From the NCBI GenBank assembly GCA_017640725.1, contig JAEPQB010000001.1:62001-126000 (forward strand): a stretch of 64,000 nucleotides of DNA, given 5' to 3'. This stretch comes from Kordiimonadaceae bacterium. GTDB taxonomy: Bacteria; Pseudomonadota; Alphaproteobacteria; Sphingomonadales; Kordiimonadaceae. The notes below the pieces were generated by a model, which made no database searches, was not told where the DNA came from, and saw only the letters and a list, made by a program, of their open reading frames with translations. Of the stretch, positions 1-64,000 are shown piece after piece; positions within the stretch are counted from its first letter, which is position 1, and every line of letters begins with the position of its first letter. The position numbers and the translations under genes were made by a program.

Positions 1-150
1 CTTCAGGGCTTTCAATATCGCATTGACTTGAGTGTCTTTTATTTCATTTCAGCTGGCGCAGCAGCCCTGCTGATCGCCTGCGCAACAGTCGCCGGGCATG
101 CCTTCAGAACGGCGCAAGCCAATCCGGTAGTTGCGCTGAAACACGAGTGA
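1..150 (+). CDS. FtsX-like ABC transporter permease, C-terminal end (partial)
   Basis: Only the last 49 codons are inside the window; the frame is open from base 1 and stops with TGA at 148-150. The peptide begins LQGFQYRIDLS, continues with a hydrophobic segment (FYFISAGAAALLIACATVAG) and ends ANPVVALKHE. This is the usual end of MacB/FtsX-type permeases: a YRI-like stretch before the last membrane helix, then a short tail with an (A)NPVxxLRxE motif. Such permeases work with an ABC ATPase in the inner membrane and move lipoproteins, peptides or antimicrobials, or transmit mechanical force. The substrate cannot be read from this fragment. A hairpin terminator follows. Confidence 0.75.
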   Translation, partial: LQGFQYRIDLSVFYFISAGAAALLIACATVAGHAFRTAQANPVVALKHE

Positions 151-183
151 ACCCACGGACTCACTGAGTCCACGCAAGTAACT

Positions 184-220
184 GGCTGGCCAGGGTTTAT
201 CCTGCGCCAGCCCTTTTTTT
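184..220 (+). terminator. Rho-independent terminator after the FtsX-like permease
   Basis: GGCTGGC plus CAGG pairs with CCTG plus GCCAGCC (one bulged base) around a GTTTAT loop and is followed by seven T. It ends the plus-strand permease transcript 30-70 bases after its stop codon. Confidence 0.8.
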
Positions 221-227
221 GATTTGC

Positions 228-256
228 AAAAAAAGGGCCCGGCAGATGCCAGGCCC
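228..256 (-). terminator. Rho-independent terminator of the chemoreceptor gene
   Basis: Read on the minus strand, GGGCCTGGCA pairs with TGCCGGGCCC over a very short loop, followed by seven T (plus-strand A at 228-234). It sits about 20 bases past the chemoreceptor stop codon. It lies back to back with the plus-strand terminator at 184-220. Confidence 0.75.
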
Positions 257-277
257 TCCCTGTGACAGGATGCTTAG

Positions 278-2203
278 TTACGCGCGGATTTTGCGATACA
301 GATCCGTACCTTCACGCGCAAACTCATTGGCATTATTCACCGCCCCTGAAATCGTGCCCAGGCTTGCATTTATGTCTTCAACAGCAGTGGACGCTTCATG
401 CATGCTGGAAGTGATTTCCCGGGATGTGGCCGCCTGTTCCTCAACCGCGCTCGCAACTGCAGTAACGCTACCTTCCACCGACGACACAGCACCTTTGATA
501 CGGTCGAGACGTTTCACAACATCACCGCTGATGTCTTGCATGCCGTTAATTTCATTGGAAATTTGGGTCGTTGCGTTGGCCACCTGATTAGCGAGCGATT
601 TCACTTCGCTGGCAACAACGGCGAACCCTTTGCCCGCCTCTCCGGCCCTGGCAGACTCGATTGTCGCATTGAGCGCAAGCAGGTTAATCTGGCCCGCGAT
701 ATCATTGATCACATCAACAATGTTGGTCATGGCACCGGCCGCGTCAGAAAGCTGCTGCGCCGACTTGTCTGCCGTTTGTGCTTCATCCATGGCGCGACTA
801 ACGTCACTGCGGGACGACTCCATACTGGACGCAATTTCCTGGGTTGACGCCTGGAACTGTTCTGCCGCCGCGGCAACGGCCTGCACAGTTTGCGCTGTCT
901 CCGAAGAGGCTGAAGATGCTGAAGAAGCCTGATGAGAGGCATCCCCAACCGCATTCAGTATTTTCTCAAGGTTGGTATCTACCATGGCACCAACACGCTT
1001 GGCCTCGTCGCGCCCTTTCACTTGATCCGTGATGTCTGACGCATATTTGACCACCTTGAACGGTCGCCCGTCGGGATCGAAAATCGGATTATATGATGCT
1101 TGAATCCAAATCTCTTTCCCATCTTTACCAATTCGGCGATATTCACCAGCGTCAAACTGGCCCTGGCCTAACTGTTCCCAAAACCGCTGGTAAGCAGGCG
1201 TTTTCGCTTCATCCGGGTCCATAAACATACGGTGATGCTGACCTTTGATTTCATCGAGACTGTAGCCCACCGTGCTGGTGAAGTTTTCGTTGGCGTTGAT
1301 GATTGTGCCATCAAGCTCAAACTCAATCACAGCCTGCGATTTACCAATCGCCGCAATCTGCCCCGAATAGTCAGCGTTTCGAAGCTTTTGCTCGGTAATA
1401 TCGGTTGCATACTTCACCACTTTGAAGGGGTTGCCATCAGGGTCGAAAATTGGATTGTAAGACGCCTGAATCCAGATTTCCTTGCCGCCCTTGCCAATGC
1501 GTTTGTACTGCCCGGCTTCAAAGTTGCCCGCCGCCAATCGCTCCCAAAAGGATTTATACTCCTCAGACTGAGCGTACTCCGGCAGCACAAACATTCGGTG
1601 ATGATTGCCTTTGATCTCCAGAAGTGAATACCCAACGGCATCAAGGAAATTTTGGTTGGCATGACGAATGGTGCCATCCAGTTCAAACTCAATAACCGCC
1701 TGAACTTTGTTAATGGCTTCTATCTGGCCACAATAATCTGCGTTTTGCAGCACTTGGGCCGTGATATCTGTGGCGTATTTCACCACTTTAATAACGTTGC
1801 CGAGCCTGTCTTTAACAGGGTTGTAAGAAGCCTGAATCCAGACCTCTTTGCCACCTTTTCCTACCCGCTTATATTCCGCGGCCTGGAAAATGCCTTCTTT
1901 CAGGCTGCGCCAAAACTCTTTGTATTCGTCAGTATTTTCATAACCGGGCACAACAAACATACGATGGTGCTTGCCAATGATTTCATTGTATCGGTACCCC
2001 ATGGCCCCAAGGAAATTCTTATTGGCTGTAATAATCGTGCCGTCGGTTTCAAACTCAATCACAGCCTGAGACCGGTCCAGCGCATCCAGGATGGATGTCG
2101 CCTCATTGGTTTTGGCTGATTTGCTTTTTGTTGGCGATTTGTTGGCTGCACTTGCGCGTTCATCATCGCGCTGGCCGTCACGGCCAAATAGCGTTTCGAA
2201 CAT
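278..2203 (-). CDS. Soluble methyl-accepting chemotaxis protein with three tandem PAS domains
   Basis: A 641-residue cytoplasmic chemoreceptor. After a charged 35-residue leader come three PAS/PAC units at roughly residues 40-160, 161-282 and 283-405. Each carries an HHRMF motif (near 80, 201 and 322) and a closing segment like [17 protein letters not shown] then VVKYA(T/S)DIT. The period is about 122 residues and the copies are strongly alike, so they arose by internal duplication. The signalling domain fills residues 430-640, with the hairpin tip [20 protein letters not shown] near 503-523 that contacts CheA and CheW. No transmembrane segment or signal peptide is visible, so the ligand is sensed inside the cell, perhaps through heme or FAD as in Aer/BdlA-like receptors. 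The cofactor cannot be read from sequence. No che genes lie in the window. Confidence 0.93.
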
Positions 2204-2364
2204 TCCTCATTCCTCGTTCCCAGACCCCCTGGCAATATCGTCTGTGGAACCGATGAAACAGCACGGTTTCCCGCTCCTCTCGCTGCCAAATCGTTCCCAA
2301 CCCAAGAATAAATTAGCGCAAGATCGTTAAAATTTTACTAGCGTTTAGTTGGTGGTAATCAATG

Positions 2365-2391
2365 AAAAACCAATCAAGGGTTGCAACCTTG
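2365..2391 (-). terminator. Possible weak terminator after the first RTX gene
   Basis: On the minus strand CAAGG-ttgcaac-CCTTG is followed shortly by a run of T (A at 2365-2369 on plus). The stem is only five pairs with an unpaired AT and GG before the T run, so it is weak. It lies about 30 bases after the stop of the gene ending at 2420. Confidence 0.3.
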
Positions 2392-2419
2392 GTCCACCGT
2401 GCTGCTTTTGATTGAACGA

Positions 2420-4891
2420 CTATAGAGCAAGGTTGTCGTCAGTCAGCGAAGTTATGGATGCACCACTGAGTAGCACACTGTCACCGCCGCCAAGATCGAT
2501 CAGCAAGCCTGCTTCGGTCTCCGTGGCGGCGGCCTGAACGTCCGCGAGGGTCGTGAAGTCAGTGGTGGTGTTGGAGAGGTCCAGCAAATCATTGGCGCGG
2601 AAATCTAGCACAATGTCATCGCCGGTGCCTTCGCTGAAGATGAAGGTATCAGCACCCGCGCTGCCCCTGAGCGTATCGTCACCAGCGCCGCCATCAAGCG
2701 TGTCATCACCGCGGTTACCGTTCATCAGGTCATTGCCAGCACCGCCTGTGACCACATCATTGCCATTACCGCCCGCCAGAAGATCATCGCCTGATCGACC
2801 CGTGACGATATCATCACCGCCAGCACCATTCAGGCGGCTGCCCGCTTCCAATGCGCGCAGAGTATCGTCGCCCTTGCCGCCAAAAAGGCTCTCAATGGAA
2901 ATCAGCACGTCACCGTCGGCAAAGCCACCTGTGGCCTCGCCGGTTTCAAGGTCCACCAGGATGGCGTCATCCCCGATCAGATAATCAACCCGGTCCGAGC
3001 CACCGCCACCGTTCAAGGTGTCAGCGCCGCTGTCGCCAAACAGGCGGTCGCCCTGGCTGCCACCATTGAGGCTGTCATCCCCAATGCTGCCCGAAAGCGT
3101 GTCACTGCCGGAACCACCTTCGACAGTGTCGTTACCGTTACCGCCGAGTAAGCTGTCGTTACCGGCGCCGCCATCCAGCCGGTCCGCCTGCGTGCCACCA
3201 AACAGCACATCATTGCCTTCGCCGCCATCCAGCGTGTCCGACCCACGACCGCCAGAAAGCGTGTCGTTGCCGGCGAGGCCGATAAGGGTATCCTCACCGT
3301 CACCGCCCGAAAGACTGTCAAAAAGCTCTGCGCCCGTAAGGGCATCTGCACCGCTGGTGCCCATCAAAGTCACGCCTTCGTTACCAAAAGCGGCGTTGCC
3401 ATAAATCACATAGGTAACGCCTGAGTCTTCCTGCTCCCCATCTGCTAGCCGTGCGCCGATCAACAAATCATCATAACCGTCACCGTTCACATCGCCAGCG
3501 CCTGCTACGTCGGCACCGCTGATATCAAATATGTTGCCCCCGTTGAATGTAATGCCGCCGATATCATCAAGGTCAGCCAGGTTGATGACAGCGTCAAAGC
3601 CATCCGGACTGCCAAATAACAGATAGCTTTGCCCCGAGAGGCTACCATTAGGGTCTGCACCGGTGGCGGAAAAGATAACATCGTCGTAGCCGTCGCCATT
3701 CACATCGCCCGCCGCAGCAACGCGCTGCCCCACAAAGTCGCTGCTGTTGATGCCCTCAAGCTTGAAACCATTGCTGCCATTGAGGTCACCCAAATCAATC
3801 GTCGCGCCAAAATCCTGGTCGGAACCGAAGACAATGTAAACCGCACCACTGTTACTGTTGCCACCTGTATCAGCAGAATTGGCGCCGATCACAAGATCGT
3901 CGAAACCGTCGCCGTTAATATCACCAACGCCACTAACAGAATAACCGGCCTGGTCGCCCGCCGCCTCGCCAATAATGGTGAAACCGTTGCTGCCATTGAG
4001 ACTGGAAAGGTTGAAACTTGATGAGAATCCGCTGGCGGAGCCGAATACCACATAAGCCTCGCCCGCGCCGTCACGTCCGCCCGGGTCGGCCGTTTGCGCG
4101 CCGATGATCAGATCGTCAACGCCGTCGCCGTTAACATCACCAGCGCTCGAGACAGCCGTGCCAGCGAAGTCGCCATTATTGACACCGTAAATGGCGAAGC
4201 CGTTACTGCCATTAAGACTGCCAAGAGATACAGTGGCACCAAAACCGCTTTCATTGCCAAAAATCACATAGGCCGCGCCAGTATCACCATTAGGCGTGTC
4301 CCCACCCAATGTTCCGATGATGATGTCATCAACCCCATCATCATTCACATCGCCAGCATTTGAAACTGACCAACCAATTGCATCAAGGTCGTTGATACCA
4401 ATGATGGTAAAGCCGTTGTCGCCGTTCAGGTTTGAGAGATTGAAACTGGGGGAGAAGCCACTGTCTGAACCAAAAAGCACATACGCCCGGCCAGAGAAGG
4501 CACCGTCTGTTTGCGAATTGGCGGCCGAGACAAGGATGTCATCGAACCCATCGCCGTTAATGTCACCAGCGGAGGAAACAGCGCGCCCCAGTTCGTCGAA
4601 GGCGCTAACACCGTCGATTATAAAGCCATTGTCCCCATCTAAGTTTGATAGGTTGAAGCTAGCGCCAAAGCCCTCTCCTGTGCCGAATACGACAAATGCT
4701 CGCCCAGAGGATGTACCGTTAATGTCCGCAAAATAAGCGCCGATAACAATGTCATCAAAACCATCGCCATTGATATCGCCAGCAAAAGACACCGCTTCGC
4801 CGCTGAAGGCATCGAAGGTGATACCATTAAGGGCAGAACCACTGCTGCCATCAAGATCAGATAATTGGATAGTATCTGGCATGGCTGCCAT
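2420..4891 (-). CDS. RTX protein with seven FG-GAP (integrin-like propeller) repeats
   Basis: An 823-residue exported calcium-binding protein. Residues 1-525 hold seven FG-GAP repeats, each with a Ca loop of the type GD(V/I)NGDGxDD followed by (I/L)IGA and YVxFG. Seven units fit a seven-bladed propeller like the integrin alpha head. Residues 545-770 are RTX nonapeptides (GGxGxDxLx type, e.g. LDGGAGNDSLLGGNGNDTV). The end (SGADTFIFSEGTGDDIVLDF... then TDDNLAL) matches C-terminal type I secretion signals. There is no N-terminal signal peptide, as expected for that route, but no exporter genes are in the window. The start ATG at 4891 or the one at 4882 are both possible. The last 260 residues are almost identical to those of the next three genes. 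Role: probably a cell-surface or secreted adhesin; inferred. Confidence 0.9.
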   Translation of the reverse strand: MAAMPDTIQLSDLDGSSGSALNGITFDAFSGEAVSFAGDINGDGFDDIVIGAYFADINGTSSGRAFVVFGTGEGFGASFNLSNLDGDNGFIIDGVSAFDELGRAVSSAGDINGDGFDDILVSAANSQTDGAFSGRAYVLFGSDSGFSPSFNLSNLNGDNGFTIIGINDLDAIGWSVSNAGDVNDDGVDDIIIGTLGGDTPNGDTGAAYVIFGNESGFGATVSLGSLNGSNGFAIYGVNNGDFAGTAVSSAGDVNGDGVDDLIIGAQTADPGGRDGAGEAYVVFGSASGFSSSFNLSSLNGSNGFTIIGEAAGDQAGYSVSGVGDINGDGFDDLVIGANSADTGGNSNSGAVYIVFGSDQDFGATIDLGDLNGSNGFKLEGINSSDFVGQRVAAAGDVNGDGYDDVIFSATGADPNGSLSGQSYLLFGSPDGFDAVINLADLDDIGGITFNGGNIFDISGADVAGAGDVNGDGYDDLLIGARLADGEQEDSGVTYVIYGNAAFGNEGVTLMGTSGADALTGAELFDSLSGGDGEDTLIGLAGNDTLSGGRGSDTLDGGEGNDVLFGGTQADRLDGGAGNDSLLGGNGNDTVEGGSGSDTLSGSIGDDSLNGGSQGDRLFGDSGADTLNGGGGSDRVDYLIGDDAILVDLETGEATGGFADGDVLISIESLFGGKGDDTLRALEAGSRLNGAGGDDIVTGRSGDDLLAGGNGNDVVTGGAGNDLMNGNRGDDTLDGGAGDDTLRGSAGADTFIFSEGTGDDIVLDFRANDLLDLSNTTTDFTTLADVQAAATETEAGLLIDLGGGDSVLLSGASITSLTDDNLAL

Positions 4892-5041
4892 CTCCGTCTA
4901 CGTAACCGGTTTAATGGAACACAGAACAGAACTCGAACACACTGCTTACTCAACCCAAATACAGCGTAAAACCTACAATTTCAAGGTACACTGCGCCAGT
5001 ATTCAACTGGCGGTTTTTCATACTTTGCCGCCTGATCTCCT

Positions 5042-7570
5042 TTAAAACAGTATCGCTTCTTCGGTCAAATTCTGAATAGTCATACCCTGCAGGAACACAC
5101 TGTCACCGCCGCCAAGGTCGATCAGCAGGCCCGCTTCGGTTTCAGTGGCAGCGGCCTGAACATCCGCAAGGCTTGTGAAATCAGTGGTGGTGGCGGAAAG
5201 GTCCAGCAGGTCATTAGCGCGGAAATCCAGAACGATGTCGTCGCCGGTGCCTTCGCTGAAAATGAAGGTGTCAGCACCCGCACTGCCCCTAAGCGTATCG
5301 TCCCCGGCGCCGCCATCAAGCGTATCGTCGCCGCGGTTACCGTTCATCAGGTCGTTGCCCGCACCGCCCGTGACCACATCATTGCCGTTGCCGCCCGCCA
5401 ACAGGTCATCGCCGGAGCGACCGGTGACGATATCATCACCGCCGGCCCCGTTTAGGCGGCTGCCTGCCTCAAGCGCACGCAGGGTGTCATCGCCCTTGCC
5501 GCCAAACAGACTTTCGATCGAGATGAGCACATCACCGTCGGCAAAACCGCCCGTGGCTTCGCCGGCTTCCAGGTCCACCAGGATGGCGTCATCGCCGATG
5601 AGATAATCGACCCGGTCAGAGCCACCGCCACCGTTCAAGGTGTCGGCGCCGCTGTCACCAAACAGCCGGTCGCCCTGGCTGCCGCCGTTTAAGCTATCGT
5701 CGCCGATGCTGCCTGAAAGCGTATCACTGCCGGAACCTCCTTCGACGGTGTCGTTACCGTTACCGCCGAGCAGGCTGTCGTTTCCCGCGCCGCCATCCAG
5801 CCGGTCCGCCTGCGTGCCACCAAACAGCACATCATCGCCTTCGCCGCCCGCGATGCTATCCGCACCTCTGCCACCGTTAAGAGTGTCGTTGCCCATGGCG
5901 CCCCGAATGGTGTCATTGCCATTCTGGCCGTCGACAGACGCGCCACCGTTAGCAAGTGTGATGTCCTCCGCGCTATTGGAGGTGCGGATGGTTGTGCCTT
6001 CAGCAAAAGCCATGCGGCCTTCGGCGGCGCCAACCGCCAGATAATGCGCGAGACCACTTGAGTAGGTTTCTGCTTCAACCAGTGCTGCCACATCCGGGTT
6101 TTGATTGAGGTAATAGAGCTCATTAAACCCGGCTGCGCCTGAGCCTGCCGGGTCCGCGCCGTCGGGGCCGGTGTAAATGGCCTCAGTGCCCAAATAGAGT
6201 GTGATGTCTGTGTCGTCCGAGTTCCAGCCACTTACGGTCGCCAGGTCCAAAACTCCATCGGAGTTGGCGTCAAACGGCTGAACCAGAAACGCAAAGATGA
6301 ATTGATCAGGATCGCCGTCACCGATGTATTCGCGCAAGTCTTCCGCCTGAAACACGCCTGTGCCATCATTCAAGTAGAGTACAGGATTGGTGTCCTGCAC
6401 ACTGGTTGGGGTGTAGAGCAACAGGTCGAGAAAGCCATCGCCATTGATGTCTACGGCATTGCTGGTCATCACGGGCTGATTATTGCTTTGTTGTCCATCA
6501 TCATTGGTAACGGACCCCGGAAGTGTTTGGTCTGGTAAGCGGGTCGCTGTTTCATCGACCAAAGTGCCGTTGTCGTTGATGAGAATTTGGATATAGCGGC
6601 CAGAATAGTCTGCCGGGTCACCATCAAACCGCCGCACCGGCGCATAGGCAATCATCAGGTCCAGGTCACCGTCACCGTCGATATCAAAAGCTTCTGCAGC
6701 CGTGGCCGCGACGCTGCCGTCGTTGAAATCTGGTAAGGGCAAATTCACCAGATTTTCCTCTGGGAAAAAGCCGTTGCCGTCATTGTAAATGATCACACCC
6801 AGCGTATCGCTGCGGCCAAAGTCATGCAGGGGACCCATAACAAGGTCTGGCAGGCCGTCGCCGTTGAAGTCGGCAAGCTCAATGCCGATATACCGGATCA
6901 ACTCCCCGTTTTCACCTTGCAAATAATCGTTTGACGCCCGGCCGCCCCAATCGAGCGTGAAATTGCCGTTTCCGTCGTTGATCAGGAAGCTTGGTTCATT
7001 GACGGTCGTTTCTGCTTCGCCGCCACCCTCGATGAACACATCAAGGTCCCCATCGCCGTCAATATCGGCAACATCTACCGTTTTGGGGTTAATAGTCGGC
7101 GGTGCAAAATCAGGGTCATTTGGATAGCGTCCCGTGATGTCGGAAAAAAGCACACCAACGGAACTTACGTCATAGTCACCTTGCTGATTGCTGAGGAACA
7201 GCATGGGCTCGCCGCCGACCAGAAGCCCATCGATTGCGCTTGACCTTGCATCAATAGGGAAAACGATAAAATCATCCCGGCCATCGCCGTTGAAGTCCCC
7301 CGTCGCGATCTGGGACACGTATGAAAACAAAACGCTGTTCAGCGTTTCGCTATAGCCTTCGGAAAAGCCGCCGTTGCCGTCATTCAAAAGGATTTGGACC
7401 GGCAGGCCGTCATAGTCATCGTAGGCGGCTTCGTCGTTAGGCAAGAAATCATAGACAACAATGAAATCCACATCGCCGTCGCCGTCGAAGTCCCCCGATG
7501 CGGTTATGCGAGAGCCGCCAATGAAAGACGGTCGGCCGGTTGATATGTTGGTACCGCTCTCGAAAAACAT
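5042..7570 (-). CDS. RTX protein with VCBS/FG-GAP repeats
   Basis: An 842-residue paralogue of the flanking RTX proteins. Residues 20-470 carry irregular VCBS/FG-GAP units with Ca loops such as DFDGDGDVDF, DINGDGFLDLL and DANSDGVLDLA. A short domain at about 485-525 (YYLNQNPDVAALV, then HYLAVGAAEGR) is a unit often seen in secreted RTX proteins. RTX nonapeptides fill 555-790, and the C-terminus (VFLQGMTIQ, ending AILF) has the hydrophobic end typical of type I secretion. The shared module differs from the first gene by about three residues in 255 (LEA for LET, SAT for SNT, TSL for TTL). No signal peptide and no catalytic motif were seen. The gap to the previous gene is 150 bases without a clear terminator. 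Function: surface binding or matrix role, inferred. Confidence 0.88.
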   Translation of the reverse strand: MFFESGTNISTGRPSFIGGSRITASGDFDGDGDVDFIVVYDFLPNDEAAYDDYDGLPVQILLNDGNGGFSEGYSETLNSVLFSYVSQIATGDFNGDGRDDFIVFPIDARSSAIDGLLVGGEPMLFLSNQQGDYDVSSVGVLFSDITGRYPNDPDFAPPTINPKTVDVADIDGDGDLDVFIEGGGEAETTVNEPSFLINDGNGNFTLDWGGRASNDYLQGENGELIRYIGIELADFNGDGLPDLVMGPLHDFGRSDTLGVIIYNDGNGFFPEENLVNLPLPDFNDGSVAATAAEAFDIDGDGDLDLMIAYAPVRRFDGDPADYSGRYIQILINDNGTLVDETATRLPDQTLPGSVTNDDGQQSNNQPVMTSNAVDINGDGFLDLLLYTPTSVQDTNPVLYLNDGTGVFQAEDLREYIGDGDPDQFIFAFLVQPFDANSDGVLDLATVSGWNSDDTDITLYLGTEAIYTGPDGADPAGSGAAGFNELYYLNQNPDVAALVEAETYSSGLAHYLAVGAAEGRMAFAEGTTIRTSNSAEDITLANGGASVDGQNGNDTIRGAMGNDTLNGGRGADSIAGGEGDDVLFGGTQADRLDGGAGNDSLLGGNGNDTVEGGSGSDTLSGSIGDDSLNGGSQGDRLFGDSGADTLNGGGGSDRVDYLIGDDAILVDLEAGEATGGFADGDVLISIESLFGGKGDDTLRALEAGSRLNGAGGDDIVTGRSGDDLLAGGNGNDVVTGGAGNDLMNGNRGDDTLDGGAGDDTLRGSAGADTFIFSEGTGDDIVLDFRANDLLDLSATTTDFTSLADVQAAATETEAGLLIDLGGGDSVFLQGMTIQNLTEEAILF

Positions 7571-7686
7571 TCACCCACCCTTAACGCCGACCCCACTCGA
7601 AGATCCTGCATACACTAATTGAGGAGAGCTTTGAATTCACAAGTTGCGTGGACTTAAACAGGAGGACCCAATCGACACTCGTGCCC

Positions 7687-10155
7687 CTACAACACCAGAT
7701 TATCGTCCGCGAGCGACGCGAGCGTGGCGTTTGCCAGGAGCACACTATCCCCGCCACCAAGATCGATCAGCAGGCCTGCTTCGGTCTCCGTGGCGGCGGC
7801 CTGAACGTCCGCGAGGGTCGTGAAGTCAGTGGTGGTGTTCGAGAGGTCCAGGAGGTCATTGGCGCGGAAATCGAGCACAATGTCATCGCCGGTGCCTTCG
7901 CTGAAAATGAAAGTGTCCGAACCCGCACTGCCTCTGAGCGTATCGTCACCGGCGCCACCATCAAGCGTGTCGTCACCCCGGTTACCGTTCATTAAGTCAT
8001 CGCCCGCACCGCCCGTGACCACATCATTGCCATTGCCGCCCGCAAGCAGATCATCGCCGGAACGACCGGTGACAATGTCGTCGCCACCGGCACCATTCAG
8101 GCGGCTGCCTGCCTCAAGCGCACGCAGAGTGTCGTCGCCCTTGCCGCCAAACAGACTTTCGATCGAGATGAGCACATCTCCGTCGGCAAATCCGCCTGTG
8201 GCTTCGCCGGTTTCAAGGTCCACCAGGATCGCATCATCGCCAATCAGATAATCAACCCGGTCGGAGCCACCACCACCGTTCAAGGTGTCAGCGCCGCTGT
8301 CACCAAACAGCCGGTCGCCCTGGCTGCCACCATTCAGGCTGTCATCCCCAATGCTGCCCGAAAGTGTATCACTGCCGGAGCCACCCCCAACGGTATCATT
8401 GCCGTTACCACCAAGCAGGCTGTCGTTACCGGCGCCGCCATCCAGCCGGTCCGCCTGCGTGCCACCAAACAGCACATCATCGCCTTCGCCGCCATCCAGT
8501 GAGTCAGAACCCCGGCCACCAGAGAGCGTGTCATTACCCAAAGCGCCCCGAATGGTGTCATTGCCTGCGGCGCCATCAATACCGTTCGAGTTGTCATCGC
8601 CGGCGAGCGTGTCGTCAAAGTCTGAGCCCAAGAGGTTTTCGACGCTAACAAATACATCACCCTCGGCCAGCCCCTGGCTGCCTTCAATGGACGCAAAACT
8701 TACTGCGACAGCTTGCTCTGCATTGGCGTAAGAGGCAGTGTCAAGACCATCACCGCCATTCAGCGTATCAGCACCTTCGCTCGCCAAAATGAAATCGTCT
8801 CCGTCTCTGGCGAGTGTTAAGTCACCTTCGCTGGTTCCCACGACAGTGTCATTGTCGTTGCCGCCACCGGGCGAAATGGTAATGACTTCGTTAGAAACCA
8901 ATTCATTGAACACAAGCTGGCCATCGAGCATGAAGGCATTAATGAAACGGATTGAGCCGTTGTCGATTATTCCGACCGTGCCAAAAAAACCCTCGGCTCC
9001 GCCCTCAGTATTACCGCGGATTTCGCTCGCAAAAATCGTTGTAAAAAAGCCAGCCCCGTCGTTCACATAAATAGCTGGATTGTCTTGTTCAAAAAATATT
9101 CCAGCCGGCGTTAGGTCAATAAAGCCATCGTCGTTGATATCCACCAGGGTAAGGTCACCCGCTTGACCTTCACTTGTTGCGACAACGGAGGCGCCAAATC
9201 GTTCCAAACTTTCATCTGTAAAGTTGCCGTTGCCGTCACCGCTCAAGTATTGAATGCCGCGACCAAACAAAGTCCCGCCGTCCCGCAAAGCACCCGTCAT
9301 AATGATGTCCAAGTTGCCATCACCATCAAAGTCACCGAATTGGATATCTGTCACTTCCATTGCGCCACCAACAACGCCCGTATCCAATGTTGGCAGTGAT
9401 GTGAAATTATCGCTGGAGAAGGATCCACCCTCATTCCAGTAAATCCGACTTTCGACGGAATTTTCGAAGCCCGATGCACCAATGACCAGGTCAGGCAAGC
9501 CGTCATCATTTAAATCCTGAAGGTCCACCCCAAAAGTTTGGAAGTTAACGCCGTCCACAATCCCATCAACGTAATCTGATGGCAGAACTGACGTCGTTTG
9601 GGTGAAGTTAGCTTCCCCATCATTGATCAATGCATACGGTCCAGGCCCTCCCGCCGATGTGCCCGCATTGGCTACAATGATATCCAGATCACCATCGCCG
9701 TCGATATCACCAACCGCTGAATTGTGCGAAAAGTCACCGTCTTGTGGCAAACGGTCGGACACGTCGATGAACCCCGTCCCGGTGCCTAGCAAAAGCTGAT
9801 TGGTAAAACCTGGAAATGGATCAGTATCGTATCCATGATCGGAGATAAAAATATCCAGGATGCCATCGCCATTGAAATCAGCGAAAAAGCTTTCGCGTGA
9901 ATGCTCGCTGTTTGGGCGGTCTCCCTCCGCAAGGGTAAATCCGCCTTGGCCATCTCCAAATAGAATAGCACCTTGGCGGCCTCCAACCTGATCATCTGGT
10001 GGAAAGGTGTTGCCAGTGATCAATAGGTCAACAAAACCATCGCCGTTTAAGTCCCCCTGAGCCTCGATATTGAGACTACCCTCAATGACAACATCGATAG
10101 CAACTGTTCCAAAAACTTCAGTGAAGCCGCCCAAGTTGATTATCTGACCGCTCAT
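7687..10155 (-). CDS. RTX protein with VCBS/FG-GAP repeats
   Basis: An 822-residue member of the same tandem family. Residues 1-430 contain VCBS/FG-GAP units with Ca loops (DLNGDGFVDLL, DFNGDGILDIF, DIDGDGDLDII, DINDDGFIDL). A spacer with SYANAEQAVAVSF and SVENLLGSDFDDTLAGDD, the common SxExxxGSxxDDxLxG linker, leads into RTX nonapeptides at about 440-770. The last 260 residues are the shared module, with VGGGSGSD and GAGDDLMNG variants, ending ASLADDNLVL. No signal peptide, consistent with type I secretion. It lies 116 bases upstream of the second RTX gene (transcription runs right to left) and 171 bases downstream of the protease gene. The genes could be one long transcript or separate units. 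No enzyme motif seen. Confidence 0.88.
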   Translation of the reverse strand: MSGQIINLGGFTEVFGTVAIDVVIEGSLNIEAQGDLNGDGFVDLLITGNTFPPDDQVGGRQGAILFGDGQGGFTLAEGDRPNSEHSRESFFADFNGDGILDIFISDHGYDTDPFPGFTNQLLLGTGTGFIDVSDRLPQDGDFSHNSAVGDIDGDGDLDIIVANAGTSAGGPGPYALINDGEANFTQTTSVLPSDYVDGIVDGVNFQTFGVDLQDLNDDGLPDLVIGASGFENSVESRIYWNEGGSFSSDNFTSLPTLDTGVVGGAMEVTDIQFGDFDGDGNLDIIMTGALRDGGTLFGRGIQYLSGDGNGNFTDESLERFGASVVATSEGQAGDLTLVDINDDGFIDLTPAGIFFEQDNPAIYVNDGAGFFTTIFASEIRGNTEGGAEGFFGTVGIIDNGSIRFINAFMLDGQLVFNELVSNEVITISPGGGNDNDTVVGTSEGDLTLARDGDDFILASEGADTLNGGDGLDTASYANAEQAVAVSFASIEGSQGLAEGDVFVSVENLLGSDFDDTLAGDDNSNGIDGAAGNDTIRGALGNDTLSGGRGSDSLDGGEGDDVLFGGTQADRLDGGAGNDSLLGGNGNDTVGGGSGSDTLSGSIGDDSLNGGSQGDRLFGDSGADTLNGGGGSDRVDYLIGDDAILVDLETGEATGGFADGDVLISIESLFGGKGDDTLRALEAGSRLNGAGGDDIVTGRSGDDLLAGGNGNDVVTGGAGDDLMNGNRGDDTLDGGAGDDTLRGSAGSDTFIFSEGTGDDIVLDFRANDLLDLSNTTTDFTTLADVQAAATETEAGLLIDLGGGDSVLLANATLASLADDNLVL

Positions 10156-10326
10156 AGTCCCCCCCTAGTCTGTAGACACCCCACCAGATAGACCTCCAAG
10201 CTAAGCGTACGGCCAAAAAAACTCAAGTAAGGGGCAGCTTATGCATATGCCCATGCGTTCTACTATCAGTTCCGGCATGGAAACCTAAATGGACAGTTTC
10301 CGCGGCAACTCAGTATACGGCGCGCC

Positions 10327-13300
10327 TTATAGGATCAGTACATCCGTGCTAAGGATGGAAAGGGAGTGCCCGATGAGCAGCACACTGTCGCCGCCGCCAA
10401 GGTCGATCAGCAGGCCTGCTTCGGTCTCTGTCGCGGCGGCCTGAACGTCCGCGAGGCTGGTGAAGTCAGTGGCAGTGTTCGAGAGGTCCAGAAGGTCATT
10501 GGCGCGGAAATCGAGCACGATGTCATCGCCTGTGCCCTCGCTGAAAATGAAAGTGTCAGAGCCTGCGCTGCCTCTGAGCGTATCGTCACCGGCCCCGCCA
10601 TCAAGCGTGTCGTCACCGCGGTTGCCGTTCATCAGGTCATCGCCCGCACCGCCTGTGACCACATCATTGCCGTTGCCGCCCGCCAGAAGATCATTACCCG
10701 AGCGACCCGTGACAAAGTCATCACCGCCAGCGCCGTTAAGGCGACTGCCTGCCTCAAGCGCACGCAGCGTATCATCCCCTTTGCCACCAAACAGGCTTTC
10801 GATGGACATGAGCACGTCACCGTCCGCAAAACCACCCGTGGCTTCGCCGGTCTCAAGGTCCACGAGGATGGCGTCATCGCCGATGAGATAATCGACCCGG
10901 TCAGACCCGCCGCCACCATTGAGGGTGTCAGCGCCGCTGTCACCAAACAGCCGGTCCCCCTGGCTACCACCGTTTAGACTGTCGTCGCCGATGCTGCCGG
11001 AGAGCGTGTCACTGCCGGAGCCGCCCTCGACCGTGTCGTTACCGTTACCGCCGAGCAGGCTGTCGTTGCCCGCACCGCCATCCAGCCGGTCCGCCTGCGT
11101 GCCGCCAAACAGCACATCATCGCCTTCGCCGCCGTTGAGTGTATCAGCACCCCTGCCGCCCGAAAGAGCATTGGCTGTATTGTCGCCGGTGAGCCAGTCG
11201 GCATACGCTGAGCCCATGACATTTTCGATGCTTACCAAGCTGTCCCCTTCAGCGTCACCGCCAGCGGCAGACACACCCAGCGTGACTGTGACTGCGGCAC
11301 TGGAACTTTCATAGGACGCTGTATCGGCGCCTTCGCCGCCATCCAACCGGTCCGCCCCTTCCCCTCCGACCAGAATGTCATCGCCTGTCATGCCTAACAA
11401 AGTATCCGCGCCGACATTGCCCATCAGTCTATTATCAGCGTCATTACCGGTGAGGGTATCGTCACCGTCTGCCCCGTATGCGTTTTCAATGATTGTGTCA
11501 GGCGTGATGAAAATAGTCCCTGGTTCGATCCAGGAAGTCCCGTTACCGCTGTAGGTAATGTCGGGACCAATGTTGGACCAGGAGCCAGGCGTCAGATTGA
11601 TATGCACGGCGTCACCGCTGCCATATACACCGAGCGTATCGTCGCCTCCATAGTCCCACACCGTTGCGATCTGAGCCTTGGAAAGATCGAAAAGATACTC
11701 GTCTTGCCCTGCCGTCGTAATTGTATCGACCCCATACAGAAACTGCAGACCCAATATATCTGCATACATGTATTGCGTAGGACTGACCGTAGTATACTCC
11801 GCATCCTGATACCGGCTAGAGGGCACATATGCCATCACTGTCGTATCTTCGCCGACAAAGTCAGTCGCAGTATCCAGGTCGCTGAAGCCAAAAGAGTGGC
11901 CAAGTTCATGAGTGAAAAATAAAGCAGCATTTAGCTCGCCGACACCTACCCCGACAAGGACTGTACCGGCCCCAGGCCCATCAAACGGCACAGTCGACGC
12001 CCCACCAGAAACAAATGTGCTAAAAGTGAAGCGGATTTGGCCAGCACTGGTGCCATTGTCTTCAACCCAAACAAGATCAATATTAGAAACTGCTTCAGCT
12101 TGGGCGATGGATTGTTCGACATACCACTGTGTCAGCGGTGTAATGGCCGCCACGGAAGACCAGAAATCCTCATTCTGAGGCGTTGTTGGAAACAGGAATT
12201 CGGCGTTAGCGAAGCTATAGGAAACAGTTGTGGTTACGCCGTCACTGTCACGCGTCCAGCGCGCACCTTCGACAATCACATCGGAATTGTCCAGAAAACT
12301 GCCATCATCAGGTGTGGCAACTGTTTCAGACAGATGAAAATCTGTATAAAACGACGTCACATTGCCTGGTTCAAGGATCACATCCTCGGCTACCGGTTCA
12401 AGCTCGGCAGCACTGAGGCCGATGATGGTCAAGCTATTAGCACCATCACTTATGACTACATTGTCTCCGTCATCTTCAAACGTCAGGTCTGCTATATCCA
12501 GTCCGGAACCACGAAAATCGAGCGTGTCTGCTGCCAGCTCGAAATCGCTGATCGTGTCATCACCCCAGCCACGGCCGATAACAAAAATGTCGGCCCCCGC
12601 GCCCCCGTTCATGCTGTCGTCGCCTTGACCGGGCCGCAGTGTGTCGTTTCCTGAGCCCCCCAGGAGAACATCATCACCACTGCGGCTTTCCAGGAGGTCA
12701 TCACCGTCACCACCTGCCATATGGTCGTTGCCGTCATGGGCGACGAGAAAGTCATCGCCCGCGCCACCTTCAAGTGTGTTATCGCCGCCCTCTCCGCCTA
12801 TTATATCATTGCCGGCGCCGCCCACGAGGCTGTCATTCCCTTCAAACCCGCGCAGATAATCGGCGCCGTCACCGCCTCGGATAACATCGTTGCCGCCGTA
12901 GCCATAGATCGTGTCGGCATCCTCTCCGCCGGTCAGCGTCTCATCGTCTGCGTCTCCTTCAATGTTGCCTGGAACCAAAAGTGGCCCTGCACGAAACGCG
13001 AAATTGTCCGCGCTAAGCGCACTCGCAGACACCCCAATGAGAGTTACACTGTCGCCCCAATCTGTCGTGAGTACGGTATTGCCGCCATCCTCAGAGATGG
13101 TAAAGTCATCAAGGCTGCCTATGATTCTATCCCCAAAATCGAGGATGTCTTCGGACGGATCGAAGTCGCTGATTGTGTCGTCGCCCCATAATTCGGCATC
13201 GTCGTCCAAGACAGCATCCCAATTATTGGCGGGAAACTCGAATAAGTCCGACCCGGCGCCACCGGTCAGCAGGTCGTCGCCTAGGCCACCGCGCAGATAG

Positions 13301-13791
13301 TCGTTGCCAGCGCCGCCATCAATGGTGTCGTTCCCGATGCCCCCATTCAGGCTATCCGAAGTATTGCTACCAACAAGACCATTGTCACCGTCATCGCCAG
13401 AAACGTTTCGGGTGACGTAAAGCGTGTACGAACCGATGTCGTCAAAATATCCCGTAACGGACACATAATAGGTGCCTGTCGTAGCCGGGGTGAATTCCAG
13501 CAGGGATTCCAGAAAACCGGCGCTATCGCTGTCCCCCGCTGCGATCTGGTCGCCATTCGCGTCAAATACCCCAAGTATCTCAGGGTCTTCGATGGTGCCA
13601 TTGTCTGTGGCTCTTCCAGCGAGCCGAAAGGTGTAAGTTACACCCGCTTGCAGTTCGATTGCGATCCAGTCAACATCATCGGCAGCCTCGGTATGGCCGA
13701 AATAGACACCTTCTGACGCATCCGCATCAGTGTCCATATTAGCAGCCTCATCCGATATGGCTTGCCCCCTTTTTCCCTGCACCCAAGGCAT
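10327..13791 (-). CDS. Serralysin-like RTX metalloprotease with N-terminal PPC domain
   Basis: About 1154 residues. Order: a PPC-type domain (DDVDWIAIELQAGVTYTFRL, then TGTYYVSVTGY) in the first 130 residues; RTX blocks at about 140-180 and 280-420; a metzincin catalytic domain around 480-780; and a long C-terminal RTX/secretion module shared with the three downstream genes. The zinc site is HELGHSFGFSD, so the usual third histidine of serralysins is aspartate. A Met-turn follows (TVMAY), then MYADILGLQFLYG and WDYGGDDTLGVYG, the normal start of the serralysin C-domain. Secretion is probably type I. Start: ATG 13791 is used here; a TTG at 13824 allows a longer frame, and ATG 13737 has a better ribosome site (GGATGAGG). 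A TTGACA at 13824-13819 could be a -35 box, which would favour 13737. Confidence 0.9.
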   Translation of the reverse strand: MPWVQGKRGQAISDEAANMDTDADASEGVYFGHTEAADDVDWIAIELQAGVTYTFRLAGRATDNGTIEDPEILGVFDANGDQIAAGDSDSAGFLESLLEFTPATTGTYYVSVTGYFDDIGSYTLYVTRNVSGDDGDNGLVGSNTSDSLNGGIGNDTIDGGAGNDYLRGGLGDDLLTGGAGSDLFEFPANNWDAVLDDDAELWGDDTISDFDPSEDILDFGDRIIGSLDDFTISEDGGNTVLTTDWGDSVTLIGVSASALSADNFAFRAGPLLVPGNIEGDADDETLTGGEDADTIYGYGGNDVIRGGDGADYLRGFEGNDSLVGGAGNDIIGGEGGDNTLEGGAGDDFLVAHDGNDHMAGGDGDDLLESRSGDDVLLGGSGNDTLRPGQGDDSMNGGAGADIFVIGRGWGDDTISDFELAADTLDFRGSGLDIADLTFEDDGDNVVISDGANSLTIIGLSAAELEPVAEDVILEPGNVTSFYTDFHLSETVATPDDGSFLDNSDVIVEGARWTRDSDGVTTTVSYSFANAEFLFPTTPQNEDFWSSVAAITPLTQWYVEQSIAQAEAVSNIDLVWVEDNGTSAGQIRFTFSTFVSGGASTVPFDGPGAGTVLVGVGVGELNAALFFTHELGHSFGFSDLDTATDFVGEDTTVMAYVPSSRYQDAEYTTVSPTQYMYADILGLQFLYGVDTITTAGQDEYLFDLSKAQIATVWDYGGDDTLGVYGSGDAVHINLTPGSWSNIGPDITYSGNGTSWIEPGTIFITPDTIIENAYGADGDDTLTGNDADNRLMGNVGADTLLGMTGDDILVGGEGADRLDGGEGADTASYESSSAAVTVTLGVSAAGGDAEGDSLVSIENVMGSAYADWLTGDNTANALSGGRGADTLNGGEGDDVLFGGTQADRLDGGAGNDSLLGGNGNDTVEGGSGSDTLSGSIGDDSLNGGSQGDRLFGDSGADTLNGGGGSDRVDYLIGDDAILVDLETGEATGGFADGDVLMSIESLFGGKGDDTLRALEAGSRLNGAGGDDFVTGRSGNDLLAGGNGNDVVTGGAGDDLMNGNRGDDTLDGGAGDDTLRGSAGSDTFIFSEGTGDDIVLDFRANDLLDLSNTATDFTSLADVQAAATETEAGLLIDLGGGDSVLLIGHSLSILSTDVLIL

Positions 13792-13841
13792 GAATATAGT
13801 GAGATAGCAGCAGCATCTTGTCAATTAAGCTGCAAAGGCGC

Positions 13842-13890
13842 AAAAAGACGCCCCATGAAACAGGTCGGGCAACCCGCATCATGAGGCGTC
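13842..13890 (-). terminator. Strong terminator of ccrM
   Basis: On the minus strand GACGCCTCATGA pairs with TCATGGGGCGTC (12 pairs, one wobble), with an inner CGGG/CCCG stem, followed by TTTTT. A second perfect hairpin (GCTACAGCC/GGCTGTAGC at 13926-13898) lies between it and the ccrM stop. Together they insulate ccrM from the RTX island just downstream. Confidence 0.8.
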
Positions 13891-13940
13891 AACGGAGGCT
13901 ACAGCCAATAACAGGGCGGCTGTAGCTCTGGGAACTTTAG

Positions 13941-15131
<1,191 letters not shown>

Positions 15132-15175
15132 CTATTTGCGCCTTTTGACGTCATTTTTAGCTGCAATAACGATAT

Positions 15176-15226
15176 GAATCATGAGTCGAAAACGAATCGA
15201 GGTCAAGTGATTCTTATATAGGAATC
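15176..15226 (-). promoter_or_regulatory. ccrM promoter with five clustered GANTC sites
   Basis: Five GANTC sites lie at 15176-15180, 15183-15187, 15194-15198, 15209-15213 and 15222-15226. A likely promoter for ccrM is TTGACC (15206-15201), a 17-base spacer, and CATGAT (15183-15178). One site overlaps the -10 box, one touches its edge, one is in the spacer and two lie just upstream. GANTC is expected about once per 256 bases. In Caulobacter the ccrM promoter is known to respond to methylation of GANTC sites, so autoregulation by methylation state is a reasonable inference here. I saw no clear CtrA box. Confidence 0.65.
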
Positions 15227-15242
15227 AATATCTTGTTACTTA

Positions 15243-15908
15243 TTATTCATCTAAAATATGCCGAATCGGCGCGAAAGTTCGGCGATGATGAGGGGTCACA
15301 CCTACAAGTCTTAGTGCTTCCCGATGTTTGGCCACACCATATCCTGCGTTTTGCGCCCAACCGTATTCGGGGAACTCATTTCCCAGTTCGGCCATTAAAT
15401 TATCTCGAAAAACTTTTGCCAAAATACTGGCTGCCGCAATCGAAAGAGACCTGCCGTCGCCTTTTATGAGGGTGCGCGTCGGCAAACCATCAAGACCCGG
15501 ATCTTTGTTGCCGTCCACAAGGGCGCCGTGCGGACGCACGGTCAAACCGGCAACAGCGCGGCGCATGGCCAGCAAGCTTGCTTGAAGGATATTGAGTTCA
15601 TCAATCTCTTCAACGCTTGCCTCGGCGATGCAGAAAGCGATGGCATTTTGCTGGATCGCCTCATAAAGCGCATCGCGTTTTTTAGCAGATAGTTTTTTGC
15701 TGTCATCCAGGCCAACGGGCACAGCAGCAGGGTCCAGAACCACTGCCGCTGCAACCACGGGACCTGCGAGCGGGCCGCGCCCCACTTCATCAACCCCGCA
15801 AATAAACGCTGATGCCTTTGAGACATTCAGCTCTTTGATAAGGGACTGCTCCGAGGAAAAATCCGGCCCACTCGGCAATGTGACTTTGGCGATGTCAAAC
15901 AAGTCCAT
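15243..15908 (-). CDS. rnhB: Ribonuclease HII
   Basis: A 221-residue RNase HII that removes RNA, including single ribonucleotides, from RNA-DNA hybrids. The N-terminal signature GVDEVGRGPLAGPVVAAAVV supplies catalytic Asp and Glu. GLDDSKKLSAKKRDALYE, HGALVDGN and SIAAASILAKVFRD are further family blocks carrying the other acidic and helper residues. The C-terminus has the GYGVAKHREAL and HRRTFAPI motifs. The frame is open upstream to 16055, but ATG 15908 (MDLFDIAKV) gives the normal length and leaves 87 bases before the divergent gene at 15996. It ends 16 bases before the ccrM GANTC cluster, so ccrM is transcribed from its own promoter and possibly also by read-through from rnhB. Confidence 0.95.
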   Translation of the reverse strand: MDLFDIAKVTLPSGPDFSSEQSLIKELNVSKASAFICGVDEVGRGPLAGPVVAAAVVLDPAAVPVGLDDSKKLSAKKRDALYEAIQQNAIAFCIAEASVEEIDELNILQASLLAMRRAVAGLTVRPHGALVDGNKDPGLDGLPTRTLIKGDGRSLSIAAASILAKVFRDNLMAELGNEFPEYGWAQNAGYGVAKHREALRLVGVTPHHRRTFAPIRHILDE

Positions 15909-15995
15909 GACAAACAGGCCTTGGCAATAGTATTGATGGTTTCGCACATAGCGCCAGAATTCCGAAGCCACCGCAAGCGCATATTGGTATTGATC

Positions 15996-16967
15996 ATGTC
16001 TGACCCCAAGCAAATATTGGCGAATATGCCTGATGCCCTTGAGCGCGTGGGCCATGAAGGCATATGGCGCATCACTTCCCAGCTAAAGAATTCCAGAAAG
16101 TGCGACATCTATTTAGCGGCCAACCCTTCAACCTCTCAAAAACTAGCCCTAAAAATATTCAGGCCTGGTGGAACGTCTGAACAAGCACCTGGCCTTCAAT
16201 TCCGGGCGCTCGAGCGACTGCAAAAGGCCACCCCCAGAGTGCTGGCGCCCAAAGTGTTTGGATTTTCCTCCGAAAACAACGCCATTTTGATGGAATGGAT
16301 TGAGGCAGAGACAATTCAGGCAACCCTTTGGCGCTCGATACTCGTGCCATCAAAAAGAAAGCAAGCCGTTCAGAAAGCCGGGGCATGGTTGCGACAGTTT
16401 CATGAGGTTTCGCATATTGCCTTGCAACCGCTTGACGGCAATAAGCTCGCACAAAAACTGGTCACACAACTTCAGAAACACGGGCAGACTACAGATTTTG
16501 ACGCCATCCAGCAATCAATTGGCAAATTTGAGGCTGCGGCCAAGACGTTAGATATGAATGTGCCGCACGCCTTATTGCATGGGGATTTCACGGTGCGGAA
16601 TGTGTTGATGCAGTCTGGCTCCACCGTAGGGATCGACATCTGGGGTGCCCGTATGGGTCCCGTGTTCGAAGATGCAGCCCGCTTTGTTACCTATGCTGCG
16701 ATCAATACGCCTTTTGCTCTCTCCCATTCTCCCTGGCACCCTGACGGGCCGCTTTCTCAGTCATTCGCGACTGGATATGGAAAAGACCTTTTGGACGTGC
16801 GGTGCAAAAGCTGGACCCTATTGATGTGGTATCAGTTTATGCGGCGCTGGATTGTTTATTCTGCACGCCAATCGAAGGGCAATTCCGTCAACCTGACCCG
16901 TTGGCAAGTCAAAAGAGCCGAGGCAGGCTCACTTATCCTACAAAGCTGGCTTGAAGATTGCTTTTGA
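15996..16967 (+). CDS. Kinase-fold phosphotransferase (APH family)
   Basis: A 323-residue protein of the aminoglycoside/choline kinase fold. The N-lobe has LALKIFRPGG (the ATP-binding Lys) and AILMEWIEAETIQ (hinge). The catalytic loop is LLHGDFTVRNVLMQ near residue 193, with HGD and N as expected. The metal-binding segment is GIDIWGARMGPVFEDAARFV, where Asp keeps its place although the usual DFE/DWE text is altered. The substrate is unknown and drug resistance should not be assumed: the family also phosphorylates sugars, choline and lipids. Start ATG 15996 was chosen over an in-frame ATG at 15921 because it avoids overlap with rnhB; its ribosome site is weak. An inverted repeat (TTAGCTT/AAGCTAA) follows the stop but has no T run. 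Confidence 0.75.
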   Translation: MSDPKQILANMPDALERVGHEGIWRITSQLKNSRKCDIYLAANPSTSQKLALKIFRPGGTSEQAPGLQFRALERLQKATPRVLAPKVFGFSSENNAILMEWIEAETIQATLWRSILVPSKRKQAVQKAGAWLRQFHEVSHIALQPLDGNKLAQKLVTQLQKHGQTTDFDAIQQSIGKFEAAAKTLDMNVPHALLHGDFTVRNVLMQSGSTVGIDIWGARMGPVFEDAARFVTYAAINTPFALSHSPWHPDGPLSQSFATGYGKDLLDVRCKSWTLLMWYQFMRRWIVYSARQSKGNSVNLTRWQVKRAEAGSLILQSWLEDCF

Positions 16968-17037
16968 AAAATTTAGCTTAAAAGGAAGCTAATATTGCCT
17001 CGGTTATTGGGGCAACTGACTTTGCTTGGAGGGGACA

Positions 17038-17298
17038 ATGCAGGACTTAATCACGTGGCTTGAGAGAATGTGGGCCGCCGGGGGTACGGACATGGCAATT
17101 GCTGCCACGGTGATGACAGTTATTGCCATCTTTCTGATTGCATGGCTCATTCTGCCTTTTGCCTTGATCGGCGTGAAGGGCAAGATCGCTCAACTGACAC
17201 GTGCGACAAATTTTAATACTGCTGAAATCAGGGCTCTTAGGAACGAGAATTCAAAACGTGCCAAGCGGGCCGAGCGCCGGGCAGAAATCGAGCGCTAG
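17038..17298 (+). CDS. Small single-pass membrane protein, unknown function
   Basis: An 86-residue protein with a strong ribosome site (GGAGGGGACA just before ATG 17038). Residues 18-48 are strongly hydrophobic (MAIAATVMTVIAIFLIAWLI, then LPFALIGVKGK) and form one membrane span. The rest is a charged helix (FNTAEIRALRNENSKRAKRAERRAEIER) likely to be coiled coil and to face the cytoplasm. I do not recognise a family. It is plus-strand and lies 70 bases after the kinase-fold gene, so it could be co-transcribed with it. Confidence 0.7.
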   Translation: MQDLITWLERMWAAGGTDMAIAATVMTVIAIFLIAWLILPFALIGVKGKIAQLTRATNFNTAEIRALRNENSKRAKRAERRAEIER

Positions 17299-17619
17299 CA
17301 AACTGCCAGCCAACACACTGGCGGCAGACGACGCTTGGCAGGGCAATTCCACTCCGTGTTCATGAAAGAAATGGCATCCCTTCGGGAAAAGGGATGCCTG
17401 GGTAAAGGTGCCTGCCTTGGGAGGAAGATTACACCTGTGCGACAAACCAATTTTGGGAGCTGGCTTGCCGAAGTTTAGGGGCCGGGCCCGGATGGGCACT
17501 AGGGGCTAGGGTCAGGGGCGTGATCTCCACCCGGTCCCGGCCAGGTCAACAATCGCATTAGGGCTATAAGATCATAAGCTGGAGCTTAAGGGCGATTGCA
17601 GACCCAAAACTGACGTCGC
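17299..17619. other. Gene-free stretch with two stable RNA-like hairpins
   Basis: No convincing frame is seen. It contains a perfect 10-pair hairpin, GGCATCCCTT (17373-17382) with AAGGGATGCC (17389-17398), and further on GGCCGGGCCCGG (17480-17491) facing CCGGTCCCGGCC (17531-17542), a 12-pair stem with one mismatch enclosing about 40 bases. Neither stem has a long T run on the plus strand. On the minus strand the first stem is followed by ATTTCTTTC and could be a weak terminator for the micro-ORF at 17620-17760. A small structured RNA is possible; I could not match it to tmRNA, SRP RNA or RNase P, and cannot exclude 6S RNA. Confidence 0.4.
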
Positions 17620-17760
17620 TTAGGCGACTTGGGCAAAGCGCGCAGTGCGCTGTTGACGGCGACGATGACGGCGCGAACGGGACGGCGCACGTGAAACACG
17701 TTCCGTCACGGTTGGCAGACCTTTCGTCGGGTCTGAATTGGCAATCAAATTGGTAAACAT
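17620..17760 (-). CDS. Possible Arg-rich 46-residue protein
   Basis: The frame ATG 17760 to TAA 17620 encodes MFTNLIANSDPTKG followed by a basic tail (SRSRRHRRRQQRTARFAQVA). A good ribosome site, GAGGA, lies six bases before the ATG (GCGAGGATAGAAATG). A longer in-frame start exists at 17865, but the inner ATG has the better signal. No family is recognised. The basic tail could bind RNA or membranes, but that is only a guess. It is isolated, with structured gene-free DNA downstream and a terminal GTCGCC-TAA-GCGAC inverted repeat at its stop codon. Confidence 0.4.
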   Translation of the reverse strand: MFTNLIANSDPTKGLPTVTERVSRAPSRSRRHRRRQQRTARFAQVA

Positions 17761-18003
17761 TTCTATCCTCGCTAGAGTTACGCTCAATCCTGGGCTTTTG
17801 CCTCTTTTGGATCTCGCTATGCTGTCGTTTTTTAGTCTCGCTTTGTGGCCTGCGCTTGTTTTCAAGCTTGTCTCTTGGCTACAGGCTTAATTTAGGGAGG
17901 CTCGGCCACTATTACAATAGCGCCCACCCCATTTCGCGCACGTTTCACCGCAAATGAGCAAATAGCGTCAGAATTTGTATTTTTTGAGGTGCCTGCCCTT
18001 CTT

Positions 18004-18471
18004 CTAAGCAGAATGCAGCGTGGAAAAGTCTCGAGTTTTGCCGATTTCACAGAGAGACTTGAGCCCGGCAAGTACATAGGGCCAGCCGTCGCGCACCATC
18101 TGGTAGGTTTCGCTTTGCTGCGACGCAAATTGATCATGTCGAACGATCAGCTTTGTGGCCCCTTCAACGTCCTCGAGTTCAAAGGTGACCCTCGACGGTT
18201 CTTCAGCAGCACATTTTGGATTTAGTGGGAAATGCCAACTATATGAAAGCCGAGCCGGTCGATTGGCTTCAAATACTTGACCAGCGCAGCCAATGACCGG
18301 CCCATCCTCGCCTTGAACCACAAATTCAACGCTCGCGCCTTCGGACCAGTCCGACCGCACTTCTGTTGCGTGCCAATATTGTTTGGTGAACTCACCTTGC
18401 GTCAATGCATCCCAAACCGCTTCTCTTGGCGCGTCGATTAATAATACATAGTAGAATTCTGGTTGTTCCAT
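18004..18471 (-). CDS. SRPBCC (AHSA1-like) domain protein
   Basis: A 155-residue START-like fold protein of the AHSA1 group. The family start FYYVLLIDAPREAVWDALTQ is followed by FTKQYWHATEVRSDWSEGASV, then RLSYSWHF, RVTFELED and GWPYVLAGLKSLCE at the end, all normal AHSA1 features. These proteins form a deep hydrophobic pocket for small molecules; the ligand here is unknown. The ATG lies six bases after the stop of the ArsR gene, so they form an operon. ArsR plus SRPBCC pairs are common in alphaproteobacteria and usually respond to an unknown stress or ligand. Confidence 0.9.
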   Translation of the reverse strand: MEQPEFYYVLLIDAPREAVWDALTQGEFTKQYWHATEVRSDWSEGASVEFVVQGEDGPVIGCAGQVFEANRPARLSYSWHFPLNPKCAAEEPSRVTFELEDVEGATKLIVRHDQFASQQSETYQMVRDGWPYVLAGLKSLCEIGKTRDFSTLHSA

Positions 18472-18474
18472 GTG

Positions 18475-18861
18475 TCAGTCCTCTATCGGGGTGAAAAATG
18501 ACGTGACTTCTGGCCCCCGTTTTACCTGTGGCTGCTCGCGCCGCACATTCTCTGGTGTTTCCTCCAGTGCGTCTTTCATTGACAACAGCGCGTCCGCTTG
18601 ATGTTCGTTATATTTGTCAAGCCAGCGCCTGCTGATCTCGCGCACAGGTATTGGGTTAAGAAAGTGCTTTTTCTCCCTGCCCCGCCATTCCACATGCACC
18701 AGTCCCGCTTCCTCCAGGATTTGCACGTGCTTGCTCGCCGATTGACGGCGCATGTCAGTCCCCTCAATCAGTTCGCCAAGCGTTATGCCCGGTGACTGCA
18801 ATAGTTTGTCCAGCATGTTCCTGCGGGTTTGGTCTGCGAGCGCTTTAAACACCAATTCCAT
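18475..18861 (-). CDS. ArsR-family transcriptional repressor
   Basis: A 128-residue winged-helix regulator. LVFKALADQTRRNMLDKLLQ at the start and the recognition helix region MRRQSASKHVQILEEAGLVH, with the wing WRGREKKHFLNPI, are typical of ArsR proteins that pair with SRPBCC partners. No metal-binding CxC motif appears, so the signal is probably not arsenic. The C-terminal tail (VKRGPEVTSFFTPIED) extends beyond the core fold. It is the first gene of a two-gene operon, and its promoter holds two copies of a palindrome that probably bind this protein. Confidence 0.92.
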   Translation of the reverse strand: MELVFKALADQTRRNMLDKLLQSPGITLGELIEGTDMRRQSASKHVQILEEAGLVHVEWRGREKKHFLNPIPVREISRRWLDKYNEHQADALLSMKDALEETPENVRREQPQVKRGPEVTSFFTPIED

Positions 18862-18873
18862 ATCGAGCCTTAA

Positions 18874-18922
18874 TGCAGCTTATTTACTGCCTTTATAATG
18901 CAGCCTTTTTACTGCATGTCAA
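18874..18922 (-). promoter_or_regulatory. ArsR/SRPBCC operon promoter with twin operator
   Basis: Read on the minus strand: TTGACA (18922-18917), an 18-base spacer, then TTATAA (18898-18893). The spacer is exactly TGCAGTAAAAAGGCTGCA (18916-18899), a palindrome TGCAG-N8-CTGCA. A second copy, GGCAGTAAATAAGCTGCA (18891-18874), follows 25 bases downstream. A dimeric repressor bound here would block RNA polymerase, so autorepression by the ArsR protein is the natural reading. The ATG at 18861 lies 13 bases past the second copy. Confidence 0.65.
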
Positions 18923-18925
18923 GAC

Positions 18926-18952
18926 AAAGAAAAACGGGGCTAAATACCCCGT
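18926..18952 (-). terminator. Terminator after the YdcH-like gene
   Basis: On the minus strand ACGGGG-tatttag-CCCCGT is followed by TTTTCTTTG. It starts just after the stop codon of the broken YdcH gene and ends close to the -35 box of the ArsR operon. Confidence 0.6.
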
Positions 18953-18956
18953 AATT

Positions 18957-19205
18957 TCAGTGAGTTGCTTGAGATTTTAAAAGCGAATAAATCTCGTCCT
19001 TCAACAACATACGTCTTTTGCGCAGGTCCTCTTCAGCGAATTGGGAGACATGTTCGTCCCCTATTTCAATCCTGTGAATTTCACGGTTGATGGTATGATA
19101 GTCATCGGCCAGTCACCGAAAATGTTGGTCATTTTCTTTAAGTTGGTGGATCTGCTGGTCAAACTCGGGAAAATCTTCCCGAAGTTCATGCGGCACATGG
19201 CTCAT
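18957..19205 (-). pseudogene. YdcH/DUF465 family gene interrupted by one in-frame TGA
   Basis: A strong ribosome site (AGGAGGGCGACT) precedes ATG 19205. The frame encodes MSHVPHELREDFPEFDQQIH, continues QLKENDQHFR, meets TGA at 19115-19113 (codon 31), then runs on without any other stop as LADDYHTINREIHRIE to DLRKRRMLLKDEIYSLLKSQ and TGA at 18959-18957. Both halves match the DUF465 fold of about 75 residues: two helices with HFxRLADxYHxxNREIHRIE in the centre. The stop replaces the Arg normally found there and is one C-to-T change away from CGA. The gene is therefore newly inactivated, read through at UGA, or affected by a base-call error. Confidence 0.8.
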
Positions 19206-19284
19206 AGTCGCCCTCCTATGGTCAATTCTCAAATCGACCCTAATGGAGCGGCACATCTGTTAATTTGATGATGGTCAAGCAAGC

Positions 19285-20529
19285 TCAGGATTTGTCAGGC
19301 TCATAGTCCAATAGTTGGTCTGCTTTGGCGGCTTCCACTTCATCTACCGACTTGAGCGCCCTTAGCATCACATTCTTTCGTGTCTCAAGCTTGTCGATGT
19401 GATTTTCAAGCGCCTTAACACTTTTGCCCATGCTGCTGATCTGGTCGCCGTATTTGTTGAACTCTGATTTCACAGCACCCAATACTTTCCAGACCTCTGC
19501 GGCGTGTTCCTGCATTGCCATCTGCTGGAATCCCATCCGGAAAGTGCTCAAGAGCACCTGAAAATTGGTTGGGCCAGTAACTGTCACGTTCAGGTCCCGC
19601 TGAATGTCCTGAACAAATCCGGGAATGCGCAGCATTTCCGCATACAAACCTTCTGTAGGCAGGAACAAAATGGCAGACGTCGTTGTATGCGGTGGGTTGA
19701 TGTATTTCTGCGCGACTTCTTTGGCAAACAGTTTCACACGGTTGGAAAGCTGTTTCTGCGCAGCGGCAATGCCGTCGCCGTCCCCGGCCTCTGCTGCCGC
19801 CAACAGTCGCTCATAGTCTTCTGTCGGAAACTTAGCGTCCACAGGCAGATAAACCGCCTCTTCGACGCCCGGCATGCGAATACCAAATTCTACGCGTTCG
19901 CGGCTGCCCGCTTTCCCGCAGTCATAATTGGCAACGAACTGGTTTGGGGTCAGCACGTCCTCAATCAAAAGACCCAGCTGGACTTCACCGAAGGTGCCCC
20001 GGGACTTCACATTGGTGAGAACACGCTTCAGGTCCCCTACCCCGGTTGCTAGCGATTGCATCTCACCCAGTCCCTTGTGCACCTGTTCCAGCCGCTCGGA
20101 AACCGTTTTAAAGCTCTCGCTTAAGCGCTTCTCAAGCGTTGTTTGAAGTTTCTCATCAACGGTGCGCCGCATTTCATCAAGCTTCTGGCTGTTTTCGGTG
20201 CGCAGCTCTTTCATTTTTTCATCGAGCTTGTTGCGCATCTGCTCTTGCTGGTCAGTCTGATGCCGGCCAAACTTTGCCAGTGCCTCAGTTAGCTCACCAA
20301 CCGATTTGGCAGTTTCTTGCCGATTTGCCTGAAACTCTTCGCGGATAGTTTTTTCCCGCGCCTCAGCCTGCGTCGCCATCACATCCAGCCGCGCCTGAAT
20401 ATCAACGAGCTTGTGCACATGCTCGTCGCCGTCCTGTTTGGAAAGGCCCCAAAGCCGCACAATCATAAGGCAGCTTGTGATGAGCAAAAGGCCAACGCCA
20501 GCGGCCAAAGCCATTTCAAATGATGTCAC
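19285..20529 (-). CDS. rmuC: RmuC-family protein
   Basis: A 414-residue protein with one N-terminal membrane helix (FEMALAAGVGLLLITSCLMI), a long coiled coil (about 40-160) and the RmuC nuclease-like domain. Family blocks are SRGTFGEVQLGLLIEDVL, then VEFGIRMPG, YLPVDAKFPTEDYERLL and HTTTSAILFLPTEGLYAE. RmuC limits inversions at short inverted repeats and is thought to act as a nuclease on abnormal DNA; the PVDAKFP segment is part of the putative catalytic core. The start is GTG 20529, preceded by GGGAG. It is transcribed away from the dioxygenase gene at 20704. Confidence 0.94.
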   Translation of the reverse strand: MTSFEMALAAGVGLLLITSCLMIVRLWGLSKQDGDEHVHKLVDIQARLDVMATQAEAREKTIREEFQANRQETAKSVGELTEALAKFGRHQTDQQEQMRNKLDEKMKELRTENSQKLDEMRRTVDEKLQTTLEKRLSESFKTVSERLEQVHKGLGEMQSLATGVGDLKRVLTNVKSRGTFGEVQLGLLIEDVLTPNQFVANYDCGKAGSRERVEFGIRMPGVEEAVYLPVDAKFPTEDYERLLAAAEAGDGDGIAAAQKQLSNRVKLFAKEVAQKYINPPHTTTSAILFLPTEGLYAEMLRIPGFVQDIQRDLNVTVTGPTNFQVLLSTFRMGFQQMAMQEHAAEVWKVLGAVKSEFNKYGDQISSMGKSVKALENHIDKLETRKNVMLRALKSVDEVEAAKADQLLDYEPDKS

Positions 20530-20703
20530 TGAAAACTCCCGATCTTCTACTCATCACTAGCGCGCCCAGAAGACTTGGGCAAGGCCTGTGCAAAGCTTGA
20601 CCCACAAGTCTGTGCTGTGATTGACTAGGGACTATGGAACCTTCCTAAATCAACCTCCGTGGAACAGGTGTTCAATCGGCGGGACGGTTCCGGAGACTTT
20701 TCA

Positions 20704-21573
20704 ATGTTACCCCGATTTGATGGACATGAATTCAAAGTCGTGTCCGATGATATGGTTGCTGCGTTTGACCGCGACGGTGTGCTGGTGCTGGACCAACTCG
20801 TGCCTGCAGACATGTGCGACAAACTCCGTCACCACATGCTTGACATGCTTGCTTCCTTCGACCCTTCAGAACACTCGAGCATTTTTTCGACCACTGAGCA
20901 AAGCCATGCCCAGGATCAGTATTTTCTGGAGTCTGGTCACACCACACGCTTTTTTTATGAAGAAGAAGCTTTTGACGCAGACGGTCAGCTCACTAAACCA
21001 ATCGAGACTGCCGTCAATAAAGTTGGCCATGCCATGCATGACACCGACGCAGTATTCAGTGAGTTTGCGCGGCAACCGGCGTTTGCTGCACTTGCTGCCG
21101 GATTAGGGCTTGCTGACCCTAAGCTTGCGCAAAGCATGTATATCTTCAAACAGCCAGAAATTGGCGGCGAAGTGATCTGCCACCAGGATGCAACATTCAT
21201 TCGCTCAGAACCAAATAGCTGTCTGGGATTTTGGGTCGCGCTCGAAGACGCAACAGAGGAAAACGGCTGTTTGTGGGGCATACCTGGGGGTCACATAGAC
21301 ACCATGCCCAAATCGTTGTTTATCCGGGAAGGCCTGAGCACACGCATGCAGGTTCTGGATGATAGTCCATATGACGAGGAAAAACGGGTTCCCCTTCCAG
21401 CGCCCAAGGGCACCGTTCTGGTATTTGGTGGCTTGTTCCCGCACATGTCAGCCGCAAACCGCTCAGACAAGTCCCGGCACGCTTTCACGCTCCATGTTGT
21501 GGATGGTGCAGCGCACTATCCAGCGGACAACTGGCTGCAGCGACCCGAAGGCATGCCATTCCAGGGCTTCTAA
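20704..21573 (+). CDS. Phytanoyl-CoA dioxygenase-like Fe(II)/2-oxoglutarate oxygenase
   Basis: A 289-residue PhyH-family protein. The iron ligands are read in CHQDATFI (HxD, near residue 159) and in SRHAFTLHVVDG (distal His, near 258), with the 2-oxoglutarate Arg close by. LGFWVALEDATEENGCLWGI then PGGH is a typical core strand region. The N-terminus (FDRDGVLVLDQLVPADMCDK) fits the family start. Substrates in this family include phytanoyl-CoA, ectoine and many small acids, so the substrate is not fixed. ATG 20704 follows GGAGACTTTTCA; an upstream GTG at 20659 is in frame but has a weaker signal. Confidence 0.85.
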   Translation: MLPRFDGHEFKVVSDDMVAAFDRDGVLVLDQLVPADMCDKLRHHMLDMLASFDPSEHSSIFSTTEQSHAQDQYFLESGHTTRFFYEEEAFDADGQLTKPIETAVNKVGHAMHDTDAVFSEFARQPAFAALAAGLGLADPKLAQSMYIFKQPEIGGEVICHQDATFIRSEPNSCLGFWVALEDATEENGCLWGIPGGHIDTMPKSLFIREGLSTRMQVLDDSPYDEEKRVPLPAPKGTVLVFGGLFPHMSAANRSDKSRHAFTLHVVDGAAHYPADNWLQRPEGMPFQGF

Positions 21574-21575
21574 TC

Positions 21576-21606
21576 AAAAAAAGGGCGGCCAGTTGCCTGA
21601 CCGCCC
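21576..21606 (-). terminator. Terminator of the glutathione peroxidase gene
   Basis: On the minus strand GGGCGG pairs with CCGCCC, with an inner CAG/CTG pair set, followed by seven T (A at 21576-21582 on plus). It lies between convergent genes and ends the leftward transcript. Confidence 0.8.
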
Positions 21607-21628
21607 CAGCATTCTTATGTCGCCAAGC

Positions 21629-22180
21629 TTATTGAAGAACTTGGTCGATTGCTGCCCGTAACTCGGCTGACTCTGGTGTCACTTTGCTTGGGAAAAAGGC
21701 CACTGCCTCACCGTCAGGTCCGATCAGATACTTGTGGAAGTTCCAGCGTGGGCGCGATTCTTCACCCAACTCAGCGGCAAGCCAATCATAAACTGGTGCG
21801 TTGTCATCGCCGCCCTTCACAACCATTTTTTTGGTCATGGGGAAGTCCACCTGAAAGTTTACTTTGCAGAAGTTTTTGATGTTGCGCTCGTTGCCTGGCT
21901 CTTGGTCGCCAAAATCATTGGCTGGAACACCAAGAACAACGAGGCCCTTATCTTTATACTCGCTCCACAAGGCCTGCAGGCCTTCGTATTGAGGTGTGTA
22001 ACCACAGTAAGACGCGGTATTGACCATCAAAACGGCTTTGCCCTCGTATTGAGACATTGGCATGTCCGTATAGTCGATCGACTGAACCGTAAAATCATGG
22101 ATAGATTTTTCGCCCTCAGCCTGTGCGCCGAAAGACACCGCCAAAACCGATGCAGCAACGGCTAATTTCTTGAAAAACAT
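21629..22180 (-). CDS. Exported glutathione peroxidase-like thiol peroxidase
   Basis: A 183-residue GPx-family protein with a signal peptide (MFFKKLAVAASVLAVSFGAQ, cut after GAQA). The active-site Cys is in VNTASYCGYTPQYEGL near residue 60, replacing selenocysteine. GVPANDFGDQEPGNE supplies the conserved Gln block and RPRWNFHKYLI the Trp-Asn block, so the tetrad is complete. It reduces peroxides in the periplasm, probably with thioredoxin-like electron donors, as bacterial Cys-GPx do. ATG 22180 has GAGGGAG upstream; the longer frame from 22201 lacks such a site. Confidence 0.93.
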   Translation of the reverse strand: MFFKKLAVAASVLAVSFGAQAEGEKSIHDFTVQSIDYTDMPMSQYEGKAVLMVNTASYCGYTPQYEGLQALWSEYKDKGLVVLGVPANDFGDQEPGNERNIKNFCKVNFQVDFPMTKKMVVKGGDDNAPVYDWLAAELGEESRPRWNFHKYLIGPDGEAVAFFPSKVTPESAELRAAIDQVLQ

Positions 22181-22355
22181 GTGAATACTCCCTCGAACCA
22201 AATGTCGGTGGCTATTTTGCGCCCCCGTTTCACATACGGCACTATATCAATATTGGTTTTGAAAACCAGTGCACTCCCCTTGATTTTCATAACGCCTGCC
22301 CTAGCTATCTCTGGAATCGAATTTTGGCCTAAGCATCTGATTACAGGGGTATTTT

Positions 22356-23459
22356 GTGAGCCACTCACCACTATTTCAGCCATATGATCTGGGATCACTT
22401 CATCTGGATAACCGAATTGTGATGGCGCCAATGACGCGCAGTTATTCACCAGGCAACGTGCCAAACCAGAAAAATATCGACTATTACCGCCGCCGTGCTG
22501 CTGGCGGTGTGGGCCTGATTATCACAGAGGGCACCTGCGTTGGCCACAAGGCGTCCAACGGATATCCGAACGTACCATATTTCTACGGTGAAGAAGCCCT
22601 AGAGGGCTGGCGTAAGGTTGCTGAGGCCGTTCACGCAGAAGGCGGGAAGATCATGCCGCAGCTGTGGCATGTCGGATCTGTTCGCAAACCCGGCCTTGAA
22701 CCAGACCCTGACGTGCCAGGTTTTGGTCCTTCAGGCCTTGTGATGCGCGGCAAAAAACGCTGCCACGCCATGACGGAAGAAGACATTGCTGATGTTATTG
22801 AGGCGTTTGCCCAAGCCGCAGAAGATGCTGAGCGCATTGGCTTTGACGGTGTCGAAGTCCACGGCGCGCACGGTTATATTATCGATCAGTTTTTCTGGGA
22901 CGCCTTAAACGAGCGTACCGATGACTGGGGCGGCGACCTTGTAAAGCGCACGCGCTTTGCAGCCGACATCATCAAGGCTATTCGGACACGGGTCTCAAAA
23001 GACTTTCCTGTTATCCTTCGCTGGTCACAGTGGAAGCAGCAGGAATATACGGCTCGCCTTGCGAACACCCCGGAAGAGCTTGAAGCTTTCCTTGCACCGT
23101 TGGTGGAAGCAGGCGTTGATGCTTTCCATTGTTCAACACGCCGCTTTTGGGAGTCTGAGTTTGAAGGCAGCGATCTTAATCTCGCGGGCTGGGTCAAAAA
23201 GATCACAGGAAAGCCCACCATCACGGTTGGTAGCGTGGGCCTTGATGCCGCATTTACGGAAGAAGGTCAGCGGGAATTTTCTGAAGCGTCCCCTGTTAGT
23301 CTTGATGGTCTCGAAAAACGCCTATTGGCGGACGAATTCGATCTGGTAGCAGTAGGTCGCGCCCTGATTGCCAACCCGGATTGGGCCAATCAAGTGCGTG
23401 ACAACGGCGGATCGGACCTTAAATCTTACACCAAAGATATGCTGACACAGTTGGTATAA
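22356..23459 (+). CDS. NADH:flavin oxidoreductase (Old Yellow Enzyme family)
   Basis: A 367-residue TIM-barrel flavoprotein using FMN to reduce activated C=C bonds. SPLFQPYDLGSLHLDNRIVM and APMTRSYSPGNVP open the protein as in OYE enzymes. GGVGLIITEGTCVGHKAS, MPQLWHVGSVRKP (the His in the active site) and VEVHGAHGYIIDQFFWD are family signatures; here the pair is His/His rather than His/Asn. GSVGLDAAFT and LVAVGRALIANPDWANQVR close the phosphate-binding site. The start is GTG 22356 with AGGGG seven bases upstream. The natural substrate is not known. Confidence 0.93.
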   Translation: MSHSPLFQPYDLGSLHLDNRIVMAPMTRSYSPGNVPNQKNIDYYRRRAAGGVGLIITEGTCVGHKASNGYPNVPYFYGEEALEGWRKVAEAVHAEGGKIMPQLWHVGSVRKPGLEPDPDVPGFGPSGLVMRGKKRCHAMTEEDIADVIEAFAQAAEDAERIGFDGVEVHGAHGYIIDQFFWDALNERTDDWGGDLVKRTRFAADIIKAIRTRVSKDFPVILRWSQWKQQEYTARLANTPEELEAFLAPLVEAGVDAFHCSTRRFWESEFEGSDLNLAGWVKKITGKPTITVGSVGLDAAFTEEGQREFSEASPVSLDGLEKRLLADEFDLVAVGRALIANPDWANQVRDNGGSDLKSYTKDMLTQLV

Positions 23460-23464
23460 ACTGA

Positions 23465-24604
23465 CTAAGCGGCAGAAATATCGAAGTTAAAGCCAAGCTG
23501 GTCGCCTTCGGGCGGCCGGAACAAATCGGTTTCAAGCGCGCGGCGCTCCTGCTTGAACTGCAGACGCCGTGTCAGGTTTTTAAAGCGCTGACCCATCAGG
23601 TCGGCTTCAAACCCTTTGCCGCGCATCCTGTGCTTGAACCGCGGATCATTCAGTCGGCCACCACGAAGAGATTTGAGCCGGTTAAGCACTCTGGATTTCC
23701 GGTCTGGATAATGCACCTCCAGCCATTCTTCAAACAAAGGTGCCACCTCTAGCGGTAATCGCAGAAGAATATATCCCGCTTCCTGGGCACCTGCATGGGC
23801 CGCAGCAGCCAACACCTGTTCCATCTCATGATCGTTCAGCGCCGGAATAACTGGCGCGAACATCACGCTCGTTGGAATATCCGCGTCAGACAGCAGCCGA
23901 ATGGCATCCAGGCGCCGCTGCGGCATCGATGCCCTTGGTTCGAGTGCGCGAGCGAGCTTGCGATCAAGGGTCGTGACAGAAAGTCCCACCTTAACAAGCC
24001 CTCTTTCAGCCATTGGCGCCAAAATGTCGAGGTCGCGCACCACAAGTCTGGATTTCGTAAGGATCGTGACGGGGTGGTCATGCTTTGCCAGTACTTTTAG
24101 TATCTGCCGCGTAATGCGCCGTTGCTTTTCAATCGGCTGATAGGGGTCAGTGTTGGTCCCCAGAGCAATCGGCGCCACTTTATAATTTGGCTTCGCCAGT
24201 TCCTTCTCCAACAGTTCGGCCGCTTGCGGCTTGGCGAACAATCGGCTTTCAAAATCCTGGCCAGGCGACATACCCATATAGGCATGCGTGGGACGTGCGA
24301 AACAGTAAACACAGCCATGCTCGCAACCTCGGTAAGGATTGACGGATCGATCAAATGGTACGTCTGGCGAGGTATTGCGCGATATTACAGACTTCGGAAA
24401 CTCGTCCGTAATTTCCGTCTTGAGAGGCGCCGCAGGCGTTCCATCACTCCATCCGTCGTGGAACAGGGATCGCTCAAGAGCTTCAAATCGCCCCGAAACA
24501 TTGGAAACAGCGCCTCGACCCTTTTGCATCTGGCCAGCGCGAGATTTTGCAATCCAGGGAGAGCCCAGATCATTGGCTGCAGAATGTCCTCTATTCGTTT
24601 GCAT
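23465..24604 (-). CDS. PA0069-family radical SAM protein
   Basis: A 379-residue SplB-like radical SAM protein. The cluster motif is RGCEHGCVYCFARPTHAY (CxxxCxxC), just after SVNPY. LGTNTDPYQPIEKQRRITR, ILTKSRLVVRDLDIL and KVGLSVTTLDRKLARALEP are blocks of the PA0069/Rv2578c group. The reaction of this group is not settled; it resembles spore photoproduct lyase but occurs in non-sporulating bacteria. The N-terminal 45 residues (with KGRGAVSNVSGRFEALERS) are also normal for the group, supporting ATG 24604. Its stop is five bases from the stop of the convergent OYE gene. Confidence 0.92.
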   Translation of the reverse strand: MQTNRGHSAANDLGSPWIAKSRAGQMQKGRGAVSNVSGRFEALERSLFHDGWSDGTPAAPLKTEITDEFPKSVISRNTSPDVPFDRSVNPYRGCEHGCVYCFARPTHAYMGMSPGQDFESRLFAKPQAAELLEKELAKPNYKVAPIALGTNTDPYQPIEKQRRITRQILKVLAKHDHPVTILTKSRLVVRDLDILAPMAERGLVKVGLSVTTLDRKLARALEPRASMPQRRLDAIRLLSDADIPTSVMFAPVIPALNDHEMEQVLAAAAHAGAQEAGYILLRLPLEVAPLFEEWLEVHYPDRKSRVLNRLKSLRGGRLNDPRFKHRMRGKGFEADLMGQRFKNLTRRLQFKQERRALETDLFRPPEGDQLGFNFDISAA

Positions 24605-24722
24605 GCTTATCTGTTAACATGAGAACAAAACAAGAACAAGTAAATAATCTCAAGTTCGCTTGACCGCCAAAGGTTACATCATTACATTCGCCTCAGCGCT
24701 AACGAAAGTCTTGCTGACACTT

Positions 24723-25004
24723 ATGATCAGGCTGATGACATCATTCAAACTAGTACTGCTGTGCTTGTTCCTTTGGGTTCAATCTGCGCAGGCTGAGCAT
24801 ATGGTTGATATCTCGGACGGTATTGAGCACGTTGAGTGCCTTGAATGTAAAAGCCTGAACCAGCCGCTCGCTGATGCTGAAGAAGCGCCAAACATTGTTC
24901 TGATTACACGTGCCAGCAATGCAGTGGTGCGTGTCAAGCTGGAGGCTCCCAGGCCTCAGCTTGAGCGCTCAGACCCTGCTCGGGCGCCCCCACACACTTC
25001 CTAA
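24723..25004 (+). CDS. Small exported protein upstream of the metal TonB receptor
   Basis: About 93 residues with a signal peptide (MTSFKLVLLCLFLWVQSAQA, preceded by MIRL) and a mature part that begins EHMVDISDGIEHVECLECKS. It carries one CxxC pair and several His, then a Pro-rich tail. No family is recognised. It lies 105 bases before the TonB receptor and on the same strand, so a role in metal handling, for instance as a periplasmic sensor or chaperone, is plausible but inferred. The frame can be extended to a TTG at 24660; ATG 24723 or 24735 both give a clean signal peptide. Confidence 0.6.
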   Translation: MIRLMTSFKLVLLCLFLWVQSAQAEHMVDISDGIEHVECLECKSLNQPLADAEEAPNIVLITRASNAVVRVKLEAPRPQLERSDPARAPPHTS

Positions 25005-25109
25005 ATTGAACTTATTCTAAATCCGGCTCTCGTCAGTTGGGAAAGATATTGAACGACACAGCGGGCCCAGTGCGCCCAGCTGCTGTCTGTATAGCTTTAG
25101 GTATATAAA

Positions 25110-27299
25110 ATGAAAAAACGTCAGCCGACTTTTGGCAAACATAACTTAAAACAGGCTCTCTTACTCTCCTCAGCTATCGCTGTTGGTTCTTCTGCAGCCA
25201 ATGCTGCTGCGGCTAATTCCGCACCTCCATTAGAGGATCAGTTGGAGGAAATCATCGTGTCCAGTGCCTTTGAAGGCAAAAAGCTGGGCGAATCCATCCT
25301 GGGTGCAACCATCCTTACTCAAGACGAAATTCTGCGCCGCTTGAACGGTACAATAGGTGAAACCCTGCGCACACAGCCAGGCATCAGCAGCACCTTCTTT
25401 GGCCAGGGTGCCAGCCGCCCAATCATCCGCGGCCTTGGCGGGGATCGCATTCGGGTACTGGATAACGGCATCGGCTCGATCGACGCCTCATCCAACAGCC
25501 CGGATCACGCGGTGGCGGTTGAAGCCGCTCTGGCGGAACGCATCGAAATCCTGCGCGGCACTGCAATGCTGATGTACGGCAGCTCTGCTGCTGGCGGTGT
25601 GGTCAACGTGATTGACAACCGTATTCCTTCTGTCGCTCCAGAGGACGGTTTTGATGGTGCTGTGCGCTACGGATACACAACCGTCGACGAAGGTCATGAG
25701 TTCAGCGCAGCTTTCAATGCACTTCTGAACGAAGGCAGCGACGGGACCAAAATCATCCTGCACGGTGACTATTTCTACCGCGAAACCGAAGACTATGACA
25801 TTCCCGGGTTTGCGGAAAGTGCTCGCCAGCGTGCTCTTGAAGAAGAAGAGGAGCACGACGAAGACGAAGAACATGAAGACGAGGAGCACGAAGAAGAGGA
25901 AGAAATCTTCGGCACGCTTGAGAATAGCGCTGTTGAAACCAAGGGCGGCTCTGGCGGCCTGAGCTTCCTGTTCGACAACGGCTTCATCGGCTTCAACATT
26001 CGTACACTCGATAGCCTTTACGGTGTTCCTGGCGGCCACGGCCATCATGAACATGATGAGGAAGAAGGCGAAGAGCATGACGAAGATGAGGAGCACGAGG
26101 AAGAGGAAGAAGAACTCGTCAGCATTGACCTGGACCAAACCAGGTATGACCTGATGGGCGAATTCTCTGGCGACTGGGGCTGGTTCTCTAAAGCTAAATT
26201 CCGCTTCGGCTACTCAGACTATACTCACACAGAGCTTGAGGGCGACGAAACGGGGACTGTGTTCTCCAATGAAGGTTGGGAAGGTCGCTTGGACCTTGTC
26301 GAAACTGGCTCTGACAACTGGAGCGGTGCAACAGGCATTCAAATTCGCACGCGGGACTTCTCCGCCATCGGTGAAGAAGCCTTTGTACCACCATCAGAAA
26401 TGTCACAGTTCGGCATCTACACAGTGAAAGAGTATACCACTGGCAATTGGCGCTTTGATTTTGGCGGTCGCTTTGAGCATACCTCTTACGACGTTGAAAG
26501 CATTGGCATCGAACGCAATTTCGATGGCTTCAGCGCAAGTGCTGGCGCAGGCTATGACCTCAGTGAAGAGGCATTCTTTGGCGTAACTGTGTTCCGCACC
26601 GAGCGGGCCCCTGCCACCGAAGAACTGTTCGCAAACGGTCCTCACCTGGCAACAGACGCGTTTGAAATTGGCAACCCCGATCTGGACATGGAAACTGCTC
26701 TGGGTATCGAAGCCACTTTCAACTATGCAACTGGCCCATTCAGCTTTGTCGCAAACGCTTATTATACAAGCTATGACGACTTCATCTATGAGGTTGGCAC
26801 AGACCGTGAAGAAGACGAGCTCCAGGTGTTTGAATTCCGCGCCAATGACGCTCAAATCTTCGGTCTTGAAGCAAGAGCTGAACTGCACGCCGGCACATAT
26901 AACTGGGACGGTGTTGGCGAGGTTGACGTTCACTTCGATGGTCAGTTTGACTTTATCGAAGCTGACCTAGACCGCGGTGGCAATGACGAACTGCCACGCT
27001 TGCCGCCAGCCAGCTTCCTGGTGGGCGTTGAAGCAACGTCACAGCTGTTTGATCTGCGTACAGAGCTCGAGTACTTTGGCAAAGTTTCTGATGTTTCAGA
27101 GTTTGAGCTGCCAACGGACAGCTTTGCGTTCTGGAATGCGTATTTCACGATCCGGCCGTTTGACAACAAAGAGCTGTCTTTTGAAGTTCGTGCAACGAAC
27201 ATAACAGACAGCACAGGTCGTCAGCACACCAGCTTTATCAAGGATTTTGCACCACTTCCTGGTCGCAACATCCGGGCCGCGTTCCGCGCTGCATTCTAA
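25110..27299 (+). CDS. TonB-dependent receptor, probable zinc/metal (ZnuD-like)
   Basis: A 729-residue outer-membrane receptor. The signal peptide is about 33 residues (ending SSAANA). EEIIVSSAF is a likely TonB box. The plug covers roughly 50-180 (RPIIRGLGGDRIRVLDNGI, LRGTAMLMYGSSAAGGVVNV) and the barrel runs to the terminal GRNIRAAFRAAF, ending in aromatic Phe. Two extracellular loops, near residues 243-268 and 308-336, are runs of Glu/Asp with His (e.g. GGHGHHEHDEEEGEEHDEDE). His-rich loops are typical of ZnuD-type zinc receptors, so zinc or another divalent metal is the likely cargo. I found no convincing Zur or Fur box upstream. Confidence 0.88.
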   Translation: MKKRQPTFGKHNLKQALLLSSAIAVGSSAANAAAANSAPPLEDQLEEIIVSSAFEGKKLGESILGATILTQDEILRRLNGTIGETLRTQPGISSTFFGQGASRPIIRGLGGDRIRVLDNGIGSIDASSNSPDHAVAVEAALAERIEILRGTAMLMYGSSAAGGVVNVIDNRIPSVAPEDGFDGAVRYGYTTVDEGHEFSAAFNALLNEGSDGTKIILHGDYFYRETEDYDIPGFAESARQRALEEEEEHDEDEEHEDEEHEEEEEIFGTLENSAVETKGGSGGLSFLFDNGFIGFNIRTLDSLYGVPGGHGHHEHDEEEGEEHDEDEEHEEEEEELVSIDLDQTRYDLMGEFSGDWGWFSKAKFRFGYSDYTHTELEGDETGTVFSNEGWEGRLDLVETGSDNWSGATGIQIRTRDFSAIGEEAFVPPSEMSQFGIYTVKEYTTGNWRFDFGGRFEHTSYDVESIGIERNFDGFSASAGAGYDLSEEAFFGVTVFRTERAPATEELFANGPHLATDAFEIGNPDLDMETALGIEATFNYATGPFSFVANAYYTSYDDFIYEVGTDREEDELQVFEFRANDAQIFGLEARAELHAGTYNWDGVGEVDVHFDGQFDFIEADLDRGGNDELPRLPPASFLVGVEATSQLFDLRTELEYFGKVSDVSEFELPTDSFAFWNAYFTIRPFDNKELSFEVRATNITDSTGRQHTSFIKDFAPLPGRNIRAAFRAAF

Positions 27300-27332
27300 G
27301 CTTTTAAAACCAATCTCATTGGTTACAGTGAA

Positions 27333-27363
27333 GGGGCTGCCGTTTTGGCGGCCCCTTTTTTTT
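27333..27363 (+). terminator. Rho-independent terminator of the TonB receptor gene
   Basis: GGGGC-t-GCC-gtttt-GGC-g-GCCCC followed by eight T. It lies 34 bases after the receptor stop and just before the ribosome site of the aminotransferase gene. Confidence 0.88.
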
Positions 27364-27384
27364 GCTCGCTTAAGGAGGCAGGCC

Positions 27385-28497
27385 ATGGAATTTGTGGAGT
27401 TTTCACTGGAGCGTATCCAGTCGCTATATGAAAACCTGGTGGATCACAATCTGTCTGACAGCGGGGTACACCCGTACAATCTGCGTGAACTGCTGACAGC
27501 AGACCAGCTGGAAAAGATGCTGGAAGTCGAACTGGGATATGGCTGGACCAACGGCTCCCCAGAACTGCGAACAAGTATTGCAAACCTCTACAAGGACAGA
27601 AACGCTGACAATGTTATCGTCACCAATGGGTCGGCTGAGGCCAATATACTGATGGTAATGGCGATGCTCGACCCGGGTGACGAGCTTATTGTGGTGGTTC
27701 CCAACTATTTGCAGATATGGGGCTTTGCCAAAGCGATCGGCGTAGTTGTTAAAGAGCTTCCACTGCGGGAAGAGTTGGGCTGGGTTCCAGACCTTGGTGA
27801 CCTGGAAGCGCTTATCAGCCCGCGCACCAAAATGATTACCATTTGCCACCCTAACAATCCGACCGGTAGCCTATTGCCCAAAGAGGCCATGACACAGCTT
27901 GTCGACTTTGCACGCAAGCATGACCTGTGGCTACACGCTGACGAAGTGTATAAGGGTTCTGAGCTGAACGGCATTGAAAGCCCAAGCTTTGCGGATATGT
28001 ATGAAAAATCGATCGTGACCTCTGGGCTATCCAAAGCGCTCGCCCTGCCCGGTCTGCGCATTGGGTGGCTTGTGGGGCCCGAGAAGGAAATTTACCGTGC
28101 ATGGCAAGGCAAGGACTACACGTCTATTACCGCCAGCGCCGTTAGCGAATATGTGGCTGACATTGTTGTCCAGCCGGGCAAACGCGAAGACATCCTAGCG
28201 CGCAGCCGTCGCATTCTAAATGACAACGTAGGCCTGCTTGCTGATTGGCTGAATACAAACAACAACTTATTTTCCTGCATACTGCCAAAAGCAGGCGGCA
28301 TGGCATTTGTGCGCTATCAAATGGATATCAACTCCAGCGAATTGGTGCACAGGCTGAGGGAAGAACGCAGCATCATGCTGCTGCCAGGCGACGTGTACGG
28401 AATGGACGGTTTCATTCGTTTGGGTGTCGGCGCGCCTAAATCACACATCGAAACGGGTCTGCATCACCTGGCAGACTTCGCCCGCAGCAATTTCTAG
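27385..28497 (+). CDS. PLP-dependent aminotransferase, class I/II
   Basis: A 370-residue fold-type I enzyme. Blocks: VTNGSAEANILMVMAMLDPG (PLP phosphate region), ITICHPNNPTGSLLP (the NNPTG motif), LWLHADEVYKG (Asp that holds the pyridine N), and TSGLSKALALPGLRIGWLVG with the PLP Lys near residue 216. The C-terminus has IRLGVGAP with the carboxylate-binding Arg. It resembles aspartate aminotransferase-like enzymes; the amino donor cannot be assigned. ATG 27385 has a clean AAGGAGG nine bases upstream; the reading frame runs back into the receptor gene but that part is not translated. It is convergent with the EAL gene. Confidence 0.9.
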   Translation: MEFVEFSLERIQSLYENLVDHNLSDSGVHPYNLRELLTADQLEKMLEVELGYGWTNGSPELRTSIANLYKDRNADNVIVTNGSAEANILMVMAMLDPGDELIVVVPNYLQIWGFAKAIGVVVKELPLREELGWVPDLGDLEALISPRTKMITICHPNNPTGSLLPKEAMTQLVDFARKHDLWLHADEVYKGSELNGIESPSFADMYEKSIVTSGLSKALALPGLRIGWLVGPEKEIYRAWQGKDYTSITASAVSEYVADIVVQPGKREDILARSRRILNDNVGLLADWLNTNNNLFSCILPKAGGMAFVRYQMDINSSELVHRLREERSIMLLPGDVYGMDGFIRLGVGAPKSHIETGLHHLADFARSNF

Positions 28498-28507
28498 ATT
28501 AGGGTGT

Positions 28508-29704
28508 TTAGTCCAGGCCTGGAATGACGAGGACGCCGTCCTCATAGTCTTCGATCCAGATCAGAAACTCGTTGGCGGACATCGGTTTACCGATCAGATA
28601 CCCCTGTGCGATTTCAGCGCCGACCTCTTTTGCCATCCGCAACTGCGCTTCGGTTTCCACGCCTTCAACTGTTGGCATCAACTTCAGCTTTTTGGCCAGA
28701 TCGATTGCTGATTCGAATATAACCCGGGCCGTTGGGTTTTCGGCAGCGCGCGCAAGAAAAGTCCGGTCAATAACCAACTCATCGAACGGGATCGACTGCA
28801 GGCGCATCAAGGGCGCAAACCCGGCACCAAAGTCATCGAGTCCCAAACCAAAACCCCGCGCATGCAGGCGGCCCAGGTTTTCAAGCGGCACACGCTCATC
28901 AACTTCAAAATCAGCTTCGGTAATTTCCAGCCGCACCATGGAAGGTGCAACGCCAAACTGTTCTGCCAGACCTGAAACCACATCGGCAAAATCGGTTTTG
29001 CGCAGATTTTCGCTGGACGCATTGATTGATAGGGGGACATCCTTACCTTCGCGGCGCCATTTGCCTTGCTGCTGCAACGCAAGTTCAAGCATGCGGTAAG
29101 TGAGGACATCCATATAGCCTTTTTCGCGGGCCACTTTGATAACCGCGCCAGCGCTCAAAAGACCGCCACCGGGCGCGTTCCAGCGCGCGAACGCCTCTGC
29201 ACCCACGACCTTACCATTACGCAAGTTCACTTTGGGTTGGAACACTGGCGACAAACCGTCCGTCATCAGCCCGCGCATAAATTCTGACTCAGCCACCCCA
29301 GACCGTGCAGACTCGAGGTCTGCACCGCTTAGATTCGCAACGTCACTTAGTGCTGAAATCAACAACTCTCGCTGAATGGGGGGAGAAAGCACCGCCAACA
29401 GGTCAACACTGTAGGCCAAAGCATGTTCGCGAATTCTTTGAAGCTCCAATGGGTCATTGTCAGCCACCAACACAATGGACGGCGAATATTCAAGACTGGA
29501 GACTTTCTCAATCAATTTAAAACCATCTGAATCGGCGAGCCGATGCGACGAGATCACCACGTCAAAGCGCTCGGTTTGCATAACATCAAACGCTTGGCCA
29601 GAGCCAAGCGCACCGGCAACGAGAAAATCAAGACTAGGCAAAAAGCCGGTCAGCGTTTCTTGAAGTTGGGAACTATCGTCTACGGCCAGAATGCGTTTGC
29701 TCAC
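28508..29704 (-). CDS. REC-EAL protein with degenerate receiver and altered EAL site
   Basis: About 398 residues. Residues 1-120 are a receiver fold (RILAVDDSS at the acidic pocket), but the phosphoacceptor Asp is missing: the strand reads FDVVISSHRLADSDG, and the switch Lys is replaced in LAVLSPP. The EAL domain (150-390) has GAEAFARW in place of EAL, SINAS, EITEADFE, LDDFGAG, PTVEGVETEAQL and AQGYLIGKP. The Lys of the usual xKIDR motif is Val (ELVIDRTFL). Cyclic-di-GMP binding is plausible, but phosphodiesterase activity is doubtful. GTG 29704 follows GAGGAAATGCCGC; longer starts exist at 29746 and 29764. Confidence 0.88.
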   Translation of the reverse strand: MSKRILAVDDSSQLQETLTGFLPSLDFLVAGALGSGQAFDVMQTERFDVVISSHRLADSDGFKLIEKVSSLEYSPSIVLVADNDPLELQRIREHALAYSVDLLAVLSPPIQRELLISALSDVANLSGADLESARSGVAESEFMRGLMTDGLSPVFQPKVNLRNGKVVGAEAFARWNAPGGGLLSAGAVIKVAREKGYMDVLTYRMLELALQQQGKWRREGKDVPLSINASSENLRKTDFADVVSGLAEQFGVAPSMVRLEITEADFEVDERVPLENLGRLHARGFGLGLDDFGAGFAPLMRLQSIPFDELVIDRTFLARAAENPTARVIFESAIDLAKKLKLMPTVEGVETEAQLRMAKEVGAEIAQGYLIGKPMSANEFLIWIEDYEDGVLVIPGLD

Positions 29705-29794
29705 GCGGCATTTCCTCAGGTGGTTTGAATAAAAGAAGCCTACCATCTGCCTCTGAGAGGTCAAATAGTAGGCTAAATTTGGTTAATATCCTGT

Positions 29795-31351
29795 TTACTC
29801 AGCAGCTTCAGGCACCGTATAGCGCAAAACAGGCTGGCGCGCAGCTTGTGTCTCGTCCAGGCGTTTCCAAGGCGCATGATATGGTGCGCCTTCAAATCGG
29901 GCTGTTTTTCCTGCCCTCGCCTCGGTGGCTAATCCCCGCATTGACCGAATGAATTGATCCATATTGTATTTGGATTCTGTCTCAGTGGGCTCCACCAGCA
30001 TGGCACCATGCACAACCAGCGGGAAGTACATGGTCATCGGGTGGTACCCCTCGTCGATCATTGCCTTTGCAAAATCGAGCGTGGTTACGCCGGTATCTTT
30101 CAGGAAGCGGTCGTCAAACAGTGCCTCGTGCATGCACGGGCCATCAAACGACGCAGACATCACGTCCCCAAGCGACGCCAGAACATAGTTTGCATTGAGC
30201 ACTGCGTCTTCGGCAGCTTGACGAATGCCGTCAGAGCCGTGGCTCATCATGTAGCTGAGCGCCCGCACATACATGCCCATCTGGCCATGATATGCGGTCA
30301 GGCGACCAAGTGATGTGTCGTCACCATCTTCAACAATGTCGAAGCCGTCGGCACCAGCAACAACGTACGGCATGGGCGCAAAGTCTTTGAGTGCATCTGA
30401 AAACACAACGGGGCCAGAGCCGGGTCCGCCGCCGCCATGGGGCGTGGAGAAAGTTTTGTGCAGGTTCAGGTGCATGGCATCCACACCCAGGTCGCCCGGG
30501 CGAACTTTACCCATGATGGCGTTGAAATTGGCGCCGTCACAATAGAAGAAGGCGCCTGCCGCATGGATGGCGTCTGCGATATCTTTGATTTCATCTTCAA
30601 AGAGGCCACAGGTGTTGGGGTTGGTGATCATGACCGCCGCAACCGTGTCATCCAGCGCCGCCTTCAGTGCTTCAGCGTCAACACGACCGTTTTCTTTGGC
30701 AGGAATTGACTTCACTTTATAGCCACAGAAAGCCGCTGTTGCGGGGTTTGTGCCGTGCGCGCTTTCGGGGCACAGCACAATTTCACGGGCATCGCCACGC
30801 GCTTCCAGCGCGGCCCGGATCGCCATGACACCACAGAGTTCACCGTGTGCTCCTGCTTTGGGAGACAAAGCAACAGCGGGCATGCCTGTTAGTGTTGTTA
30901 TCCAGTGGCTCAGCTCGGTCATCAATTCCAATGCTCCCTGAACTGTAGAAAGCGGCTGCAAGGGGTGGATGTCCCCAAAGCCTGGCAGCCTTGCCATTTT
31001 CTCGTTCAGGCGCGGATTGTGTTTCATCGTGCATGATCCGAGCGGGAAAACACCCATATCAATGCCGTAGTTACGGCGCGACAGGCGGGTGAAGTGCCGC
31101 ACGACGTCGGGCTCTGCGAGCCCAGGACAGCCAATTTCACTGTCACGCTCGAGACCACCCACAGAAAGTTCGAAATCTTCAATCTCTTCAACATCAACGC
31201 CGGTAGTTTGAGTGGTTCCCAGCTCAAATACCAAAGGCTCAGCGATGCGAAGCCCTTGGTGGCCGGAAAAGCTCTCGAAAACGGGTGTCATTTCGCCCGT
31301 ATCATTATCCGCTGTTGGCGCAGTTGGCCGTCCTTGAGAGTTCATGCTCAT
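29795..31351 (-). CDS. gcvPB: Glycine dehydrogenase (decarboxylating) subunit 2
   Basis: A 518-residue C-terminal half of the split P protein of the glycine cleavage system. It binds PLP and decarboxylates glycine together with subunit 1, passing the aminomethyl group to the lipoyl arm of GcvH. Signatures: [36 protein letters not shown] and [20 protein letters not shown] with the PLP Lys near residue 298. [20 protein letters not shown] marks the N-terminal region. The ATG overlaps the stop of gcvPA (ATGA), so translation is coupled. It is the last gene of the operon; no clear terminator follows before the EAL gene start. Confidence 0.97.
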
Positions 31352-32700
31352 GACAAAGCCTCCTTAAGCTTGGCAGCTAATATCTGAATATCATCCTCGC
31401 TCACCGTCTCGGTGGCGGCCAAAATCAACAGGTCATCAAAACCATCACCAGGATAGAGCCGCGACATCGGTACACCGGCCAGCACGCCGTCTGCGGCCAA
31501 CTTGTCCACCACCGGTGCCGCCGAAGTTGGCAGTTTCACGGTAAATTCGTTGAAGAATGTGCTGTTCAGCACCTCAATACCGTCTATCGCAGCAACCGCG
31601 TTTCTCACGTCCGTAGCGCGCTTGTGATTGACAAGCGCTGTTTGTCGCAGCCCTTTTTCACCGAGCAGGCTCATGTGCACCGTAAAGGCCAGCGAGCAAA
31701 GACCGGAATTGGTACAGATGTTTGATGTCGCTTTTTCACGGCGAATATGTTGTTCCCGTGTCGAAAGCGTCAGCACAAATCCTTCTTTGCCTTCAGTATC
31801 TGTCGTCTTGCCACACAAGCGGCCGGGCATCTGGCGAACATATTTTTGGTTCGTCGCAAACAGGCCCAGGTATGGGCCGCCAAAGTTCAGGCCGTTGCCG
31901 ATCGACTGACCCTCACCAACAACGATATCTGCACCCATCTCGCCCGGGCTTTTGATAAGGCCAAGCGACATCACTTCGGTCACCACTACGATCAACAGGG
32001 CCTTATGAGCATGGGCCTTCTCTGCTATCGGCGCCAGGTCCATAACTGATCCATTCACAGTCGGGTTTTGAACCACAACACAGCTGGTTGTGTCGTCAAT
32101 CGCATCCATTGCAGCCTGTAACTCTGCTCCCGGGTCAGATGGTACCGGCGCCAAACTCTCGATCACATCATCGGTGAACTGAGTTGTTGTCTCCACCACC
32201 GCACGGTAATGAGCATGCAGACCACCGGCCAGAATTGCTTTTTTCTTCCGGGTGACCCGGCGCGCCATCATGACGGCTTCAGCCGTTGCAGTTGACCCGT
32301 CATACATGCTGGCGTTTGCCACATCCATGCCTGTGAGCTGAGCGACCATGGATTGGAATTCAAACAGATACTGCAGCGTACCCTGTGCAATTTCCGGCTG
32401 ATACGGTGTGTAAGCGGTCAGAAATTCGCCGCGCTGGATCATATGATCCACAGTTGCTGGAACATGATGTTTGTAAGCGCCGGCACCAATAAAGAATGGT
32501 ACCGAGCCTGCAGGCGTGTTTTTTGCTGCCAAGCGCGATAGCTGACGCTCAACCATCATTTCGCTTTGGTGACGAGGCAAATCAATGTCTGGGTTCAGGT
32601 CCGCCTTGGGTACATCCCTAAACAGGTCATCCACATGACGAACACCAATTTTGGCAAGCATCGCCTGTCTATCATCATTCGTGAGCGGCAAATAGCGCAT
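31348..32700 (-). CDS. gcvPA: Glycine dehydrogenase (decarboxylating) subunit 1
   Basis: A 450-residue N-terminal half of the split P protein. It starts [20 protein letters not shown], typical of the subunit, and continues with [40 protein letters not shown] and [18 protein letters not shown]. It pairs with GcvPB to make the active decarboxylase. The ribosome site AAGGAG precedes ATG 32700. A terminator-like hairpin lies in the 81-base gap after gcvH, so this gene may be expressed at a different level from gcvT and gcvH. Confidence 0.97.
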
Positions 32701-32750
32701 CAGCGCACTCCTTCAATCGATCGGCCACACCTCGCCGCGGCCGCAAGAAC

Positions 32751-32777
32751 AAAAAAGGGCAGCCCCTCGCCGCCCTT
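32751..32777 (-). terminator. Terminator-like hairpin between gcvH and gcvPA
   Basis: On the minus strand AAGGGC-g-GC-gaggg-GC-t-GCCCTT runs into TTTTTT. It is a normal intrinsic terminator placed inside the operon, only a few bases after the gcvH stop. Partial termination here would make less GcvP than GcvT/GcvH. Confidence 0.7.
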
Positions 32778-32781
32778 AACC

Positions 32782-33153
32782 TTACTCTAGTCCTGCAACA
32801 AAATCGTTGTAGGCTTCCTCGTCCATCAAGCCATCCAGGTCGCCTGTGTTTGCCAGCTTCATTTTGAAGAACCAACCGTTGCTGGTTGGTGCTGTGTTAA
32901 CGAGACTTGGGTCACCTTCCAAATCGCCATTAACTTCGGTGATGACACCGTCTAGCGGCGCATAAACTTCACTGGCAGCTTTGACTGACTCCACCACAGC
33001 AACTTCGTCACCTGCACTGTAAGAAGCATTAACTTCTGGAAGTTCAACAAATACAACGTCACCCAATGCCTTTTGCGCATAGTCGGTGATGCCGATGGTC
33101 GCGATGTCTCCATCTGCTTCGACCCACTCGTGATCTTCAGTATATTTGGTCAT
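32782..33153 (-). CDS. gcvH: Glycine cleavage system H protein
   Basis: A 123-residue lipoyl carrier. The lipoylated Lys is at residue 58 in [20 protein letters not shown]. The fold starts with [20 protein letters not shown] and ends with [20 protein letters not shown], all standard. It shuttles the methylamine group from GcvP to GcvT and is reoxidised by lipoamide dehydrogenase, which is not in the window. ATG 33153 is preceded by AGGGGAATAGGC. Confidence 0.98.
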
Positions 33154-33174
33154 GCCTATTCCCCTATTTCCGGT

Positions 33175-34305
33175 CTATGACTGTTTTCTTTTGTAACGCT
33201 GCGGCACAAATGGCGTTGGTGCAATGGTTGCACCGTGCGCCTTGCCGCGAATCATAAGTTGAATTTTCGTACCCTCTGCGGCCATGGCTTTTGGAACAAA
33301 GCCCATGGCGACGGGTCCACCAAAAGTTGGCCCAAAGCCACCTGACGTGACTTTGCCAACGATGGTTCCTTCCGCATCAGCGATATCTGTGCCTTCGCGA
33401 GCAGGAGCCCGGCCCTCAGGAACGATACCTACGCGGACTTTTTCGGCGCCTTCAGCGAGTTCTTTAAGAATACGGTCAGCGCCGACAAAATCGCCGTTCT
33501 CACGACGTTTTTTACCGAGTGCGAAGATGATGCTTGCCTCTACCGGGCTGGTGGTCCCATCAAAGTCATGACCAGAAAGGCACAAGCCGGCTTCTAACCT
33601 CAGGCTGTCGCGTGCGCCCAGTCCAATCCATTCCACATTGTCGTTGGCGAGCAAGCGTGCCGCGAACGCGGGCGCTTCATCGGCAGGAACCGAAATTTCG
33701 TATCCATCTTCGCCCGTGTAGCCGGAGCGTGACACCCAGCAAACCACGCCTTCCAGCGTCACCATGGTGGCTTCCATGAAGTTTAATTCGGCCACTTCTG
33801 GCGCAAGCGACGCCAAGACTTCCTCAGCTTTGGGCCCCTGCAGGGCGAGAAGCGCCCGATCATCAAGCGGCTCCAACGTGATCTTGTCACCTAATTTTTC
33901 TTCAAGAATGTCATAGTCTTTGTCTTTGCAGGCAGCATTGACCACTACATACAATGTGCCTTCCGGCTCAAAAGTGCGGGTGACCATCAGGTCGTCTTCG
34001 ATACCACCTTCATCGTTCAGGAGAACTGAATACCGCATTTTCCCTGGCTTCAGGACAGCCAGAGCGCTTGGCATCAGCATTTCGATCGCCAGAGCTGGAT
34101 CATCACCACTTTTGCTGCGAATATAGGCCTGCCCCATGTGCGAAACGTCAAACAAACCAGCCTTTTCGCGCGTTTGCGTGTGCTCCTTCATAATGCCGAG
34201 CGGATACTGCACAGGCATCGAATAGCCCGCAAACGGCACCATTTTTCCACCGGCAGCGACATGCATATCGTAAAATGGGGTTTTCAATAGACTGTCATCA
34301 GACAT
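33175..34305 (-). CDS. gcvT: Aminomethyltransferase (glycine cleavage T protein)
   Basis: A 376-residue tetrahydrofolate-dependent enzyme that releases ammonia from the aminomethyl-lipoyl arm and makes methylene-THF. Signatures: TPFYDMHVAAGGKMVPFAGY, KAGLFDVSHMGQAYI (with the catalytic Asp region), SRSGYTGEDGYEISVPADEA and LGARDSLRLEAGLCLSGHD. The end (VTSGGFGPTFGGPVAMGFVP) is the C-terminal barrel. It is first in the operon gcvT-gcvH-gcvPA-gcvPB, with a ribosome site GGAG near ATG 34305, and is directly controlled by the glycine riboswitch upstream. Confidence 0.97.
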   Translation of the reverse strand: MSDDSLLKTPFYDMHVAAGGKMVPFAGYSMPVQYPLGIMKEHTQTREKAGLFDVSHMGQAYIRSKSGDDPALAIEMLMPSALAVLKPGKMRYSVLLNDEGGIEDDLMVTRTFEPEGTLYVVVNAACKDKDYDILEEKLGDKITLEPLDDRALLALQGPKAEEVLASLAPEVAELNFMEATMVTLEGVVCWVSRSGYTGEDGYEISVPADEAPAFAARLLANDNVEWIGLGARDSLRLEAGLCLSGHDFDGTTSPVEASIIFALGKKRRENGDFVGADRILKELAEGAEKVRVGIVPEGRAPAREGTDIADAEGTIVGKVTSGGFGPTFGGPVAMGFVPKAMAAEGTKIQLMIRGKAHGATIAPTPFVPQRYKRKQS

Positions 34306-34351
34306 TGGCTCACTCCGCGCGCAATTAGTGCCGGCAATCCGGCGCCTGCGC

Positions 34352-34532
34352 CCCCTCTGTCACGGGACCTGAGAGATTTCACCGAAACAACTGTTTCGGC
34401 TTACCCCGTCGGTGAGAAATGCTAACGCATTCCTGCTTTCCAGAGTGTCAGCCAGTCGTGCGGTCCTTTTGCCTGAGAGTTTCCGGGGCGGTTGCTCCTT
34501 CGGCGCTGAATATTCAGTCTCTCCCGCACGTG
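34352..34532 (-). promoter_or_regulatory. Tandem glycine riboswitch of the gcv operon
   Basis: Two aptamers lie in series upstream of gcvT on the minus strand. Aptamer 1 (about 34530-34456) has GCGGGAGAGAC at its 5' side, then CGCCGAAGGAGCAA and CTCTCAGGCAAAAGGACCGC. Aptamer 2 (about 34447-34354) has CTCTGGAAAG, then CACCGACGGGG and AATCTCTCAGGTCCCGTGAC. These are the conserved glycine riboswitch cores. Binding of glycine normally turns on gcv expression. No separate terminator is evident between aptamer 2 and the ATG 46 bases later, so control could be on translation. Confidence 0.95.
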
Positions 34533-34646
34533 GATGCTAATAAAAGCATGACCTGAACAAGGCGATGATATGCAGGACCACGCGCCTAGAGTCAATCTGC
34601 AAGAAGACTGATTTTCAATTTACTAGATTTTTGGGAAGGAAACGCC

Positions 34647-35150
34647 CTAGCGCTCCATATTATAGGCAACATCGTCGACCGTCAGTTGAAACCCGATCAA
34701 CAGTTCATAGTTATACCGACGAGCCTGATCGATAGTGGGAATCAACTGGTTCAAAACCTCGCGCGACACGGCATATCCGTTTCCGTCAAAATCGAGTGTC
34801 ACGTCGTAAACTCGTTTGGTGACCACCTCACTATTGTCTTTCAAGACGGCAACAAAATAAGGCAGCGATATGGTTTCATTGACCATCCGGCCATCAGAAT
34901 GGGCTGAAACATAGAAGCCAATTGCCGACGTAACGGCATCGCCTTCTTCGCATGATATCGCAATGTCGCTGATGGAGGCGGTAAACACGACATCCTCGTC
35001 TGTGCGTCCACTGCCGTTGAAACGGGTCAAAGTGCCAGTGTCACCCACCACTGCAACGGCGGGGCATCTTGAAATGGTGACCTCAAGGGGATTGTCCGCA
35101 CAAGACGCAAGAAAAGACGCTAGCGCCAATAAACCAAACACACGAATCAT
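34647..35150 (-). CDS. Lipoprotein of unknown function
   Basis: A 167-residue protein with a lipoprotein signal: MIRVFGLLALASFLASCADN, with the lipobox LASC and Cys near residue 17. The mature part is beta-rich (VVFTASISDIAISC, ETISLPYFVAVLKDN, VYDVTLDFDGNGY) and ends with YNYELLIGFQLTVDDVAYN. No enzyme motif is seen. Similar small lipoproteins occur in other alphaproteobacteria, but I cannot name a family. The frame continues upstream to 35255, but the ATG at 35150 begins a perfect signal peptide. Confidence 0.75.
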   Translation of the reverse strand: MIRVFGLLALASFLASCADNPLEVTISRCPAVAVVGDTGTLTRFNGSGRTDEDVVFTASISDIAISCEEGDAVTSAIGFYVSAHSDGRMVNETISLPYFVAVLKDNSEVVTKRVYDVTLDFDGNGYAVSREVLNQLIPTIDQARRYNYELLIGFQLTVDDVAYNMER

Positions 35151-35280
35151 AATACAGTCATTCCCAAGAAAGGCTGAGAGCAATATCGCCCCAAAATCGC
35201 GGCGATCATAGGGAGTAGCTGCACAAAGCGCAAGCAGCCAATCTCTGAACAGCACTCAACCTGATATTAAAGGATTGTGG

Positions 35281-36225
35281 CTATCTGGCGGCAGTTGGTT
35301 TGGCATTTTTGCAGCGGGCTCCTATCCCGCCTGCATCGAACGCCACCCGGTCACTATTTGCGGAAGCCCAGGCGCTACCAGCTATCATGTCTTGAGCAAT
35401 CCTATCCTGATAGAGATAGATGATCAGCATGGGCACGAAATTTCTGCCAGACCGGGAGGGCCACATGGACCGGCGCAGCTTCAAAATGAATTTTCGAGAG
35501 GATGGTTCTTTCGTTTCGAACTCAAAGGTGTCGCCTCGGTCGTGCAAGTAAATTGGATTAATCAGCGTTCGACCGCCCAGTCCAGCATCTGAGGGTTGGC
35601 CCGCATGAAGGATATTTACAAAACACTCCATGCGAGTTGCGCGAAAAAACTTGGTATGGATAGATCGGGGCTCAACTGGTGCAAGGCGTCCATCATCATT
35701 GGTGCGGTTCAGAATCCATAAGCCGTCCTCCGACAGTATAAATTCATAAGCTTCTTCATCACACATCTCGGCCACTGATTGACCATAAACATTGCCTTGC
35801 CCCTGGAACCAAACATGCTCACAAGGAATTGGCTCATTTTCAGGCAAATCAACGGTCGCGGCGCCCCAGGCCTCAACATCGTCAATGGCAAAACGCAGCA
35901 TCCTTACTCCGCGCAACTCTGCACTAACCGAAAATCGCCAAATTTCTACCAGTTCGGTTTCTTCCAAATAAACCAGAAATTCTGCCGTACGATTAACTGT
36001 TCTATCCAACAATTTTGCTTGCAGTTTTGCACGTGTATGAAGTTGGCCCTGCCCGTCATCAAATGCTTGTTCCAGAAAAATTTGTGGTTCGTTGTCAAAT
36101 GTTCCGCTGAGCTGTGCAACAATGTCAGAAAGAACAAACATAGCCTCGGTTTCTGATTGAGCTGTCACAGCATTGGAACCCGCTATACTCGCAAAAACGA
36201 AAAGACTTCTTGCGAAATTTTTCAT
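35281..36225 (-). CDS. Exported protein, possibly CpcT/CpeT-like
   Basis: A 314-residue protein with a signal peptide (MKNFARSLFVFASIAGSNAV, cut near VTAQ). It contains LSGTFDNEPQIFLEQAFDD followed later by PCEHVWFQGQGNVYGQSVAE and MC, a layout that recalls the CpcT/CpeT (DUF1001) family, where GxFxNxxQ and CxxxWxxQGxxxxG blocks occur. Outside phycobilisome-bearing bacteria such proteins have no known role. A second half (about 190-314) has no recognised domain. A strong ribosome site, GGAGGGAG, precedes ATG 36225. The CpeT link is tentative. Confidence 0.65.
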   Translation of the reverse strand: MKNFARSLFVFASIAGSNAVTAQSETEAMFVLSDIVAQLSGTFDNEPQIFLEQAFDDGQGQLHTRAKLQAKLLDRTVNRTAEFLVYLEETELVEIWRFSVSAELRGVRMLRFAIDDVEAWGAATVDLPENEPIPCEHVWFQGQGNVYGQSVAEMCDEEAYEFILSEDGLWILNRTNDDGRLAPVEPRSIHTKFFRATRMECFVNILHAGQPSDAGLGGRTLINPIYLHDRGDTFEFETKEPSSRKFILKLRRSMWPSRSGRNFVPMLIIYLYQDRIAQDMIAGSAWASANSDRVAFDAGGIGARCKNAKPTAAR

Positions 36226-36370
36226 CGCTTTTCTCCCTCCACAAAACAGGATGTTAGCAATCCCGTTCGGCAACTAAAATGACGCAGATCAGCGGTCTTG
36301 CTTGACCCATCCTCCAGTGGCAGGTAGCAAGAACCAACGAACACCCAATTCCAGTTTAAGGGCGCGTTTC

Positions 36371-37339
36371 ATGTCAGAAGTTGCTGGCTCGATTGAGCCA
36401 AACTCCATCAAAATTTTACTGGCCAATCCTCGAGGCTTTTGCGCAGGCGTTGATCGGGCAATCAAAATTGTGGAATTAGCGATCAAAAAATTCGGTGCGC
36501 CCGTTTATGTGCGGCACGAAATCGTTCACAATCGCTATGTGGTTGAGGGATTGGAATCCATTGGCGCTGTGTTTGTGGATGAACTCGACGAAGTGCCTGA
36601 CGACGCCCCTGTGGTGTTCTCGGCTCACGGTGTTCCAAAATCAGTTCCTGCAGAGGCAGAGCGGCGCGAAATGATTTATGTGGACGCCACCTGTCCGCTG
36701 GTTTCCAAAGTGCACCGCGCTGTTGAACGCCATCAGGCCAAAGGGCGACATGTGCTGATGATTGGCCATGAAGGCCACCCCGAAGTTATCGGTACAATGG
36801 GGCAAGCAGAAGATGGCTCAATGTCACTCATTGAAACAGTCGAGGATGCTAAGTCTTTTGAACCCCAAAATCCGGACTCCCTCGCCTACGTAACTCAAAC
36901 AACTTTGTCGGTCGAAGATACAGCAGATGTTGTTGCAACACTTGAAGGACGATTCCCACAGCTTACCAACCCGCGCAAGGAAGATATCTGTTACGCGACC
37001 ACAAACCGGCAAACCGCTGTTAAAGAAATTGCAAAGCACGCGGACAGGGTGATCGTGATTGGCGCCCCTAATTCATCAAATAGCATGCGCTTGGTTGAAG
37101 TGAGCGAAAAAGGCGGCTGCTCTGCGCGCTTAGTGCAGCGGGCTGCAGATATTGATTGGTCATGGCTTGCAGGCGCCACGACTGTGGGCATCACTGCCGG
37201 AGCGAGCGCGCCGGAAGTTCTGGTTGAGGAAGTGATTGAGGCTCTCAAGGGGCGCTATTCTGCGAAAGTAGAACTTGTCACCACGGCCGAAGAGGATGTT
37301 GTTTTTAAGGTGCCACCGATACTGAAAGATATTGCCTGA
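36371..37339 (+). CDS. ispH: 4-hydroxy-3-methylbut-2-enyl diphosphate reductase
   Basis: A 322-residue Fe-S enzyme making IPP and DMAPP in the last step of the non-mevalonate pathway. The three cluster cysteines are in [28 protein letters not shown] and [38 protein letters not shown] and [13 protein letters not shown] are further signatures. It starts at ATG 36371 after AAGGG; an earlier in-frame codon at 36302 would add a non-conserved leader. It heads a tight plus-strand unit: its stop overlaps the thrB ATG. Confidence 0.97.
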
Positions 37340-38298
37340 TGGCAGTCTATACGCATGTTGATGATCGAACTCTCAAAAGTTTTCTCGGACGGTACGGTGT
37401 GGGAAAGCCAGTGTTGTTCAAAGGCATTGCGGAGGGTGTGGAAAACTCCAATTATCTTTTGGAAACGGATCAGCAACGCCTAATTCTAACTCTGTATGAA
37501 AAAAGAGCGAACCCTGAGGACCTGCCCTATTTTCTCAACATGATGGAACATTTGGCGGATGCAGGACTGCCTTCGCCTCGCCCCATTCGGGACAACGAAG
37601 GGACTGCACTCCAGCACCTTATGGATCGTCCTTCATGCCTCATAGAATTCGTGCCCGGTGTTAGCGTCGATGTCCCGGATGAAGAACATTGTGCCTCACT
37701 CGGGACGATGCTTGCCAATATGCACAGGGCTTTCGAGTCATTTACAGAAGTTAGGGCAAACGATTTGTCCCTTTCGGGCTGGCAGAAGTTAGCCGCAACA
37801 ACATCTGAGCAAGCGGAAGAGGTGCAGCCAGGTTTGCAGCGCGAAATAACAACCGAAATTGAATTCCTGACAGACCACTGGCCGACAGACCTGCCAGTGG
37901 GAACTGTACACGCTGATCTCTTCCCTGACAATGTTCTGTTTACCGATCATGATATCACAGGCCTGATCGACTTTTATTTTGGCTGCACCGATATGTTTGC
38001 ATACGACTTAGCCGTTTGCATCAATGCCTGGTGTTTTGATGAAAAGCACCGTTTTGTACCCGAAAAAGCCAAGCGTCTCGTAGAAATGTATGATGCGGCT
38101 CGCCCGATGTCAGGGGCGGAAGTGAAGGCACTGCCCATTTTGTGCCGCGGCGCGGCCATGCGGTTTTTACTCACGCGTTTGTATGACTGGCTAAACCCGG
38201 TTGAAGGCGCAGTCGTTCGCCCGAAAGACCCGCTGGATTATCTGGCACGACTAAAGTTTCACCAAAAGATCAAGGATGCAGCGGCTTATGTCGTCTAA
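37339..38298 (+). CDS. thrB: Homoserine kinase (ThrB, kinase-fold type)
   Basis: A 319-residue homoserine kinase of the APH-like fold found in Pseudomonas and alphaproteobacteria, not the GHMP type. [20 protein letters not shown] and [19 protein letters not shown] open it as in the family. The catalytic loop is [18 protein letters not shown] (His near 192) and [20 protein letters not shown] holds the metal Asp. It phosphorylates homoserine in threonine synthesis; thrC is 13 kb away at 51051. The ATG overlaps the ispH stop (TGATG) and its end overlaps rnhA by 11 bases. Confidence 0.95.
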
Positions 38299-38740
38299 CG
38301 AAACTGTCGAGATTTACACTGACGGTGCATGCTCAGGTAACCCGGGGCCAGGTGGCTGGGGCGCCTTACTTTTATACGGCGAACACGAAAAAGAAATCAC
38401 AGGCGGCGAGTTCGAGACGACCAACAACCGCATGGAACTGATGGCTGCAATTCAGGCGCTAAACCTGCTTAAGCGACCATGCAAAGTGACACTGTATACA
38501 GATAGCACATACGTTAAGAACGGCATTACAGAGTGGATCGATGGCTGGAAAGCCAAAGGGTGGAAAACCGCCGCCAAGAAGCCAGTGAAAAATGCTGATT
38601 TGTGGCAGGCTTTGGATACTGCAGCGGCCCGGCATGACATAGACTGGCGCTGGGTCAAGGGGCATGCGGGCAACCCTGAAAACGAGCGCGCCGACACGCT
38701 GGCAAATCAAGGCATGTCGCTATACAAGGGCGAGATTTAG
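38288..38740 (+). CDS. rnhA: Ribonuclease HI
   Basis: A 150-residue RNase HI that cleaves RNA in RNA-DNA hybrids. Catalytic residues are in [18 protein letters not shown] (Asp), [13 protein letters not shown] (Glu), [12 protein letters not shown] (Asp) and [16 protein letters not shown] (His, Asp). The basic handle region is present ([20 protein letters not shown]). ATG 38288 lies inside the thrB end, so translation is coupled. With rnhB at 15243 the window holds both cellular RNases H. Confidence 0.97.
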
Positions 38741-38775
38741 GCGCCGACAGAGAACGCCGTTGAGGGGAAAACCAT

Positions 38776-39906
38776 ATGATTAAGCGTTTCGCGCCGTGGG
38801 CGTTGTTCCTAGTTTTCGGAGTATCCTCCACCGGCACAGCAGATCATGAACGCAAGGCATTAATTGCGACACTGGATGCCGCCGCTCGCTCAGAGGTGAT
38901 GGCAGCCACAGTGACCGGTATCACAATGGCCGTTGGCGTAGGAGACGATGTATTCTTTGCCCGTGGATTTGGTGTCGCTGACATAGCCACCGGCGCGCCT
39001 GTTACGCCAGCCACTAAAATGCGCGCTGGTAGTGTTTCAAAAGTCATGACAACGGCGCTGCTTGCTCAGTTGCTCGCTGAAGACCGGCTAGACCTGGATG
39101 CAAACATCCAAACCTACGTGCCTGATTTCCCCAACAAACGATGGCCCATCAGCCTCCGTCAGCTTGCGGCGCACACAAGCGGTATTCGCCACTACCGCGG
39201 GAACGAATTTTTGTCGACCAAGCATTATGCGACCGTACGGGAAGGTCTGACAATTTTCGAGCAGGATGCGCTTGAGTTCGAACCAGATACACGCACCCAA
39301 TATTCAAGCTATGCTTGGAACCTTGTGAGCGCAGCACTTGAAGGCGCTGGTGAGCAAGACTTCCTTGACCAGATGGAAGACCGGGTCTTTGCCCCCCTTG
39401 GCATGACCGAGACGCAGGCGGAAGACGTCACAAAGCCCATAGCGAACATCAGCGAGTTTCATGCCGGTAACCCTGCAAGGCATGCCCCTGATGTGGACAA
39501 CAGTTACAAATGGGCCGGCGGCGGTTTTGTGATGACCGCCCGTGACATGGCGCGGTTTGGACTTGCACACACCGACACACGCTTCCTAGACGCCGAGACG
39601 CTGAACATGTTGTTCACGGAGCACACCATGAAAAATGGTACAGGCACTGGCTTCGGCGTTGGCTGGATGATGGCACCGCAACTGGCAGCACGGGCCGCGC
39701 GCGAAGGGCTAACGGCGCAGGCGGTGACAGTGGAAGATGACATGATTTGGCATTCAGGTGGCTCGGCCGGCGCGGCGGCACTTTTGTTGGTAGACCCAGG
39801 CGAAGACATTGCGGTAGCCCTGATGGTTAACCACTATGATGGTTTTTCTGCGCTCTTGCGCCTCGGCCTTTTGGCAATGCAGGAAACACGCAAAACGCTT
39901 CACTAG
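38776..39906 (+). CDS. Serine hydrolase of the beta-lactamase (class C-like) fold
   Basis: A 376-residue exported hydrolase. The signal peptide is MIKRFAPWALFLVFGVSSTG (cut near GTA). The nucleophile motif SxxK is in KMRAGSVSKVMTTALLAQLL near residue 87. The second motif region is QYSSYAWNLVSAALE (Tyr of YxN), and the third is MIWHSGGSAGAAALLLVDPG (HxG). Most members are esterases or D-amino-acid peptidases, not resistance enzymes. ATG 38776 has GAGGGG upstream. The stop TAG shares CTAG with the stop of the convergent symporter gene. Confidence 0.88.
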   Translation: MIKRFAPWALFLVFGVSSTGTADHERKALIATLDAAARSEVMAATVTGITMAVGVGDDVFFARGFGVADIATGAPVTPATKMRAGSVSKVMTTALLAQLLAEDRLDLDANIQTYVPDFPNKRWPISLRQLAAHTSGIRHYRGNEFLSTKHYATVREGLTIFEQDALEFEPDTRTQYSSYAWNLVSAALEGAGEQDFLDQMEDRVFAPLGMTETQAEDVTKPIANISEFHAGNPARHAPDVDNSYKWAGGGFVMTARDMARFGLAHTDTRFLDAETLNMLFTEHTMKNGTGTGFGVGWMMAPQLAARAAREGLTAQAVTVEDDMIWHSGGSAGAAALLLVDPGEDIAVALMVNHYDGFSALLRLGLLAMQETRKTLH

Positions 39907-41696
39907 TGGGTATGCGCCACGCCGGCTCCAGTTGGTACACGGATATCATCTACAAGGTCCTGAACCTCGTCTGGCGGGCTCGCAGTTCTACTTGCGACCA
40001 AGAATGCCACTGCAAAATTGATCAGCATGCCAATGCTGCCAATGCCTTCGGGTGATATGCCAAACAACCAATGATCGGCTGAATTGACGGCGCCAAACCA
40101 GCTTGATTTGAAGTAAGCAATATAGGCGACAGTGAAAGCGAGACCCGATACCATACCCGCAATTGCGCCTTCCCGGTTCATGCGCTTAACAAAAATGCCC
40201 ATCAGGATCGCCGGGAACAGACTCGCTGCCGCCAAGCCGAAGGCGAGAGCCACAACCTGTGCTACAAAACCTGGCGGGTTGATGCCCAAATAACCAGCAA
40301 CAGCAATGGCAACAACCGCCGATAATCGCGCAGCAATCAACTCACCTTTGTCTGAAATATCCGGCCTGAAGGTTTTTTTGAGCAGGTCATGACTGATCGA
40401 CGCAGATATGACCAACAACAGGCCTGCCGCCGTTGAAAGCGCAGCTGCAATGCCGCCTGCCGCCACCAGCGCAATTACCCAGCCGGGAAGTTGTGCAATT
40501 TCGGGATTGGCAAGCACCATGATGTCCCGGTCTACGTCAACTTCATTGGCGTTATTGGTCGGTGTGTTGGCAAGGAGCCGCTCTCCGCTTTCGCCGCGCT
40601 CATCGGTGAAATCAGCCGCCCCTTCAAAAGCTGAGCCGGCACTATAGTTGACCACGCCATCTCCGTTTTTGTCGACCCAGCGAATGAGGCCAATATCTTC
40701 AAAGGTTTTGAAGAACTGGGGTGTTGCTGTTTGGTCGTCTTCACCGGCGTAGTTAGAGCCATTCACCGTTTCAATGAAGTTGATGCGGGCAAAGGCGCCA
40801 ACGGCAGGTGCTGTTGTATAAAGGAGTGCGATGAACACCAGCGCGTATCCAGCTGATAGCCGCGCGTCTGACACTTTGGGCACTGTGAAGAACCGAACAA
40901 TCACATGCGGCAGACCAGCTGTTCCAACCATCAGCGCAAAAGTGATCGCGAAAATATCAACCATGGACTTTTTCGGGGCGGTGTAGGCCTGAAAGCCAAG
41001 GTCGACCAGTGTCGCATCCAGCTTCTGGAGCACTGTTAGCCCCGACCCGTCTGACACCTCGGCACCCAGCCCCAGTTGTGGCAACGGATTGTCAGTTATC
41101 AAAAGAGAAATGAACACCGCCGGCGTCATATAAGCGAAGATTAGCACACAATATTGCGCAACCTGAGTGTAGGTAATGCCCTTCATGCCGCCGAGCACGG
41201 CATAGAAAAACACAACCGCCATGCCGACCAGCACCCCAATGGTAATCGGCACATTCAAAAAATGTGAAAACACCACGCCTACACCGCGCATCTGGCCCGC
41301 GATATAAGTGAATGAAATGGCAATCAAGCACACCACGGCCACAACGCGCGCGACCTTGGAATAGTAGCGCTCGCCAATAAAATCAGGGACCGTGAATTGG
41401 CCAAACTTGCGCAGATACGGTGCCAGCAAGAGCGCCAGCAGTACATAGCCACCCGTCCAGCCCATCAGGTAAACAGACCCATCATAGCCCGCGAACGCAA
41501 TGATTCCGGCCATAGAAATGAAACTTGCGGCTGACATCCAGTCAGCAGCTGTAGCCATACCGTTCGCGATGGGGTGCACACCGCCACCCGCCACATAAAA
41601 GTCCTTCGTAGAGCCCGCGCGCGACCAGATGGCAATGCCAATATAAAGCGCGAAAGAAAGCCCGACCGCGACGTAGGTGAGGAGTTGCGTACTCAT
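39903..41696 (-). CDS. Sodium:solute symporter (ActP-like)
   Basis: A 597-residue inner-membrane transporter of the SSS family with about 13 membrane helices. MATAADWMSAASFISMAGII near residue 50, YTQVAQYCVLIFAYM, and GWVIALVAAGGIAAALSTAA (the family signature) are present. An insertion at about 290-375 is soluble and acidic (WVDKNGDGVVNYSAGSAFE, an EF-hand-like DKNGDGVVN loop), which could bind calcium. Its partner is the DUF4212 gene just upstream, overlapping by ATGA. Similar pairs import acetate or other short organic acids; the substrate here is not proven. Confidence 0.92.
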   Translation of the reverse strand: MSTQLLTYVAVGLSFALYIGIAIWSRAGSTKDFYVAGGGVHPIANGMATAADWMSAASFISMAGIIAFAGYDGSVYLMGWTGGYVLLALLLAPYLRKFGQFTVPDFIGERYYSKVARVVAVVCLIAISFTYIAGQMRGVGVVFSHFLNVPITIGVLVGMAVVFFYAVLGGMKGITYTQVAQYCVLIFAYMTPAVFISLLITDNPLPQLGLGAEVSDGSGLTVLQKLDATLVDLGFQAYTAPKKSMVDIFAITFALMVGTAGLPHVIVRFFTVPKVSDARLSAGYALVFIALLYTTAPAVGAFARINFIETVNGSNYAGEDDQTATPQFFKTFEDIGLIRWVDKNGDGVVNYSAGSAFEGAADFTDERGESGERLLANTPTNNANEVDVDRDIMVLANPEIAQLPGWVIALVAAGGIAAALSTAAGLLLVISASISHDLLKKTFRPDISDKGELIAARLSAVVAIAVAGYLGINPPGFVAQVVALAFGLAAASLFPAILMGIFVKRMNREGAIAGMVSGLAFTVAYIAYFKSSWFGAVNSADHWLFGISPEGIGSIGMLINFAVAFLVASRTASPPDEVQDLVDDIRVPTGAGVAHTH

Positions 41697-42052
41697 GGCG
41701 CGTCTCCTTCTTGCTCGTCGTCATCAACGCCAAACCTGCTCTCAATTACACGCATCTGGCGTGTGTAAATGAATATGAGCACAACGAAAACATAGATGGA
41801 GCCTTGCTGAGCAAACCAGAATCCAAGAGGAAAACCAGCAACTACAAACTGATTGAGCCAATCAGCAAACAAGATGCCTGCGCCAAAAGAGACAGCAAAC
41901 CAAACGACCAGCAGCGTTAGCAAAAGCCGGATGTTGGCCTGCCAGTAGGCATTCACCTTTTTGTCACTGATGACTTCACTGTCGTGCTTGCTGTGATCAG
42001 GCTGATTATCAGAGTCGTGATGGTAGACCTGTGGGTCTTTTGACTTGCTCAT
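41693..42052 (-). CDS. DUF4212 protein, symporter partner
   Basis: A 119-residue protein with two membrane helices (IRLLLTLLVVWFAVSFGAGI, and FWFAQQGSIYVFVVLIFIYT) and a charged His/Asp-rich start (YHHDSDNQPDHSKHDSEV). The segment AYWQANIRL then WFAVSFG and LGFWFAQQGSI is the DUF4212 signature. This family is almost always next to SSS symporters and is thought to be a small subunit. Start ATG 42052 follows GAGGGGACAT. Confidence 0.93.
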   Translation of the reverse strand: MSKSKDPQVYHHDSDNQPDHSKHDSEVISDKKVNAYWQANIRLLLTLLVVWFAVSFGAGILFADWLNQFVVAGFPLGFWFAQQGSIYVFVVLIFIYTRQMRVIESRFGVDDDEQEGDAP

Positions 42053-42110
42053 ATGTCCCCTCTTCCCTGAAAGGGACACTACAAACTGAGTAAGCTATTG
42101 CCAAGCCCAC

Positions 42111-42140
42111 AAAAAAAGCGCCGCCCCCGGGGACGACGCT
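42111..42140 (-). terminator. Terminator of the M28 peptidase gene
   Basis: On the minus strand AGCGTCGTCCCC pairs with GGGGGCGGCGCT (wobbles included) and is followed by seven T (A at 42111-42117 on plus). It sits 22 bases past the M28 stop. Confidence 0.78.
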
Positions 42141-42162
42141 CTCCAAAACCATTTTGGGTGTA

Positions 42163-43848
42163 CTACTTCCCGCTGAAAGTGTCTCCGAAAAAGTCACCTT
42201 CATTCCAAGTTGGGCGTGCGTCACCGTTCGCAATGGCGCTGGCAATCAACCAATTGGCATGGGCGAATTTAGCGCCTGCGCTATAGTCGATGGATTGAGT
42301 AAGATTGTCACCTGGCGAGTGATACGTATTGCCCAAAAACTGCCGGAAGATGGCGCCGCCGTCTTTGCCGCTGACACCTTCACCCCAGCCGGTGACCAGG
42401 AATACTGAAGGCACACCCTTCTGAACGAAGCGGTAATGATCGCTTCGGGTAAAAATGCCTTGTTCCGGCATCGGGTCCGGGCTCATGCTCACGCCGATTT
42501 TTGCTAGTGCATTCTGAGTAATCGGGCCCAAACTGCTGCGTTCAGCCCCAAATGCCACCATGTCTGTGAAATCGTACAGAAGAATTGGCATATCAACGTT
42601 GACGTTGGCCACCATCGCTGACTTATCCACTGTGGGGTAATGCACAAAATACTCAGCGCCCAGCAGGCCCTTTTCCTCAGCGGTTACGATAGCGAAAAGA
42701 ATGGAGCGACGTGGGCTTTGGTTTTCCCGGACATAGGCGCGCGCAACTTCGAGCAGAATGGATACGCCAGAGGCATTGTCGAGTGCACCATTGTTCACCA
42801 ACTCACCGTCGTCTGTTTCTTTGACGCCGATATGGTCGAGGTGAGCCGTTAAGACCACATATTCGTCTTTGAGTTCCGGGTCACTGCCTTCAAGAACAGC
42901 CAAGACGTTTGGACTTTCGAACTTTTCGCTCAGCGTACTGTCGCGCTTCAAAGTTGCTTTTGTTGCTAACGCAAAACCCGATGGTATCCCTTCTGCGGCT
43001 TGCTCAAGAACAGCGTCCAAGTCTGATTGCGCGCCCTCAAACAGTTGCCGTGCAACATCATGACTGACAGCAGCACCAATTTTCATCGAAGCAGACTCTT
43101 CTGCGCCGCCTTCAGCAGCAACCCAATCAAAACTCTTGAACCCAATGAAATTCTTTAAGCGCGAGAAGGGACGGCGTTTTTCGCTCTCAAATGTGCTGAA
43201 AGTGATCAGGCCAACTGCACCACGCTCGCTTAGCGCTTTGCCCTTGGTGCCGGAAGATCCATGATGCGCACGAATTTCTGTATTGAAAGAGGTTGGTGCG
43301 CCGGAAATGGCAACAGCGATTTTACCTTCTAGGTCAAGACCAGCCAAGTCATCATGGCCAATTTCAGGGGCACTTACGCCGTAACCAACAAACACCAAAT
43401 CTGCCGATACTTCGCCAGCAGGGTTTTTGACACTACCACTCATGAAAAAGTCATCACCCATGGTGAGGTCACGCGTTTCACCGCCCACGGTAATTGACAT
43501 GCTGCCGCCATCTTTAAGGACTTGCGCAGTCTGAAACGGTACTTCCTGAAAATAGGTTCCGTCGTCACCTGCTGGCGCCAACCCCAGTCTCGCAAATTCA
43601 GCGGCAACATAGTTGGCAGCGATGCGATACCCTTCAGACCCCGTGTCCCGACCCCGCAGCAAATCATCTGCCAGGAACGTGACATCCGCTCTAATTCTTT
43701 CTGGGCTAAACAACGCGCGTTCTGCCGACACCTGGTCAGTTGGCGAGCCTGTTGCAACGTCACCGCCGCCTGCAGCACAGGCTGACAGCCCCAAGAGTGT
43801 TACTGTGAGCCCCGCCGCTCTCATAAAATTGAATTTTTGTTGGTTCAT
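42163..43848 (-). CDS. M28-family zinc peptidase, lipoprotein
   Basis: A 561-residue exported peptidase. It begins with a lipoprotein signal (MRAAGLTVTLLGLSACAAGG, lipobox LSAC; ATG 43848 or the in-frame ATG eight codons on). The middle carries a PA domain (about 150-280: DLVFVGYGVSAPEIGHDDLA). Zinc ligands are read in VLTAHLDHIGVKETDDGELV (His, Asp), NNGALDNASGVSILLEVARA (Asp) and AIVTAEEKGLLGAEYFVHYP (Glu-Glu), with a late Asp/His in FTRSDHYRFVQKGVPSVF. It probably releases N-terminal amino acids outside the inner membrane. Confidence 0.92.
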   Translation of the reverse strand: MNQQKFNFMRAAGLTVTLLGLSACAAGGGDVATGSPTDQVSAERALFSPERIRADVTFLADDLLRGRDTGSEGYRIAANYVAAEFARLGLAPAGDDGTYFQEVPFQTAQVLKDGGSMSITVGGETRDLTMGDDFFMSGSVKNPAGEVSADLVFVGYGVSAPEIGHDDLAGLDLEGKIAVAISGAPTSFNTEIRAHHGSSGTKGKALSERGAVGLITFSTFESEKRRPFSRLKNFIGFKSFDWVAAEGGAEESASMKIGAAVSHDVARQLFEGAQSDLDAVLEQAAEGIPSGFALATKATLKRDSTLSEKFESPNVLAVLEGSDPELKDEYVVLTAHLDHIGVKETDDGELVNNGALDNASGVSILLEVARAYVRENQSPRRSILFAIVTAEEKGLLGAEYFVHYPTVDKSAMVANVNVDMPILLYDFTDMVAFGAERSSLGPITQNALAKIGVSMSPDPMPEQGIFTRSDHYRFVQKGVPSVFLVTGWGEGVSGKDGGAIFRQFLGNTYHSPGDNLTQSIDYSAGAKFAHANWLIASAIANGDARPTWNEGDFFGDTFSGK

Positions 43849-43957
43849 TTTAGTCCATCCAGTTTTCTTGGTTATGGTTTTTCCCGCGACACCATAATGG
43901 CGCGCTGGGCCAAGTCAATTTTTTGCCCGATCGATCAACGAAAGTTTGGTCCGTGGT

Positions 43958-45259
43958 CTATTGCTTTAAGGCATCAACAATGGCCCACATTCGGTCCTGG
44001 CCCCAAAATGTTTCGCCTCCGGCGCGAAATGTGGGTACACCCCAACTGCCATGACGGAACATTTCTTGGCGGTTTGCTTCCGCTTTTTGTTCTGTTTCCG
44101 CTCGGTCCAAGGCTTTTCCTATCCAGGCGTTGCTGAGCCCTGCGTTAGACAAGATCCTACTCAACCCGGCATCACTTGTTCCATCTATCCCTTGAGCCCA
44201 CACACCTTTGGTGAACGACCTGAAAAACTCGAACGCCTGGCCAGGCTTTCCACCTGTTTTTTCGTCGTCCATGAGGGCGAACCCTATTTGCATCGCGCGC
44301 CATGTCGCCTCACCCAATGGGTCGCAAATATGGCCAAAGTCAACATTCTCCAGCCGCGCTTCGCGTGCGGTATCAAACAAGATGTAACGACCTTTGGCGG
44401 GTGGGACTTTCATACCCCGCATCAGCATCGGCAAAACCGGCTTCAGGTCCACCCTGACACCCGTTTTTTGAGCCATGTGATGAATGAGCTGAAGTCCAAC
44501 AAAACTATAGGGACTTCGAACCGAAAAATAGACTTCAACAGATTGATCTGTCACCGATCGCTCAAGGTTTTCCAGCTCGTACCGCCACAGCCGTTGAACT
44601 TCAAATTCAACTTCGCCGTCGCCTAACCCTAACTTATTGAGCCTGCGCTCCAGGTGATCCAATCTGTCGACGCCAACGAAAAATTCTCCGGCATAATGCA
44701 AACTGGCGCTGGCATAGTGACCAACATCTCTCAAAAAACGTTGGTTGGCTTCCAATTGTGCATCGCCAAGATCAGCTAGCCCGCAAGTTCTACGAACTGT
44801 GTCCAAGTCTCTGCGCCACAGCGCAGCGCCCATTTCTTCGGCAATTTGGAAGAATTGCGGGTCCTGCTGTTTGCTCGCCAAAAAGCGATTGACCATGCCG
44901 ACAGCCAACCTGTCGGGCACCACCGCGTCTTCAACAAAGCCAAGACCATACAGTCGGGCTAATCGGGCAGCGTCTATAATGGAATAGGCCTCATAGCGTG
45001 CCGGGTCCGGATACATGTTGGCCGGTAACTGCTCAACGACCAGTGGTTTGATCTCGACGGCAAAACGCGAGGCAATGTCAGGCAATACCTGCACCATCAG
45101 CTGACAATAAGGATCGTCCGCCCGATGAAAATAATGGATGGTATGAGGTTGCCGACGAATTTTTCTGGAGAATTCGGCAAGAGTGCGCTGCAGATTTAAC
45201 CGCGCGCTGCTGGTCAGCCAACTGGCGACACTTGCTCTCAAGACAGTCGATAGGCTCAT
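43958..45259 (-). CDS. Double DsbA-fold protein (HCCA isomerase-like)
   Basis: A 433-residue protein with two thioredoxin-fold units of the DsbA/2-hydroxychromene-2-carboxylate isomerase type. The first, about 35-210, has HYFHRADDPYCQLMVQVLPD at the active-site position with one Cys. The second, about 228-433, starts VEVYFSVRSPYSFVGLQLIH, the SPYS motif of HCCA isomerases, and ends RHGSWGVPTFRAGGETFWGQ, the cis-Pro and FWGQDR region. No CxxC, so disulfide exchange is unlikely; glutathione-dependent isomerase or transferase activity is possible. It is a fusion of two related domains. Confidence 0.88.
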   Translation of the reverse strand: MSLSTVLRASVASWLTSSARLNLQRTLAEFSRKIRRQPHTIHYFHRADDPYCQLMVQVLPDIASRFAVEIKPLVVEQLPANMYPDPARYEAYSIIDAARLARLYGLGFVEDAVVPDRLAVGMVNRFLASKQQDPQFFQIAEEMGAALWRRDLDTVRRTCGLADLGDAQLEANQRFLRDVGHYASASLHYAGEFFVGVDRLDHLERRLNKLGLGDGEVEFEVQRLWRYELENLERSVTDQSVEVYFSVRSPYSFVGLQLIHHMAQKTGVRVDLKPVLPMLMRGMKVPPAKGRYILFDTAREARLENVDFGHICDPLGEATWRAMQIGFALMDDEKTGGKPGQAFEFFRSFTKGVWAQGIDGTSDAGLSRILSNAGLSNAWIGKALDRAETEQKAEANRQEMFRHGSWGVPTFRAGGETFWGQDRMWAIVDALKQ

Positions 45260-45280
45260 GGAAGCTCAACACCCCTAGTG

Positions 45281-45736
45281 TTATGCAGCTTCTACCACCA
45301 AAACTGTTCCGTCAACAGAGACAACCTTCGCCAGCGCACCTTTCTCAAGGTCAGGACCGCGCGCAAGCCATCGACTGTCGCCAACTTTCACATGCCCGCG
45401 GCCGTTTTTGATCGGCACTACGACCTCAAACACTTGGCCAACATACGAATTTCCGCGCTCGTTGATGCCTTCAGTTTTGATTGCAGTACCGGGCATGTAA
45501 AAATAGCGATGACCAACATAAATCGAAACGGTAGCCGAAAATGCGAATATCAGGCCATGGCCCTGAAAACCAAGGTCTGGTGCAACCCATGCAAACACAC
45601 CAGTCACGCCCATAGCAATGCCCAACCACAGCAAATAAACGCCGGGTAGCACCATTTCTCCAGCCAACAGAATTACTGCCAGGGACCACCAGACCCACTG
45701 CGCATTCTCAGTCATCCAAGTGACGAACTCTTCCAT
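45281..45736 (-). CDS. NfeD family membrane protein
   Basis: A 151-residue NfeD protein: two or three membrane helices (WVWWSLAVILLAGEMVLPGV, then IAMGVTGVFAWVAPDLGF) and an OB-fold end (VGQVFEVVVPIKNGRGHVKV, VVSVDGTVLVVEAA). NfeD proteins act with SPFH/stomatin partners in membrane organisation. It lies 23 bases after the SPFH gene on the same strand, with a strong ribosome site (AAGGAGG). Confidence 0.93.
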   Translation of the reverse strand: MEEFVTWMTENAQWVWWSLAVILLAGEMVLPGVYLLWLGIAMGVTGVFAWVAPDLGFQGHGLIFAFSATVSIYVGHRYFYMPGTAIKTEGINERGNSYVGQVFEVVVPIKNGRGHVKVGDSRWLARGPDLEKGALAKVVSVDGTVLVVEAA

Positions 45737-45759
45737 CTACCGCCTCCTTAAATTTCGGT

Positions 45760-46719
45760 CTAATCGACCAGCGGCACACCGCCGGGGCGACCCGTTGGTT
45801 TATCGCCGCCTTTGATGTCTTTGAACAATTCAGAGATGCCGCCCAAAGAACCAATTACGCTGGATGCTTCCATTGGCATAAACACCAGCTTCTCGTTGTT
45901 TGACTGCGCAAAACCACTCAGGGCCTCAACATACTTTTGTGCTACGAAATAATTGATCGCCTGTGGGTCACCGCCAGCGATCGCGTTTGAGACCATTTCT
46001 GTTGCTTTCGCTTCAGCTTCAGCTTCACGTTCGCGAGCTTCAGCATCACGAAATGCCGCTTCTTTTCGGCCCTCTGCTTCAAGGATGGCTGCTTTCTTTT
46101 CACCTTCTGCGCGTAAAATTTCAGATTCGCGCTCGCCTTCGGCCTCAAGGATAGATGCGCGCTTATCGCGCTCTGCTTTCATCTGACGAGCCATCGCGTC
46201 AACAATGTCGCGAGGCGGCGCAATGTCTTTAATCTCAATACGCGTTATTTTAACACCCCAGGGCTGGGTTGCTTCGTCAACCACATTCATCAATCGGGCG
46301 TTAATTTCATCGCGCTTGGACAAGAGTTCATCGAGGTCCATCGAGCCCATAACAGTTCTGAGGTTTGTCATAGTCAAATTCAGGATCGCGTGCCCGAGAT
46401 TATTCACCTCGTAGCTGGCTTGGGCTGCATCCAGTACCTGAAAAAACACCACGCCGTCGGCAGCAACCATGGCATTATCTTTGGTAATAACTTCTTGGGT
46501 TGGGACATCCAGAACCTGTTCCATCATGTTTTGTTTCTGCCCGACAGAGTAAACCAGAGGAATAATGAGATGGATGCCAGGTGTCAGCGTTCGGGTGTAT
46601 TTGCCGAAGCGCTCAATGGTGTATTCATAGCCTTGCCGAACCATAACAACGCCGGAAAAAACCAGAATTATTGCAGCTATAACAACCAACCAAACCAGTA
46701 TTGAAGCCATGTCAGGCAT
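45760..46719 (-). CDS. SPFH/Band 7 protein (paraslipin-type)
   Basis: A 319-residue membrane-anchored SPFH protein. N-terminal membrane helix (ASILVWLVVIAAIILVFSGV), SPFH domain about 32-190 (YTIERFGKYTRTLTPGIHLI, MVAADGVVFFQVLDAAQASY, LLSKRDEINARLMNVVDEAT), then a repetitive coiled coil (AEGERESEILRAEGEKKAAI, EAEGRKEAAFRDAEAREREA). It forms ring or cage oligomers with NfeD and with membrane proteases. ATG 46719 has GGGAGGAG upstream; an upstream in-frame start at 46806 would run into the peroxiredoxin terminator. Confidence 0.94.
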   Translation of the reverse strand: MPDMASILVWLVVIAAIILVFSGVVMVRQGYEYTIERFGKYTRTLTPGIHLIIPLVYSVGQKQNMMEQVLDVPTQEVITKDNAMVAADGVVFFQVLDAAQASYEVNNLGHAILNLTMTNLRTVMGSMDLDELLSKRDEINARLMNVVDEATQPWGVKITRIEIKDIAPPRDIVDAMARQMKAERDKRASILEAEGERESEILRAEGEKKAAILEAEGRKEAAFRDAEAREREAEAEAKATEMVSNAIAGGDPQAINYFVAQKYVEALSGFAQSNNEKLVFMPMEASSVIGSLGGISELFKDIKGGDKPTGRPGGVPLVD

Positions 46720-46776
46720 GGACACTCCTCCCTTTAAGAAAATACCCCGATCGACAATATGTAATGATTTTCCAGC

Positions 46777-46804
46777 AAAAAAAAAGGGCAGCCAATAGCT
46801 GCCC
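46777..46804 (-). terminator. Terminator of the peroxiredoxin gene
   Basis: On the minus strand GGGCAGC-tattg-GCTGCCC is followed by nine T. It lies 24 bases after the peroxiredoxin stop. Confidence 0.9.
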
Positions 46805-46827
46805 AACCTGATTTTCCAGCAAATTCT

Positions 46828-47310
46828 CTAAAGTTGAGAGAGGATATGGCCTGCGCTGGAAACCTGAAATGCGCCAGGTTCTTCGATATTCAGTTCCGTC
46901 ACGGTGCCATCTTCCACAATCATGGCAAAGCGCTGGGAACGAAGGCCCATACCGAAACCACGACCATCCAGTTCCAGTCCCAGTTCTTTGGTGAAGTCGC
47001 CGTTTCCATCTGCAAGCATCGTCACCTTGTCTGCAACACCAGCGTCGGCGCCCCACGCATGCATTACAAAAACATCGTTTACGGACATGCAAGCGATGGC
47101 ATCAACGCCTTTTGCGAGAATTTCGTCGGCTTGATCAATGAAACCGGGCAAATGTTTTGCAGAACAAGTTGGCGTAAATGCACCAGGAACCGCAAACAGG
47201 ACCACTTTTTTACCTCCGAAAAACTCGTCGGTAGAGACCGGGCCCGGGCCATCTGCGGTCATCGTTGTAAGGGTGGATGAAGGGATTTTGTCACCAACTG
47301 CAATCGTCAT
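46828..47310 (-). CDS. Peroxiredoxin (Prx5 type)
   Basis: A 160-residue peroxiredoxin that reduces peroxides, often with glutaredoxin or glutathione. The peroxidatic Cys is in FAVPGAFTPTCSAKHLPGFI near residue 48, with the Pro-Thr-Cys motif. IACMSVNDVFVMHAWG and FGMGLRSQRFAMIVEDGTVT are family blocks. It starts MTIAVGDKIPSSTL at ATG 47310 (TGGAGC upstream), which is the normal N-terminus; another ATG lies four codons earlier. Confidence 0.94.
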   Translation of the reverse strand: MTIAVGDKIPSSTLTTMTADGPGPVSTDEFFGGKKVVLFAVPGAFTPTCSAKHLPGFIDQADEILAKGVDAIACMSVNDVFVMHAWGADAGVADKVTMLADGNGDFTKELGLELDGRGFGMGLRSQRFAMIVEDGTVTELNIEEPGAFQVSSAGHILSQL

Positions 47311-47426
47311 TGAAAGCTCCATTGAAAGTCATAACCGAACCGGGGTGCCATCAAATTTGGTTCTGCACCAGGTCGCGTTGATTAGGGGAAACCAGAGCTT
47401 ACACACGCCTGCAGTTCGTACAAGAT

Positions 47427-48293
47427 TTAACGTGAAGGCAAATCAAAAAAACGATCAATTGCGTTGCCTCGTCCGTCAGCAAGAGTGAGACGCACCCGCT
47501 TACCAGCCAAATCCAGATTTTTCTGGGTAGACATTACCGGAAGCACATATCGAACTGACCTGCCGTCAGGCAAGATACGCATCTTCGGCGAATGAAACTG
47601 AGTCGTTGTATCTAGTTCAGCCAACAAATCCGACTTGCTAAGCGGCATGTCAGCTGTAGCTTCCACAATCAGGTTTTGATGCCCGGGCTTGCCGGCAAAA
47701 GAGACCGAGGTAACGGTCAGGTCGACATTCCCAGCTTCAAATCGCTGCGGGACGGTATCAAGCGCATTTTTAATACGTGTGTCCGTGACAATAGTCCCAC
47801 TCAATTCCGGGTCGACCGATATATCGTAAGCAGCGTTAAAAGGTACACAAATGTCTTTGCACACCATGAAGTCTGCGTTGAATGTATACCTGCCCGCTTT
47901 GCTCGGCACTTCAAAAGGGATCGTCACCTGTTTGCTGTAGCCATAAGTTTCCAGGCCAAACAGCTCAAAGCGCTCTGGGAACGGATACAAAATATCTAAC
48001 TGTTCGCCATCGAGGAACACGCGCACCGGCAACCCCGCTTCGCCCGGCGATCGCCAGTAGGTTTTCCAACCATCTTTAAGAGTTGCTTCCCACGCCAAGA
48101 GCATTGCCCCTTGGTCTGCCTCGCCAAGTTGGCCTGGAAAACCCGCGGACACGTTACTGGACGCCGCAATGATACGGGTTTCCAGCATACCCTGGTGATC
48201 TTGCCAGGCCGTCTGACTTTCTTGTGCGCTGCTGCCTGCCGATGGCAAAAAGAGTGCCGCTGCCACGAAGATACTTTGAACAAAATGACGCAT
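47427..48293 (-). CDS. Exported DsbD N-terminal-like protein
   Basis: A 288-residue periplasmic protein with a signal peptide (FVQSIFVAAALFLPSAGSSA). It contains LAWEATLKDGWKTYWRSPGE, ILYPFPERFELFGLETYGYS and NADFMVCKDICVPFNAAYDI: the DsbD alpha-domain layout with the CxxxC pair (near 143-148). Unlike DsbD it has no membrane core or thioredoxin domain. In alphaproteobacteria such genes stand next to YqgE and peroxiredoxin genes, as here. A role in periplasmic thiol transfer is likely but inferred. ATG 48293 follows AGGAGC. Confidence 0.88.
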   Translation of the reverse strand: MRHFVQSIFVAAALFLPSAGSSAQESQTAWQDHQGMLETRIIAASSNVSAGFPGQLGEADQGAMLLAWEATLKDGWKTYWRSPGEAGLPVRVFLDGEQLDILYPFPERFELFGLETYGYSKQVTIPFEVPSKAGRYTFNADFMVCKDICVPFNAAYDISVDPELSGTIVTDTRIKNALDTVPQRFEAGNVDLTVTSVSFAGKPGHQNLIVEATADMPLSKSDLLAELDTTTQFHSPKMRILPDGRSVRYVLPVMSTQKNLDLAGKRVRLTLADGRGNAIDRFFDLPSR

Positions 48294-48468
48294 TGGGTGC
48301 TCCTAATTCACGGCCTATGTAGCAATCATCGCCCAGCATTTCCATTCCCGAAATGTCACATTCACGTCAGTGGTTGGTCAGCTTGAAGGAACAAAAAGGT
48401 GATATCTCCCGGAGGAGTGATTGCGCCTTGCAGTGGATGTGGATAAACTGAGGCGAAAGAGATTCTTG

Positions 48469-49032
48469 ATGACCACAGCTGGTTTTTTCGACAATAAGTT
48501 ACTGCTTGCCATGCCAATTATGGCTGATCCGCGCTTTGAACGAAGTGTGATTTACATGTGCTCCCATGACGAATCGGGCGCCATGGGACTGGTTGTAAAT
48601 AGCGCCATTGAACAACTGTCTTTTGAAGCTTTGCTGGAGCAACTTTCAATTGATACTGCTGGCCCGATACCTGATGTGGCAGTGCATGCCGGTGGGCCGG
48701 TGGAACCAGGCCGCGGGTTTGTTCTGCACTCTGCTGATTTTGTGCAGGAGAGCACGTTGATTGTCAGCCAGACTTTGGCCTTAACTGCGACGGTGGATAT
48801 TTTAAAAGCACTAGCAGAAGGCAAAGGCCCCATGCACCATTTGTTGGCTTTGGGCTATGCTGGGTGGGGCGCAGGCCAACTAGAACGTGAAATTCAGGAA
48901 AACGCCTGGATGATCGCAGAACCCGACGATGAAATCCTGTTCTATACCGAATTAGACCTCAAGTGGCCCCGTGCCATGGCGATGTTGGGGGTTGATGTTG
49001 CGATGCTGTCGAGCGACGCAGGACATAGCTGA
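48469..49032 (+). CDS. yqgE: YqgE/AlgH family protein
   Basis: A 187-residue protein of the UPF0301/AlgH family. FFDNKLLLAMPIMADPRFER, VIYMCSHDESGAMGLVVNSA and VHAGGPVEPGRGFVLHSADF are signatures, and ALGYAGWGAGQLEREIQENA closes the core. Function is not settled in the family. ATG 48469 gives the usual N-terminus; a TTG at 48421 is in frame and close behind a GGAGGAG, so the longer form is not excluded. It is divergent from the DsbD-like gene. Confidence 0.93.
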   Translation: MTTAGFFDNKLLLAMPIMADPRFERSVIYMCSHDESGAMGLVVNSAIEQLSFEALLEQLSIDTAGPIPDVAVHAGGPVEPGRGFVLHSADFVQESTLIVSQTLALTATVDILKALAEGKGPMHHLLALGYAGWGAGQLEREIQENAWMIAEPDDEILFYTELDLKWPRAMAMLGVDVAMLSSDAGHS

Positions 49033-49035
49033 CTT

Positions 49036-49764
49036 TTAGTTTGGCACGTCCAATTGCTGGGCGGCCGCCTGCTCCAATGAAACCGACGGAATTTCGCCAA
49101 GACGAGAGATCGTATTCGCCTGGGACAGTTCAGAGAGACCTTCACTGTCTATTGCCCGAATGTTGATGGTGCCAGCTGTCATTGCGCTACGAAGTCGATC
49201 AGGCAATTGTAAAGGTGTTACGACATGAGGAGACGGTATCAAATAGATGTCGTCCACCCCCATGCTGACCAAGTCACGGGTGTCTTGGTTGGCAATATTT
49301 TCGAACGCAAATGGCTGCACGACTGCAACCATGACAATGCCACCCATGACACGAGCATCAGCAAATGGCAAAGCCAGAACTTCCAAAGGTTGGTGCTGGT
49401 TCTCTTCGAAGCTCATGAACCCTAATCTGAGCAAACCACATCCGCGCACCACTGATACCGCGTACACTTCTTCGGCTAGGTCCTGATCTTCTCTGAAGCT
49501 GAAAATATCACTGTAAGGCCGGTCGGTCATCGCAACGCCAAAGGCCTCTTCAAGGGCCGAGCCTGCCAGCCTAAATTTCAAGGTGCCGTCGCTCGCCATC
49601 TCCAGAATGAACATCCATCTGAGCGTAGAAGCAAGCTGGCGCAGGTCCAGCCGGTTCCGCGCGGGAACTTGTGTACCACCACCTAAAGAACGCCAGTAAT
49701 TCAGGAATTTAACTAGTTCCGGACCCATGCCTAGCTCTCTGAGAAACCCGCGGTTTTCTAGCAT
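49036..49764 (-). CDS. PAS-domain protein (PAS_5 type)
   Basis: A 242-residue protein. Residues 15-150 match the PAS_5 group common in alphaproteobacteria: FLNYWRSLGGGTQVPARNRL, LRWMFILEMASDGTLKFRLA, GSALEEAFGVAMTDRPYSDI and VMGGIVMVAVVQPF. The C-terminal tail (about 160-242) has no recognised domain. No output domain is visible, so it may be a sensor or a small regulator. It ends three bases from the convergent yqgE stop. Confidence 0.82.
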   Translation of the reverse strand: MLENRGFLRELGMGPELVKFLNYWRSLGGGTQVPARNRLDLRQLASTLRWMFILEMASDGTLKFRLAGSALEEAFGVAMTDRPYSDIFSFREDQDLAEEVYAVSVVRGCGLLRLGFMSFEENQHQPLEVLALPFADARVMGGIVMVAVVQPFAFENIANQDTRDLVSMGVDDIYLIPSPHVVTPLQLPDRLRSAMTAGTINIRAIDSEGLSELSQANTISRLGEIPSVSLEQAAAQQLDVPN

Positions 49765-49812
49765 TTCAGGAGCTTTACATCAATAGATAGAATTTTTTTC
49801 CGAAATAGCCGG

Positions 49813-51054
49813 TTAAGCTAGAAAGGAGTTGACCGCTTTGGCGTCACCAACAACCGCAACAGAAGGGTTGGAGAAATCAACAAATTCAGAAGCAACATCG
49901 GCAATATCGTCAGCTAAAACACCTTCAACATTGCTGATCATTTCTTGCACCGGGACGATCCGGTCGAATACCAGTATCTGCCGCCCCAGTTGCTCCATCC
50001 GAGACGTCGTTGCTTCCAATGCCATCATCAGGCCCGCTTTAAGTTGCGCCCTGGCAATTTCAAACTCTTGCTTGTTGGGCCCCTGCTCCAGAGACTTCAT
50101 CTCTGAATTGATGACATCCACGAGTTCTTCAACCATGTCAGGGCTAGTCCCTGCGTAGATGCCAAACAGGCCAGTTTCGGCGTGACTACTGCTAAAGCTA
50201 TAGACTGAATACGCCAAGCCTCTGTGTTCACGAACTTCCTGAAACAGCCTCGATGACATGCCCCCACCCAATATGGTGGAGAATATCTGGTGACCATAGT
50301 AGCGCTCATCATGGTATGACACACCAGGCCAGCCCAGCGTCAAATGGAGCTGTTCCAACTCGCGGTCTTGAATGGCTGCGCCGCCCACAAAATGCGCTGG
50401 CTCTGGCTGCTTTCGCGTGCCAACTTTTACAGAGGCAAACTTCTCTTCCACCAAAGCAACCAATTTGCCGTGATCCAGGTTGCCAACGGCTGAAATCACA
50501 ATGTTGCTCGCCAGATAATGGTCAGCCAAAAACCCCATCAACCCGTCACGGGTGAAAGCTTTGACATTTTCAGCAGGCCCCAAAATAGTGCGCCCAATCG
50601 CTTGGTCTTTGAAGGCAACGCTTTGCAGGTTATCGAAAACCACATCGTCCGGAGTATCAAGCGTTTGCCCGATTTCCTGAAGAATAACATCCTTCTCGCG
50701 TTCCAGCTCTGCCGCGTCGCAGACGCTGTTGAGAACCAAGTCAGCGAGCAAATCAACCGCCAACTCCATGTCTTCCTTTAAAACCCTGGCGTAGTAAGTT
50801 GTATTATCCCGTGAAGTATAGGCGTTCATATGTCCGCCAACCGCCTCAATTTCAAACGCGATGTCCCGTGCACTGCGGGTTTCAGTGCCTTTGAACAACA
50901 TATGCTCGAGGCAATGCGTAAGACCGTTTTGTTCGGCAGATTCAAAGCGAGCGCCAACATCCACCCAGACACCAATGGCAACAGTTTCGACGGTGCGACG
51001 GCTTTCGCTGACTATCCGCAATCCATTTGATAGCCGGGTTACCTGCGCGCTCAC
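49813..51054 (-). CDS. M16-family zinc peptidase (processing-peptidase type)
   Basis: A 413-residue insulinase/mitochondrial processing peptidase-like protein. The zinc motif HxxEH is in NGLTHCLEHMLFKGTETRSA near residues 47-51, with the distal Glu in ELEREKDVILQEIGQTLD. GGHMNAYTSRDNTTYYARVL is also conserved. The start is GTG 51054, which overlaps the thrC stop (GTGA), so the two are translationally coupled, as in many alphaproteobacteria. No signal peptide, so it acts in the cytoplasm or at the membrane. Confidence 0.95.
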   Translation of the reverse strand: MSAQVTRLSNGLRIVSESRRTVETVAIGVWVDVGARFESAEQNGLTHCLEHMLFKGTETRSARDIAFEIEAVGGHMNAYTSRDNTTYYARVLKEDMELAVDLLADLVLNSVCDAAELEREKDVILQEIGQTLDTPDDVVFDNLQSVAFKDQAIGRTILGPAENVKAFTRDGLMGFLADHYLASNIVISAVGNLDHGKLVALVEEKFASVKVGTRKQPEPAHFVGGAAIQDRELEQLHLTLGWPGVSYHDERYYGHQIFSTILGGGMSSRLFQEVREHRGLAYSVYSFSSSHAETGLFGIYAGTSPDMVEELVDVINSEMKSLEQGPNKQEFEIARAQLKAGLMMALEATTSRMEQLGRQILVFDRIVPVQEMISNVEGVLADDIADVASEFVDFSNPSVAVVGDAKAVNSFLA

Positions 51055-52448
51055 TGACCGACACCTTTCAGAATAAGTGTTTGCAGTGCTGTAATATCGT
51101 TCGCAAGTTCAGCATAGCCTTCTTCCCGGTCATAGAGGTCAGCCATATGGCTTGGCAACTCAGGCGAGATACCAGTAGCGCTTTGCACTGCCTCCCCGAA
51201 CTTGACGGGGTGCGCTGTCGACAGAGTAACGCGCGGCGCAGCGTCAGCGTTCAAAAGCTTGGATGCTTCAATGCCCACGGCAGTATGTGGATCAGTCACA
51301 TATCCGGTGGCTTGCTGCAAATGGGCCATCACCTCTGAGGTAGTCTTGTCGTCCACCTGCTTAGCCTCAAAAACAGCGCGAGCCTTGGAAATTTCTGCGT
51401 CAGAGAGAGTTATCTTCCCGGTGTCCGCGAAGTCCGCCATGTAGGTTTTGATGGCGGAACCATTCCTGCCGCTCAGGTCAAACATCATTCGCTCGAAATT
51501 GCTCGACACCTGAATGTCCATGCTGGGCGACAGCGTCGCATGCACATCGCCTTTTGAATATGACCCGGTTTGCAGAGTACGCGCCAAAATATCGTTGCTG
51601 TTGGTCGCGATCACCAGCTTGTCAATCGGCATTCCCATTTCGCGGGCAATAAACCCGGCGTAAATGTCGCCGAAGTTACCAGTGGGCACGCTATAGGAAA
51701 CCGACCGATCCGGGGCGCCAAACGCCGAGGCTGAAGTGAAATAATAAACGATTTGGGCCATCACCCGGGCCCAGTTGATCGAATTGACGGCAGTAAGCCC
51801 AACCTCATCACGGAATTTCAAATCATTGAAACTTGCTTTAACCAGCGCTTGGCAATCGTCAAACGTGCCATCAACAGCGATGTTAACAACATTGGGTTCG
51901 AGCACGGTGGTCATTTGTCGGCGCTGCACCTCTGAAACCCGGCCTTTGGGATGCAGCATGTAAATGGTCACATTTTCGCGCCCCCGGCAGGCCTCAATTG
52001 CTGCGGATCCCGTGTCCCCAGATGTTGCGCCAAGGATGGTCAGTTTCTGACCGCGTTTGGCGGTGAAATAATCAAAAAATCTGCCAAGAAGCTGAAGCGC
52101 AAAATCCTTAAACGCGAGTGTTGGTCCATGGAAAAGTTCAAGCACCCACTCATTGGCACCCAGTTGCACGAGGGGAGCCACGGCATCGTGACGGAAAACG
52201 GCTCCGCCATACGTGTCTTTGAGCATGGCCCGCAAATCTGCGTCTGGAATGGTGTCGCCTACAAATGGCTTGATCACGGTGAACGCCACATCTGCATAAG
52301 GCTTACCCGCCATTGCACGAATAGTTTCGGCATCAAGGGAGGGGATGCTCTCGGGAACATACAGGCCGCCGTCACGGGCAAGACCCGCGAGCGTTACACC
52401 TTCAAAGTCGAGAATTTCGGCTTCGCCGCGCGTAGAAACATATTTCAC
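51051..52448 (-). CDS. thrC: Threonine synthase
   Basis: A 465-residue PLP enzyme that turns O-phosphohomoserine into threonine. The PLP Lys is in HGPTLAFKDFALQLLGRFFD near residue 112. ILGATSGDTGSAAIEACRGR binds the phosphate, and YVSTRGEAEILDFEGVTLAG opens the protein as in the family. The start is GTG 52448. It is placed between SURF1 and the M16 gene, the usual alphaproteobacterial order behind the oxidase genes. Confidence 0.97.
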   Translation of the reverse strand: MKYVSTRGEAEILDFEGVTLAGLARDGGLYVPESIPSLDAETIRAMAGKPYADVAFTVIKPFVGDTIPDADLRAMLKDTYGGAVFRHDAVAPLVQLGANEWVLELFHGPTLAFKDFALQLLGRFFDYFTAKRGQKLTILGATSGDTGSAAIEACRGRENVTIYMLHPKGRVSEVQRRQMTTVLEPNVVNIAVDGTFDDCQALVKASFNDLKFRDEVGLTAVNSINWARVMAQIVYYFTSASAFGAPDRSVSYSVPTGNFGDIYAGFIAREMGMPIDKLVIATNSNDILARTLQTGSYSKGDVHATLSPSMDIQVSSNFERMMFDLSGRNGSAIKTYMADFADTGKITLSDAEISKARAVFEAKQVDDKTTSEVMAHLQQATGYVTDPHTAVGIEASKLLNADAAPRVTLSTAHPVKFGEAVQSATGISPELPSHMADLYDREEGYAELANDITALQTLILKGVGQ

Positions 52449-52535
52449 AATGACACCACTATACTTACTGATTATTGCGCAGGATCAGACGCCTGTCTTA
52501 CGGCTGAAAGACACCAGATGCAAGCTTGGAAGGGC

Positions 52536-53249
52536 CTATTCATTCGCTTCCAACGCCTTTTTCCTTCCGTAAAAGAGGAACACTGCCAATAGGGCAGCCG
52601 CGATGCCATACCATGTGAACATATATTCCAGATGATCATTAGGGATAGACACCCTGACCTGCCCGCCGAGAGGGAAGGAGCCGTTCTCACCGATTTGGTC
52701 TGCGAATAGCCGGAAATGATAATGGTCCTTGGCCCCCAAACCGAAGTGAGCGGCCATGTCAAATACGTCTGCAGTATACCAGACATTGCCAGCCACATCG
52801 TTCGGGGGCGTGAAGGACCCCGGTTTGGCCGACAGAAGCAAAACGCCCGATAGTTCAATGTCGCCAACTGGCAATTCAGGTAGCATCTGCAATTCCATTG
52901 GCACCCAACCAAAATTGACAAGAACGGCTCGCCCAAATTCTCGCACCACTGGCTTATAAAGATAGTAGCCGGGCTTTCCGTTCAGATTGGTACCGAAGAG
53001 CCTAATGGGGTCCACGTCCAGTGCTTTTCCCTTGAAGAATAGGCGCCGGTAGGCAACCGGCTGTGGGTCATCCAAATGCACAGGTAGCTCTATTGGTTCA
53101 GCCGCAAGGCCTTGCTCGATGCTTTGAACGAGAGCGTTCTTTGGTCCAATCTTTTGCGCCTGCCAGGTACCAAGACCAATGAGCACGACAAGGGCGATGC
53201 AGACGGCCAGCGACAAAAACTTGTCCGGTGCAAAACGGATGTCACTCAT
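52536..53249 (-). CDS. surf1: SURF1-family cytochrome oxidase assembly protein
   Basis: A 237-residue inner-membrane protein with two end helices (LAVCIALVVLIGLGTWQAQK, and YMFTWYGIAAALLAVFLFYG). YLYKPVVREFGRAVLVNFGW then VPMEL is the central SURF1 block. In relatives it helps insert heme a into subunit I of cytochrome oxidase. Its ATG lies 85 bases after ctaE, but a strong terminator sits in that gap, so it may also have its own promoter or be made in lower amount. Confidence 0.95.
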   Translation of the reverse strand: MSDIRFAPDKFLSLAVCIALVVLIGLGTWQAQKIGPKNALVQSIEQGLAAEPIELPVHLDDPQPVAYRRLFFKGKALDVDPIRLFGTNLNGKPGYYLYKPVVREFGRAVLVNFGWVPMELQMLPELPVGDIELSGVLLLSAKPGSFTPPNDVAGNVWYTADVFDMAAHFGLGAKDHYHFRLFADQIGENGSFPLGGQVRVSIPNDHLEYMFTWYGIAAALLAVFLFYGRKKALEANE

Positions 53250-53262
53250 TGCTCAACCTTTT

Positions 53263-53302
53263 CAAAAAAAGCAGAAACCGACCGGCAGCACCGATCGGTT
53301 TC
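53263..53302 (-). terminator. Terminator between ctaE and the SURF1 gene
   Basis: On the minus strand GAAACCGA-t-CGG pairs with CCG-g-TCGGTTTC over a TGCTG loop, followed by TGC and seven T. It is a good intrinsic terminator, 33 bases past the ctaE stop, splitting the oxidase structural genes from SURF1-thrC-M16. Confidence 0.8.
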
Positions 53303-53334
53303 CAATGTCTTTAAATCGACTGGTACAGTCGGCT

Positions 53335-54186
53335 TTAGCCGCCCCAAATGTACACAGCGAAGAACAGGAACAGCCACACCACATCAACGAAGTGCCAGTA
53401 CCATGCCGCGGCCTCAAGGCCGAAGTGATGATCTGGTTTAAAGTGGCCTTTGTAAACGCGCCCCAAACATACCGCGAGGAAGATTGTTCCGATCAATACG
53501 TGGAAGCCGTGGAATCCAGTTGCCATAAAGAAGGTGGCACCGTAGATGCTGCCAGAGAACCCAAACGCTGCGTGGCTGTACTCGTAAGCCTGCACAAACG
53601 AGAAGGCAACGCCGAGCAATACCGTCAGCCACAAGCCGTTTCGCAGACCATCACGGTCGTCATGCAACACAGCATGATGCGCCCACGTCACAGTGGTACC
53701 AGACAGCAGCAGAATAAGCGTGTTGATGAAAGGCAGGTGCCATGGGTCAAACGTTTCGATGCCCACTGGCGGCCAAACAGCTTCATTGCCGATCACATCC
53801 CAGAATGTCGCCGCAGACGTCGGCACGATTGGGTAAAGTGAAGCATTGAAAAATGCCCAGAACCACGCCACGAAGAACATCACTTCTGACGCAATGAAAA
53901 GGATCATGCCATAGCGCAGGCCAATGCCAACAACAGGCGTATGGTCGCCTTGCTCAGCTTCTTTGACCACGTCTTTCCACCATGCAAACACGGTGTAGAT
54001 CAACAGCGCAAAGCCGGTGTAAAAACCCCAGTCAGCCCAGTTTTTGCCTTCAACGCCAAACAGCAATGCATCCGGCTTCATGAAGAACACCGCGCTGACC
54101 ATCATGATCAGCACAGCCAATGAGCCAACAGCTGGCCATGGGCTTGGGTCTACAAGATGGTAGTCGTGTTTTACTTCGCCTGCCAT
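53335..54186 (-). CDS. ctaE: Cytochrome c oxidase subunit III
   Basis: A 283-residue subunit with seven membrane helices, of the aa3-type oxidase. [40 protein letters not shown] (with the conserved Glu), [20 protein letters not shown] and [20 protein letters not shown] are typical, as is the end [20 protein letters not shown]. The ribosome site GAGGAGG precedes ATG 54186. A short hairpin lies between it and ctaG. Confidence 0.98.
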
Positions 54187-54201
54187 GTATTCCTCCTCAT
54201 C

Positions 54202-54226
54202 AAAGTGCCGCCCCTGCGGGCACTTT
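54202..54226 (-). other. Hairpin between ctaG and ctaE
   Basis: AAAGTGCC pairs with GGCACTTT (eight pairs, minus strand) with a GC-rich inner part, and the ribosome site of ctaE follows at once. There is no T run, so this is likely an RNA processing or stability element, or a translational regulator, rather than a terminator. Confidence 0.55.
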
Positions 54227-54237
54227 TTCCAATTGGG

Positions 54238-54798
54238 TCAGCGACCCGTTACTGTTTCCACATCTGCGTCATCCATGACGAAGAATGTATATGAAAGCGT
54301 TACTTCTGTAACTTCATTCAAATTGCGATCTTCTTCAATAAGAGGATCGATAAAATAGACAACTGGCATCACAACCGTTTCGCCTGGCTTCAACACTTGC
54401 TCTGTAAAGCAAAAACAGTCGATTTTGGCAAAATAGGTGCCCGCTTTATGCGGCGCTACATTGTATGTGGCCGTGCCTACAATAGTTTGGTTAGTAGGGT
54501 TATGTGCCTCGAAGTATGCAAGCCCCTGCTCGCCCACTTTCAGCGTTTGCGCAACTTGCTGTGGCTTAAAGTCCCACGGCATATCGCGGTGCGTGTTGGC
54601 ACTGAACCGTACCCGCATGTCACGGTCGATCGCTTGCGTGTCCAGAAGTTCAGCGCGCTGTGTCGTGCCACCATACCCGGTTACACGGCAAAAGAGTTCG
54701 TATAGTGGCACCGACGCGTAAGCCAAGCCAACCATGCCGAGAACGACACCAACAACCATACCCGCCATGCGGTTATTTTTGGCTGCAACTGCCGTCAT
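54238..54798 (-). CDS. ctaG: Cytochrome c oxidase assembly protein CtaG (Cox11)
   Basis: A 186-residue copper chaperone for the CuB site of subunit I. One N-terminal membrane helix (AGMVVGVVLGMVGLAYASVP) is followed by LYELFCRVTGYGGTTQRAEL with a conserved Cys, and the copper motif CFCF occurs in FAKIDCFCFTEQVLKPGETV. The VVYFIDPLIEEDRNL block is also standard. Its ATG overlaps the stop of the small upstream gene. Confidence 0.97.
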   Translation of the reverse strand: MTAVAAKNNRMAGMVVGVVLGMVGLAYASVPLYELFCRVTGYGGTTQRAELLDTQAIDRDMRVRFSANTHRDMPWDFKPQQVAQTLKVGEQGLAYFEAHNPTNQTIVGTATYNVAPHKAGTYFAKIDCFCFTEQVLKPGETVVMPVVYFIDPLIEEDRNLNEVTEVTLSYTFFVMDDADVETVTGR

Positions 54799-54944
54799 GG
54801 CGTTAAACCCTTGATCCGAAAATAACTGATCACACCGAGTGCGATAACAAAAACAGCGAGTGAAAGCCCGACAAATCGATTGCGCTTCTTCACACGCTCC
54901 ATCGTTTCTTCATCAAACTGATGTTGTGGCTCAAACTCACTCAC
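54795..54944 (-). CDS. Small CoxF-like membrane protein of the oxidase cluster
   Basis: A 49-residue gene between ctaB and ctaG. It starts at GTG 54944, overlapping the ctaB stop, and ends in TGA overlapping the ctaG ATG, so it is coupled on both sides. The sequence has a charged start ([20 protein letters not shown]) and one membrane helix ([20 protein letters not shown]). A short ORF at this place is usual in alphaproteobacterial oxidase clusters and is often called CoxF; its role in assembly is not well defined. Confidence 0.85.
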
Positions 54945-55861
54945 ACCAACCATCCTTTTGCAATTGTTTCACCCGCAAGCGCCGCAAACACGCCGAACAG
55001 ATAAAAAATCGAAAATAGAAACAGTTTTTTGTCCGCTTTCTCTTCGCCCCGCCAAACATAGAACGCCAGCACAAGGAAAATGGTTCCAAGAACTCCCGCA
55101 ACTGCACCATAGAATGGGCCAGCAAAACCCAGGAAGTACGGCGCAATCCCGCACGGCACCATCAAAAGTGTGTACAGCCAGATTTGCTTACGGGTTTCGC
55201 GTGCGCCAGCAACGACCGGCAGCATGGGAACCCCCACATTCTCATAGTCTTTTTTGATGAACAGTGACAAAGCCCAGAAATGAGGCGGTGTCCACAGGAA
55301 GATTATACCAAACAAGACAATGGACTCTATTGTGACGCTGTCTGTAACAGCGGCCCAGCCAATCATTGGTGGGAAAGCACCTGCCGCCCCGCCAATCACA
55401 ATGTTTTGCGGCGTACGGCGCTTGAGCCACATGGTGTAAACCACCACGTAGAAGAAAATTGTCAGGGCCAGCAACGCCGCAGCTGTCACATTGGCGACCA
55501 GACCCAGTAGCACAATGGAAGCAATCGAAAGCACGAGTCCAAACCCCAGTGCATCACCGGGTGCCACTTTACCAGCCGGGATGGGGCGGTTAGCAGTGCG
55601 GGCCATGTGGGCATCAATGTCAGCGTCATACCACATATTAAGGGCGCCAGAAGCACCCGCACCAATCGCAATCAGCGTGATGGCCGCAATCGCAAGCACA
55701 GGATGCAAGCCACCCGGGGCAGCAAGCATGCCAACAAACGCCGTAAAAATGACAAGAGACATCACCCGCGGCTTCAGAAGCGCGATAAAATCGCCAGCGT
55801 CCGCTGTTGGCCGGTACGCTGCTTCGTTCGCTGCATTTGTGGGTGTTACAGTGTCAGTCAT
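54941..55861 (-). CDS. ctaB: Protoheme IX farnesyltransferase
   Basis: A 306-residue heme O synthase with about eight to nine membrane helices. Prenyl-diphosphate binding Asp motifs are in [20 protein letters not shown] and in the later loop [40 protein letters not shown] opens the core and [20 protein letters not shown] follows. It makes heme O from heme B for the oxidase. ATG 55861 is preceded by AGAG; another ATG lies two codons upstream at 55867. Confidence 0.97.
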
Positions 55862-55879
55862 TTGCATCTCTACATAATA

Positions 55880-55903
55880 CTGTGGCCGGCAAACCGGCCA
55901 CAG
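55880..55903 (-). other. Perfect hairpin between ctaD and ctaB
   Basis: CTGTGGCCGG and CCGGCCACAG form ten perfect pairs around a four-base loop. It lies in the 63-base gap after ctaD and is not followed by T on the minus strand. It could protect the 3' end of a processed ctaC-ctaD message and so raise subunit I/II over the assembly proteins. Confidence 0.6.
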
Positions 55904-55924
55904 ACTGGTCTTTTTGAAGAACGC

Positions 55925-57544
<1,620 letters not shown>

Positions 57545-57551
57545 TTATTTC

Positions 57552-58448
57552 TTATCGACCAAGCGTTGGTGCATCTGCTTCGGCAGTAATTGTACCGCCT
57601 TGCAGTTCTACCCAACGGGCAAATTGTTCTTTTGAGACGACTTCTACAGCTATCGGCATAAACGCATGGTCCTTGCCGCAGAGTTCAGAACACTGCCCGT
57701 AGAAAACACCCGTTTGGTTTGCTTCAAACCAAGTCTCATTCAAGCGACCAGGAACAGCATCAAGTTTCACACCAAATGCAGGAACCGTCCATGCGTGCAA
57801 TACGTCAGACGCGGTCAGCTGCACCTTGATCTTGGTGTCAACTGGCAGCACCACACGATAGTCAGTGTCCAGAAGGCGCGCGTTCAATTGTGCAGGCCAG
57901 CCAAGGAAGCTGGAAAGCTCTGCTTCAGCCGCTGCGCGGTCAGATGCATTCACGAAAGTCGCATCTGGAATCACGTTTGCTGTCAGTTCGATATCACCAT
58001 GATCAGGGTAGCTGTATGTCCAATTCCACTGGTTGCCGGTCACATGGATCGCCATGTCCGTTTCAGGAACCTGGTCCTGCCAGTACAGCAGCGGCAGCGA
58101 CACCCAGCCGATACCGATCAGGATAAATACCGGCGTCAGCGTCCATACAACTTCAAGGGCGAAGTTGTGGGTTACCTTTGACGGTACTGGATTAGCTTTC
58201 TCGCGAAAACGCCACATCACATAGAACATCAGCACAAATACAAACACTGTGATGATCGTAATGATGATGAGCAGATCGAAGTTGAAATCATTGATACGTT
58301 GCGCTTGCTCGCTTGCTGCTGGTAGCAGCCAAAGTCCACCCGGCTCTGGCATGCTGCCAGGCGCAGTTTGTGCGAGAACGCTTGCGGTCGAAGCGAACAG
58401 TGCAACTGCACTCGCTAAGATCCGGGCTGTAAGCCTTTTGACGTTCAT
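57552..58448 (-). CDS. ctaC: Cytochrome c oxidase subunit II
   Basis: A 298-residue subunit with signal peptide (LTARILASAVALFASTASVL, cut after LAQ), two membrane helices (LLIIITIITVFVFVLMFYVM, and VVWTLTPVFILIGIGWVSLP) and a periplasmic CuA domain. CuA ligands are in GVFYGQCSELCGKDHAFMPI and the earlier His in DVLHAWTVPAFGVKLDAVP. WNWTYSYPDHG gives the aromatic electron entry. It is the first gene of the ctaC-ctaD-ctaB-CoxF-ctaG-ctaE cluster. Confidence 0.98.
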   Translation of the reverse strand: MNVKRLTARILASAVALFASTASVLAQTAPGSMPEPGGLWLLPAASEQAQRINDFNFDLLIIITIITVFVFVLMFYVMWRFREKANPVPSKVTHNFALEVVWTLTPVFILIGIGWVSLPLLYWQDQVPETDMAIHVTGNQWNWTYSYPDHGDIELTANVIPDATFVNASDRAAAEAELSSFLGWPAQLNARLLDTDYRVVLPVDTKIKVQLTASDVLHAWTVPAFGVKLDAVPGRLNETWFEANQTGVFYGQCSELCGKDHAFMPIAVEVVSKEQFARWVELQGGTITAEADAPTLGR

Positions 58449-58832
58449 ATCTTTGCTTTCCCTATTTTTTGACCCGTCAGCTAGCCAAGCAAACCAGTTG
58501 CCATGGCCGTTTGTTCCAGGACATCGAACTGCAGCTGGCTTAGATAAACCCGAGCCCTAATGGTTTAAGTGCTCTAAGCTGCATCGACATATGCTGGCCC
58601 CTGCCGATTTGGTGCCTCTTATAGCAGAGGAAATCACAGGCTCAAGCCCGTGAAACACTAAACTGCAGTTTTTGTTCGCCTGAGACGCATTTTATACGCG
58701 AATTCGTTACCAAATGCTTGTGTTTTCAAGCCACTGATCCCAATGTACTGCTTCAAGCGCACAGCGACTGTGTGGCAATTGGCCGCATTCAGGCGCCTGC
58801 TTTATACCGCATTCAGTCCCCGGAGTACGTTC
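58449..58832. other. Divergent gene-free region between ctaC and tldD
   Basis: About 384 bases with no convincing frame. It contains a good promoter candidate toward ctaC (see 58618-58645). The tldD frame is open here from 58743 but lacks a ribosome site before 58833, so the part before 58833 is treated as leader. No repeat or RNA gene is seen. Confidence 0.6.
58618..58645 (-). promoter_or_regulatory. Putative promoter of the cta cluster
   Basis: On the minus strand TTGAGC (58645-58640), a 16-base spacer, and TATAAG (58623-58618). It lies about 170 bases before the ctaC ATG, leaving a long leader. Confidence 0.5.
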
Positions 58833-60263
58833 ATGGCCGATTCTAGCCAAAGCCTTAACTTCTTTTTCAACGACAGCGACCTAGACGAGACAACGACAGT
58901 TGGCCTTGTTGAAGATGCGCTTGAAGGCATGGATGACGGGGAACTTTACCTTGAATCTACACAATCAGAATCGTTCACGTTTGATGATGGACGGCTAAAA
59001 GCAGCCAGTTTCGATTCGAGCCAAGGGTTTGGACTGCGTGCGGTGCTGGATGAAGGCTCCGGATACGCGCACTCCAACGAACTGTCCCATGAGGCGATCA
59101 AACGCGCCAGCGATACAGTGCGTTCAATAAAAACAGGTAGCAATGGCGCCATGAGCGTTGCCCCAGCCAGAACCAACCGCCAGCTGTATGCCCCCGATAA
59201 TCCGCTGACGGGCATAGACTTTGACAAGAAAGTTGCTCTTCTGGAAGAAATTGATGCTTACACACGTTCGCAGGACGATCGTATCCGTCAGGTCAGCGCC
59301 TCCATTCTCGGCAGTTGGCAGTCTATTGAAATTATTCGCGCTGATGGCCACCGCGTTAGGGACATCCGTCCTTTGGTTCGCCTGAATGTTTCGGTCGTTA
59401 TGGGAGAGGGCGACCGTCAGGAAATGGGTTACGACGGTCAAGGTGGCCGGCAATCCTATGATTTCTTGTTCGACGAATCAGCATGGCAAGCACAAGTGCA
59501 GGAAGCTATTCGCCAAGCCGAAGTAAACCTGCAAAGCGTTGACGCGCCAGCTGGCGAAATGACAGTTGTTCTTGGACCGGGATGGCCGGGCGTGCTGCTG
59601 CATGAAGCCGTAGGGCACGGCCTGGAAGGCGATTTCAACCGCAAAAAAACCTCCGCTTTTGCTGGCCTGCTCGGTGAGCAAGTAGCGGCCAAGGGCATCA
59701 CCGTTGTTGACGATGGCACGCTTGACCAAAAACGCGGCTCCTTGTCTGTTGACGATGAGGGCACGCCAACTGAAAACACTGTCCTGATTGAGGATGGAGT
59801 TCTGAAGGGCTACATGCAGGACAGGCTTAATGCCCGCCTGATGGGTGTGGCGCCAACTGGTAATGGACGCCGTCAAAGTTTTGCCCATTCACCCATGCCC
59901 CGCATGACAAATACATTCATGCTTGCGGGTGACAAGGACCCTGCTGAAATTTTGTCGAGCGTGAAAGACGGCCTGTATGCGGTCAATTTCGGTGGCGGCC
60001 AAGTTGATATCACGTCCGGTAAATTCGTTTTCAGCTGCACAGAGGCCTACAAAATTGAAGGCGGGAAGATCGGGGCACCCGTTAAAGGCGCAACCCTCAT
60101 CGGCAACGGCCCAGATGTGTTGAAACGTGTTTCCATGATCGGAAACGACCTGAAACTGGATAACGGCGTTGGCACCTGCGGCAAAGGCGGTCAAACTGTG
60201 CCGGCCGGGGTTGGACAACCGACACTGAGGGTGGATGGCCTGACGGTTGGCGGAACGGCTTAA
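58833..60263 (+). CDS. tldD: TldD metalloprotease
   Basis: A 476-residue TldD protein, partner of TldE/PmbA in degrading small unfolded peptides such as antitoxins and in maturing modified peptides. The zinc motif HExxxH is in PGVLLHEAVGHGLEGDFNRK near residue 255. GFGLRAVLDEGSGYAHSNEL, VDDEGTPTENTVLIEDGVLK and GTCGKGGQTVPAGVGQPTLR are family blocks, the last with the conserved Cys. ATG 58833 follows GGAGTACGTTC; the upstream in-frame ATG at 58743 is unlikely. tldE is not in the window. Confidence 0.96.
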   Translation: MADSSQSLNFFFNDSDLDETTTVGLVEDALEGMDDGELYLESTQSESFTFDDGRLKAASFDSSQGFGLRAVLDEGSGYAHSNELSHEAIKRASDTVRSIKTGSNGAMSVAPARTNRQLYAPDNPLTGIDFDKKVALLEEIDAYTRSQDDRIRQVSASILGSWQSIEIIRADGHRVRDIRPLVRLNVSVVMGEGDRQEMGYDGQGGRQSYDFLFDESAWQAQVQEAIRQAEVNLQSVDAPAGEMTVVLGPGWPGVLLHEAVGHGLEGDFNRKKTSAFAGLLGEQVAAKGITVVDDGTLDQKRGSLSVDDEGTPTENTVLIEDGVLKGYMQDRLNARLMGVAPTGNGRRQSFAHSPMPRMTNTFMLAGDKDPAEILSSVKDGLYAVNFGGGQVDITSGKFVFSCTEAYKIEGGKIGAPVKGATLIGNGPDVLKRVSMIGNDLKLDNGVGTCGKGGQTVPAGVGQPTLRVDGLTVGGTA

Positions 60264-60266
60264 CCC

Positions 60267-60737
60267 TTAGCCTTCAACAATGATTGTCGCTTCATGGTGA
60301 ATCGGCACGTTGATTGAGCGTGCGATGAAACACATTGCGCCAACATCGCCGTGTATCTTTTCCGCGAGATCAGCTTTTTCAGGGTCCGTGATCGTAACCG
60401 TCGGCTTCAATGTCACCGATGAAAACTGACCAGACCCATCCTTGTTCATACTCATTTGTGCTTCAGCATCATCTTTGTAATCGGTGACGACGATTCCTGC
60501 TGAACTGGCGAGGTGCAGATACCAGAGCATGTGACAACTGGCGACCGACGCCAAAAACATGTCTTCCGGGTTGTGCTTGGCAGGATCGCCCAAAAATGCC
60601 GGGTCAGAAGTTCCCAGCAGCTCAGGCTTGCCTTCCAATGAGATTGAATATTCCCGACCATAGGCACGGTAACTGCTTGTTCCACTACCGTTATTGCCGG
60701 TCCACTCGAGCGTCAAAGAATAGGAATGCGAAGACAT
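60267..60737 (-). CDS. OsmC family peroxide-reducing protein
   Basis: A 156-residue OsmC/Ohr-fold protein. The two redox Cys are in MFLASVASCHMLWYLHLASS and in VGAMCFIARSINVP. YSLTLEWTGNNGSGTSSYRA and DPAFLGDPAKHNPEDMFLAS are typical. It probably reduces organic hydroperoxides using lipoyl or thiol donors. ATG 60737 follows GGAGGAAGCTTACT; the longer frame to 60800 is not supported. Its stop is three bases from the convergent tldD stop. Confidence 0.92.
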   Translation of the reverse strand: MSSHSYSLTLEWTGNNGSGTSSYRAYGREYSISLEGKPELLGTSDPAFLGDPAKHNPEDMFLASVASCHMLWYLHLASSAGIVVTDYKDDAEAQMSMNKDGSGQFSSVTLKPTVTITDPEKADLAEKIHGDVGAMCFIARSINVPIHHEATIIVEG

Positions 60738-60812
60738 AGTAAGCTTCCTCCATACACGGATAACGGGGCGTATTTCATATGCCGATAGGGGATTTTTCAA
60801 GCCAAATTTTCA

Positions 60813-60848
60813 CCTTGCGAAAAAATCAGTGAATTTTTTCTTGCAAGG
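60813..60848. other. Long inverted repeat upstream of the OsmC gene
   Basis: CCTTGC-GAAAAAAT then CAGTGA then ATTTTTTC-tt-GCAAGG: fourteen pairs with a two-base bulge. It lies 76 bases before the OsmC start and 84 before the tRNA. It could be a terminator or an operator; no regulator is known for it. Confidence 0.55.
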
Positions 60849-60931
60849 CAGTTTGCAGGGAGATATACGGTGCCCCGGCCCAATCGCGGGCCAGCGAGCT
60901 TTGACTAAGGTTCGCATCAAATTGCCGAAGT

Positions 60932-61007
<76 letters not shown>

Positions 61008-61118
61008 TTTCCCCCAGCTTTTAACTTCCGAAATTTGAGCTTAGCGGATGTGCGCGCGTGGAACGCATATGCTCAAGACGTCGCTGGTATGTCTCCCGCT
61101 ATAAATTGCCGGCAACAA

Positions 61119-61685
61119 CTATTCTGCCGCTGCAAATTCTGCGACGGCCGCTGCTAAATCAATGTTCCAGTCGGTCGCAAGGTTTTCAATAAACCGTTCT
61201 TCTTTGGGATGCATTTCACCGTCTGCAAAGGCTATGGTTAGCAGAAACAATAGAAGGGACTTTTTGCCCTCTTGCGTGATTGAAAGATCAATAACTTTTG
61301 CGAGGTCCTTTCGGGACTTCAGCTTACCACCTTTTTTGCAGAGTGATTTGAACTTGGCGGCGTCAAAATGCTCAAACATATTGGGGCCTATTGTGCACAC
61401 GGTCTGAATTTCTTCGTCACGAACTTCTCCATCCGCGCGAATAAGATGCACCGCAAGCTCAAGCGCGGCCCCCTCAAAGAAAGCCTGCACAGCTTCAGGC
61501 GGAATTTCGCCATTGTTGCCATCAGTGGGCGCTTTTGTTTGCGGGGTCGGGTCACTTGAGGAGCCCATGCCTGCATTGATCAGCGCCACAAGGAGAAAAA
61601 GTCCCAACGAGACCACCACGAGGATGATAAAAACGTCCAGCGGTATCCTGATAGCCAAAAGAAAGCTCAAACTACTTTCCGTCAT
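61119..61685 (-). CDS. TerB-like membrane protein
   Basis: A 188-residue protein with one N-terminal membrane helix (LDVFIILVVVSLGLFLLVAL) and a cytoplasmic TerB-like helical domain (about 68-185). The acidic repeats are VHLIRADGEVRDEEIQTVC and LTIAFADGEMHPKEERFIEN, the DGE(V/M) motifs of TerB that may bind metal. Tellurite resistance is only the family name; such modules often monitor membrane stress. It overlaps the next gene by 14 bases and is the last of a three-gene cassette. Confidence 0.85.
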   Translation of the reverse strand: MTESSLSFLLAIRIPLDVFIILVVVSLGLFLLVALINAGMGSSSDPTPQTKAPTDGNNGEIPPEAVQAFFEGAALELAVHLIRADGEVRDEEIQTVCTIGPNMFEHFDAAKFKSLCKKGGKLKSRKDLAKVIDLSITQEGKKSLLLFLLTIAFADGEMHPKEERFIENLATDWNIDLAAAVAEFAAAE

Positions 61686-62475
61686 TATCTTTGCCCCTCA
61701 TATCAACACTGGCCAACGCCAGCTCCCCTAAAACTCGCTCCCGCTCCTCGATATTTGTTATTTTTGAAAGAAGATAACTGGAAAAATACAGATGGTTTGT
61801 TCTGACAAGCCGATCATGAAACGTATTCAAAGACTGACTTGCTTGAAAAAACATTTTGATCAACATCATCGCGACGAAATTGGTGAGTATTCCAGAAACC
61901 GTGCCCAACCCTGCAACCAACAGCTTGTCAGAATGGTCGGGCACTTTCTGCTCAACAAATAAGAAATAGATGATGAACAGCACCACCGAGAACCCGAGCA
62001 AAGCGCACAATAGCCCCGCGTAAAAGATCAAAGAATTTTGTTTAAGCGCCTGCCCATAATAGCGTCTGAGTTCTAGTTCGTGAGATTTAAACAATCGTTC
62101 AGAGCGCTGCTCAATCGCTTCAATGCCTGTCGCATGAAGAAGCAATTCATTTTCTATGGATTCTACTTCGATATCCGCATTGGAATTCACCCTCAGCAAA
62201 GGAAAGAGAATAGAAACGGCCAGATACAAAGCGCCCAGCGCAATCAAAGCTGAATTGCCGTCCAGGAAAACGAATGCAATTGCCAGGCAAATGACAAAGA
62301 CCACGACGCCCAACACCGGAACTGCGCGTACGGTTGTTCTATAAAAGCGGCGCTTTTCCTTGGCGAGCTCAAGCTGGCTCAGCAGCATTTTCTCTGGGTC
62401 ATCCAAGCCTTGAACTTCAACGACTTTGTCGGCGGCAGTTTCTTCATCATTTCTGTGTTTTGTGAAGAGAGTCAT
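61672..62475 (-). CDS. Four-helix membrane protein, TRADD-N-associated membrane domain type
   Basis: A 267-residue protein with two helix pairs: AVPVLGVVVFVICLAIAFVF with LIALGALYLAVSILFPLL, then SLIFYAGLLCALLGFSVVLF with LVAGLGTVSGILTNFVAMML. The region YYGQALKQNSLIFYAG through the last helix and QSLNTFHDRLVRTN recalls the 2TM domain linked to TRADD-N proteins (YYxQAxxQSxxSF..., IxGxIxxxVxxLF). That domain appears in bacterial conflict and stress systems. The assignment is from pattern memory only. The ATG is at 62475; a TTG two codons earlier is also possible. It is translationally coupled to the TerB gene. Confidence 0.6.
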   Translation of the reverse strand: MTLFTKHRNDEETAADKVVEVQGLDDPEKMLLSQLELAKEKRRFYRTTVRAVPVLGVVVFVICLAIAFVFLDGNSALIALGALYLAVSILFPLLRVNSNADIEVESIENELLLHATGIEAIEQRSERLFKSHELELRRYYGQALKQNSLIFYAGLLCALLGFSVVLFIIYFLFVEQKVPDHSDKLLVAGLGTVSGILTNFVAMMLIKMFFQASQSLNTFHDRLVRTNHLYFSSYLLSKITNIEERERVLGELALASVDMRGKDNDGK

Positions 62476-62518
62476 TAGCAAGTTGCCTGCAGTTAGTTAA
62501 TGCCCAGCTTACACTCTA

Positions 62519-62968
62519 TTAAGCGTACAACAAGTAATAGTTGTATAGCGAGTGCACGAGCAACGCCAATACGAAGGCTGTGCGCCTGTTACGTTTCAAC
62601 CAAAAGTAATAGAGATAAGCTAAAACAGTACCTGCGAAGGCAATGAACAGAAGTGGAGCGTTCGGATCAAATACCAAATGTGAAACCGTAAATGCCAATG
62701 CAGACAAACCCACGATCAAAAAGTAACTCAACCTGACTGTTCTCAAGAATCGAAAAACGGCAAATTGAAAAACGATCGTCTCCAACGTCGGTTGAAGAAT
62801 CACAAACTGCAGCAAATCCAATATTTGAAATTCGGAACTGGCAGGAAGTTGGCCACCGGAAAACAGTTCTGCTGCCAGGATGAGGGCACATAGTGCCAAC
62901 GCACCATGGATGACGGCATGATACGTTTGCGGCTTCGAAGCGGGTGGTTCAACATGATCGTTAGACAT
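62519..62968 (-). CDS. CPBP-like intramembrane protease
   Basis: A 149-residue membrane protein of about four helices. The CPBP motifs are partly kept: LQPTLETIVFQFAVF (Glu kept, the EExxxR replaced by ETxxFQ), ALAFTVSHLVFD (FxxxH) and LALLVHSLYNYYLL (HxxxN). Loss of the second Glu and Arg leaves activity uncertain. Members process prenylated or membrane peptides and are often linked to bacteriocin immunity. It is the first gene of the cassette, 44 bases before the membrane protein gene. Confidence 0.65.
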   Translation of the reverse strand: MSNDHVEPPASKPQTYHAVIHGALALCALILAAELFSGGQLPASSEFQILDLLQFVILQPTLETIVFQFAVFRFLRTVRLSYFLIVGLSALAFTVSHLVFDPNAPLLFIAFAGTVLAYLYYFWLKRNRRTAFVLALLVHSLYNYYLLYA

Positions 62969-63203
62969 TATGTGCTTATAGCTGCTGACAAAAATATGGG
63001 GCGCAATATTTGTTATCATAGCAGGCCTCAACGATAAGTGCAGTTATCGCTTGCTTGGTTACCGCGCTGTGCAAACGGCCAATTTCAATAGTGGTTTGTG
63101 TGCTGTTCTTACGGAATAAACCAAAGTCCGACTGTACATATTTTTGCTGACTCACCGCGTCGTTTTCGCCTAGTGATAGTGACATCAACGCACGGAGGGT
63201 CTT

Positions 63204-64000
63204 GTGGTCAGAAGTTTTGCATCCAATCGGTTTTCTTTCATCCCCAAAGTGACTGCAGCCGCGCTGTCCATTGCGGCTTTGGCATCTTGTAGTCAACCAG
63301 CAGATAACCAAACTCAGTCGTCGACGACGGAATTCGAAACGAAAGGCACGCTGGTTCCCTATTCGAGTTTTGAACTCGAAAATGGGCTTACAACCATCAT
63401 GCATATTGATCGCTCAGACCCTGTCGTGGCAGTTGCGCTAACGGCCCATGTTGGCTCTGCCCGGGAAAAAACCGGCCGCACGGGTTTCGCGCATTTGTTT
63501 GAGCATTTGCTGTTTCTCGAGTCAGAAAACCTGGGCAAAGGTGGTCTTGACCAGTTGAGTGCCCGTATTGGCGGCTCTGGCGCCAACGGCTCCACCAGCC
63601 GCGACCGCACCAATTACTTCCAGACCGTGCCAAAAGACGCGCTTGAAAAGATGCTGTGGGCAGAAGCTGACAAATTGGGTTGGTTTATCAATACGGTCAC
63701 AGAGCCGGTTCTCGCTAAAGAGAAGCAAGTCGTTAAGAACGAAAAACGCCAAGGGGTGGACAACCGTCCGTATGGCCATACCCAGTATGTGACCGACAAA
63801 GCCCTTTATCCGGAAGGTCACCCCTACAGCTGGCAGGTTATCGGGTCGCTCGCAGACCTTGATGCAGCAACGCTGGACGATGTGAAGCAATTCTTCCGTG
63901 ACTGGTATGTGCCTAACAATGTGATTTTGACCATTTCCGGTGACTTTGACCCGGAACAAGCTCGTGCTTGGGTTGAAAAATATTTTGGTGAAATTCCCCG
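63204..64000 (+). CDS. M16-family zinc peptidase, lipoprotein (cut by window end)
   Basis: The first 265 residues of an insulinase-type peptidase. It starts at GTG 63204 with GGAGG six bases before it. A lipoprotein signal (FIPKVTAAALSIAALASCSQ, lipobox LASC) anchors it. The zinc motif HxxEH is in GRTGFAHLFEHLLFLESENL near residue 95-100; the distal Glu lies in KEKQVVKNEKRQGVDNRPYG. GGSGANGSTSRDRTNYFQTV matches the family. It is distinct from the M16 gene at 49813 and works in the periplasm. Confidence 0.93.
   Translation, partial: MVRSFASNRFSFIPKVTAAALSIAALASCSQPADNQTQSSTTEFETKGTLVPYSSFELENGLTTIMHIDRSDPVVAVALTAHVGSAREKTGRTGFAHLFEHLLFLESENLGKGGLDQLSARIGGSGANGSTSRDRTNYFQTVPKDALEKMLWAEADKLGWFINTVTEPVLAKEKQVVKNEKRQGVDNRPYGHTQYVTDKALYPEGHPYSWQVIGSLADLDAATLDDVKQFFRDWYVPNNVILTISGDFDPEQARAWVEKYFGEIP

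Follow-up and report, generated by a model that had tools for sequence, protein, structure and literature searches.

The core promoter of the DNA methyltransferase gene ccrM in a Kordiimonadaceae bacterium carries a cluster of GANTC sites, the target sequence of the CcrM enzyme itself. This feature is best read as a sigma70 promoter of ccrM in which CcrM's own targets lie in register with the −35 and −10 boxes. Comparison of upstream regions demonstrates that this TTGAC/GANTC register at ccrM is kept across the class at the sequence level, and genome searches establish that the pattern is specific to ccrM in the Kordiimonadaceae genome. Such a promoter probably reads methylation. The window is the whole stretch of DNA that was analysed (64 kb). 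Site offsets are counted from the first T of TTGAC, and the genus set comprises 18 loci: that of the source genome plus one from each of the 17 further genus members, out of 18, in which ccrM was matched. The features on which the argument depends are as follows.

13941 to 15086, minus strand: ccrM, encoding a 381-aa GANTC adenine methyltransferase, ATG at 15086 (ORF, Pfam and 6pbd match)
15176 to 15180, unstranded: GANTC at +26 from TTGAC, over the 3′ half of the −10 box; retained in 8 of the 18 genus loci
15178 to 15183, minus strand: predicted −10 box CATGAT, with a 17-nt spacer (consensus scan); CATnnT in 18 of 18 genus loci
15183 to 15187, unstranded: GANTC at +19, sharing its final base with the start of the −10 box; all 18 genus loci, 108 of 209 regions class-wide
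15194 to 15198, unstranded: GANTC at +8, in the spacer; 18 of 18 genus loci, exactly +8 in 68 regions class-wide
15201 to 15206, minus strand: predicted −35 box TTGACC (consensus scan); TTGAC here in 18 of 18 genus loci
15209 to 15213, unstranded: GANTC at −7, on the upstream side of the −35 box and 2 nt away; all 18 genus loci
15222 to 15226, unstranded: GANTC at −20, further upstream; 16 of 18 genus loci
15243 to 16055, minus strand: rnhB (ribonuclease HII), the upstream neighbour of ccrM on the same strand (ORF, and Pfam RNase_HII at 1.6e-45 on 15246-15911)
15263 to 15267, unstranded: sixth GANTC, at −61, within the 3′ end of rnhB; all 18 genus loci

The gene at 13941..15086 is a real ccrM, as judged from its predicted product, which contains the Pfam domains N6_N4_Mtase (7e-69) and RAMA (5e-17) and matches Caulobacter CcrM (6pbd) with an E-value of 4e-161 over residues 30-380, which is nearly the whole length. 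Searching the 4.04-Mb genome with the CcrM protein gave no second match at E 0.001. In Kordiimonas gwangyangensis (L003), CcrM is 85% identical to the query and the ccrM upstream sequence is the same as that of the same-genus genome G010. The source genome belongs to the genus that includes this species. The true rnhB start probably lies within the ORF at 15243..16055. On the other side, ccrM adjoins a 1165-aa ORF (10327-13824, minus strand) with many GGxGxD-type repeats and a HELGH motif, which by eye resembles a secreted RTX-type metalloprotease.

Five GANTC sites occur within 51 bp (GAATC at 15176, GAGTC at 15183, GAATC at 15194, GATTC at 15209 and GAATC at 15222), exactly where an earlier note on this DNA had placed them. 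That note assumed one site per 256 bp by chance, which misjudges the background: the window contains 71 sites in 64 kb, or about 1 per 900 bp, compared with a mean of 228 over 100 dinucleotide shuffles, so the 256-bp baseline understates how unusual the cluster is. This scarcity of GANTC in the window is no more than consistent with GANTC methylation by the predicted CcrM of this genome. The densest 51-bp span elsewhere in the window has three sites. When 71 sites were placed uniformly, five within 51 bp arose in 1 of 20,000 trials, and first-order Markov sequences with the same dinucleotide make-up reached a maximum of four, in 10 of 200 sequences. Three sites also fall within 51 bp at 29286-29336, inside a coding frame (28508-29764, minus strand) whose product looks by eye like a receiver plus EAL protein; this grouping is probably due to chance.

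Read on the minus strand, the ccrM cluster has the order GATTC-N8-GAATC-AC-TTGACC-TC-GATTC-GTTTTC-GACTC-AT-GATTC. A consensus scan of 15050-15350 gave a single promoter-like match, on the correct strand; shuffled sequences average 0.6 such matches, so the scan alone is no evidence for a promoter. Set against that match, the GANTC coordinates bear out the earlier proposal of sites over a likely −10 box, inside its spacer and immediately upstream of the −35 box. GANTC is thus found within the predicted core promoter, as is expected of a sigma70 promoter regulated by GcrA and CcrM.

Conservation in related genomes, which the earlier note had proposed as a check, is very strong. The −7 site (next to the −35 box), the +8 site (spacer) and the +19 site (−10 box) are each kept throughout the genus set together with TTGAC and CATnnT, and the −20 and +26 sites are kept less strictly. 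CATnnT persists where the +26 GANTC is lost, so box and site can be distinguished. The sixth site lies in codons of the RNase HII tail (Pro-Ile-Arg), and its conservation may therefore reflect the protein.

Class-wide conservation was assessed in 209 distinct ccrM upstream regions. Removing 13 non-ccrM loci (L110, L140, L141, L222-L231) left 218 loci, from which L059 (too short) and eight duplicates were dropped. They include named loci (the best 80 of 583 relatives) and a class sample of 109 loci from 77 families, 29 chosen automatically and 80 by hand, with roughly one or a few per family. The class sample was drawn from matches listed in 203 of 241 genomes; low-similarity CcrMs are under-sampled and the samples are skewed towards CcrMs that resemble the query. 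Upstream means the 330 nt (300 nt for site counts) before the codon aligned to query residue 29, which in some loci contains up to about 84 nt of coding sequence. The arrangement is defined as an exact TTGAC and a GANTC that starts between +7 and +9 or between +18 and +20. It is present in 145 regions and absent from 64; both registers occur together in 85, and GANTC lies exactly at +19 in 108. For the same three counts, the opposite strand gives 4, 0 and 0, base shuffling gives 1.3, 0 and 0.16, and random re-placement of intact GANTC blocks gives 18.1, 0.26 and 2.7. TTGAC itself occurs 232 times on the coding strand of these regions versus 71 times on the opposite strand. At least one locus with the arrangement is found in 49 of the 77 families of the class sample.

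An independent sign of a promoter comes from the 108 loci chosen by TTGAC and GANTC at +19 only. Bases of the −10 box were not used in this choice, yet position 2 is A in every one of the 108 and position 6 is T in 107. In 99 of them another GANTC begins between −24 and −5 relative to TTGAC. The two inner sites differ in their middle base. At the exact +8 site it varies (T24 G18 C14 A12), which is expected if a CcrM target is kept rather than one fixed word, and at +19 it is C or A in 103 of 108. In 27 loci where the +19 site is absent, the C, A and T of the −10 box still occur in 78%, 70% and 70%; the common C in the first position is hence not a cost imposed by GANTC. Clustering as such is widespread: at least three GANTC sites precede the conserved start of the CcrM domain within 300 nt in 84 of 109 loci of the class sample and 161 of all 209 regions. 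The cluster is therefore not peculiar to the Kordiimonadaceae genome. Read whole, the 80 named loci (the best 80 of 583) have a mean of 0.61 GANTC per 300 nt. DnaA-like boxes (TTWTNCACA) occur in 26 of the 209 regions, with about 4 expected (75 in 20 shuffle rounds); they are found with and without the TTGAC/GANTC arrangement, and in one genome (G049) such a box lies within the ccrM promoter spacer. Among the matches listed for open-licence literature on ccrM, CcrM, GcrA or GANTC promoters, no report of the TTGAC/GANTC register at ccrM was found.

The pattern is also specific. TTGACN3GANTCN6GANTC has one exact match in the 4.04-Mb genome, at ccrM, and TTGACN14GANTCAN3T also occurs once. In the 241 class genomes exact matches number 39, spread over 38 genomes, compared with 2 in the control. 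Coordinates compared by eye place 30 of them on the strand of a ccrM match and no more than about 140 nt upstream of it. A wider regulon of ccrM-like promoters in the source genome was considered and rejected: allowing up to two mismatches in TTGACN3GANTCN6GANTC gives 46 matches, with 45 in the control, which is nothing beyond chance. Nine exact copies are found away from ccrM (in G175, G036, G239, G066, G235, G190 and G113, and twice in G028; control 2), and one of these genomes, G239, has no CcrM match.

We lean towards an old, methylation-responsive ccrM promoter with replication-tied, self-limiting feedback, in which GcrA would act as a modulator where it is present. CcrM would methylate the GANTC sites in its own promoter, and their methylation state would change the binding or opening of the promoter by RNA polymerase. 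The promoter would be fully methylated before replication, become hemi-methylated when the fork passes, and regain full methylation once CcrM has accumulated. Transcription of ccrM, on when hemi-methylated and off when fully methylated, could in this way be tied to replication and limit itself. The polymerase-promoter complex itself is the probable point of action, GcrA serving as a modulating cofactor in genomes that encode it. Besides the cases cited below, another parallel comes from IS10, whose transposase promoter contains a methylation-sensitive Dam site.

The direct effect on the polymerase-promoter complex is favoured by a precedent in Agrobacterium, where methylation of the gcrA promoter region, with six GANTC sites, is reported to lower activity, in E. 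coli too (PMC11514494). With regard to sign, analogy somewhat favours self-limiting over self-reinforcing feedback. Caulobacter ccrM, transcribed by CtrA, is described in a modelling paper as transcribed only from the hemi-methylated chromosome (PMC2217572), and ccrM is elsewhere called "most probably" methylation-regulated (PMC3973325). A counterexample is ftsZ of Caulobacter: its promoter, in which a CGACTC falls between −35 and −10, is reported to reach top activity when fully methylated (PMC3708114). The −10-adjacent site of the ccrM promoter is also CGACTC, as in ftsZ, and this shared motif together with the behaviour of ftsZ counts against the self-limiting sign.

GcrA is a known reader of methylated GANTC, and the main competing explanation gives it the leading part: GcrA with sigma70 would bind the methylated spacer sites and switch ccrM on, so that CcrM is self-reinforcing through positive feedback. 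GcrA is encoded in the source genome, where two GcrA-matching stretches are detected (5.9e-22 and 8.1e-20) and a 138-aa ORF is present. A preference of GcrA for methylated GANTC has been reported (PMC3667746), as has a proposed GcrA-activating motif, YGAKTCG, which according to the available text of that paper was not found in Brevundimonas (PMC7987155). That motif fits both inner sites: the spacer site at 15194 reads CGATTCG on the coding strand and fits directly, and the site at 15183 (CGACTCA) fits on the other strand as TGAGTCG. The prevalence of C or A at the middle of the +19 site class-wide likewise corresponds to K on the other strand. Activation at 40-60 min of the cell cycle is reported for those Caulobacter start sites whose −10 to −35 interval contains GANTC (PMC4287350). 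Against this explanation stands the distribution of GcrA. PF07750 is matched in 157 of 241 class genomes (155 above the family cut-off); among 14 control genomes it is matched in Caulobacter and, oddly, Sulfolobus. Of the 109 class-sample loci, 88 have a PF07750 match in their genome and 59 of these carry the arrangement, as do 14 of the 21 that have none. A 12-sequence GcrA profile found nothing in 24 PF07750-negative genomes (the 21 plus three), where divergent GcrA or assembly gaps are possible. The same search found GcrA in 13 of 14 other genomes, once weakly. One of the 24 genomes without detected GcrA (G084) is a single contig with 100% completeness, and both the +8 and +19 sites are present. 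The arrangement is equally frequent with and without detected GcrA, so GcrA alone is an insufficient explanation; class-wide dependence of the arrangement on GcrA is unsupported by these counts and the profile search, and across these genomes GcrA is probably not strictly required. Middle bases at +19 are also similar at GcrA-lacking loci (C7 A4 of 11) and others (C28 A11 of 39). The base before the exact +8 site is C in 2 of 5 GcrA-lacking loci versus 16 of 21 others, numbers too few to judge; if upheld by more data, this rarity would point to a GcrA effect at that site. On this balance, activation of ccrM by GcrA as the explanation of the arrangement seems rather unlikely. Upstream of gcrA in the source genome (L140, ATG at 1501), three GANTC sites lie within 24 bp, 74 to 55 nt before the ATG, and by eye there is no TTGAC box at the ccrM spacing.

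Some restriction-modification methylases block RNA polymerase at their own promoters, and CcrM itself could be the repressor if the dense sites recruit the enzyme so that polymerase is excluded. The location of sites over and beside both boxes agrees with this, as does the free middle base at +8, which CcrM recognition requires. Repression of this kind requires stable CcrM binding, and the fixed −10 register exceeds what occlusion needs, which makes it improbable. It is a little less probable still that the conserved blocks are a plain shared promoter with a strong −10/−35 context in which GANTC is incidental. The frequency of the −10 bases C, A and T at loci without the +19 site is what such a promoter would give. 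A +8 GANTC with a free middle base is unlike a generic promoter, however, and neither the additional GANTC upstream of TTGAC in most of the 108 loci nor the near confinement of the pattern to ccrM fits that explanation.

Control by CtrA, as in Caulobacter, with GANTC sites merely for fine-tuning, has precedents: S. meliloti ccrM is bound by CtrA and drops on CtrA depletion (PMC4433202), and Caulobacter ccrM is activated by CtrA (PMC2877005). At the Kordiimonadaceae locus it is highly improbable. No TTAA occurs in 15100-15262, hence no full CtrA site (TTAA-N7-TTAA), and CtrA control was rejected there. Among the 145 regions with the arrangement the full site is found in 4, with about 1 in shuffles; among the 64 regions without, it is found in 7, with about 0.4 in shuffles.

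The regions that lack the arrangement fall partly along lineages, as far as the record titles of named loci on which these statements rest allow. The arrangement is absent from 13 of 15 usable loci whose titles give Hyphomicrobiales, Rhizobiales or a genus that we place there; the two exceptions, L016 and L019, are MAGs placed by title only. In the order that includes Hirschia and Algimonas, which we take to be Caulobacterales, it occurs in 4 of 30 loci (the best 30 of 41 genomes). With so few cases in that order, Caulobacter is a poor yardstick for the comparison of site numbers drawn in the earlier note. Every locus titled Pelagibacteraceae has the arrangement (4 of 4), as do 6 of the 7 whose names are of Sphingomonadales type. 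We tentatively raise, as possible but doubtful, an ancestral alphaproteobacterial control of ccrM by a core-promoter switch, in which m6A at fixed places next to the −35 and −10 boxes would gate sigma70 polymerase directly, without CtrA or GcrA, timed by the fork, and CtrA would be a later replacement in Hyphomicrobiales and Caulobacterales. Because most regions that lack the arrangement also lack the strict CtrA motif, support for such a replacement comes mainly from the literature. Brilli et al. (2010) counted GANTC upstream of cell-cycle genes; the available text draws no conclusion from these counts (PMC2877005).

Related systems share parts of this architecture. The Caulobacter crescentus ftsZ promoter also has GANTC between −35 and −10 with C before GACTC, and at ftsZ and mipZ, which are activated by methylation through a CGACTC motif, the integrity of GANTC matters (PMC3708114). 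Those promoters have, in the available text, one conserved CGACTC each, and they drive other products and involve no methylase feedback (PMC3708114), whereas the Kordiimonadaceae ccrM promoter has 4-5 in-register sites at the methylase's own gene. The Agrobacterium tumefaciens gcrA promoter similarly has dense GANTC (6 in 250 bp) before a gene for a cell-cycle regulator; it serves a different gene, and the available text neither places the sites against promoter boxes nor discusses their conservation (PMC11514494). At Caulobacter ctrA P1, GANTC lies near −35 and hemi-methylation activates with GcrA (PMC3667746, PMC4287350, PMC8116508), but this is a single site at about −29 and not at a methylase gene. 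The Caulobacter ccrM promoter has GANTC at ccrM, transcription described as hemi-methylated-only (PMC2217572) and probable methylation sensitivity (PMC3973325). It differs in being activated by CtrA, and the register is missing in 26 of 30 loci of the Hirschia/Algimonas order. Stephens et al. (1995) reportedly described two GANTC sites in the Caulobacter ccrM leader.

The usual view of CcrM, based on Caulobacter and rhizobia, places it downstream of CtrA. Kordiimonas and many loci titled Sphingomonadales, Rhodospirillaceae and Pelagibacteraceae share a methylation-loaded ccrM core promoter, which suggests that in an older circuit the mark governs the enzyme that writes it. Such a promoter also makes testable, in a small system, whether m6A in a core promoter acts on RNA polymerase itself or only via GcrA. 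Genomes that have the sites and lack detectable GcrA are natural test cases.

Downstream of the −10 box, the predicted transcript begins with a leader that has features of its own.

15087 to 15171, minus strand: predicted 5′ leader of ccrM mRNA, its start inferred from the −10 box
15158 to 15166 and 15126 to 15134, minus strand: outer arms of a possible leader hairpin (folding and arm scoring by script)
15093 to 15099, minus strand: GGGACGG, a conserved motif resembling a ribosome-binding site, before the start codon in the predicted leader

In 15 of the 18 genus leaders the best outer arms occupy roughly the same position; in L002, L085 and L087 other arms were picked. Arm sequences differ between species (TCGCATCAA/TTGATGCGA, GCCGGAAA/TTTCCGGC and GCTGAAAA/TTTTCAGC). 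The arms were selected for complementarity, so their pairing is true by construction. Leader by leader, between 0 and 38 of 100 shuffles score as well as the real arms, and for 7 of the 18 leaders at most 5 do, which makes the signal of the arms alone modest; MAFFT, applied to 14 leaders, left the hairpin unaligned. Folding models indicate that a two-part hairpin is likely in the ccrM leader: compared with dinucleotide shuffles, the genus leaders have a mean folding z of −2.2, and z is below −1 in 17 of 18, with −0.45 in L003.
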